From NCBI GenBank assembly GCA_031270845.1, contig JAISXF010000001.1, positions 1 through 37,567 on the forward strand: a stretch of 37,567 bases of DNA, written 5' to 3'. A program made the translations under genes and the position numbers. Every line of letters starts with the position of its first letter. Positions within the stretch are counted from its first letter, which is position 1. This DNA comes from Prevotellaceae bacterium (GTDB lineage Bacteria; Bacteroidota; Bacteroidia; Bacteroidales; UBA932). Shown one piece after another: positions 1-37,567 of the stretch. The notes beneath the pieces were generated by a model. It saw only the letters and a program-made list of their open reading frames with translations, made no database searches and was not told the DNA's origin.

Positions 1-2448
1 AACAATATTCCGCGTGTTCCGCACATTTGCGTAAAAGTGCCGACAGCAGGCGGAAAAACCTTTATCGCCTGCAACGCCATAAAAACCATTTTTGACGCTT
101 TCGACTACGACCGTCCGAAAGCGGTGGTATGGCTTGTGCCGTCGATTACAATTTTGGAACAAACGCTTAAAAACCTGAAAAATCCAGAACACGATTATCG
201 TAAAAAAATCAATTCGCAATTTGCCAATCGTGTGGAAGTGTTTGACAAAGAAACACTTTTGCAGGGCGGAAGTTTCAATTATTCGACAGTAAAAGAGCAG
301 TTGAGTATTTTCGTTTTGAGTTTCGACAGTATACGCACTTCCAACAAAGACGGGCGCAAAGTGTATGAAGAAAACGGCCATTTGCAATCGTTCAAAAATG
401 CGTTTAGCGACGACGATGAAATTTCGTTAATGCGCGTAATGGAATACCTTAATCCTGTGGTAATTGTAGATGAAAGCCACAATGCCGAAAGCAAATTGAG
501 CGAAGATATGCTAAAAACCTTCAATCCGAGTTTTATTTTGGACTTAACGGCAACGCCACGTGAAAAAAGCAACATTATCAGCTTTATTGACGCTCTCGAG
601 CTCAAACGCGAAAATATGGTAAAACTGCCTGTGATAGTGTATAATCACCAAGACAAAACTGAAGTAATCAACTCGGCTTTGCAACTGCAAAAACGCTTGG
701 AATTGCAGGCAAGAGAGGAGGAAAAGAACGGCGGAAAATACATTCGCCCTATTGTACTTTTTCAGGCGCAGCCCAAAAACGGCAAAGATTATGCCAATGC
801 CGAAGAAGAAAAATCAAATGTCCAAAAGTTGAAAGACAAGCTCATTGATCTGAAAATACCTGCGGAACAAATCAAAATAAAAACCGCCAATATCAACGAA
901 ATAAAAGGCGTAGATTTGATGAATAAAACTTGCGAAGTGCGTTACATTATCACAATCAACGCGCTGAAAGAGGGCTGGGACTGTCCGTTTGCCTACATTT
1001 TGGCTTCGCTGGCAGATAAAAGTTCGGCGGTTGATGTTGAGCAGGTTTTAGGAAGAGTGTTGCGACAACCGTATGTTATGCGGCACAATGAGCCGTTGCT
1101 CAATTTGAGCTATGTACTCACGGCTTCGTCAAAATTTCTCGACACTTTGGGCAATATCGTAAAGGGATTAAACAAAGCAGGTTTCAGCGACAAGGATTAC
1201 AAATTGGCAGACAAAACCGAAATGGAAGTCAAAAATCCGACAAATCCACAGCAACCGTTATTCCCTAAAATAGAACAATCGTTAACAGATGATATTACAG
1301 CCGATATTGACGGTGATAGAATTGTTTTGCCGACCGAAACAGAAAGCACAACAGAAACCATTTCGGAAATTGAAAAAACAGCAATAGAACAAAATACGGC
1401 TTTTGAAAAGACCGTTTCCGAAATGGACAAAAATAATACACAAGCAATTCCAAATGAAATTCAATCGCTTATGAAAGTTTACAAAGTAAAAGACATTTTC
1501 GCCGAAACAGCAAAACAAATCGCTTTGCCGCAATTCTTTTTGAAAACGCCCGCAAACGACATTTTCGGCATTCGGGAAGACGAAACGCTTTTGGAAAAAG
1601 AAAATCTTTTGAAAGATTTTTCGTTGAGCAGAGCCGACACAAACATTAATTTCGACAGCGTTTCCGCCGAAATGTACAAGGTCGATTTAGACGAAACAAA
1701 AAAAGAGCACACGCCAAGTTTTCTCAAGCTCGAAGGCACGGTGAAAGAAAGTATTGTGAAATATCTGCTTGACCCGGCAAGAAAAGAAAGTCGGGTAAAG
1801 AATTTTACCAAACGGATTATGGACATTATCGGCAATATGTATCCCATTCCCGACCCTGAAATTAAGAAATACATAAACCGCGTTTTAGACGATTTTACAG
1901 ACGAGCAATTTAACGACTTGGCTAACAACGAATACACTTACATAGACAAAATAAAACTGAAAATAAGAGAGTTATCGGAAAAATTTGCTGAACAGAATTT
2001 CAGAAACTTTTTAGATACCGACAAAGTTTTTATCAAGCCGAGTTATGTTTTGCCCGACAGCATTTCGCCGAGCGACACCGCCAAAGACATTACAAAATCG
2101 CTTTACGAAAAAGAGGGTAAAATCAACGATTTTGAAGAGCGTGTAATCAACGAAGTTGCCAATATGCCAAACATTGCTTTTTGGACACGCAATATTGAAA
2201 ATCGCGGCTTCAGAATTAACGGTTTTATCAATCATTATCCCGACTTTATCATTCAAGCTAAAAGCGGAAAAACGTTTTTATTAGAAACCAAAGGTGATCA
2301 TTTAGATGCTGAGCAGAAAATCCGACTTGGCAACCTTTGGGCAAGCAAAGCAGGTAATCAATTCCGCTATTTTATGGTGTATGACAGGCGGATAGTTGAT
2401 GGTGCTTACACGTTGGCAGATTTTTTGAGAATTGTGCAAGCAATTTGA
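1..2448 (+). CDS. Type III restriction enzyme Res subunit / DEAD-DEAH helicase with C-terminal nuclease (5'-partial, runs off left edge)
   Basis: Frame is open from base 1 (NNIPRVPHICVKVPTAGGKTF...). Walker A-like PTAGGKT, DESH box, QVLGRVLRQP helicase motif VI, and C-terminal PD-(D/E)xK-like HYPDFII...LLETKGD. Confidence 0.9.
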   Translation, partial: NNIPRVPHICVKVPTAGGKTFIACNAIKTIFDAFDYDRPKAVVWLVPSITILEQTLKNLKNPEHDYRKKINSQFANRVEVFDKETLLQGGSFNYSTVKEQLSIFVLSFDSIRTSNKDGRKVYEENGHLQSFKNAFSDDDEISLMRVMEYLNPVVIVDESHNAESKLSEDMLKTFNPSFILDLTATPREKSNIISFIDALELKRENMVKLPVIVYNHQDKTEVINSALQLQKRLELQAREEEKNGGKYIRPIVLFQAQPKNGKDYANAEEEKSNVQKLKDKLIDLKIPAEQIKIKTANINEIKGVDLMNKTCEVRYIITINALKEGWDCPFAYILASLADKSSAVDVEQVLGRVLRQPYVMRHNEPLLNLSYVLTASSKFLDTLGNIVKGLNKAGFSDKDYKLADKTEMEVKNPTNPQQPLFPKIEQSLTDDITADIDGDRIVLPTETESTTETISEIEKTAIEQNTAFEKTVSEMDKNNTQAIPNEIQSLMKVYKVKDIFAETAKQIALPQFFLKTPANDIFGIREDETLLEKENLLKDFSLSRADTNINFDSVSAEMYKVDLDETKKEHTPSFLKLEGTVKESIVKYLLDPARKESRVKNFTKRIMDIIGNMYPIPDPEIKKYINRVLDDFTDEQFNDLANNEYTYIDKIKLKIRELSEKFAEQNFRNFLDTDKVFIKPSYVLPDSISPSDTAKDITKSLYEKEGKINDFEERVINEVANMPNIAFWTRNIENRGFRINGFINHYPDFIIQAKSGKTFLLETKGDHLDAEQKIRLGNLWASKAGNQFRYFMVYDRRIVDGAYTLADFLRIVQAI

Positions 2449-2660
2449 AAAGAGGAATTTTGCAGTAAATATTATCCCCGAATCTCGTAACATAGAATAC
2501 AAGTCTATGACGCCGCCCCAATATTAATTTTTCGTTAAGAATGCGTTTTTTCCTTCAAAACGATAAAAATCGTTTAAAAATAATTTGGTTGCTTTGTAAA
2601 AAGTCCCTATCCTTGCACCCGAAATTTTGGTTCTTTGAAATACAACCCGCCCAATGACGC

Positions 2661-2782
2661 CCGCAACGCGATTATTTACGTCAATAACCGAAATATTGAC
2701 GTAGATAACCGAAATATTGAAGTAGATAATTGGATTATTGAAGTAGATAATTGAAATATTGAAGTAGATAATCGCGTTGCGG
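2661..2782. repeat. Array A: ~4-5 copies of a 21-bp repeat (ATAAYYGAAATATTGAMGTAG) bounded by a 15-bp perfect inverted repeat
   Basis: CCGCAACGCGATTAT at 2661-2675 and its exact reverse complement ATAATCGCGTTGCGG at 2768-2782; units such as ATAACCGAAATATTGACGTAG / ATAACCGAAATATTGAAGTAG / ATAATTGGATTATTGAAGTAG / ATAATTGAAATATTGAAGTAG between. Confidence 0.9.
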
Positions 2783-2800
2783 AAAGCGAAAAAGGTAAAA

Positions 2801-2829
2801 AGTCCCACAGTTTTGCGGGATTTTTTTTA
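2801..2829 (+). terminator. Possible rho-independent terminator (short imperfect stem plus T-tract)
   Basis: GTCCCACAGTTTTGCGGGATTTTTTTT; TCCC/GGGA stem followed by T8. Confidence 0.4.
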
Positions 2830-2970
2830 TCTTTGCCCCCGAAAAGAAACAAATTTGTACAAAGTGATGCTAAACCGTCTCTTAATAGCACATAACTAAT
2901 TTATTATAAATTTAGTTTGTGAACTGCGTTCATCATTGCAGCGCGTGGATGGCACCGCACTTTTTTTTTG

Positions 2971-2978
2971 TACATTTG
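2971..2978 (+). promoter_or_regulatory. Bacteroidetes -7 box (TACATTTG) very close to the recQ start codon
   Basis: TACATTTG matches TAnnTTTG; ATG at 2983. No clear -33 TTTG at the usual spacing. Confidence 0.5.
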
Positions 2979-2982
2979 CAGC

Positions 2983-4890
2983 ATGGATCGATTTCGCAAA
3001 ATATTACAGCAATACTGGGGCTATACCGAATTTCGTGCCCTTCAGGAAGATATTATCCGGCAGGTGTACGAAGGGCATGATGTGCTGGCGCTGATGCCTA
3101 CCGGCGGCGGCAAGTCTGTTACATTTCAGGTGCCGGCGCTGGCAAAGGACGGACTGTGCATCGTAGTAACGCCATTGATTGCGCTGATGAAAGACCAGGT
3201 CGAAAATCTGAAAAAACGGAATATTAAAGCCCTGTCGATTCACTCCGGCATGTCGCCGCACGAAATCGACATCGCCTTCGACAATGCGTCCTACGGGAAT
3301 TATAAATTTCTGTATCTTTCGCCCGAACGGCTCTCTACCGAGCTTTTCCGCGTGCGGGTTCAGAAGATGAACGTCAATCTGTTGGCGGTGGATGAGGCGC
3401 ATTGTATTTCGCAGTGGGGATACGATTTCAGGCCGTCGTATCTTGAAGTGGCCGCCGCCCGTGAATGGCTGCCCGATGTGCCGGTGCTGGCCGTCACGGC
3501 TACGGCGACGCCCGAAGTGGCCGTCGATATTATGGAAAAATTGCGCTTCCGCAAACCTAACCTGATGCAAAAAAGTTTTGAACGGAAAAACCTGATATAT
3601 GTTGTTCGGGAGACGGAAGACAAGAAGGGTCAACTGCTGCGCGTGTGCCGGAATGTGCCGGGCACAGGTATCGTATATGTCCGCAGCCGGCGGAGCGCAC
3701 AGGATATTGCTGTTTCTTTGAATGCGAACGGAGTTACGGCCGAATTTTACCACGCTGGCCTCAGCACTGACGAGCGTACGCGGCGACAGGACAACTGGAA
3801 GCAGAACCGTACGCGGGTAGTCGTATGCACCAATGCCTTCGGGATGGGCATCGACAAGGCCGACGTGCGCTTTGTCGCCCACATGGATTTGCCCGACAGT
3901 ATCGAAGCCTACTTTCAGGAAGCCGGCCGCGGCGGGCGCGACGGGAAAACGGCCTACGCCGTACTGTTTCACAGCAGCGACGACAGGCAGCGGACGACAA
4001 AGCGGCTGCAGACGGCTTTCCCGCCGCTGGAGACCATCAAGGCGATCTATCAGAAACTGTATGCCTTTTATAATATCCCCTACGGCGGCGGCAAGGGTAG
4101 CGTGCACGATTTCGAATTGACGAACTTTGCCCTGCACAGTAAAATCTACTCGACGATCGTCCACAGTGCCTTGCAATGCCTGCAGCGCGAAGGCTACCTC
4201 GAAATTATCGCCGAGCTTGATAATCCGACCCGCATTATAATATTGCTAACCCGCAATGAACTCTACAAGGTGCAGGTAGAAAACGAGCAATTCGATGGTT
4301 TTATAAAACAGCTGTTACGCAGCTATACCGGCCTGTTCAACGGCTATACACCCATCGACGAGCTGTTTCTGGCACACCAGCTGCGGGTGGATGCAGGCAT
4401 TGTCAATGAATATTTAATTAAGCTGTCGCGGATGAAAGTTATCGGCTACATTCCGAAAAAACGTACTTCGCTGCTGCTGTTCTGCGAAGAGCGGCTCGAC
4501 GAAAAAAACGTGTACATTTCCCGCAAACACTACGGAACGCTCAAAAAACGCTGCGAACAACGTATGAGCGCGATGCTCCATTATGCCGAATCGACCGCCA
4601 AATGCCGCAGCCAGCAGCTACTGGCTTATTTCGGGGAAACCGACGCATCCCGTTGCGGGCGCTGCGACGTTTGCCGGGAACGCAATAAACACGATTTAAG
4701 TAAATATGAATTCGACCGGCTGGTCGAACAGTTAAAAAAACTCATCCGCGAAAATACATTTACCGAGATAGAGTGCATACGGGCTACCACCGGCAACCCC
4801 GACACCGCTATCGAAGTGCTGCGCTGGCTAATCGACAACGACCAAGTAATCCATACCGACGAGAATGTGCTGCAGTGGAAGGGGCGATGA
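2983..4890 (+). CDS. recQ: RecQ-family ATP-dependent DNA helicase
   Basis: MPTGGGKS Walker A, DEAHCISQWGYDFRPSY, AFGMGIDKADVRFVAHMDLPDSIEAYFQEAGRGGRDG, Zn-binding CGRCDVC; no obvious HRDC domain. ATG at 2983 preferred over TTG 2968. Confidence 0.95.
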   Translation: MDRFRKILQQYWGYTEFRALQEDIIRQVYEGHDVLALMPTGGGKSVTFQVPALAKDGLCIVVTPLIALMKDQVENLKKRNIKALSIHSGMSPHEIDIAFDNASYGNYKFLYLSPERLSTELFRVRVQKMNVNLLAVDEAHCISQWGYDFRPSYLEVAAAREWLPDVPVLAVTATATPEVAVDIMEKLRFRKPNLMQKSFERKNLIYVVRETEDKKGQLLRVCRNVPGTGIVYVRSRRSAQDIAVSLNANGVTAEFYHAGLSTDERTRRQDNWKQNRTRVVVCTNAFGMGIDKADVRFVAHMDLPDSIEAYFQEAGRGGRDGKTAYAVLFHSSDDRQRTTKRLQTAFPPLETIKAIYQKLYAFYNIPYGGGKGSVHDFELTNFALHSKIYSTIVHSALQCLQREGYLEIIAELDNPTRIIILLTRNELYKVQVENEQFDGFIKQLLRSYTGLFNGYTPIDELFLAHQLRVDAGIVNEYLIKLSRMKVIGYIPKKRTSLLLFCEERLDEKNVYISRKHYGTLKKRCEQRMSAMLHYAESTAKCRSQQLLAYFGETDASRCGRCDVCRERNKHDLSKYEFDRLVEQLKKLIRENTFTEIECIRATTGNPDTAIEVLRWLIDNDQVIHTDENVLQWKGR

Positions 4891-4953
4891 ACGATGAATG
4901 CCTGCAGCGGATGTCTGAACTGTGATGTATATGAAATGACTCTCTATGCTCAT

Positions 4954-5811
4954 TCAATGCTCAACGCTTATCATTCGGTCTCTCCCGTTGATGTCTTTGC
5001 GCAGTTCGATGTTCGTAAATCCGCAGCTGGCAAAGAGGGCTTTGGTTTCGTTGCCCAAAGCTTCGTTGATTTCCATGAATATCATCCCTCCGGCGCGTAG
5101 ATACTGCCTGGCGAAGCCGGCTATGGCACGGTAGAAAATCAGCGGGTCGCTGTCATCGACAAACAGGGCTTCGGACGGTTCGTAGCGCAATATACTGGGG
5201 GACATCTGCGCCTTTTCGCTTTGGCGGACGTAGGGTGGGTTGCATATGATGCAATCAACTTGCCAGTCGAATGCTGGCTCTGCAAGCAAATCATACCGAA
5301 AGACACGGACGGCCACGCCGTTCCGTTCCGCATTTCGCTGCGCAACTGCCAGCGCGGCAGGTGAAATATCACACGCATGTACATCGGCAGCGGGCAGCAG
5401 GCCGGCTAAGGCCACCGCGATACAGCCGCTGCCGGTACAAATATCCAGTATGTTCGGTGTGCTGCCAACCACCACGGCCGGCTGAAAACGGCTAACCACC
5501 CACCGCACCAGCTCTTCCGTTTCGGGACGGGGGATAAGAACCGCTTCGTTGACGGCTATCGGAAAACCGCAGAACAGCGCTTCGCCGGTGATATATTGCA
5601 GGGGCTTGTGCCTGCGCAATGCGGCTATGCCCTCCTGTATGCGGGCTGCGGCTGCGTCGGTAAGTTCCGTATCGGGAAAGGCGTACAGGTGCGTGCGTGA
5701 AAGGCCGGCAAAGTGCGACAACAAGTCGTACGACAGCGCCCGCGCTTCGGCAACACTATAGACCGGCTGCAGTTTCCGAACGCATTGCCGGTAAAGGGTC
5801 GCCACGGTCAT
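4954..5811 (-). CDS. prmC: Peptide chain release factor N5-glutamine methyltransferase
   Basis: DICTGSGCIAVALA SAM motif, NPPYVRQSEK (NPPY), IPRPETEELV; full HemK/PrmC length. Confidence 0.93.
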   Translation of the reverse strand: MTVATLYRQCVRKLQPVYSVAEARALSYDLLSHFAGLSRTHLYAFPDTELTDAAAARIQEGIAALRRHKPLQYITGEALFCGFPIAVNEAVLIPRPETEELVRWVVSRFQPAVVVGSTPNILDICTGSGCIAVALAGLLPAADVHACDISPAALAVAQRNAERNGVAVRVFRYDLLAEPAFDWQVDCIICNPPYVRQSEKAQMSPSILRYEPSEALFVDDSDPLIFYRAIAGFARQYLRAGGMIFMEINEALGNETKALFASCGFTNIELRKDINGRDRMISVEH

Positions 5812-5823
5812 CGGACGGGACGC

Positions 5824-8010
5824 CTAATACTGGTAAACCACCTCGTTGTCGGCAGAGATAATCTGGTAGAACGACCGGTTCGTCTCTTCGAAGAAGCCGT
5901 CGTTCGAGGCGCGTACGGCAATCATATCAACATATTCGTTATTGATTTTGGATACCAACAGCGGATAATAGGAGAAGTTGGCTTCAAAGCGCTTTAGCGC
6001 AAGCCATTTCCCGTCGGGGTTGAGGGTGTAGGCGAATGCGCTGATTTTATTGTCGCCGGCCGATACCCGACGGCCTTCGGCGTCGGTAATGGTGTTGTAG
6101 GAGCCATAGACATAAAAGCGGTCGTTGGTTTTGATGATGTTCGAAAGGTAGCCGATAAACGACAGCTCGCCCGACCACGCAACCGCCAAATCGCTCTTCA
6201 GCTTATAAATCTTCATCGGGTCGCTGCTGAGGGCGTAGGGCATGAACGACGTGCCCTTGAAGGCAACTAAGAAGGTTTCGCCGATGTCGTCGTACAGCAG
6301 TTTGCGAGGTACGGTGGCCGATGGCAGTCCGGCATTCTTTTTCACGTTCCCGCCGGCGTCGAGCAGATAGACATGGTTAGTCAATTCGTCTTTGCCTTCG
6401 GCGTTTTTGGCGACGGCGGTTACCACAACCGCCAGCCCGTTGTCGGCGCCGGCGCTCAGCAGGCCGTGGCTCTTTCCGTTGTGCTTATCGAATATGGTCA
6501 GCCATTCGACCTCCGTGGCCTCGCTGTTGAGCAGTGCGGCAAAGGCCTGTATTTCCTCCGGTGATTTGGCATACGAGCCGGCGATGAACACTTTTTTGTT
6601 GGCCAGCACCGTTTTAGCATGTATATAATACCCCTGCCTGCCTACCCTGTTGGGCAACACGACAGCAGTAAACAGCGGTTCATCGCGATAGCGGATGGTT
6701 CGCACCTCGTCGGTCAGGAAGGCGTTATAGACGTTGTTCTTGTAGGCGTCGAGGGCTGCGCGCAGCAGGTTGTTGTTGTTTTTCGCTTCGCTTTCGAGGT
6801 AGGTTTTAAAACCGGCCAGTCCTTTATAATTGACGGCAAAGAAGGTGTTGTATTTGGCGATGGCATCCGGTACGGCGCGGGCTTCCGTGAGGCGAAGGGC
6901 GGTGTCGAGCTGCTGTTTATGGTGAATTAAATCAAAATAATAGTTGTTCGACCGTGCGAAGGGATTCGCAGTATAAAGATTTTTATCGGTTATGTTATCG
7001 GCATTATGGTACAGAAAGCGAATTTTTTCCTCCTGATACTTCAGCAGGGGCGCAGTAACGGCATTGAAATCGTATTGATAAATCTTATTCAGCAGCACCG
7101 CATCGACGGCGTAGTCGGGTGAAAGACCTGCCTTGTCGGCACGCTTGAGCCTGGTGATATGGCCAAGGTTGGCCTTATGCACCTCATCAACCTGCTTGTA
7201 TAGGAACGCGACCTCGTCGTTAAGTACGCTTCGGAAGGCATTGACCCACGACGAAAAGTCCCACAGCACCGCCTCTTTCGCGATGAAATTGGCCGGCACT
7301 ATCCCATGCAGCCGGTACACCGTTATCGGCGCAAGCGAGTAGTTAATTTTATACCCCGACATCGGGTAGGCCTCCAGCGACGCCTTCAGGCTGTCAATAT
7401 TTTCGAGTGTCGCTTCAAAGTCGGCCTGGAGCGTGGCGAGGTTCTGTTTGAGCGTCGCATTGGCCAAGAAGTACAGGTCGTTGAGGCGGGGGTTCTGCCG
7501 GTTGATTTCGCCGAATGTCTCAATACAGGCGTTGTATTTATGCGTCCCCTGGGTAAGAAATCGCATGTTCTGGTCGAAATGCTTACTGAACTCAACCACC
7601 TCAGCGACATGGTTTTTGATGTCCTGCTTAATATTCTCATACGTCCGCTCGCCGGGCGTGGCCTGGTAATACTGCCCGTTGGTTCGCGCCTCACGGGCAT
7701 TGAAATAATGCAGCGCCAGCGACAGGTACGTCCGCGCATCGGCGATACACTGCGCCGTGTTCTGGGCTTGCATGAAGGGGTCGTACTGGCGCATCATGCG
7801 CTTTGCTATCAGTCCCATCTGGTAGTAGCCATTGACATTGACAAAGTCCTTCGACGTGGTAACCGACTGGTAAACAAAAAGGGTCTGGAAGGCTTCGTAG
7901 TCCTTCATGTTCTGAATCGACTCATACACCTTCTTATAACTGGGCTGCCCGGCGGCAGAAAGCGGGAGCAGCGGCAGGATAAGCAGAAAAACAGTTAATT
8001 TCCGTATCAT
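5824..8010 (-). CDS. Secreted protein of unknown function
   Basis: Signal peptide MIRKLTVFLLILPLLPLSAAGQ; start chosen at the internal Met (ORF extends to 8055). Downstream of the OmpA-family gene on the same strand. Confidence 0.75.
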   Translation of the reverse strand: MIRKLTVFLLILPLLPLSAAGQPSYKKVYESIQNMKDYEAFQTLFVYQSVTTSKDFVNVNGYYQMGLIAKRMMRQYDPFMQAQNTAQCIADARTYLSLALHYFNAREARTNGQYYQATPGERTYENIKQDIKNHVAEVVEFSKHFDQNMRFLTQGTHKYNACIETFGEINRQNPRLNDLYFLANATLKQNLATLQADFEATLENIDSLKASLEAYPMSGYKINYSLAPITVYRLHGIVPANFIAKEAVLWDFSSWVNAFRSVLNDEVAFLYKQVDEVHKANLGHITRLKRADKAGLSPDYAVDAVLLNKIYQYDFNAVTAPLLKYQEEKIRFLYHNADNITDKNLYTANPFARSNNYYFDLIHHKQQLDTALRLTEARAVPDAIAKYNTFFAVNYKGLAGFKTYLESEAKNNNNLLRAALDAYKNNVYNAFLTDEVRTIRYRDEPLFTAVVLPNRVGRQGYYIHAKTVLANKKVFIAGSYAKSPEEIQAFAALLNSEATEVEWLTIFDKHNGKSHGLLSAGADNGLAVVVTAVAKNAEGKDELTNHVYLLDAGGNVKKNAGLPSATVPRKLLYDDIGETFLVAFKGTSFMPYALSSDPMKIYKLKSDLAVAWSGELSFIGYLSNIIKTNDRFYVYGSYNTITDAEGRRVSAGDNKISAFAYTLNPDGKWLALKRFEANFSYYPLLVSKINNEYVDMIAVRASNDGFFEETNRSFYQIISADNEVVYQY

Positions 8011-8058
8011 AATTGGTTCTGTATTAAAAAATGGTTTCGGGGGATAAAGGTTCATTGG

Positions 8059-10119
8059 TTATTCGATGATGCGCACTTCGACGCGGCGGTTCTTCGCTCG
8101 GTTCTCCGCCGACGTGTTCGCGACTATCGGCTGGAGCTTGCCGTAGCCTTTCGCTTGCAGGCGGTCGGAGGCAATGGCGTTGTCGGTAAGAAAACCCACC
8201 ACCGACGCCGCCCGCTTGTCCGACAGCCGCGCGTTGTATTCCTGGGTGCCGACATCGTCGGTATGCGCCGCTATTTCAATGCGAATGCCGGCGTTCTCAC
8301 GCATAAAGTTAACTAACCGGTTCAACTCGGCGTATGATTCGGCGTTCAGCTCCGCCGAGTTGGTCTCGAAGGTGATATTATTGAATACCATCTTCGTTTG
8401 CGTGGTGAGGGCATCGAGGACGATGTCCTTGCTTTCGGCCTCGGTGTCCGCCGCCGCGAGGCTGGTATTGAAATAGGTATAGCCTTTCTTGCTCACATTG
8501 AGGTCATACACCTCGCCGGGGCGCAGCGCCAAAACCGGCGCCCCAGCCTCATCGAGCCGCAGGATAGCCTCCGCCGCCTCGCTGCGCGTCTTATTGACAA
8601 CCTCAATATCAACCGGAAGGAGGTTCTGCCCCTGTTTGTCCTTAACCTGCAGCGTCACATACTTGCGGGCAGGCTGAAGCTCGATACTCTTTTCAAAATC
8701 GCTGTAAACGACATCCGTGCGCAGGTCGAACAGCATCTCGCAGGGGTTGTAGTGCCTGCGCTCGATACGGATTTTATACAGCCGCCCGATGTCAAGATTG
8801 GCGCGGTACTTACCCTCCGAGACGCTCACCGTCCGTTCCGGCGCAAGGGGCGCGCCGGTTTGCGCGTCGGAAATGGCGACGCTCGGCGATACCGGGTAAA
8901 ACAGTTCGCCGTCGTAGATGTTCAGCTCTAAACTTACATTATTAAACAGCGCCACATTGACGGTGGCTTCCGTCTGCTTGCCTATAGCCGTCAAATCCTT
9001 ATAATAAAAGGTATGGGAGTAGTCTTCTTTGGAAAAATCGACCTTGTACGACGCCCCGCGCGTAAGAATAATCGAAAAGCGCCCTTCGTCGGTCGTGAGG
9101 AACTCGCCCTTAAGCACCGACGTTACAGCGTCGGACACAAGTATCGACGTCTCTATCGGCGCTTCGGAGTAGAGGTCGGTTACGACACCCGACAGCACAA
9201 AGGTTTTCCCGGGCGCCTTGTCCGCGGGCAGCGCGGCGGCATAGACTTTCTGGGGCGGACGCTTGGGGTTCTTCGCCTTCACCGACAGCAGAAAGTTATT
9301 GCCGGCGCTGTTCATCGTCGGCGACAGCTCGTTGTGTTCGGTATTCAAACCCTCGACATACACCGGATAGAACCAGTTGTTCTCATCAATACGCCGCGCG
9401 AAGTATATATTATAGTTGTCGGCGGCGATGGCATTGCCCGCCGCGTCGGTATCGGCACGCTTGGAGGCATAAAAAAAGGCATTATTGTCGGCACAGAAAA
9501 ACGGCGTCTCCTGACATCCGACATTGAACTCGGCGGGCAAATACTTCGGGCCGGCCCACGCGCCCTGCGCATCTTTTTCAAATAATAACAACTCCTTACA
9601 GCTTTCCTTCGCCGTACCCGTCGCCTTATCGCGCAGCACAAAGAGGGTCTTATTATCCGACGAAATCGCCGGCGAGGTCAGATTAACACCCCCCGGCACC
9701 GGCAACCCCACCCGCACGGGCGCCCCCCACCCTGCTTTCGTTTTACGCGAAAAATAAATATCCGAAGAAACTCCCTCTATCTTCGCATGGAAATACAGCG
9801 TCGAGCCGTCGTGGTTGAAGGAGAAGCCCCCCACCTCCGAACCGGTGCTGCTGATTAAGTCATTGACATACGCAAACGGCGCGGGCGGCGTCCACTTACC
9901 GTCTTTCCGGTACGACTCGAACGCCGTCATCGCAGGCTCTTCGCCCGCCAGGAAAATCAAATAATCCCCCGCCGGCGTAAGGGCGGGGTACTTCATCGGC
10001 TGCGCGAAGGACGGGAAAACATCCATCGCATTAAAATCCTGCGCCAAACTCCACGCCGGAGCCATGCACAGCAGCCCAAAGCAGCACGCCGCTTTGAGCA
10101 TAAGAGTTAATCTGGTCAT
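8059..10119 (-). CDS. PD40 beta-propeller / OmpA-family outer membrane protein
   Basis: Signal peptide, N-terminal repeats like GSTLYFHAK and NKTLFVLRD, C-terminal OmpA motif (IEIAAHTDDVGTQEYNARLSDKRAASVVGFL...NRRVEV). Confidence 0.88.
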   Translation of the reverse strand: MTRLTLMLKAACCFGLLCMAPAWSLAQDFNAMDVFPSFAQPMKYPALTPAGDYLIFLAGEEPAMTAFESYRKDGKWTPPAPFAYVNDLISSTGSEVGGFSFNHDGSTLYFHAKIEGVSSDIYFSRKTKAGWGAPVRVGLPVPGGVNLTSPAISSDNKTLFVLRDKATGTAKESCKELLLFEKDAQGAWAGPKYLPAEFNVGCQETPFFCADNNAFFYASKRADTDAAGNAIAADNYNIYFARRIDENNWFYPVYVEGLNTEHNELSPTMNSAGNNFLLSVKAKNPKRPPQKVYAAALPADKAPGKTFVLSGVVTDLYSEAPIETSILVSDAVTSVLKGEFLTTDEGRFSIILTRGASYKVDFSKEDYSHTFYYKDLTAIGKQTEATVNVALFNNVSLELNIYDGELFYPVSPSVAISDAQTGAPLAPERTVSVSEGKYRANLDIGRLYKIRIERRHYNPCEMLFDLRTDVVYSDFEKSIELQPARKYVTLQVKDKQGQNLLPVDIEVVNKTRSEAAEAILRLDEAGAPVLALRPGEVYDLNVSKKGYTYFNTSLAAADTEAESKDIVLDALTTQTKMVFNNITFETNSAELNAESYAELNRLVNFMRENAGIRIEIAAHTDDVGTQEYNARLSDKRAASVVGFLTDNAIASDRLQAKGYGKLQPIVANTSAENRAKNRRVEVRIIE

Positions 10120-10145
10120 ACTAAATACTGGTTAAATGGTTAAAA

Positions 10146-10170
10146 GAAAGCCCCTCCCGGAGGGGCTTTC
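10146..10170 (-). terminator. Rho-independent terminator of the upstream minus-strand gene
   Basis: GAAAGCCCCTCCCGGAGGGGCTTTC: 10-bp perfect stem, 5-nt loop, followed on the minus strand by TTTTAA. Confidence 0.8.
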
Positions 10171-10183
10171 CGGCGCGGTCGGC

Positions 10184-11119
10184 CTATTCAATGATAAACG
10201 TTACCGTCTGGCGGTCTTTGTATTTGCCCTTGCCGTGGACAGTACAGGAAGCATTGCCGGGTTTGATATTCTTATTGAAGGTCAGGTTAAAGTCCTTGCC
10301 GAGTTCGAGCTTCTCCTCCTCAGTGTCCGACACCGGGTAATACACGTTGGGCAGCGGCGTAATAGCCAACCCTGTATATGCCTGATGGGGAATATCATCA
10401 AGGCGGGCATGGGCTATATTGTGCTTCGCGCGGTGGAACTCCTCATTGAGACGCTCAATTTCGCCGTTGAGCGTGCCGATGAAAGTAATCATACCCTGGT
10501 TCCCCGTGATGGAGTAGGCATCCGCGACCGTAGTAATCTTATGATAAACACCCTCGATGCCTTTACGCACGACAGGGAAGGTGTCCTCCGGCTTCTGGTT
10601 CTCAATGAGCGAGCGCTGCGCAAGAAGCCCGCGAAACTCGTTGAACGCCGAGTTAATATTCGCCACCAGCGTACCTACTCCCAGCGTCGTAACGGCCGCC
10701 GCATAGTCCCCCTGCAAGTGCGTGAGAATGGCGCGTATGTCACCCGACTGGTCATCATACGACTTGCTATACACCTTGCCATAGCTGTGCAGCATGTTAT
10801 ACAACGACGTCGCCGCCGCAGCAACAGGCGCGCTTGTACTGTATTCGAGCGCGCGTGCCTGCATGTTCAGCGCCACCAGCGTTCTGTCGAGCTTGGTGTC
10901 GGTCTGGGCTATCTGCACCGTCAGCACGCTGCGGCGCACCCACTCCATGAGCGCCAGCTCCCGCGCCAGCCAGCCGTTGAACTCAACGGTGAGGGGCGCC
11001 AGAATTTCCCGCACCGGTTCGGTGGCGGCGGTAATCATAGCGGCTACATACGCGCAATAGTCATAATGAGCGGCATTAGGAAGGTTCTTAAAGAGAAGAG
11101 CATTGAATGTTGTGTTCAT
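10184..11119 (-). CDS. DUF6261-like protein, paralog 1, with C-terminal Ig-like module
   Basis: Same architecture as 35118..36077: helical N-terminus, RKGIEGVYHKI, then AYTG...LGKDFNLTFNKNIKPGNASCTVHGKGKYKDRQTVTFIIE. Confidence 0.75.
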   Translation of the reverse strand: MNTTFNALLFKNLPNAAHYDYCAYVAAMITAATEPVREILAPLTVEFNGWLARELALMEWVRRSVLTVQIAQTDTKLDRTLVALNMQARALEYSTSAPVAAAATSLYNMLHSYGKVYSKSYDDQSGDIRAILTHLQGDYAAAVTTLGVGTLVANINSAFNEFRGLLAQRSLIENQKPEDTFPVVRKGIEGVYHKITTVADAYSITGNQGMITFIGTLNGEIERLNEEFHRAKHNIAHARLDDIPHQAYTGLAITPLPNVYYPVSDTEEEKLELGKDFNLTFNKNIKPGNASCTVHGKGKYKDRQTVTFIIE

Positions 11120-11160
11120 AACAGTGTTTTTTTTAATGATTATTTTGTATTGGAACTGTA

Positions 11161-11601
11161 TTATATAGTATGTTGTTTTTTTAAAGTGGATACGGCAACC
11201 GACACAGTACTTTTTGTTCCTGACGACGTCGAGACATCATCCGACATAGTACTTTTTCTTCCCGACGACGTCGGGACGAAAAAAGACATAGTACTTTCGT
11301 CTCCCGACGACGTCGAGACATCATCCGACATAGTACTTTCGTCTCCCGACGACGTCGAGACAAAAAAAGACATGGTACTTTCGTCTCCCGACGACGTCGA
11401 GACAAAAAAAGACATGGTACTTTTTGTTCCCAACGTCGTCGAGACAAAAAAAGATAGGATACTTTCGTCTCCCAACGTCGTCGTCAGACCAATCGAGCAC
11501 ATCAATTGAAACGCCGACGCCGTCAAAACGCCAACCGCTGCCGTCGGCTTTCCCGCGACCCGCCTCGGTTTCCCTTCTATTATGCTATACTGATACGCCA
11601 T
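11161..11601 (-). CDS. Possible small 14-aa-repeat protein encoded by array B
   Basis: ATG at 11601 after a minus-strand TATCTTTG box (11631-11624); MAYQYSIIEGKPRRVAGKPTAAVGV... then FFVSTSSGDESTMS repeats to the stop at 11161. May be non-coding. Confidence 0.35.
   Translation of the reverse strand: MAYQYSIIEGKPRRVAGKPTAAVGVLTASAFQLMCSIGLTTTLGDESILSFFVSTTLGTKSTMSFFVSTSSGDESTMSFFVSTSSGDESTMSDDVSTSSGDESTMSFFVPTSSGRKSTMSDDVSTSSGTKSTVSVAVSTLKKQHTI
11201..11494. repeat. Array B: seven tandem 42-bp repeats
   Basis: Units start at 11201, 11243, 11285, 11327, 11369, 11411 and 11453; e.g. GACATAGTACTTTCGTCTCCCGACGACGTCGAGACAAAAAAA. Confidence 0.97.
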
Positions 11602-11707
11602 CTTTTTTCTATCTTTGAGACCACAAAGATATGCATTCCCCACGATACAAATGTTACCTGAATGTTAAATCTTTCATTTTCTCAAAATATTTTTTAAACC
11701 GACCGCC

Positions 11708-13426
11708 TTATTTATATTGCCACGCTTTTTCGACGGCCTCATTGATGTGGCTGCATATATAATAATCACCGAGTTCGGCGGCGAAACCCGACTTCTCAAT
11801 CGTTTTCCGAACCTCCGGGCGAACCCCCGACAGGATAAGCTGTATCTTCTCGCGCTGCGAGCGTTTCCACAGGTTGCGCAGGTTGTGCAACCCGGTGGAG
11901 TCGATAAACGGCACCTTGCGCATCCGGATGATACGAAGCCGCGTGCGCTTCTGCTTGCCACTCAGGTCAAACTCGTCAAACTTGTTGGCTATGCCAAAGA
12001 AAAACGGTCCGTTAATCTCATACACTTCCACGCCCTCAGGCAGATGCAGCGTCTCGGCGTCGCTGTACTCGTCGCTCTCGCTGTTTTTAATCTCGTCGCT
12101 GATGACCGAGATGGTCGAAGTCTCCGTTATACGCTTTACGAAGAGAAGAATAGCCATCAGCAAACCGATTTCAATGGCTATCGTCAAATCGAAGACGACG
12201 GTCAAAAAGAATGTTACAACCAGCACGATAACGTCGGAGCGCGGATTGCGCAGTAACAGGCGGAACGAGCGCCATTCGCTCATATTATAGGCCACCATAA
12301 TCAGCACCCCCGCAAGGCAGGCGAGGGGGATATGTACGGCCAGGGGCATCAAAAATAAATAAATAAGCAGCAAAAATACGGCATGGACAAGGCCGGCGAC
12401 GGGGGTGCGCCCGCCGTTGTTGATGTTGGTCATCGTCCGCGCAATAGCGCCGGTCGCCGGAATGCCGCCGAAGAAGGGCGTGACGACATTGGCCACCCCC
12501 TGGGCAATGAGTTCTGTATTAGCATGATGTTTCTTGCCCGTAACGCCATCGGCGACCATTGCCGAAAGGAGCGACTCGATAGCGCCGAGGATGGCTATCG
12601 TAAACGCAGGCGGGATGAGTAACGTGATGGTCTCCATCGTTATCGTCGGCGTCTCGGGGCGGGGCAGCGGGGCGCCGCCGGCAAGTTCGGGAAACCGGCT
12701 GCCGATGGTGTCGAGGGGTATCCCAAAAAACGATTCGAGGGCGAGGCCGCCGCCGGTCATCGCCACAATCGCCACCAGGGAGCCGGGAATGCGGCGTGTA
12801 ACCTTCGGCCAAAGGGCTATGATAGCGACCGTTAGCGCCCCCACCCCCAGCGCCGCCGCGTGCGCATCGCCGATATGGCGGATATAGAATATCCATTTGT
12901 CAATAAATTCGGCCGGCACCGCCCCCGCATCAAGGCCCATAAAATCCTTTAACTGCGACGAAAAGATGACCACCGCTATCCCGCTCGTGAAGCCGACAAC
13001 GATGGGATAGGGGATAAATTTTATCACACTGCCGAGTTTTAACACGCCCATCAGGATGAGCATGATACCGGCCAGGACGGTAGCGATAATGAGGCCGCTC
13101 ATGCCGAACTTGGCGACAATGCCGTAAACGATGACGATGAACGCGCCCGTCGGCCCGCCGATTTGGACATGACTGCCGCCGAGGAACGAAATGATAAACC
13201 CGGCGATGATGGCCGTAATCAGCCCCTGCTGCGGCGAGACGCCGGAGGCAATCCCGAAGGCAATCGCCAGCGGGATGGCCACCACGCCGACGATTAGTCC
13301 CGCTATCAGGTCCGACATGAAGCCCTTACGGCTGTAACGGCGGTGTTTGATTAACGCGAAAAATTTCGGTTGGAACACCGCCCGAAGCGTATCTTTAAGC
13401 ATTCGACGGTTCATAATTATTGACAT
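11708..13426 (-). CDS. SulP-family inorganic anion transporter with STAS domain
   Basis: DLIAGLIVGVVAIPLAIAFGIASGVSPQQGL, GGSHVQIGGPTGAF; C-terminal STAS domain (VPFIDSTGLHNLRNL). Confidence 0.93.
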   Translation of the reverse strand: MSIIMNRRMLKDTLRAVFQPKFFALIKHRRYSRKGFMSDLIAGLIVGVVAIPLAIAFGIASGVSPQQGLITAIIAGFIISFLGGSHVQIGGPTGAFIVIVYGIVAKFGMSGLIIATVLAGIMLILMGVLKLGSVIKFIPYPIVVGFTSGIAVVIFSSQLKDFMGLDAGAVPAEFIDKWIFYIRHIGDAHAAALGVGALTVAIIALWPKVTRRIPGSLVAIVAMTGGGLALESFFGIPLDTIGSRFPELAGGAPLPRPETPTITMETITLLIPPAFTIAILGAIESLLSAMVADGVTGKKHHANTELIAQGVANVVTPFFGGIPATGAIARTMTNINNGGRTPVAGLVHAVFLLLIYLFLMPLAVHIPLACLAGVLIMVAYNMSEWRSFRLLLRNPRSDVIVLVVTFFLTVVFDLTIAIEIGLLMAILLFVKRITETSTISVISDEIKNSESDEYSDAETLHLPEGVEVYEINGPFFFGIANKFDEFDLSGKQKRTRLRIIRMRKVPFIDSTGLHNLRNLWKRSQREKIQLILSGVRPEVRKTIEKSGFAAELGDYYICSHINEAVEKAWQYK

Positions 13427-15438
13427 CTTTTAGCAAATTCAATCGCCTGCGCGTTGCCTAACCGCGCCGCCCGCCGATAGCATTCGCAGGCCTCGTCGCG
13501 GCGCGAGACGGCCTCATACATCTGCGCCAAATTCATTATGGCAGTAACATTGTCGGGCTCATGTTCAATCAAAACCAGCAGGTCGCGAATGCCTCCCTGC
13601 GTGTCTCCCAGATAAAACTGCGCGATACCGCGCGGCATCAACAACTCCTGCCTGTCGGGATTGTTTGTATAAAGACTGTCGGCATACCGCATCGCGTCGT
13701 CATAGCGGCGCATCGCAATGAGGCATTCGAGCTTAAGCTCGCTCGCACTGTTATACATATCAACCCTGTCGGGCGGCTTCCGAAGCAGGGTTTCGGTCGT
13801 AACGAGCGCACTGTCGGGCTGTTGTAAATTGTAAAATATCGACGCCTTAGTCATATAATAATTGTCAATCGCGTTGATACGCAACAGTTCATTGATGCCC
13901 TTCAAGGCTTCGGGGTAGCGCTGCGCGGCGAGGTAGAGGTTGGTCTGGAAGCCGAGGGCGGTTTCGTCGCCCGGCAGCAGGCGGATTATCTTTTCGGCGG
14001 TGCGCAACGCATTTTCCACATCCCCCGACATCATGTAGCCGCCGGTGAGTTCATACAGTGGCGTAGCGTGTTGCGGGTACTTGCTGTGCGCGTCGCCGAA
14101 GAGGGTTATCGCATCGCGGAACACGCCGATACGCGTATGCGTCATCGGTATCAAGCAAAAAATAAAGCCGGCCGCCGCCATACAGAAGACCGGGTACGCC
14201 CGACGGCGCCACAGCCCCCGATGCGTCGAGAAATAGTCATACAACCACGCCACGAAAAAAACAACGGCCGTCATAGCTACATAAAAATACCTGTCGGCAG
14301 CGATAGTGCCCAGCATCGGCGCGAGCCGCATCGCCGAGACTAACGCCGCGATATAGAACAGCATCGCGAACCCCAGCGGGCGACGGAGCGCCCTGTTCCG
14401 CCATATCAGCAACCCGATGGCCGGCAGGATGAACGGCAGCACGTAAAAATCCCACGAAAGTGGCAGATTCGACGCAAACGGATGCGGATACGGCAACGCC
14501 AGATTGACGGGAAAGACGAACTTGGCCAGATAAAAAGTGAGGGGGTAGATAAGGATGACGAAGTTATCTATCCCCGAAAAGTGTTTGAGCACATCGCTGA
14601 GCGGCATGGAGTGTTCGCTGCGCAAAAGGATGGCCGATATGCCCAGCGCCAGCGCTCCCGCAAAGAAGGGCGCTTTCTCAAGCAGCACGCGCCACGAGAA
14701 GATTTTTCGGCGGTAGAACCAGTCGAGCGCCAGCAGCGCCAGCGGAAACGTAAAGGCCGAAGCCTTCGACAGCGCCGAGAGCGCAAAAAACAGGAAGACA
14801 ACCCACAACCGCTGCAACCGCAACCCCCCGCGCAGGTAGCGGATGTAAACGATAAGGCCGGCGAGGTAGAAGCCGGCGTAGAGCAAATCGCCGCGCCCGG
14901 TGAGCCACACCGCGGCTTCGGCGTTCATCGGATGCAGGGCAAAGAGCAGCGCCGCGATGCCCGCGCCCCAGGCATTGGGTACCAGCAGAAAGATGAGAAC
15001 AAAGACGAGCGCCACATTAATAATATGGTACAGCATCGAAAAGAAGTGGTAGCCCGCCGGATTGGCCGCCGAGAACATGTAGTCGATGGCGTGGGAAATC
15101 ATCTTCACCGGGCAGTACATCGCATGATAGGCCTGGGTAAAAAACTTCGGCACCGACGCCATCGAGCGAATGTCGGCGTTCTCGACGATGATAACATAAT
15201 CGTCGCCCGCGACGAAATTATTACGCATCGACGGCCAATATACAATAGCCGTAAGCAGCAGGATACCTGCCAATATATAATACCGGTACCGGTTCGCCGC
15301 CGGCGCCGAGGCCGACCTCATAGCCGGTTGCACCCGCCCTTTCGGGGCTGTTTTTTCTGCCCTCGCCGGCCCCGCCGACGCCGCCGACGCCGCTGCCGAC
15401 GGCTTTCTTTTTTGTGATGGATACTTTTTTGCTGTCAT
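13417..15438 (-). CDS. Multi-pass membrane protein with C-terminal TPRs (TMTC/PMT glycosyltransferase-like)
   Basis: PSMRNNFVAGDD near the first TM segment, many TM helices, C-terminal TPR-like repeats; overlaps the SulP start by 10 nt. Confidence 0.75.
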   Translation of the reverse strand: MTAKKYPSQKRKPSAAASAASAGPARAEKTAPKGRVQPAMRSASAPAANRYRYYILAGILLLTAIVYWPSMRNNFVAGDDYVIIVENADIRSMASVPKFFTQAYHAMYCPVKMISHAIDYMFSAANPAGYHFFSMLYHIINVALVFVLIFLLVPNAWGAGIAALLFALHPMNAEAAVWLTGRGDLLYAGFYLAGLIVYIRYLRGGLRLQRLWVVFLFFALSALSKASAFTFPLALLALDWFYRRKIFSWRVLLEKAPFFAGALALGISAILLRSEHSMPLSDVLKHFSGIDNFVILIYPLTFYLAKFVFPVNLALPYPHPFASNLPLSWDFYVLPFILPAIGLLIWRNRALRRPLGFAMLFYIAALVSAMRLAPMLGTIAADRYFYVAMTAVVFFVAWLYDYFSTHRGLWRRRAYPVFCMAAAGFIFCLIPMTHTRIGVFRDAITLFGDAHSKYPQHATPLYELTGGYMMSGDVENALRTAEKIIRLLPGDETALGFQTNLYLAAQRYPEALKGINELLRINAIDNYYMTKASIFYNLQQPDSALVTTETLLRKPPDRVDMYNSASELKLECLIAMRRYDDAMRYADSLYTNNPDRQELLMPRGIAQFYLGDTQGGIRDLLVLIEHEPDNVTAIMNLAQMYEAVSRRDEACECYRRAARLGNAQAIEFAKRCQ

Positions 15439-15496
15439 AGTAAATAGCCAATAAAAAATTAATAAAGAATTGTTTTAGAAATAATACGTAACGCGG

Positions 15497-16582
15497 TTAC
15501 GCATGTATTTTTTGTAAAAAATCATCAAAGAGAAATTCCGTGTCGGTGGGGCCGCTGGTGGCTTCGGGGTGAAACTGGGCGGAGAAAAACGGTTTGGTAC
15601 GATGCCGGATGCCTTCGTTCGTACCGTCGTTCATATTGACGAACAGCGGCTCCCAGTCGCTGCCGAGCGTCGCCGCATCGACCGCATAACCATGGTTCTG
15701 CGACGTTATAAAACAGCGGTTGGTACCCACTAAGCGCACCGGCTGGTTATGGCTGCGGTGGCCGTACTTCATCTTGTAAGTAGCGGCTCCTCCGGCTTTT
15801 GCGAGGAGCTGATTGCCCATACAAATCCCAAACACCGGCCTCGTGTCGGCCAGCGCCCGCCGGATATGCTCGACGGTGGCGCCGCAATAATCGGGATTGC
15901 CGGGGCCGTTGGAGATAAACAGGCCGTCGTAGGCAAGCGTATGGAAATCATAGTCCCACGGCACACGGATAACCGTTACGCCGCGCCGCTGCAGGCACCG
16001 GATAATATTATGCTTGATGCCGCAATCGACGAGCACGATTTTCGTCGCGCCGCCGGCGTAGGTAATCACCTCGCGGCAGCTGCCTTTGGCGACCATGTTT
16101 TCGCTGTCGGGGTTGTCGAAGGGACTGTCGTCGGCGGCTCCGTCGCCGGGTATGATTTTCCCCAGCAGCGTGCCGCGGTCGCGGAGCATCTTGGTGAGCG
16201 CGCGCGTGTCGATGCCGCACAGGCCGGGGATGCGGTGTTCGCAGAGCCACTCGTGCAGGCTCTTCCGGGCGCGCCAGTGGCTGTGCTCGTGCGTATAGTC
16301 CGACACCACGAGCCCCCGCACGTGGATATGCTCGCTTTCATAATTGTTTGAAAGATGATTGACGATGTGGTTGTCGAGCACGCCGTAGCTCCCGACAATC
16401 GGATAGGTAATCACTAATATCTGACCGATATAGGAAGGGTCGGTCAGGCTTTCGGGGTAGCCCACCATGGCGGTGTTGAAGACCACCTCACCCGAAGCTG
16501 CCGTCGCGCTGCCGAACGACCGCCCGCGGAACACCGTCCCGTTCTCTAAAACCAAAGCTGTTGGGGTTGCAAATGATGCCAT
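15497..16582 (-). CDS. carA: Carbamoyl-phosphate synthase small subunit
   Basis: FNTAMVGYPESLTDPSYIGQILVITYPIVGSYG; class I amidotransferase VFGICMGNQLLA; SQNHGYAVD. Confidence 0.96.
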   Translation of the reverse strand: MASFATPTALVLENGTVFRGRSFGSATAASGEVVFNTAMVGYPESLTDPSYIGQILVITYPIVGSYGVLDNHIVNHLSNNYESEHIHVRGLVVSDYTHEHSHWRARKSLHEWLCEHRIPGLCGIDTRALTKMLRDRGTLLGKIIPGDGAADDSPFDNPDSENMVAKGSCREVITYAGGATKIVLVDCGIKHNIIRCLQRRGVTVIRVPWDYDFHTLAYDGLFISNGPGNPDYCGATVEHIRRALADTRPVFGICMGNQLLAKAGGAATYKMKYGHRSHNQPVRLVGTNRCFITSQNHGYAVDAATLGSDWEPLFVNMNDGTNEGIRHRTKPFFSAQFHPEATSGPTDTEFLFDDFLQKIHA

Positions 16583-16620
16583 AGAATGATGATATGATTT
16601 TATTTTCTTAATTTTGTCTG

Positions 16621-16628
16621 CAAATGTA
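16621..16628 (-). promoter_or_regulatory. -7 box for carA
   Basis: CAAATGTA on + is TACATTTG on -, 39 nt upstream of the carA ATG. Confidence 0.55.
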
Positions 16629-16646
16629 CAAAAAAATTACTACACC

Positions 16647-17285
16647 ATGCAAACAACCCTGCCCCCTCCGGTGGTGATCCTCGCCGACGGCGCCTTCCCT
16701 GCGCACAGCGTTCCGTTGCGCCGGCTCTCTGAGGCCGGCACGGTGGTATGCTGCGACGGCGCCGCCGTCAAGCTCCTTGCCGCCGACCGCCTCCCCGACC
16801 ACATCGTCGGCGACCTCGACACCCTGCCCGACGCCCTGTCGCGCCGCTTCTCCGACCGCCTCCACCACGACCCCTCGCAGGCCACCAACGACCTCACCAA
16901 GGCCGTCAACTTTTGCCTTCTCCGGCATGTCGAGGCGCTAACCATCGTCGGGGCCAGCGGCCTGCGCGAAGACCACACCCTCGCCAACATCTCCCTGCTG
17001 GCCGATTACGCCGCGCAGTGCCGCGTCGAAATGATAACCGACTACGGCACGTTTGTCGCCCTGCGCGCCCCGGCCACGCTCGATAGCTTTGCCGGGCAGC
17101 AGGTCTCGGTCTTTTCGCTCACGCCTGCCGCCACGGTGTCGTCCGCCGGCCTTCGGTACCCCCTGTGCAACCGGCGCTTAACAAGCTGGTGGACGGGCTC
17201 GCTGAATGAAGCTCTCGGCGCCTCCTTCTCCCTGCGCTTCCACAGCGGCCTGTTCATTGTCTTCCGCCAGCACAGGACACTTTGA
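16647..17285 (+). CDS. Thiamine pyrophosphokinase
   Basis: ILADGAFP, CCDGAAVKLL, DHIVGDLDTLPD, TNDLTKAVNFCL, IVGASGLREDHTLANI are characteristic of TPK. Confidence 0.88.
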   Translation: MQTTLPPPVVILADGAFPAHSVPLRRLSEAGTVVCCDGAAVKLLAADRLPDHIVGDLDTLPDALSRRFSDRLHHDPSQATNDLTKAVNFCLLRHVEALTIVGASGLREDHTLANISLLADYAAQCRVEMITDYGTFVALRAPATLDSFAGQQVSVFSLTPAATVSSAGLRYPLCNRRLTSWWTGSLNEALGASFSLRFHSGLFIVFRQHRTL

Positions 17286-17287
17286 AT

Positions 17288-17480
17288 AATTACGGATTAC
17301 GAATTACGAATTACGTTTTGCGAATAAATAATGATGGACTGCGTATTGCGAATGAATAATTACGAATTACGAATTACGGATTGCGTATTGCGGATTACGT
17401 TTGCGCATGAATAACTATGGTTTGCGCATGGCGAATTGTGTTTGTTATAATCCGTAATTCGTAATTCGTAATTCGTAATT
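17288..17480. repeat. Array F: degenerate TTACGAA heptamer repeats with inverted copy
   Basis: AATTACGAATTACGAATTACGGATT (17358-17382) is the exact reverse complement of 17449-17473; a related direct copy lies at 17288-17315. Confidence 0.92.
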
Positions 17481-17493
17481 AAAAAAAATTAGC

Positions 17494-17501
17494 TACATTT
17501 G
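17494..17501 (+). promoter_or_regulatory. -7 box for pheT
   Basis: TACATTTG 27 nt upstream of the pheT ATG. Confidence 0.5.
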
Positions 17502-17527
17502 GCGTCTTATTTTAAAAAAATGATAGC

Positions 17528-19975
17528 ATGAAAATATCGTACAACTGGCTTAAAGACTACGTACCGCTTTGCGAAACGCCTGAACGCACGGCGGAAATTC
17601 TCACCTCCGTCGGGCTGGAGGTCGAGGCTATGGAGACGCACGAGGCGGTGCGCGGCGGCCTGCGGGGCGTAGTGGTGGGCGAGGTCCTCACGTGCACGCC
17701 GCACCCCGATGCCGACAAATTGCGCATCACGACGGTTGATGTCGGCACCGGCGAACCGCTGCAAATTGTCTGCGGAGCGCCCAATGTGGCCGTCGGGCAG
17801 AAAGTGCCGGTGGCCGTAGTCGGTACCACGCTGTATGGCGCCGACGGGGCGGAATGGAAAATCAAAAAATCGAAACTGCGCGGCGTGGAGTCATGGGGTA
17901 TGATTTGCGCGGAGGATGAGCTGGGGCTGGGCACGAACCACGAGGGCATTATGGTGCTTGATGCGGTAATACGTCCCGGCACGCCCCTGGGCGAGGCGCT
18001 GTCGATAGAAGCCGATACGGTCTTTGAAATCGGGCTGACGCCGAATCGTGTAGATGCGGCCTCGCACACAGGCGTCGCCCGCGACCTGGCGGCGTACCTG
18101 AACCTTCCGCTGCACTCGCCGCTGAAGGTTGCCGGCAGCGGTTATCTCCGTCGGGGTGGGGGGTGCGGTATTGCCGTCAGGGTCGAAAACAACGACGCCT
18201 GCCCGCGCTATACGGGCGTTACGATTCGCGGCGTTACTGTCGGCCCCTCGCCCGAATGGCTGCAAAAGCGCCTGACGGCTATCGGCGTGCGGACGATTAA
18301 TAATATAGTGGACATTACCAACTACGTCCTGCACGAAACCGGCCAGCCCCTCCATGCCTTTGATGCCGGCCGGATTGCCGGCGGCGAAGTGATTGTCAAA
18401 ACCTGCCCCGAGGGTACGACATTCGTTACGCTCGATGGCACCGAGCGGATATTGAGTGCCCACGATTTGATGATTTGCAACGCCCGCGAGCCGATGTGTA
18501 TCGGCGGCGTATTCGGCGGACAGGCGCACGGCGTAACCGAAGCCACCGTCGATGTGTTCCTCGAGAGCGCGTATTTCAATCCGGTATGGATTCGCAAAAC
18601 CGCCCGCCGGCACGGATTAAGCACCGATGCGTCGTTCCGCTATGAACGCGGCGCTGACCCGCAGGCAACGCCGGCCGCCCTGTGCCGCGCGGCGGCGTTG
18701 ATTATGGAAATAGCCGGCGGCAGTGTGGCCGGCGAGATTATTGATATATATCCCGCGCCGGTGTCGCCGGCGGTGGTGTCACTGCATTTCGACCGTATCC
18801 GACGGCTAATAGGCAAACGCATCGACCGTGACACCATCACCGGAATTCTGCAGCGGCTCGAGTTCGACATCATGGACTCGACCGTCGATGGGCTGGTGGT
18901 GGCCGTGCCTACCTGCCGTGTCGATGTAACGCGCGAGTGTGATGTGGTCGAAGAAATTCTGCGCATCTACGGCTACAATAATGTCGAAATCCCTGCACAA
19001 ACCACCCTCTCGATAGCGTCCGGCGTGCATACGCCGAAGGAAACGATGCAACAGACGGTGTCGGATTACTTGGTGAGCAACGGTTTTTATGAAATGATGA
19101 ATAATTCTCTTACCCGCGCGGAGTATTATAGATCACTGCTGACCTTCCCCGAAAGCCGGGCGGTGCGCATCCTCAATCCCCTGAGCAGTGATTTGAACGT
19201 GATGCGGCAGACACTGCTTTTCGGCGGGCTGGAGTCCATCGCCCGCAACAGCCACCGCCAGCAGTCCGATGTGAAATTATTTGAATGGGGCTCCTGCTAT
19301 GCCTTCAACGCCGGCGCCGACGGCGACCCTCTGAAGGCCTATGTCGAAACCTGGCAGGTAGCCCTCTTTACCACGGGCTTTGTGTCGCCGCAGCATTGGC
19401 GCACGCCGCAGGAACGCTCGGATTTCTTTTACCTCAAAGGCTTTGTCGAAGGCATCCTGCGCCGCTTCGGTATCGACATCTTCCGGTTAGAAACGGCTGC
19501 CGCGCCGCCCGACCTGTTTGCCGAAGGCATTCAATACAGCCGGAAAGGGCGCGTATGCGCGATGGTGGGCACCGTGTCGGCGGCGCAGCGGGCGGCCTTT
19601 GACATCCGGCAACCGGTGTATGCAGCGGAAATTTCCGGCGACTGGCTGCTGAAAGCCCTTCGGGACGTGCGGGTACGGTATGCGGAGCTGCCCAAATTCC
19701 CCGAAGTGCGGCGCGACCTGGCGCTGGTTGTCGATGAGGCCGTAACCTATGCGCAATTGCGCGACGTAGCGTTTGGCGCTGAGCGGAACCTGCTGCAGCG
19801 CGTCAATCTGTTCGATGTGTATCGCGGCGACAAATTGCCGCAAGGAAAAAAACAGTATGCCCTGAGTTTTGTATTGCAGGATAAGGAAAAAACGCTTACC
19901 GACCAGCATATAGAGCACATCATGGACACCCTGCTGAAGGCTTTTGAACAGCATTTCGCCGCCACACTGAGGTGA
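17528..19975 (+). CDS. pheT: Phenylalanine--tRNA ligase beta subunit
   Basis: MKISYNWLKDYVPL, EMR/tRNA-binding domain CTPHPDADKLRITTVDVG, B3/B4 and FDX-ACB C-terminus. Confidence 0.97.
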   Translation: MKISYNWLKDYVPLCETPERTAEILTSVGLEVEAMETHEAVRGGLRGVVVGEVLTCTPHPDADKLRITTVDVGTGEPLQIVCGAPNVAVGQKVPVAVVGTTLYGADGAEWKIKKSKLRGVESWGMICAEDELGLGTNHEGIMVLDAVIRPGTPLGEALSIEADTVFEIGLTPNRVDAASHTGVARDLAAYLNLPLHSPLKVAGSGYLRRGGGCGIAVRVENNDACPRYTGVTIRGVTVGPSPEWLQKRLTAIGVRTINNIVDITNYVLHETGQPLHAFDAGRIAGGEVIVKTCPEGTTFVTLDGTERILSAHDLMICNAREPMCIGGVFGGQAHGVTEATVDVFLESAYFNPVWIRKTARRHGLSTDASFRYERGADPQATPAALCRAAALIMEIAGGSVAGEIIDIYPAPVSPAVVSLHFDRIRRLIGKRIDRDTITGILQRLEFDIMDSTVDGLVVAVPTCRVDVTRECDVVEEILRIYGYNNVEIPAQTTLSIASGVHTPKETMQQTVSDYLVSNGFYEMMNNSLTRAEYYRSLLTFPESRAVRILNPLSSDLNVMRQTLLFGGLESIARNSHRQQSDVKLFEWGSCYAFNAGADGDPLKAYVETWQVALFTTGFVSPQHWRTPQERSDFFYLKGFVEGILRRFGIDIFRLETAAAPPDLFAEGIQYSRKGRVCAMVGTVSAAQRAAFDIRQPVYAAEISGDWLLKALRDVRVRYAELPKFPEVRRDLALVVDEAVTYAQLRDVAFGAERNLLQRVNLFDVYRGDKLPQGKKQYALSFVLQDKEKTLTDQHIEHIMDTLLKAFEQHFAATLR

Positions 19976-20043
19976 ACGCAAAATTTTCTTTTCGAACATT
20001 GATAGAATCTACATATCGAAAATCCGTTATTGTGCTATAAGAA

Positions 20044-20907
20044 ATGCCATTGATATTTCATTATTTCTCCTTAGTCAAATTCTCGCACACAGTTTTTGCG
20101 CTGCCCTTTGCGTGTATTGGTTTTGTGTTGGCGTATGCGCAGACGGATGCAGTATTTGCATGGCGCACACTGGTGCTGATGCTGCTGTGCATGGTGTTTG
20201 CCCGCAACACGGCGATGAGCTTCAACCGCTATGCCGACCGGCAATTCGACGCCCGCAACCGGCGCACCGCCAATCGCGAAATACCGCGCGGCATCATCAC
20301 GCCGCGACGGGCGCTACTGTTTTGCATAGCCAATGCGGCGCTGTTCGTCGTCGCTGCCGGATTGCTCAATCGGTTATGCCTGTATCTGTCGCCGGTGGCG
20401 TTGGGAGTGATTGTGGGCTATAGCCTGACCAAACGCTTCACGTGGGGATGTCATCTGATTTTGGGAGCAAGCCTTGCTATTGCACCAACAGCCGCTTATA
20501 TCGCGGTAACCGGAACGATTGCTTTGCCGCCGGCATTGTTTTCCGCCATAACGCTTTTTTGGGTTAGCGGATTCGACGTTCTCTACGCTCTGCCCGACGA
20601 AACATTCGACCGGCAGGAAGGGCTGTTCTCCATCCCCGCCCGCTTTGGCCGGTGCCGTGCGATGGGCATTTCAGCCGTACTGCATGGGGTAGCCGCCACG
20701 CTGGTAGCGATAGCCGGATGGGCGTTGCAGGCGGGGATTTTGTACATCGCCGGCGCGACGTTGTTTTGCGGGTTGCTGCTCTACCAGCATCTCATAATAA
20801 AACCTTCCGATTTAAGCCGCCTGAATGCCGCCTTTGCCACAACCAACGGGCTGGCCAGCATCGTATTTGCAATTTTGGTAATCCTTGAATTGACTATTGA
20901 CTATTGA
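20044..20907 (+). CDS. UbiA-family prenyltransferase (4-hydroxybenzoate / MqnP-like)
   Basis: NTAMSFNRYADRQFDARNRRTANREIPRG; DVLYALPDETFDRQEGLFSIPARFG; multi-TM. Confidence 0.88.
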   Translation: MPLIFHYFSLVKFSHTVFALPFACIGFVLAYAQTDAVFAWRTLVLMLLCMVFARNTAMSFNRYADRQFDARNRRTANREIPRGIITPRRALLFCIANAALFVVAAGLLNRLCLYLSPVALGVIVGYSLTKRFTWGCHLILGASLAIAPTAAYIAVTGTIALPPALFSAITLFWVSGFDVLYALPDETFDRQEGLFSIPARFGRCRAMGISAVLHGVAATLVAIAGWALQAGILYIAGATLFCGLLLYQHLIIKPSDLSRLNAAFATTNGLASIVFAILVILELTIDY

Positions 20908-20944
20908 CTATTGAATATTCCTGCGGGGATGAAATCATCTATTG

Positions 20945-22012
20945 TCAATATTCAATGGTTTCCGTTTCGCCTTTCAGGGCACGGAGGCCGTTGGTGGCTA
21001 AGGCGCTCATTTCGTCCTCGCCGGGATAGACAGAAACAGGGGCAATGTATTCCACTTTCCGTATAATTGAGGCCATCATCAGCGGGTTCCATGCAATGCC
21101 GCCGGTCAGCAGAATGGCATCAACCCTGCCTTCGAGCACTGTTGACATAGCACCGATAAATTTGGCAATATTATACGCCATCGCCTCGTGAATCAAGGCG
21201 GCTTTGCTGTCGCCGGCAGGGATAAGTTCCTGTTCGATTTTCTGGAACTGGTTCGTACCCAAGTGCGCCACCATGCCCCCTTCGCCGGTCAGTATTTTTC
21301 CCACCTGTGCGAGGGTGTACCGGCCGCTAAAGCAGAGTTCCGCCACCTGCAGCGCCGGCAATGTGCCGGAACGTTCGGGCGTGAACGGCCCTTCGCCGTC
21401 AACGGCATTAGTAACGTCCACGATTTTCCCTTTCCGGTGCGCGCCGACCGAAATGCCGCCGCCCAGATGCACCACAATCAGATTCAAGTCTTCGTAAGCC
21501 CGCCCTGCTTTTTGGGCGTGCTTTTTGGCAATGGCCTTATGATTGAGGGCATGAAACATGGCGGTGCGCCGGAATAGCGGATGCCCCGCCACACGCGCCA
21601 CGTCCTGCAGTTCATCGACCACTACGGGGTCGGCGATGTAGGCCTTGCAGCCGGGGATGGCACCAGCGATGTCGTCGGCAATAAGGGCGCCGAGGTTGCT
21701 GGCGTGTTTGCCGAAACGGCAGGTGCGAAGGTCATCTTTCATCGCTTTGTTAATGGCGTACACGCCCGATGGCACCGGCCGGACAATCCCGCCACGTCCA
21801 ACAACGGCCTTAAAATCATCAAGAGCATAGCCGGCTTCGCGCAGTACCTCAAGGATTGCCTTTTTACGAAAGGCAAACTGTTCGGTAACGATTTTGAAAT
21901 CCTTCAAATCGTCGGCATCATGTTGTAAATTTTTTTGGAAAATATTTTGCTCGTCCTCGAAGACTGCTATTTTGGTAGAGGTAGAGCCGGGGTTAATGAT
22001 TAGAATTTTCAT
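20945..22012 (-). CDS. buk: Butyrate kinase
   Basis: ILIINPGSTSTKIAVFEDE, LNLIVVHLGGGISVGAHRKGKIVDVTNAVDGEGPFTPERSGTLP. Confidence 0.93.
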   Translation of the reverse strand: MKILIINPGSTSTKIAVFEDEQNIFQKNLQHDADDLKDFKIVTEQFAFRKKAILEVLREAGYALDDFKAVVGRGGIVRPVPSGVYAINKAMKDDLRTCRFGKHASNLGALIADDIAGAIPGCKAYIADPVVVDELQDVARVAGHPLFRRTAMFHALNHKAIAKKHAQKAGRAYEDLNLIVVHLGGGISVGAHRKGKIVDVTNAVDGEGPFTPERSGTLPALQVAELCFSGRYTLAQVGKILTGEGGMVAHLGTNQFQKIEQELIPAGDSKAALIHEAMAYNIAKFIGAMSTVLEGRVDAILLTGGIAWNPLMMASIIRKVEYIAPVSVYPGEDEMSALATNGLRALKGETETIEY

Positions 22013-22022
22013 GTTATTTGAT

Positions 22023-22931
22023 TTATCTTTCGGACATCAGGGCGGCAAAGATGATGGAATTTAATTTTGTATCGGTTGAATCGCTACGGCTCGAGAGCAT
22101 GCAAGGCACTTTGGCTCCGGCGACAACGGCGGCGATGCGGGCGTTGGGCGTCAGTTGTCCGATTGTTTTATAAAATACATTCCCTGCTTCGATGTTCGGG
22201 AAGAGCAGGCAGTCGGCGTCGCCGGCCACTTCGCTTTTCAGTTTTTTGATGGCCGCCGATTCTTTCGAGATGGCGGTGTCGAGCGACAGCGGTCCGTCGA
22301 TGATACAGTTTTTTATTTGCGACCGGTCGGCCATTTTCGACAGGATAGCCCCATCGACGCAAGCCTGCATCGCCGGTAACATTTGTTCGGTGCCGGCCAG
22401 TACGGCAATCTTTGGTTTTTCGATGCCCAGCTTCCGTCCGACGCTGACGAGGTACCTGGCAATCGCAATTTTCTGGTTTAGGTCTGGTGCGGGAATCACT
22501 GCAATATCGCTTGCGAGTAACAATTTGTGGTAGCCCGGATGCGAGAATATCGACACGTGAGAGAGTACAACTTTGGGCGGCAGCAGGCCTTTTTCCTTGT
22601 TCAGGATACCGCGCATGTATTTATCGGTACTGCAGAGACCTTTCATCAGCATGTCGCCTTCGCCGGCGTGGATAAGTTCGATAGAGATGCCCACCGCCTG
22701 TGCTTCGTCGGAGATATGGACAACGCGGAATTGGGAGATGTCGATCTGGTGTTCGGTGCATACCCGTTCTATCAGGGTTCGGTCGCCGACCAGTGTTGCG
22801 TCCACCAGTCCTTGGGCTACGGCCTCGCTGGCCGCGCCGATGGTATGATCGTCGACAGCCCACGCGGCCACCAGCTGTTTCTTTGGTAATGATGCCACTT
22901 TGGCATAAATTTCTTCAAATGATCTAATCAT
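22023..22931 (-). CDS. ptb: Phosphate butyryltransferase (PTA/PTB family)
   Basis: MLMKGLCSTDKYMRGILNKEKGLL, HVSIFSHPGYHKLLLASDIAVIPAPDL; directly upstream of buk. Confidence 0.88.
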   Translation of the reverse strand: MIRSFEEIYAKVASLPKKQLVAAWAVDDHTIGAASEAVAQGLVDATLVGDRTLIERVCTEHQIDISQFRVVHISDEAQAVGISIELIHAGEGDMLMKGLCSTDKYMRGILNKEKGLLPPKVVLSHVSIFSHPGYHKLLLASDIAVIPAPDLNQKIAIARYLVSVGRKLGIEKPKIAVLAGTEQMLPAMQACVDGAILSKMADRSQIKNCIIDGPLSLDTAISKESAAIKKLKSEVAGDADCLLFPNIEAGNVFYKTIGQLTPNARIAAVVAGAKVPCMLSSRSDSTDTKLNSIIFAALMSER

Positions 22932-23012
22932 TGTTGAGTTGTTGAATTATTGAGTTATTGAATTGTTGAATTCATCCTTTCATCCTGTTATCCTGTTATC
23001 CATTTATCTATT
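22931..23012. repeat. Octamer repeats (TTRTTGAR, then ATCCTGTT-like)
   Basis: TTGTTGAG/TTGTTGAA/TTATTGAG/TTATTGAA/TTGTTGAA followed by ATCCTTTC/ATCCTGTT/ATCCTGTT/ATCCATTT. Confidence 0.8.
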
Positions 23013-24416
23013 ATATAAAAACCGCGGGGCGGGGTCTTCTTCTTCCGCTGGCGGTGGTGGTGGTGGCGGGGTGCGGTTGAATGTTAAATTGAATCCGAGA
23101 TGAACGCCGACGGTGCGTGCGGTGGTAGCGCTGACCGAGGAAATGTTTTCAGCCGAGATGAAGAACTGGAAGGCACCGCCCCGCAGGTTGATGGCCAGCG
23201 AGGGGTTAAAGACTTTGGAGAGCATAAAATTGTTTCCCAGCGAAACCGAGAGCCATTTTCCTACGGAACGGTTATACATCAGGGTAAGGGTTGTGCGCGA
23301 AAAGTTATCCATCGCCCGTGTTCCGAAAAGAAGTCCGAACTTGTCGTCAGGCGTGAGGTTGTATGCGGCGCTCAGATAGAGTTTCCCCGGCAGGGGTGTA
23401 CGATAGGATGTGCCGGCTCGTTCTTCAAAATCGAAGAGGTTTCCCAAGGTATCTGTAATTTGGTCGAAGTTGCCGTCGAGGCTGTTGAGGCCGGCAAAGA
23501 TAAACTCGTCGTTCGTCAGGTTTGCTTCGTGAAATTTCAAATCCGATTTCCAGTTAATCCATCCCCAATCGACGGCGCTGAAGGCAAGACTGAGTCCTTC
23601 AACGGGCGTGTTGTAGCGGATACCGAAATCGAAGGCGAAGCCGGTATTGTCGAAGAGATGATCGAGCAATTTCATGGGGTCGTCGGAGATGGTTTCAATG
23701 TTTGACGTTTGTCCCAAGGCATTCATACGTAAACGCATGGAATAGTCGGTCGGGTCGGTATCGAGGGTTGCGCGCATATTGTTTACATAGATGTTGGCTG
23801 CTCCGAGCAGGAGCTTTGCGCGTGCGCCGACTTTCCATGCCTCGTTAATCGAAAACGAATACCCAAGCGCCGTTTCGAGATAGGCTATGGCATTTGCATC
23901 AACGCGGAAATCGAGCTGTTCGCCGGGGGTATTTCCGAGAATGAGTAATTTGGCGGCATCGCCGGGAAGGCGGAGGCTGATGTCGGCTACGGTCGAGGTA
24001 GAGAAGGTAATCATGTGTTTCGGGTGTACCTTAAAACCGAAGGTGATGAGTTCGAGATTGAGTCCCGCCATCAGCCTTGCGGAAGAACCTATTTTATCGA
24101 CGGCGGAAGGTTTTACCTGCAGGGCATTGTCGGGCAGGCGCTGAAGGAGGTCGCTGTGCGAGACGTCGAGGTTGGCATCGACGTGGATACCCCCGAGTAC
24201 GGGAAAGAAGTTCATAAACCACTGTACGTCGTCAGACAGATTGGCGGGGTTGGTATGCAGCGACTGCGGCGATTGCGGCATAAAGTGCATCAGGGTACTT
24301 TCCTGCGCATAGGCCGATTGCGAAAGCGTCGCCACAGCAAAGAGTAGCATCCCATACCCGCAGGCTTTTATCCCGTTCATCATTTCATCTGTTTTCATCA
24401 TTTCATCTATTCTCAT
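23004..24416 (-). CDS. DUF5723-like outer-membrane beta-barrel protein
   Basis: Signal peptide LLFAVATLSQSAYAQ; STLMHFMPQSPQSLHTNPA; barrel-like C-terminus. True start may be the Met at 24380. Confidence 0.7.
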   Translation of the reverse strand: MRIDEMMKTDEMMNGIKACGYGMLLFAVATLSQSAYAQESTLMHFMPQSPQSLHTNPANLSDDVQWFMNFFPVLGGIHVDANLDVSHSDLLQRLPDNALQVKPSAVDKIGSSARLMAGLNLELITFGFKVHPKHMITFSTSTVADISLRLPGDAAKLLILGNTPGEQLDFRVDANAIAYLETALGYSFSINEAWKVGARAKLLLGAANIYVNNMRATLDTDPTDYSMRLRMNALGQTSNIETISDDPMKLLDHLFDNTGFAFDFGIRYNTPVEGLSLAFSAVDWGWINWKSDLKFHEANLTNDEFIFAGLNSLDGNFDQITDTLGNLFDFEERAGTSYRTPLPGKLYLSAAYNLTPDDKFGLLFGTRAMDNFSRTTLTLMYNRSVGKWLSVSLGNNFMLSKVFNPSLAINLRGGAFQFFISAENISSVSATTARTVGVHLGFNLTFNRTPPPPPPPAEEEDPAPRFLYNR

Positions 24417-24419
24417 TAT

Positions 24420-25994
24420 TTATTCAACTAAATTTTCTACGTTCATATCGGCGCTTACCCCTATTTTTATTTGGACATTATCACGGTCGGTAATCCGTAC
24501 GAAACGACCCTCACTGGAGAAGGCAGTAAACTCAACGACAATTCGGCCGGACTGTTTAAGCCGGTCATCCATGCCGGTAACGACAGGTATTACGCGGTGG
24601 AATGTGGAGGGAGATGTTACCTCGCTTTCATCATCACTGACGGGCGAGGTGTTCCCGGCGGGGATGCGCACCGGGGCATTGAAGAGCGTCCCCAAATCAA
24701 TCCCTGTGTCTTTGTGTAGCAGGCGGCATTGCAGTTCGACACCTATGGGGAGGCTGTTTTGGACATAGAGCAGAAGCCCCATATTGTTGAAGGTAACGTC
24801 AGAGGTATCGAAATCCGCCGTATCAATAAGGGTAAGGCTAATATCTTTCAATTTTAGCGGGACAATTATTGTGGCCTTCGCCGAGAGCGTAGCGGTGCTC
24901 CGAATGGCATTTAGCGCCTGCGTTCCATTCGGATTAGTCTCTATCCGGATGACCGTTTCCAATTTTTTAGGCAGCACATTCAGCACATCGCCCGGGACGG
25001 AGAGGGTGGCCGCCGTATGTGCCGTGGCTCCGAGTGCCGCCGGGGCACTGATATTAATACTGTCAACACGCTGGCGTTCGACCGCCGGCGCGGCGTATAT
25101 ATTCGTGTACGAACGGAGCGTGTCGATGACGGCACGCATGGGCAGCACCAGGGCATTATCCACTTCCAGCCTCACGGCTGCTTCTTTCAAATCCCAATTA
25201 CCGTTCATATTATTGAAATCGCCAATATCAATCGCTGCCGAGGCATATTCGGTATGATGGCCGAGATATCCGTGCGCTTCGCCGATAGCGATGTTTGTAA
25301 TATCGACCCGCAGCTCCAAAAGAATTTCGTCAATAGATGCATCGACAGTAAAACCGTCGGTTCGATAAGTATATTCGACTTCGAGCTTCCCGTCGTCCGG
25401 TACCGTAAGGGTATAATCCTGCAAAGACACCGTGTTTGGCGTTGTGGAACCGACATTGATGACGGCCGTAAACGGCTGCCCGCTCCGCACTAAGGAAGGC
25501 ACCGTTAAGGTCAGCGTTCCGCCGCCGGGGAATGCAGCTACATTGGCGACCCGCAGCGTTCCGCCGGAAAAGGTAATCGATACCGGGGCGGCTCCTGCAG
25601 AAAACGTAAGATAGTCAACCTCACTGCCCGAACGTTCAAACGGAGGTATCTGAATGCCGCCCCCGCCGGGTACTCCGGCAGGAACAGCAATGGAAAGGGC
25701 ATCAAACGAGAGGTGCTGGTCAGGCATTGTGAAGAGAGCCGTGGCGTCGGGCATGTCAATGTCACCGAGGTCATAGACAAAATACGCAAGGTGATCAATA
25801 AATTGAATATTGTCGCCTTCGAGGGCATCGGTAACAAAGAGGGTGTCGGACAGCAACGGCAGGTGGAGCGTCGGATTGAGGTTTTCAAAATTCAGTTTTC
25901 CAAAATCCCAGTCGCGCTTATCCCAGCAGGCCACGCAGAGTAAAAAGAGGACAGCCAGCGTCCCATTTTTTAAAGGAGTATTAAACCATTTCAT
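24420..25994 (-). CDS. Putative lipoprotein/secreted beta-sandwich protein
   Basis: N-terminal GTLAVLFLLCVACWDKRDWDFGKLNFENLNPTLHLPLLSDTL; 3 nt upstream of the barrel-protein gene. Confidence 0.65.
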   Translation of the reverse strand: MKWFNTPLKNGTLAVLFLLCVACWDKRDWDFGKLNFENLNPTLHLPLLSDTLFVTDALEGDNIQFIDHLAYFVYDLGDIDMPDATALFTMPDQHLSFDALSIAVPAGVPGGGGIQIPPFERSGSEVDYLTFSAGAAPVSITFSGGTLRVANVAAFPGGGTLTLTVPSLVRSGQPFTAVINVGSTTPNTVSLQDYTLTVPDDGKLEVEYTYRTDGFTVDASIDEILLELRVDITNIAIGEAHGYLGHHTEYASAAIDIGDFNNMNGNWDLKEAAVRLEVDNALVLPMRAVIDTLRSYTNIYAAPAVERQRVDSINISAPAALGATAHTAATLSVPGDVLNVLPKKLETVIRIETNPNGTQALNAIRSTATLSAKATIIVPLKLKDISLTLIDTADFDTSDVTFNNMGLLLYVQNSLPIGVELQCRLLHKDTGIDLGTLFNAPVRIPAGNTSPVSDDESEVTSPSTFHRVIPVVTGMDDRLKQSGRIVVEFTAFSSEGRFVRITDRDNVQIKIGVSADMNVENLVE

Positions 25995-26029
25995 ATTTTT
26001 TATTTTTACCTGTAACTGTTTTTAATTTT

Positions 26030-26590
26030 TTATTTACCAATTCTCCACCGCTTAAAGTGTCGGGAGTTGTCGGGAAAAATGCCGTGCTGTGCCGTGCGGA
26101 CATCGGTTATCACATAAAACACATGGGAGTCAAAGGCCGTAATCAGTTTTTCAACCTTTGCTGCGGTGCTGCGATTGACCACTGTTTGTACAATATGCAC
26201 CTCGCCTTCGATGCCTTCGCCGATACTTACCGTCGCCCCAAAACCTTCGCGGTTAAGGATGGCTACCAATGTTTTCCCTGCTTTTTTCGTATATACGCGT
26301 ATCAGCTGCGTACCGATAGCGAGCCTCTCTTCAACCCAAATCCCGACAATGCTTCCCGTCGCGTATCCTCCCGCATAGGCAATGTAACAGATAAGGTCAT
26401 TGGTCGCCGAAAGAATACGGCTAATGATAAGAATCCATATAAAAACTTCGAGGAACCCGACCACGGGGGCGAGATATTTTTTGCCTTTTGATATAAAAAT
26501 AATGCGCATCGTACCCAATGTTACATCACAAATACGGGCAATAAATACCAGAAAGGGTAAAAACGGATAACTGAAAAGAGTATCGAACAT
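26030..26590 (-). CDS. UPF0316 / DUF2179-family membrane protein
   Basis: FIARICDVTLGTMRIIFISKGKKYLAPVVGFLEVFIWI; C-terminal TVSIGEGIEGEVHIVQTVVNRS. Confidence 0.85.
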   Translation of the reverse strand: MFDTLFSYPFLPFLVFIARICDVTLGTMRIIFISKGKKYLAPVVGFLEVFIWILIISRILSATNDLICYIAYAGGYATGSIVGIWVEERLAIGTQLIRVYTKKAGKTLVAILNREGFGATVSIGEGIEGEVHIVQTVVNRSTAAKVEKLITAFDSHVFYVITDVRTAQHGIFPDNSRHFKRWRIGK

Positions 26591-26612
26591 ACTTGTCTAT
26601 CAAATGAATTTG

Positions 26613-26686
26613 TGACCGCGGAGGGATTCAAACCCCCGACTTTCAGAACCGGAATCTGACGTTCTATTCAACTGAACTACGCGGCC
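26613..26686 (-). tRNA. tRNA-Arg (anticodon CCG)
   Basis: Minus strand GGCCGCG-TA-GTTC..GAAC-G-TCAGA-TTCCGGT-TCTGA-..-GGGGG-TTTGAAT-CCCTC-CGCGGTC-A; all four stems pair; loop TTCCGGT gives anticodon CCG. Confidence 0.95.
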
Positions 26687-26716
26687 AAAATTTCTACCTT
26701 CCGACAAAAATCGCTG

Positions 26717-26724
26717 CAAAGGTA
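26717..26724 (-). promoter_or_regulatory. -7 box for tRNA-Arg
   Basis: CAAAGGTA on + is TACCTTTG on -, ~30 nt upstream of the mature tRNA. Confidence 0.5.
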
Positions 26725-26793
26725 CTATTTTTTTTTGATTTTATACATTCGATATTAAATTTTAATTTTAGATTTTGATTTTTTAAGGTTACC

Positions 26794-26835
26794 GGTAATT
26801 GTTTCGGGTCGTTCGGTAAATGTTTCGGGTAGTGC
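26794..26835. repeat. Two tandem copies of a 21-bp sequence
   Basis: GGTAATTGTTTCGGGTCGTTC / GGTAAATGTTTCGGGTAGTGC. Confidence 0.75.
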
Positions 26836-26927
26836 CGGCGTCATTTTCCTGCGCGCGGCGGTTGTTTGCCGTTCAATTTCGATACCCCTTCGTGGTAAAT
26901 CTATTATACATATCATATAAAAAAAGA

Positions 26928-27200
26928 TATGACTTCGATGAAAAAATGCTCGACCTCGATAAAAAAATGCTCGACCTCGAAGAAAAAAGGCTCGACGTCG
27001 AAGAAAAAAGACTCGACCTTGAAGAAAAAAGGCTCGACGTCGAAGAAAAAAGGCTCGACGTCGAAGAAAAAAGGTATGGCGTCGATGAAAAAATGTATGG
27101 CGTCGATGAAAAAATGTATGGCGTCGATGAAAAAAGATATGGCGTCGATGAAAAAAGATATGGCGTCGATGAAAAAAGATATGGCGTCGATGAAAAATGT
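26928..27200. repeat. Array C: thirteen tandem 21-bp repeats
   Basis: Six CTCGACSTCGAAGAAAAAAGG-type units sit between TATGRCKTCGATGAAAAAAKR-type units (one at the left end, six at the right); strictly 21-bp spacing. Confidence 0.98.
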
Positions 27201-27262
27201 GCGTAATTTATCATTTACCGTTTATCATTGATAAATCATCTTTCAATTTTAAATATTTGTAC

Positions 27263-27270
27263 TACCTTTG
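27263..27270 (+). promoter_or_regulatory. -7 box for the 27297 gene
   Basis: TACCTTTG 26 nt upstream of the ATG and downstream of array C. Confidence 0.5.
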
Positions 27271-27296
27271 TACGTCTAATATTTAACAGAATCATC

Positions 27297-28625
27297 ATGG
27301 CAAAAAAGAAACGGACAGGTAAGAAAAAATACGTAAACCCCGTAGCGCAACGCAAGCAGCAGGATACGCAGTATTTTAACTTTTTTCTCAGCAAGCTTCG
27401 GACACTGTGCCGACAAGTAGGCGATGAGTCGTTATTCCAGCGGATTCCTCACCTCGAAAAATTAGTAATGTACCGTTTTCGGGGTGCACCGCTGAAGATA
27501 ATGGCCGCTCCGGGCGCGAAAATTCACCCCCGGATGAAAGACGCGCTGTCAAAACTTATTAAATCACAGCAATCGGAAATAAAATATGAAGTGATCCGGG
27601 GCAGCGGGGAGATGATGACTTACGCTGACCACATGATTGTTGGGATGTCTCTCGAATACCATTTGGGCGATGAGAAGATCGAAGACTATCCGAATCGTGA
27701 ACTGCTTGAACAGTTTCTTGCGCTGCGCAATGAGCGTGATTGCTTCTTTGAAGACAAATTGCTGGAAATATGTTCGACCGCCTGCTGGTTTTTTGATGAC
27801 ATGGAGAATAAATTCCTCTACTCCTATAAATATGATGTTTACGTTCCGGCGATACAGTCCGGCGCCAAGATACCGGAAGGGATGCCGCCTCTACCCAAGG
27901 TATGGAAATACCTTGAGGAGAATGACTATCGGGGACATCCGGAAATTACCCTCGACACCTATCCTGTGGAATGGCGGAAAATCGACGTGAATGGGGAATT
28001 ACACACGGCGATCCCGGCAGGATTTTTACATTATACAAACTACGAACCGACATTTATCCCGTTTACCTTTTCGCCAGAATCGCCTCAGAAAAAAGCTATC
28101 AAGGCCACATCGAATCTTCCGGTTTACATCCAAAAGCACGCTATCGGCCGGATGAAAGAACGAATAGGTTCGTTTATCCCCTGTATCTACAAAAGTATTC
28201 TGGTCGAAGCAATTCTTCGCAATGAAATTACGCCGATAACAAAAACACGAATGCTGATTGCCTGTTGTACGGAAGAGCTGAAGATAGGGTACTTTCTCGC
28301 CGAAATACTCGATGGCGTGCTGCTCATCCGCACATTCCTGCTGCTAACCAACAGCGGCACGCCCGAAGGCGATAAGCTGGCAAAGCTGACGAAGCTGAAA
28401 ATCGAAGACCGGAAATACCTCGCTATCGACACGCTGCAAGGGCTGGCCAATTCGGACATAGAACAAAACAAGGCGGTCTGTAATTTATTTTGTATCGCCG
28501 GGTGCGGCTCCATTTTGGAACTGTGTAAAAAAATCAACAACGATCCGCAAATGACATGGCTGCTCGACAAATCCAAACCGAAGAACCTTATCGCTGACTT
28601 AATGAGCGAATACATGCAAAAGTGA
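27297..28625 (+). CDS. Hypothetical protein with Lys-rich N-terminus and central HAxxRMxER motif
   Basis: 442-aa ORF (MAKKKRTGKKKYVNPVAQRK...), promoter box upstream, no antisense conflict; VYIQKHAIGRMKERI resembles DUF4258-type motifs. Confidence 0.75.
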   Translation: MAKKKRTGKKKYVNPVAQRKQQDTQYFNFFLSKLRTLCRQVGDESLFQRIPHLEKLVMYRFRGAPLKIMAAPGAKIHPRMKDALSKLIKSQQSEIKYEVIRGSGEMMTYADHMIVGMSLEYHLGDEKIEDYPNRELLEQFLALRNERDCFFEDKLLEICSTACWFFDDMENKFLYSYKYDVYVPAIQSGAKIPEGMPPLPKVWKYLEENDYRGHPEITLDTYPVEWRKIDVNGELHTAIPAGFLHYTNYEPTFIPFTFSPESPQKKAIKATSNLPVYIQKHAIGRMKERIGSFIPCIYKSILVEAILRNEITPITKTRMLIACCTEELKIGYFLAEILDGVLLIRTFLLLTNSGTPEGDKLAKLTKLKIEDRKYLAIDTLQGLANSDIEQNKAVCNLFCIAGCGSILELCKKINNDPQMTWLLDKSKPKNLIADLMSEYMQK

Positions 28626-28654
28626 AGGTTCCCGCTTTAAAACAGTTTCGGATG

Positions 28655-28870
28655 TTAAAACAGCTTCGGATGGTCTTCCTCGCTTTTTCGAAGGATGGCG
28701 GAGATAATGGTTTCTCGAAAAAACTTCGACCGGTTGACAATTTTATACTTTTTGCAAAAACCGACAATAGCCGCCATTTCGGCGTCATTAAACAGCAAGG
28801 CCTTTCGGTGCGTGCGCGGTGCCGGCCGATGCCTGTGTCCCGTATTTTTCTTCTCCGAACGTTTTCTCAT
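28655..28870 (-). CDS. Small putative ribbon-helix-helix DNA-binding protein
   Basis: 71 aa; KALLFNDAEMAAIVGFCKKYKIVNRSKFFRETIISAILRKSEEDHPKLF looks like an RHH strand-helix-helix. Confidence 0.65.
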   Translation of the reverse strand: MRKRSEKKNTGHRHRPAPRTHRKALLFNDAEMAAIVGFCKKYKIVNRSKFFRETIISAILRKSEEDHPKLF

Positions 28871-28950
28871 AATTTAAATACGAATGATAAATCATTTCGT
28901 AAATCAGTAACCCTGAATAACTGTAAAACCATAAATCCATAAATAAAAAA

Positions 28951-29276
28951 AAATCGGTGTGCGTATAAGCCGGATTCTGTCGTGTTCTACCATTTATCTA
29001 CTGCGGCCTACCCCCCGGCGTCGGGCGAGCCACCCTGCTAATGCCGGTGTACATGGCCTTGCAATCCAAGGGAACATACGGCTTGCGGCATCACTACCAC
29101 AACCGGTAAGCTCTTACCTCACCTTTTCACCCTTATCGCCTCGCGACGACGGTCGTTCTCTGTTATGCCTCCCTAACCTTACGGCTACCTGTGCTTTCCA
29201 CAGCATGGCGCTCTGTATTGTCCGGACTTTCCTCCCCAGCCTTGCGACCGGAGCGGTAGAACCGCACACCGATTTT
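28951..29276 (-). ncRNA. rnpB: RNase P RNA, bacterial type A-like
   Basis: Minus strand has GGGGAGGAAAGTCCGGAC and AGAATCCGGCTTA; terminal P1 stem AAAATCGGTGTGCG/CGCACACCGATTTT followed by a T-tract. Confidence 0.95.
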
Positions 29277-29281
29277 GGCTG

Positions 29282-29289
29282 CAAAGATA
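29282..29289 (-). promoter_or_regulatory. -7 box for rnpB
   Basis: CAAAGATA on + is TATCTTTG on -, immediately upstream of the inferred RNA 5' end. Confidence 0.6.
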
Positions 29290-29298
29290 CTATTTAAG

Positions 29299-29329
29299 TT
29301 TGAAAGTTGAATGATTATATGTAACTTTG
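29299..29329 (+). promoter_or_regulatory. Bacteroidetes sigma promoter for cutC (TTTG-N19-TAACTTTG)
   Basis: TTTG 29299-29302, 19-nt spacer, TAACTTTG 29322-29329, ATG at 29353. Confidence 0.7.
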
Positions 29330-29352
29330 TAACCGCATATAAACAAAAAAAG

Positions 29353-30069
29353 ATGTTACAACCAATAAAAAACGATAAACGGCAGCTCGAAATCTGCACT
29401 TACTCCGTAGCGGGCTGCATCGCGGCTCAAAGAGGCGGCGCCACGCGTGTTGAGCTATGCGCCGGCAGGCACGAAGGCGGCACGACGCCAAGCTACGGCA
29501 CTATCATCTCTGCCCGAAAATATATCGACATCGACCTGCATGTGATGATTTGCCCGAGAGGCGGCAATTTTGTATATACCAGGCAGGAATTGCAAGTTAT
29601 GAGCGACGATATTCAACTGGCGAAGCAATGCGGCGTCAATGGCATCGTCATTGGCTGCCTCACGGCGGAGGGCGACGTGGATATGAACGCCTGCCGTCAG
29701 CTGATACGGGAAGCCTCCCAGATGTCGGTAACTTTTCATCGCGCCTTCGACGAGTGTCGCGAGCCGGAAAAGGCGCTGAAGGATATTATTGCTCTGGGAT
29801 GCCACAGGCTATTAACTTCGGGGCAGCGCCCGGCGGCCGAAGAAGGAATCCCGCTGCTGCGGGAGCTGGTAGAGCAGGCGAAGGATAAAAACGGATATCC
29901 GCGCATTATCGTCATGCCCGGAAGCGGTATAACACCCGGCAACATTGCCGAAATTGCCCGAATGACCGGTGCGCAAGAATTCCATACCTCGGCACGGGCT
30001 ACGCCCGAAGGTGATGCACATGCCGACATAATAGCCCAATGCATAAGAGAATTGAATTTTTTATATTGA
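29353..30069 (+). CDS. cutC: CutC family protein (copper homeostasis protein CutC)
   Basis: LEICTYSVAGCIAAQRGGATRVELCAGRHEGGTTPSYG; VMICPRGGNFVYT; MPGSGITPGNI. Confidence 0.94.
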   Translation: MLQPIKNDKRQLEICTYSVAGCIAAQRGGATRVELCAGRHEGGTTPSYGTIISARKYIDIDLHVMICPRGGNFVYTRQELQVMSDDIQLAKQCGVNGIVIGCLTAEGDVDMNACRQLIREASQMSVTFHRAFDECREPEKALKDIIALGCHRLLTSGQRPAAEEGIPLLRELVEQAKDKNGYPRIIVMPGSGITPGNIAEIARMTGAQEFHTSARATPEGDAHADIIAQCIRELNFLY

Positions 30070-30140
30070 ATATTTTATCTTTTAATATTTAATATAAAAA
30101 ATTATTATTGATGATTACCCATTAACTACATCCTATTATT

Positions 30141-32897
30141 ATGTTACGTCGTACTGATTTTTATCTTTTGGCCGGAACGGCGCTGTGTGCGTTAGTCGTT
30201 GCCTGCGGAGTGTACCTGTTGTGCAAAAAGCCCGACGACCGCCTGTTTATTGCCGACGATAATGTCCGCAACATGGTGGAAGAGGCGTATATAAAACGCT
30301 ATGGGGGAAAACACAGCGAGCTTCCATACCCTGTTACTTTTCATGCCGGCAAGTCGATGAGCGAGGAGGAGGCAGGGGCAATGGTATTCCTTTATACATT
30401 CATGCCTGCGTGCGATGTGGCGGAGCATAGTCCCGATTTTTTCCTGCAAAATGTACGTGCATCATTTGCGGCGCGCCGTGCAATGCGGTGGGGTAGAACG
30501 GTTCCCGACGAGCTGTTTCGTCATTTTGTCCTGCCCGTGCGGGTAAACAACGAGGCGCTGGATTCATCGCGCAGCGTCTTTTATGCGGAGCTGAAGCCGC
30601 GAGTAGCAGGACTTTCGATGCGCAAGGCGGCGCTGGAGGTGAATCATTGGTGCCATGAAAAAGTAAGCTATGCGCCGTCGGATAGCCGGACGAGCGCGCC
30701 ACTGGCTACGTTGCGGTCGGCGACGGGGCGTTGCGGAGAGGAATCGACATTTGCAGTGGCGGCGATGCGGGCTGTGGGAATCCCTGCCCGACAGGTTTAT
30801 ACGCCCCGCTGGGCGCATACCGACGACAACCATGCGTGGATTGAGGTCTGGATTGACGGGCAGTGGCACTATATGGGTGCGTGCGAGCCGGAACCGGTGC
30901 TGGACATGGGCTGGTTCGATGCGCCGGCGAAACGCGCGATGCTGGTGCATACCAAAGTATTTGGGTCTTATGCTGGAAACGACGAGATAATCTCCTCTAC
31001 GCCATGTTATACCGAAATAAATGTTACCAGCCGGTATGCGCCGGTGAAACGCGCCGCCGTTACCGTCCTTGACTCCGTCGGGCAGGCGGCTGCCGGTGCG
31101 GAGATTGACTTCTGCGTGTATAATTATGCTGAATTTTATCCGGTTGCGACCCGCACAGCCGACCTCGCCGGCATCGCGACCCTCACCATCGGTTTGGGGG
31201 ATGCGCTGGTGCGGGCGCGCAGCGGAACACGCTTCGGCTTTGCCATCCTTGCAGCGGAGGATGAGCATGTAACTGTCGATTTATCAATGCAGGAGGGCAG
31301 CGAGGCGGTGTTCGATTTTACGGTTACGCCGCCTGTAGAAGTGCCGGTAACGACGCATTTAACAGAGACACAGCGCAAGCAGAACGACCTGCGGAAAGAA
31401 AAAGGAGACGCCCTGCGCAAGCAGTATGAAGCGACGTTTTATACGGAAACACAATCGAATACGCTGGCCGACGAGCTGGCGCTTGATCGAGCCGAAGTGT
31501 GGAAGTACATGCGCGCGGCGCGGGGTAATTTTTCAGAAATAGCGCGGTTTATGCGCATGGCGACGCCCGAAGAACGCCCCTGGACATTGAAGTTGCTGGC
31601 GACGATTTCAGAAAAAGACCTGCGTGATGCGGCAGCGGCTACCCTGTATGAAGATTTTCATTTCACCCTGTCGCGTACTGAGTTCCCGACCGATACGGCG
31701 CTCTTTGTCCGCTATGTACTCAATCCGCGCATAGCGAATGAGCCGCTATCGGCCTGTCGTTCGCTGTTTTCCTCTATTATTTTTGACAATAACACAAAAG
31801 ACCCCGACCCAAACGAGGCGCTGCACCGGTTTTCTTCGGCGTTTCATCGCGACGACACCTACAATCCGCAGCATATACCCGTCAGTATTGGCAAGACAGT
31901 GAGCACGAAGCGCGGTGATGCGTACTCGCTGACAATTACCGCTGTCGGATTCCTCCGTACGCTGGGGGTGCCGGCGCGGATAGCGGCATCAGGGCATTGC
32001 GGGGAGTACTTTTATAAGGGGCAATGGTATTCATTTTCAATGAATACGAACGATCCCTCGAAGCCCCATAAGGCAACGCCGGTGCATAGCGCAGTGGGCG
32101 GGCAGCAAGGGTATTTGCGGCTGACCTTCACGGCGGACAAGGCGCTGAAAACGCCAAGATATGAGACCCATTACACGCTCTCGGAATATGCCGGCGGCCG
32201 CTTCCCGGCGGTGGGCATCGACGCGCACGGCACGGTTTTCGGCGAGACAAATCTGATTGGTAAAACCGTTGCCATCAATAACGGTTACTGGTTGCTGACC
32301 ACCGGAAGGCGTATGGCAGACGGCTCTGTTACAGGCAGGATGACGTTTTTCAATATCGCCGAAAGGGAGACTGTCTCCCTGCCGCTGGTGGTGCCTGAAA
32401 ATAATAACGGCCTGCAAGTCATCGGGAATATCGACGCGGAAGCGAAGTACAGGACGGCCACCCATGCCGATGGTACTATTCTGCAAACTGTCGGCAGGGG
32501 ATATTTCGTGCTGGCGCTGCTCGACGGCGAAACCGAGCCGACCGTCCATGCCCTGCATGCCCTTGAAACCGTTGCCGGGGAGCTTGAACAGTGGGGTCGG
32601 CCGTTCCTGATGCTGTTCGCGAACAGCACACAGCTGCAGGCATTTGAGGCGGCAAAATACCCGCGTCTGCCATCGGCTGCGGCCTTTGGTTACGACGCCG
32701 GCGGGAGCATCCAGCGCATGCTGGAATCGTCACTCGAAATTTTATCCGGCGATAAGCCGGTATTCATCATCGCCGATTCATTCGGTCGGGTGGTGTATGT
32801 GTCGCAGGGATACCGCATTGGGCTCGGCGAGGCGCTCCTCGACCACCTCCCTGATACCCCCTCCAAAGGAACGGCGGCAGATGCACAGCAGGGATAA
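30141..32897 (+). CDS. Membrane-anchored transglutaminase-like protein
   Basis: N-terminal TM; GRCGEESTFAVAAMRAVGIPARQVYTPRWAHTDDNHAWIEVWIDGQWHYMG (Cys-His-Asp core). Confidence 0.85.
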   Translation: MLRRTDFYLLAGTALCALVVACGVYLLCKKPDDRLFIADDNVRNMVEEAYIKRYGGKHSELPYPVTFHAGKSMSEEEAGAMVFLYTFMPACDVAEHSPDFFLQNVRASFAARRAMRWGRTVPDELFRHFVLPVRVNNEALDSSRSVFYAELKPRVAGLSMRKAALEVNHWCHEKVSYAPSDSRTSAPLATLRSATGRCGEESTFAVAAMRAVGIPARQVYTPRWAHTDDNHAWIEVWIDGQWHYMGACEPEPVLDMGWFDAPAKRAMLVHTKVFGSYAGNDEIISSTPCYTEINVTSRYAPVKRAAVTVLDSVGQAAAGAEIDFCVYNYAEFYPVATRTADLAGIATLTIGLGDALVRARSGTRFGFAILAAEDEHVTVDLSMQEGSEAVFDFTVTPPVEVPVTTHLTETQRKQNDLRKEKGDALRKQYEATFYTETQSNTLADELALDRAEVWKYMRAARGNFSEIARFMRMATPEERPWTLKLLATISEKDLRDAAAATLYEDFHFTLSRTEFPTDTALFVRYVLNPRIANEPLSACRSLFSSIIFDNNTKDPDPNEALHRFSSAFHRDDTYNPQHIPVSIGKTVSTKRGDAYSLTITAVGFLRTLGVPARIAASGHCGEYFYKGQWYSFSMNTNDPSKPHKATPVHSAVGGQQGYLRLTFTADKALKTPRYETHYTLSEYAGGRFPAVGIDAHGTVFGETNLIGKTVAINNGYWLLTTGRRMADGSVTGRMTFFNIAERETVSLPLVVPENNNGLQVIGNIDAEAKYRTATHADGTILQTVGRGYFVLALLDGETEPTVHALHALETVAGELEQWGRPFLMLFANSTQLQAFEAAKYPRLPSAAAFGYDAGGSIQRMLESSLEILSGDKPVFIIADSFGRVVYVSQGYRIGLGEALLDHLPDTPSKGTAADAQQG

Positions 32898-32930
32898 TAT
32901 GCAATTTTTAATTATAACAAAATCAACAGT

Positions 32931-33806
32931 ATGGTAAAATCAATGACAGGTTACGGGAAGGCCGAACGTGCCGTGGAAAAGAAAAAAATAAAAGTCGAGC
33001 TGCGGTCGCTCAACAGTAAGGCGCTTGATATAACATTCAAGATGCCTGCACATTATCGTGAAAAGGAAAACGCATTGCGCACCTCTCTGACGCGCGTCGT
33101 GCAACGCGGTAAGGTGGAAGTCCTGATAACACTCGCCGACGAGGACGCGGAGGCGCCGGCAACGCTGAACAGACAACGGTTTGTGGCGTATTACAGACAG
33201 ATTGATTCACTGCTTCAGAGCATTGGGTCGTCGGCAAAAAAAGAGCGGGTGGCGCAAGTCATCCTGCGATTGCCCGAAGTGATGGATACGTCGTCCACAG
33301 AAGTGCCTGATACGGAGTGGGACACATTGTTGCTCTGCCTGCAGGAGGCGCTCACCGACTTCGACCGTTTTCGGGAGGACGAGGGGCGTGCGCTGCTTGC
33401 CGACATCCAAATGCGGGTTGACCGGATAGTGGATCTGCTCGCGAGCGTCAGTAAGTTTGAGCAGCAACGCATTGAGAGCGTCAGGCAGCGCATCGGGGGG
33501 CTGCTGACAACCATCGGGCAGCCGTCATACGACAAAAACCGGTTCGAGCAGGAACTGCTGTATTACCTTGAAAAAATTGACATTACGGAAGAGAAGATAC
33601 GCCTCGTTCAACACTGCAAATATTTTATGCAAACGATTGAGGAGGGCGCGGGCGTCGGACGGAAATTGGGGTTTATCGCGCAAGAGATGGGGCGTGAAAT
33701 AAACACCCTCGGCTCAAAAGCCAATCAGGTTGACATCCAGAAATTGGTGGTGCAGATGAAGGACGAGTTAGAGAAGATGAAGGAACAAATTTTAAACGTT
33801 CTATGA
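32931..33806 (+). CDS. YicC family endoribonuclease-like protein
   Basis: MVKSMTGYGKAE...ELRSLNSKALDI; C-terminal AQEMGREINTLGSKANQVDIQKLVVQMKDELEKMKEQILNVL. Confidence 0.95.
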   Translation: MVKSMTGYGKAERAVEKKKIKVELRSLNSKALDITFKMPAHYREKENALRTSLTRVVQRGKVEVLITLADEDAEAPATLNRQRFVAYYRQIDSLLQSIGSSAKKERVAQVILRLPEVMDTSSTEVPDTEWDTLLLCLQEALTDFDRFREDEGRALLADIQMRVDRIVDLLASVSKFEQQRIESVRQRIGGLLTTIGQPSYDKNRFEQELLYYLEKIDITEEKIRLVQHCKYFMQTIEEGAGVGRKLGFIAQEMGREINTLGSKANQVDIQKLVVQMKDELEKMKEQILNVL

Positions 33807-34561
33807 CGACGGCAGACATCAAACAGATAAAATCATTAGGCCAGAAGAAGTCCCGCGACGCGGCGCATCTTTTTACAGTAGAAGGCGATAAGATGATTCA
33901 CGAGCTGCTTGAGTCGGCATTTGAAATCCGCCGGCTGGTGGTTACCAAACCGCTTACATGGGGCGGAAAGCAGGCGGCGGCGGAGGTCGTTAACGAGGCC
34001 ACAATGAAGCGCCTGAGCCATCTCACGACGCCGACATCGGCGCTGGCGGTAGTCGCGCAGCCGGTGCGGGCGCCGTACCCTGCGATTGGCAACAACGAGC
34101 TGGCGCTGGCGTTAGACCATATTCAAGACCCCGGCAACCTCGGAACGATTATTCGCACAGCCGACTGGTTCGGCATTCGCCACGTCGTATGCTCGCCCGA
34201 CACGGTCGATTGCTACAGCCCGAAGGTGGTGCAGGCGACGATGGGCGCGATATTCCGCGTGCCTGTGTATTACACCGCGCTGCCCGATTTTTTACGGAAA
34301 ACCGCGCAGCAGATGCCCGTATATGGGGCTTTTTTAGACGGCGCCAATGTTTACCGTACGCCGCTGACAACCGGCGGAGTTATTGTCATCGGCAACGAAA
34401 GCAAGGGCATTTCGGCGGCGGTGGCCGACGCGGTGCGGCATCGGCTGCTGATACCGTCGTTTCCCGAAGGGAGCCGGGCGTCGGAGTCACTGAATGCAGC
34501 AGTGAGCGCCGCCATTATATGTGCCGCTTTCAGGAACAGATTTTTGACAATAGACTTTTAG
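33803..34561 (+). CDS. SpoU/TrmH-family RNA methyltransferase
   Basis: DHIQDPGNLGTIIRTADWFGI; VIVIGNESKGIS; IPSFPEGSRASESLNAAVSAAIICAAFRNR; overlaps the yicC stop by ATGA. Confidence 0.93.
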   Translation: MTTADIKQIKSLGQKKSRDAAHLFTVEGDKMIHELLESAFEIRRLVVTKPLTWGGKQAAAEVVNEATMKRLSHLTTPTSALAVVAQPVRAPYPAIGNNELALALDHIQDPGNLGTIIRTADWFGIRHVVCSPDTVDCYSPKVVQATMGAIFRVPVYYTALPDFLRKTAQQMPVYGAFLDGANVYRTPLTTGGVIVIGNESKGISAAVADAVRHRLLIPSFPEGSRASESLNAAVSAAIICAAFRNRFLTIDF

Positions 34562-34789
34562 ACATTAGACAGATGCAACGATTTTTAGACAATAGACTTT
34601 TAGACATTAGACAGATGCAAAAATTTTTAGACAATAGACTTTTAGACATTAGACAGATGCAACGATTTTTTGACAATAGACTTTTAGACGTTAGACAGAT
34701 GCAACGATTTTTAGACAATAGACTTTTAGACATTAGACAGATGCAAAGATTTTTAGACAATAGACTTTTAGACATTAGACAGATGCAAC
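34539..34789. repeat. Array D: six tandem repeats of 42 bp (first copy 41 bp)
   Basis: GATTTTTAGACAATAGACTTTTAGACATTAGACAGATGCAAC; units start at 34539, 34580, 34622, 34664, 34706 and 34748; the first overlaps the trmH-like stop. Confidence 0.98.
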
Positions 34790-34800
34790 GATATTTATTC

Positions 34801-35020
34801 AATCCCCCGCTTCGGCTTTGGCGTCGAAAAGTTCGGGACGCCAGCCGAAAATTCGGACGGCGTGTTGCAAAGTTCGACACGCCAGCCGAATTTTCGGCTG
34901 GCGTGTCGAAAAGTTCGGCAAACGAGCCGAAAATTCGGACGGCATGTCGAAAAACGCACCATACGAGCCGAAAATTCGGCTGGCGCGTTGCAAACTTCAA
35001 CAGTCGAGCCGAAGCGGGGG
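34801..35020. repeat. Array E: ~4-5 copies of a 41-bp palindrome-containing repeat, bounded by inverted repeats
   Basis: Units at ~34820, 34861, 34902, 34943 and 34984; core CCAGCCGAAWWTTCGGCTGG; flanks CCCCCGCTTCGGCT (34804-34817) and exact reverse complement AGCCGAAGCGGGGG (35007-35020). Confidence 0.93.
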
Positions 35021-35117
35021 AATTGATAACGCCGGCAGCAGGATGAAACCAACCGCAGGATGAAACGATGAAACAAATTACAGAATAAAAATATAACAGG
35101 TTAAATTATATAAAACA

Positions 35118-36077
35118 ATGAACAGGATTAAAGCTATTTATTTCAGTTATCTTACCGCAGAAATACACGGTAGTTTTCTGGTCGGTTTCCGCGAACTGCT
35201 CGATGCGTCGCCGGAAATCAAAAGCTTGATTGTCGAACTGTATCCGTCGTTTGTCGAACGGTTAGACAGGGAAATCGAGCTGATTCGTGTGATGAAAATG
35301 AGCGAATACACAAAGTATATCGCGGAAGCCGACAAGCGTATCGACCGCTGCTTCACGGGCATAAATAAGGTTGTGTCGGCAGCGTTGCACCACTTCAACC
35401 CGCTAATGATAGACGCCGCACGCAGTATCGACGCGTTTTGCAGAAGCCACGGAGATGCTCGCCGGAAAAGCTACATGGGTACGCTTCTGACAGCAAACAT
35501 GATTATCGAGAAGCTTCGCAGTCCGCAATATGCAGAAAAGGCCGAACTAATAGGCCTCACGCCATGGGTTGCCGAACTTGCCGACGCATCGGCCGTCTTC
35601 GACGTATTGATTCAGGAACGTATGACCGAGTCGGCTAACAAGCCGAAGGGGCGTCTCCGCGATGTCCGCAAGGACACTGAGGCAGTCTATTCTAAAATTA
35701 TCGATTACATCAACGCGGCGGCGATAGTCGGCAGTAATCCTGCCGTGTTCGACGATTTTATCAACCGCGTCAATACCAATATCGGTTATACCCACGAGCA
35801 ACACTACCGCGGCGCCCGTAAAGATATAGGTGCGGCAGGCGCGCTGACGGTGGAAATGATACCGCCGCAGCCGTTTACAGGAAACCCCGTAACGGTTGTT
35901 CCGTCGGTCAACTACCGGCACGCGACCGCCGACGGAGACACCCTCACCCCACTTTTTTTGGGGCAGGACTTCACGGTCGCGTTCCGTAACAACACAAGCC
36001 CCGGCACCGCCGCCATTATCATCAGCGGTAAGGGCAAGTACAGCGGGAAAAAAATTGTTACCTTTACGATAAAATAA
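35118..36077 (+). CDS. DUF6261-like protein, paralog 2, with C-terminal Ig-like module
   Basis: VRKDTEAVYSKIIDYINA..., then PFTGNPVTVVPSV...LGQDFTVAFRNNTSPGTAAIIISGKGKYSGKKIVTFTIK, parallel to 10184..11119. Confidence 0.75.
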   Translation: MNRIKAIYFSYLTAEIHGSFLVGFRELLDASPEIKSLIVELYPSFVERLDREIELIRVMKMSEYTKYIAEADKRIDRCFTGINKVVSAALHHFNPLMIDAARSIDAFCRSHGDARRKSYMGTLLTANMIIEKLRSPQYAEKAELIGLTPWVAELADASAVFDVLIQERMTESANKPKGRLRDVRKDTEAVYSKIIDYINAAAIVGSNPAVFDDFINRVNTNIGYTHEQHYRGARKDIGAAGALTVEMIPPQPFTGNPVTVVPSVNYRHATADGDTLTPLFLGQDFTVAFRNNTSPGTAAIIISGKGKYSGKKIVTFTIK

Positions 36078-36087
36078 TGTGCGGCGA

Positions 36088-36119
36088 TTTGTATCCCCAG
36101 AGAATTTTATGTACTTTTG
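36088..36119 (+). promoter_or_regulatory. Promoter TTTG-N20-TACTTTTG
   Basis: TTTG 36088-36091 and TACTTTTG 36112-36119 upstream of the metalloprotease ORF. Confidence 0.5.
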
Positions 36120-36211
36120 TGTGAAATTTGTCCACAGTATATGTCATTTTATAAAAAGAAAAAAACGTCAATATAATGCATCCCGTATTTTTTATTCAAA
36201 AAAAAGTTTTT

Positions 36212-37567
36212 ATGAAAAACCGCCTTTTACATTTCATGTATCATTTTACGGCACGTCCCGCCCTGTGCCTGCTTTGCCTGTTGATGGCTACGGGCTTCGA
36301 TGCCGGCCGCGCGCCGCGAAGCCTCAATATTAATCACGAGTCCTCCCTTCGGGGGTTCCTTGCCGAAAAGAACGGCACGCTGTCGAAGGGGCTGTTTCCG
36401 CCTGAGGCCATCGCCTGCAGGCGGTTTGAACATAACCGTCAGCTTGCCGAGATAGGCGCCGCCGACAAGGGCCGGCTCCTGCTGCTCGATTTGTTTGACG
36501 ATGCGCAATACAGCGCCGTTATTGATAATGTAACGGTTTCGTTCGACGGCGTGCGTGGCATTACGGCCAAAATCGTCGATGACGAGACGGCATACTGCTT
36601 TATATCGTTGTCGGACGCCGGTTTATCGATGTCGATTGACATCCCGCGACGCGATGAGCAATATCTCGTCAGCACTAAAGACGGGGTCAGTTATCTTGCC
36701 AAAATCCGCCTCTCGGACATGCGCAAGTATGATCTTTCCTGTACCGATGCCGATGAGCATCACCATGATGACCATGCCGATAGCGGTCATTACGACGCGC
36801 CTCCCGGCGCCCTGGAAGCCGATGCCGACGACTGCACATTCCCCCCCGACACGCTGACCGATGCTGTAACAATCAACCTGTTGTTTGTTTACACCGAGGC
36901 AGCCGAGCAGTATGCGGCGGCACATTATACGAGCATCGACAATGTCATCGACCAGGCGATGTTGCGGTCGAACACCGTAATGGCTAACTCGCTGACAAAT
37001 GTTACATTCACCCTCGCCTACAAGCATAAGACCGATTATACGGAAGTCGATTCGGATGCCGACCTGGAGCGTATAACCGACCCCGGCGACGGGTACATGG
37101 ACGAGGTGCATGCCCTTCGGAAAGAATACCGTGCCGACCTGGTGGTGTTCATGCCTCTCGTCGATTTTACCGGCGGGGTCGCGTGGCTGCTCAATGCGTA
37201 TATCCCGGGAAACGGCAGGCCAACCTACGGCTTCGCGCTCTCTCGCGTACAGCAGTCGTCGTGGACTTACACGGTCGTACATGAAATCGGCCATAACATG
37301 GGCTGCGGCCACCACTGGCGACAGCAAATCGCCCCCGGCCCCGGCCTGTTCGACTACTCGTCGGGCTATCGCGGACAAAACGCGGCGGCGGCGTGGTACT
37401 CTACCGTGATGACCTACGAAGCCGGGAGCAACTTCCCCGACGGGAATACGGCTCCCCGCATCGCCTTCTTCTCCGACCCTGACATCGTGCATGATGGCGT
37501 CGTTATCGGCCGCGCCGACTCGGCCAACAATGCCCTCACGATACGTCAATCGAAGCACGCCGTGGCA
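36212..37567 (+). CDS. Secreted metzincin zinc metalloprotease (3'-partial, runs off right edge)
   Basis: Hand-translated open frame from ATG 36212 to the window end; N-terminal hydrophobic segment; HEIGHNMGCGHH (HExxHxxGxxH) at ~37280. Absent from the ORF track because no stop is present. Confidence 0.88.
   Translation, partial: MKNRLLHFMYHFTARPALCLLCLLMATGFDAGRAPRSLNINHESSLRGFLAEKNGTLSKGLFPPEAIACRRFEHNRQLAEIGAADKGRLLLLDLFDDAQYSAVIDNVTVSFDGVRGITAKIVDDETAYCFISLSDAGLSMSIDIPRRDEQYLVSTKDGVSYLAKIRLSDMRKYDLSCTDADEHHHDDHADSGHYDAPPGALEADADDCTFPPDTLTDAVTINLLFVYTEAAEQYAAAHYTSIDNVIDQAMLRSNTVMANSLTNVTFTLAYKHKTDYTEVDSDADLERITDPGDGYMDEVHALRKEYRADLVVFMPLVDFTGGVAWLLNAYIPGNGRPTYGFALSRVQQSSWTYTVVHEIGHNMGCGHHWRQQIAPGPGLFDYSSGYRGQNAAAAWYSTVMTYEAGSNFPDGNTAPRIAFFSDPDIVHDGVVIGRADSANNALTIRQSKHAVA

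Follow-up and report, generated by a model that had tools for sequence, protein, structure and literature searches.

Repeats that run over the ends of genes have been described in several groups of bacteria. Direct repeats of the heptamer TAACTGA occur in marine Beggiatoaceae, Cyanobacteria, and some Bacteroidetes, where they overlap the ends of ORFs and cap them with stop codons, and longer arrays of mixed heptamers are found in some Bacteroidetes (MacGregor 2015, PMC4679880). Heptameric repeats are also known from Xanthomonas (GGGAATC), in which they overlap some stop codons on the coding strand, and from Nostoc (GGGGA(T/C)T) (Rehm et al. 2015, PMC4692102), whereas REP palindromes of the GTAG and CGTC families are located near the 3′ ends of genes and sometimes inside reading frames (PMC3733652). 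With these precedents, particularly those of Beggiatoaceae and Xanthomonas, the overlap of repeats with gene ends that we describe here is already known in kind. As far as our literature search reaches, the novelty lies in the sequence of the family, in its 42-bp unit and inverted arms, and in the rescue of a reading frame by a one-base deletion.

The window (the whole stretch of DNA that was analysed, 37,567 nucleotides) contains a tandem array, array D, at the 3′ end of a gene for a SpoU/TrmH-type RNA methyltransferase, hereafter trmH (Table 1). Array D belongs to a dispersed repeat family, referred to here as the AGAC family. Two traits of heptamer-type repeats that overlap gene ends were found in this family: its clusters are intergenic (none of 82 lies inside a called gene), and its arrays supply stop codons (16 of 70). 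Like the TAACTGA repeats, AGAC repeats are intergenic, may have a 7-nt element, are patchily distributed among relatives, and provide stops in forward frames. They differ from them in sequence (the words of array D are TTTTAGAC, AATAGAC, and ATTAGAC, not TAACTGA), in the spacing of their words at 7–8 nt, and in the presence of 42-bp higher-order units, inverted arms, and one open forward frame; in addition, the TAACTGA repeats lie mostly just upstream of start codons. The GGGAATC and GGGGA(T/C)T repeats resemble the AGAC family in being intergenic repeats of heptamer type that are few between divergent genes, can be arranged in inverted orientation, and lie <50 bp from a stop codon on the coding strand, some of them overlapping it, but their sequence is unrelated and they can form G-quadruplexes. 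REPs and the Rickettsia palindromic elements are likewise dispersed, extragenic, close to 3′ ends, often paired in inverted orientation, and in some cases placed within reading frames, whereas the AGAC family has no shared fixed-length unit, grows in tandem, and was found with no Y1 transposase. No match to the RAYT profile (Y1 transposase, PF01797) was obtained in the genome under study (G000), a draft of 116 contigs that is 84.8% complete, which leaves room for such a gene in the remainder; six of eight genus relatives likewise gave no match. Mobilization of the AGAC family by a REP/RAYT system was rejected on the lack of PF01797 in G000; a short palindrome of conserved length and sequence was likewise not seen in the family.

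Table 1. Positions of the features discussed in the text (numbered from the first nucleotide of the window).
Feature	Positions	Strand	Remarks
UbiA gene	20044–20907		array region 20889–20919; ends ...ELTIDY-stop from an ATTGACT array; relatives ELLL-stop or similar
CutC gene	29311–30069		array region 30051–30095; ends ...ELNFLY-stop from a 14-bp array
SpoU/TrmH-family RNA methyltransferase CDS (trmH/rlmB-type)	33803–34561	+	252 aa; stop TAG at 34559–34561
Overlapping open frame	34189–35046	+	285 aa, with RFLDNRLLDIRQMQ repeats; not called as a gene; frame that trmH would enter without the deletion
Array D	34539–34797	+	42-bp units; TRF: 6.2 copies, 94% matches; belongs to the dispersed intergenic AGAC family
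Unit 1 of array D	34539–34579	+	41 nt, one A deleted; GATTTTTGACAATAGACTTTTAGACATTAGACAGATGCAAC; established by listing the units and translating the frames
Repeat-derived 3′ end of the CDS	34539–34561	+	completes the last Arg codon of the core and encodes FLTIDF plus the stop
G+C-rich element	34796–35035		41/82-bp repeats within a 23-nt inverted repeat; separate from array D and directly after it

The unit of array D is composed of the words TTTTAGAC, AATAGAC, TTTTAGAC, and ATTAGAC plus AGATGCAACGA, with the words spaced alternately at 7 and 8 nt. Unit 1 is identical to unit 6 apart from one absent A after TTTTT. Unit 2 differs from unit 1 both in possessing this A and in ending with A instead of C; in unit 4, a T occupies the place of this A. 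The first nucleotide of the array is also the second base of the codon for the last core Arg of trmH (34538–34540), and the repeat fully encodes FLTIDF and the stop only, the translated C-terminus reading ...AAFRNRFLTIDF-stop. The original prediction, which assigned the last 23 nt of the CDS to the first unit of the array, was thus borne out, as these nucleotides are exactly the coding part of unit 1; the loss of an A relative to the second unit was also found, but it is not the sole difference between the two.

The SpoU_methylase domain (PF00588) was matched at residues 100–240 of the trmH product with 111 bits (curated cut-off, 29.7; E = 6.5e-32), the substrate-binding domain PF22435 was also matched in the CDS, and the codon score of the CDS is 47.6. 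The product scored below the NCBIfam equivalog cut-offs for both RlmB (TIGR00186, 80.9 vs 160 bits) and TrmH (NF008295, 30.5 vs 227); it is thus a predicted SpoU/TrmH methyltransferase by domain and is assigned to neither equivalog. In approximately 80 distinct Bacteroidales relatives, the core of the protein ends in E-F-R-R-R or a similar sequence, followed by 0 to 11 variable residues. This core end coincides with the start of array D, i.e. the repeat starts exactly at the limit of conservation of trmH. The trmH products of seven genus relatives share 58–65% identity with that of the window and can be aligned in their cores to residue 244–250; their tails are RRGIRD, RRRAKYPVTMFNK, RRRNIPVIR, and others (also given as GIRD, AKYPVTMFNK, and NIPVIR), and neither an LTIDF-like tail nor an array at the end of trmH was present in any of the seven. 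As the closest relative compared for this gene shares 65% protein identity, the 3′ end that trmH of the window had before any invasion is outside the view of this comparison. The yicC gene directly upstream of trmH is kept in the genus relatives, and the DNA that follows trmH varies among them. Judging from their isolate codes, the near relatives (MAGs) are probably termite-gut bins, and the window bacterium is probably a termite-gut bacterium.

A strict motif of the family (TTTTAGACNNTAGACTTTNAGAC, one mismatch allowed) was found at 47 sites in G000, at one site in G001 (other G-numbers likewise denote genomes of relatives), and at none in 58 other genomes, and its reversed-pattern control gave no sites. 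The inspected loci of the family lie between genes, and the A that is absent from unit 1 is present, as part of TTTTAGAC, in most copies. The census was based on approximately 257 kb unselected for the motif (contigs 1–20 and the window) plus loci chosen for the motif; its gene calls are the codon-scored ORFs of this analysis, and some arrays at contig ends may be truncated. The 82 AGAC clusters identified in the fetched G000 stretches form 70 arrays once merged, and no cluster was found in shuffled sequence, in 59 kb of G008, or in 120 kb of G001. Opposite-strand neighbours within 250 bp of each other are arranged in the order TAGAC then GTCTA in 21 of 22 cases, and nine of these 21 inverted pairs flank a terminator-like hairpin core (GGGCGAAC/GTTCGCCC). 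Hairpin cores with T runs are present at other loci of the family, and both arm and core lengths vary among the inverted loci. The AGAC family is a dispersed and essentially species-private intergenic family; on the simplest reading, it would have arisen by a recent private expansion.

Besides trmH, 15 genes end in or beside arrays of this family. The 16 arrays in the fetched loci that hold or abut a stop codon all do so on the same (TAG) strand, and the stops comprise 13 TAG and 3 TGA codons, vs 71 TAG codons in 365 genes (Fisher p = 7e-8). This bias arises because the motif holds TAG and TGA, and it therefore indicates that the repeats supply the stops; it is not evidence of selection preferring them. 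In G000, the GH31 gene ends ...FELRQ-stop (...FERIGER-stop in genus relatives), the OstA-like gene ends ...KTIEHRQ-stop (...ERINSGKK-stop in genus relatives), and the LuxR-type gene ends ...DMEP-stop followed by an array (...DMDEA-stop or longer tails in genus relatives). Different arrays are present at the same stops in other genomes, namely a TGAAGTA heptamer array at the LuxR-type gene of G001 and an 8-bp array at the OstA-like gene of G003, so that such overruns recur with different repeats. In the 257 kb unselected for the motif, in which 192 genes were called, of the 98 arrays 14 include a stop codon and seven a start codon, and intergenic tandem arrays are sparse between divergent genes; with this proportion of stops in unselected arrays, the genus is a good place to measure the rate at which gene ends are rewritten. 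These loci make a clear bacterial case of repeat turnover altering protein C-termini and stop codons.

Whether the array was seeded from the 3′ end of trmH or invaded the gene and supplied its C-terminus and stop had been left as alternatives by the original prediction. Because the motif is private to the species, at many dispersed intergenic loci and nearly absent from the genus, and because the tails of the relatives are unrelated and free of arrays, the array most likely ran into trmH and was not seeded by it; family copies elsewhere that possess the A missing from unit 1, and other genes that end inside family repeats, point the same way. Growth polarity into the gene is thus the most likely reading of the sequences, short of proof. 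Had RFLTIDF-stop been the ancestral native end of trmH and been duplicated downstream to form the array, most later units would need an inserted base that the seed lacks, and at dozens of unrelated loci copies of the motif possess the A absent from unit 1. An RFLTIDF-like end without repeats, which would speak for such seeding, is absent from the genus, with a partial exception in G041 of another genus, whose trmH ends RRFMKSDFH with no array. This best tail match scores 17, a value reached by random tails in 0.6% of simulations (p approximately 0.006). The sister genome of G041 (G058) has no tail and all genus relatives lack one of this kind, so that seeding would require several losses, and the tree groups trmH of the window with G008 and G004, whose tails differ from that of G041. 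A homologous tail common to G041 was thus rejected despite its p-value, the likeness being treated, without certainty, as coincidence, and we regard an origin of the array in trmH itself as improbable. The further notion that gene end and array match by chance was also rejected and carries a negligible probability, because no more than one indel and one or two substitutions separate the 41-nt unit from its neighbours and because arrays of this family hold or adjoin the ends of 15 further genes.

Read in its three forward frames, the ideal unit yields TAG in two and an open sequence, FLDNRLLDIRQMQR, in the third. Without the deletion, trmH would join this open frame and gain approximately 162 residues, running to 35046, whereas with the deletion it reaches TAG after six residues. 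The overlapping 285-aa frame was rejected as a real repeat protein, since it has no NCBIfam match and is surpassed by trmH in codon score, and annotators should treat it with caution as unlikely to be a gene. The locus is most informative for the rescue of its frame by the one-base deletion, which depends on a single base in a draft genome available as an assembly only, in which misassembly could account for both the deleted base and the copy number. If the missing A were a sequencing or assembly error, the true protein would carry the repeat tail of approximately 162 residues; the repetitive nature of the region and the openness of the frame through six units and the following element fit such an error, but unit 1 borders unique coding sequence and the frame as assembled agrees with the usual short tail of the trmH family, which makes an error quite unlikely.

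We therefore favour, with a probability of approximately 0.78, a history in which the family of array D grew to the end of the trmH core, overwrote the tail and the stop, and was capped by the deletion. Array D belongs to the species-private family of short intergenic repeats with AGAC words 7–8 nt apart and may have expanded by local duplication, presumably through replication slippage. Growth would have proceeded up to the core protected by selection (...AxFRxR), replacing the variable tail and the native stop, and at the point of contact trmH would have read into the single open frame of the array. Loss of one base from unit 1, after the invasion and at the junction of gene and array, would then have moved trmH to a TAG-bearing frame, leaving the short and probably harmless tail FLTIDF. 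As two of the three forward frames of the motif contain TAG, overruns would usually be capped within a few codons; the one-base deletion at trmH may be read as an internal record of how a run-on frame was capped.

The array may instead have been retained for a function, either as part of a 3′ mRNA structure or terminator or as a length-variable C-terminal switch. The inverted arms formed by family members elsewhere, in part around the hairpin core, are consistent with this, as is the very strong fold of the G+C-rich element after array D (−133.3 kcal/mol, z = −11.7). However, neither a GTCTA partner nor a terminator match was found for array D itself, with no G+C-rich hairpin plus T run counted as an intrinsic terminator in 34400–35200, the relatives have no array at trmH, and the FLTIDF tail lies outside the SpoU_methylase domain, so we consider retention for a function unlikely. 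The G+C-rich element is surrounded by the arms of inverted repeat I4 (34795–34817 and 35007–35029); it was rejected as a member of a structured RNA family, as only sub-threshold matches were obtained. Two DUF6261 paralogues are encoded in the window (10184–11119 on the minus strand and 35118–36077 on the plus strand), and long tandem arrays are located near each of them.

In the three genomes sampled from the genus (G000, G008, and G001; stretches L119–L138 and L159–L178), tandem arrays occur at a density of 38 to 42 per 100 kb, approximately 10 times that in other families (4 to 5). In G000, the periods of 77 of 98 arrays are multiples of 7. Among arrays with at least three copies and a period of at least 10, 25 have a period of 21, nine of 42, and three of 63, while one has a period of 22 and none has a period of 20. 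The units are unrelated between loci. Palindrome arms of at least 6 were found in 15 of 37 units of 20–22 bp in G000; palindromic 21-mers were rejected as a source of array D, as its unit contains no long palindrome (best arm, 3). Slippage has been suggested, in a general way, to favour 7 nt (work cited in a passage of PMC4692102), and our literature search returned no work on arrays of 21 bp or on repeats of Bacteroidales from termite guts. It is conceivable, though doubtful, that a dedicated process of the genus makes arrays of any sequence with an exact 7/21-bp step and renews intergenic DNA so rapidly that gene ends are replaced again and again and closed by stops carried in the repeats, the array at a given gene end differing from species to species.

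Two further genes in the window, UbiA and CutC, derive their last residues and stop codons from 7/14-bp arrays. At approximately 1475–1500 of stretch L003, an AGAC array (reverse strand, ATGTCTCAAAAA) apparently borders on the start codon of an RNase H-like gene, suggesting that 5′ ends of genes may be overrun as well.
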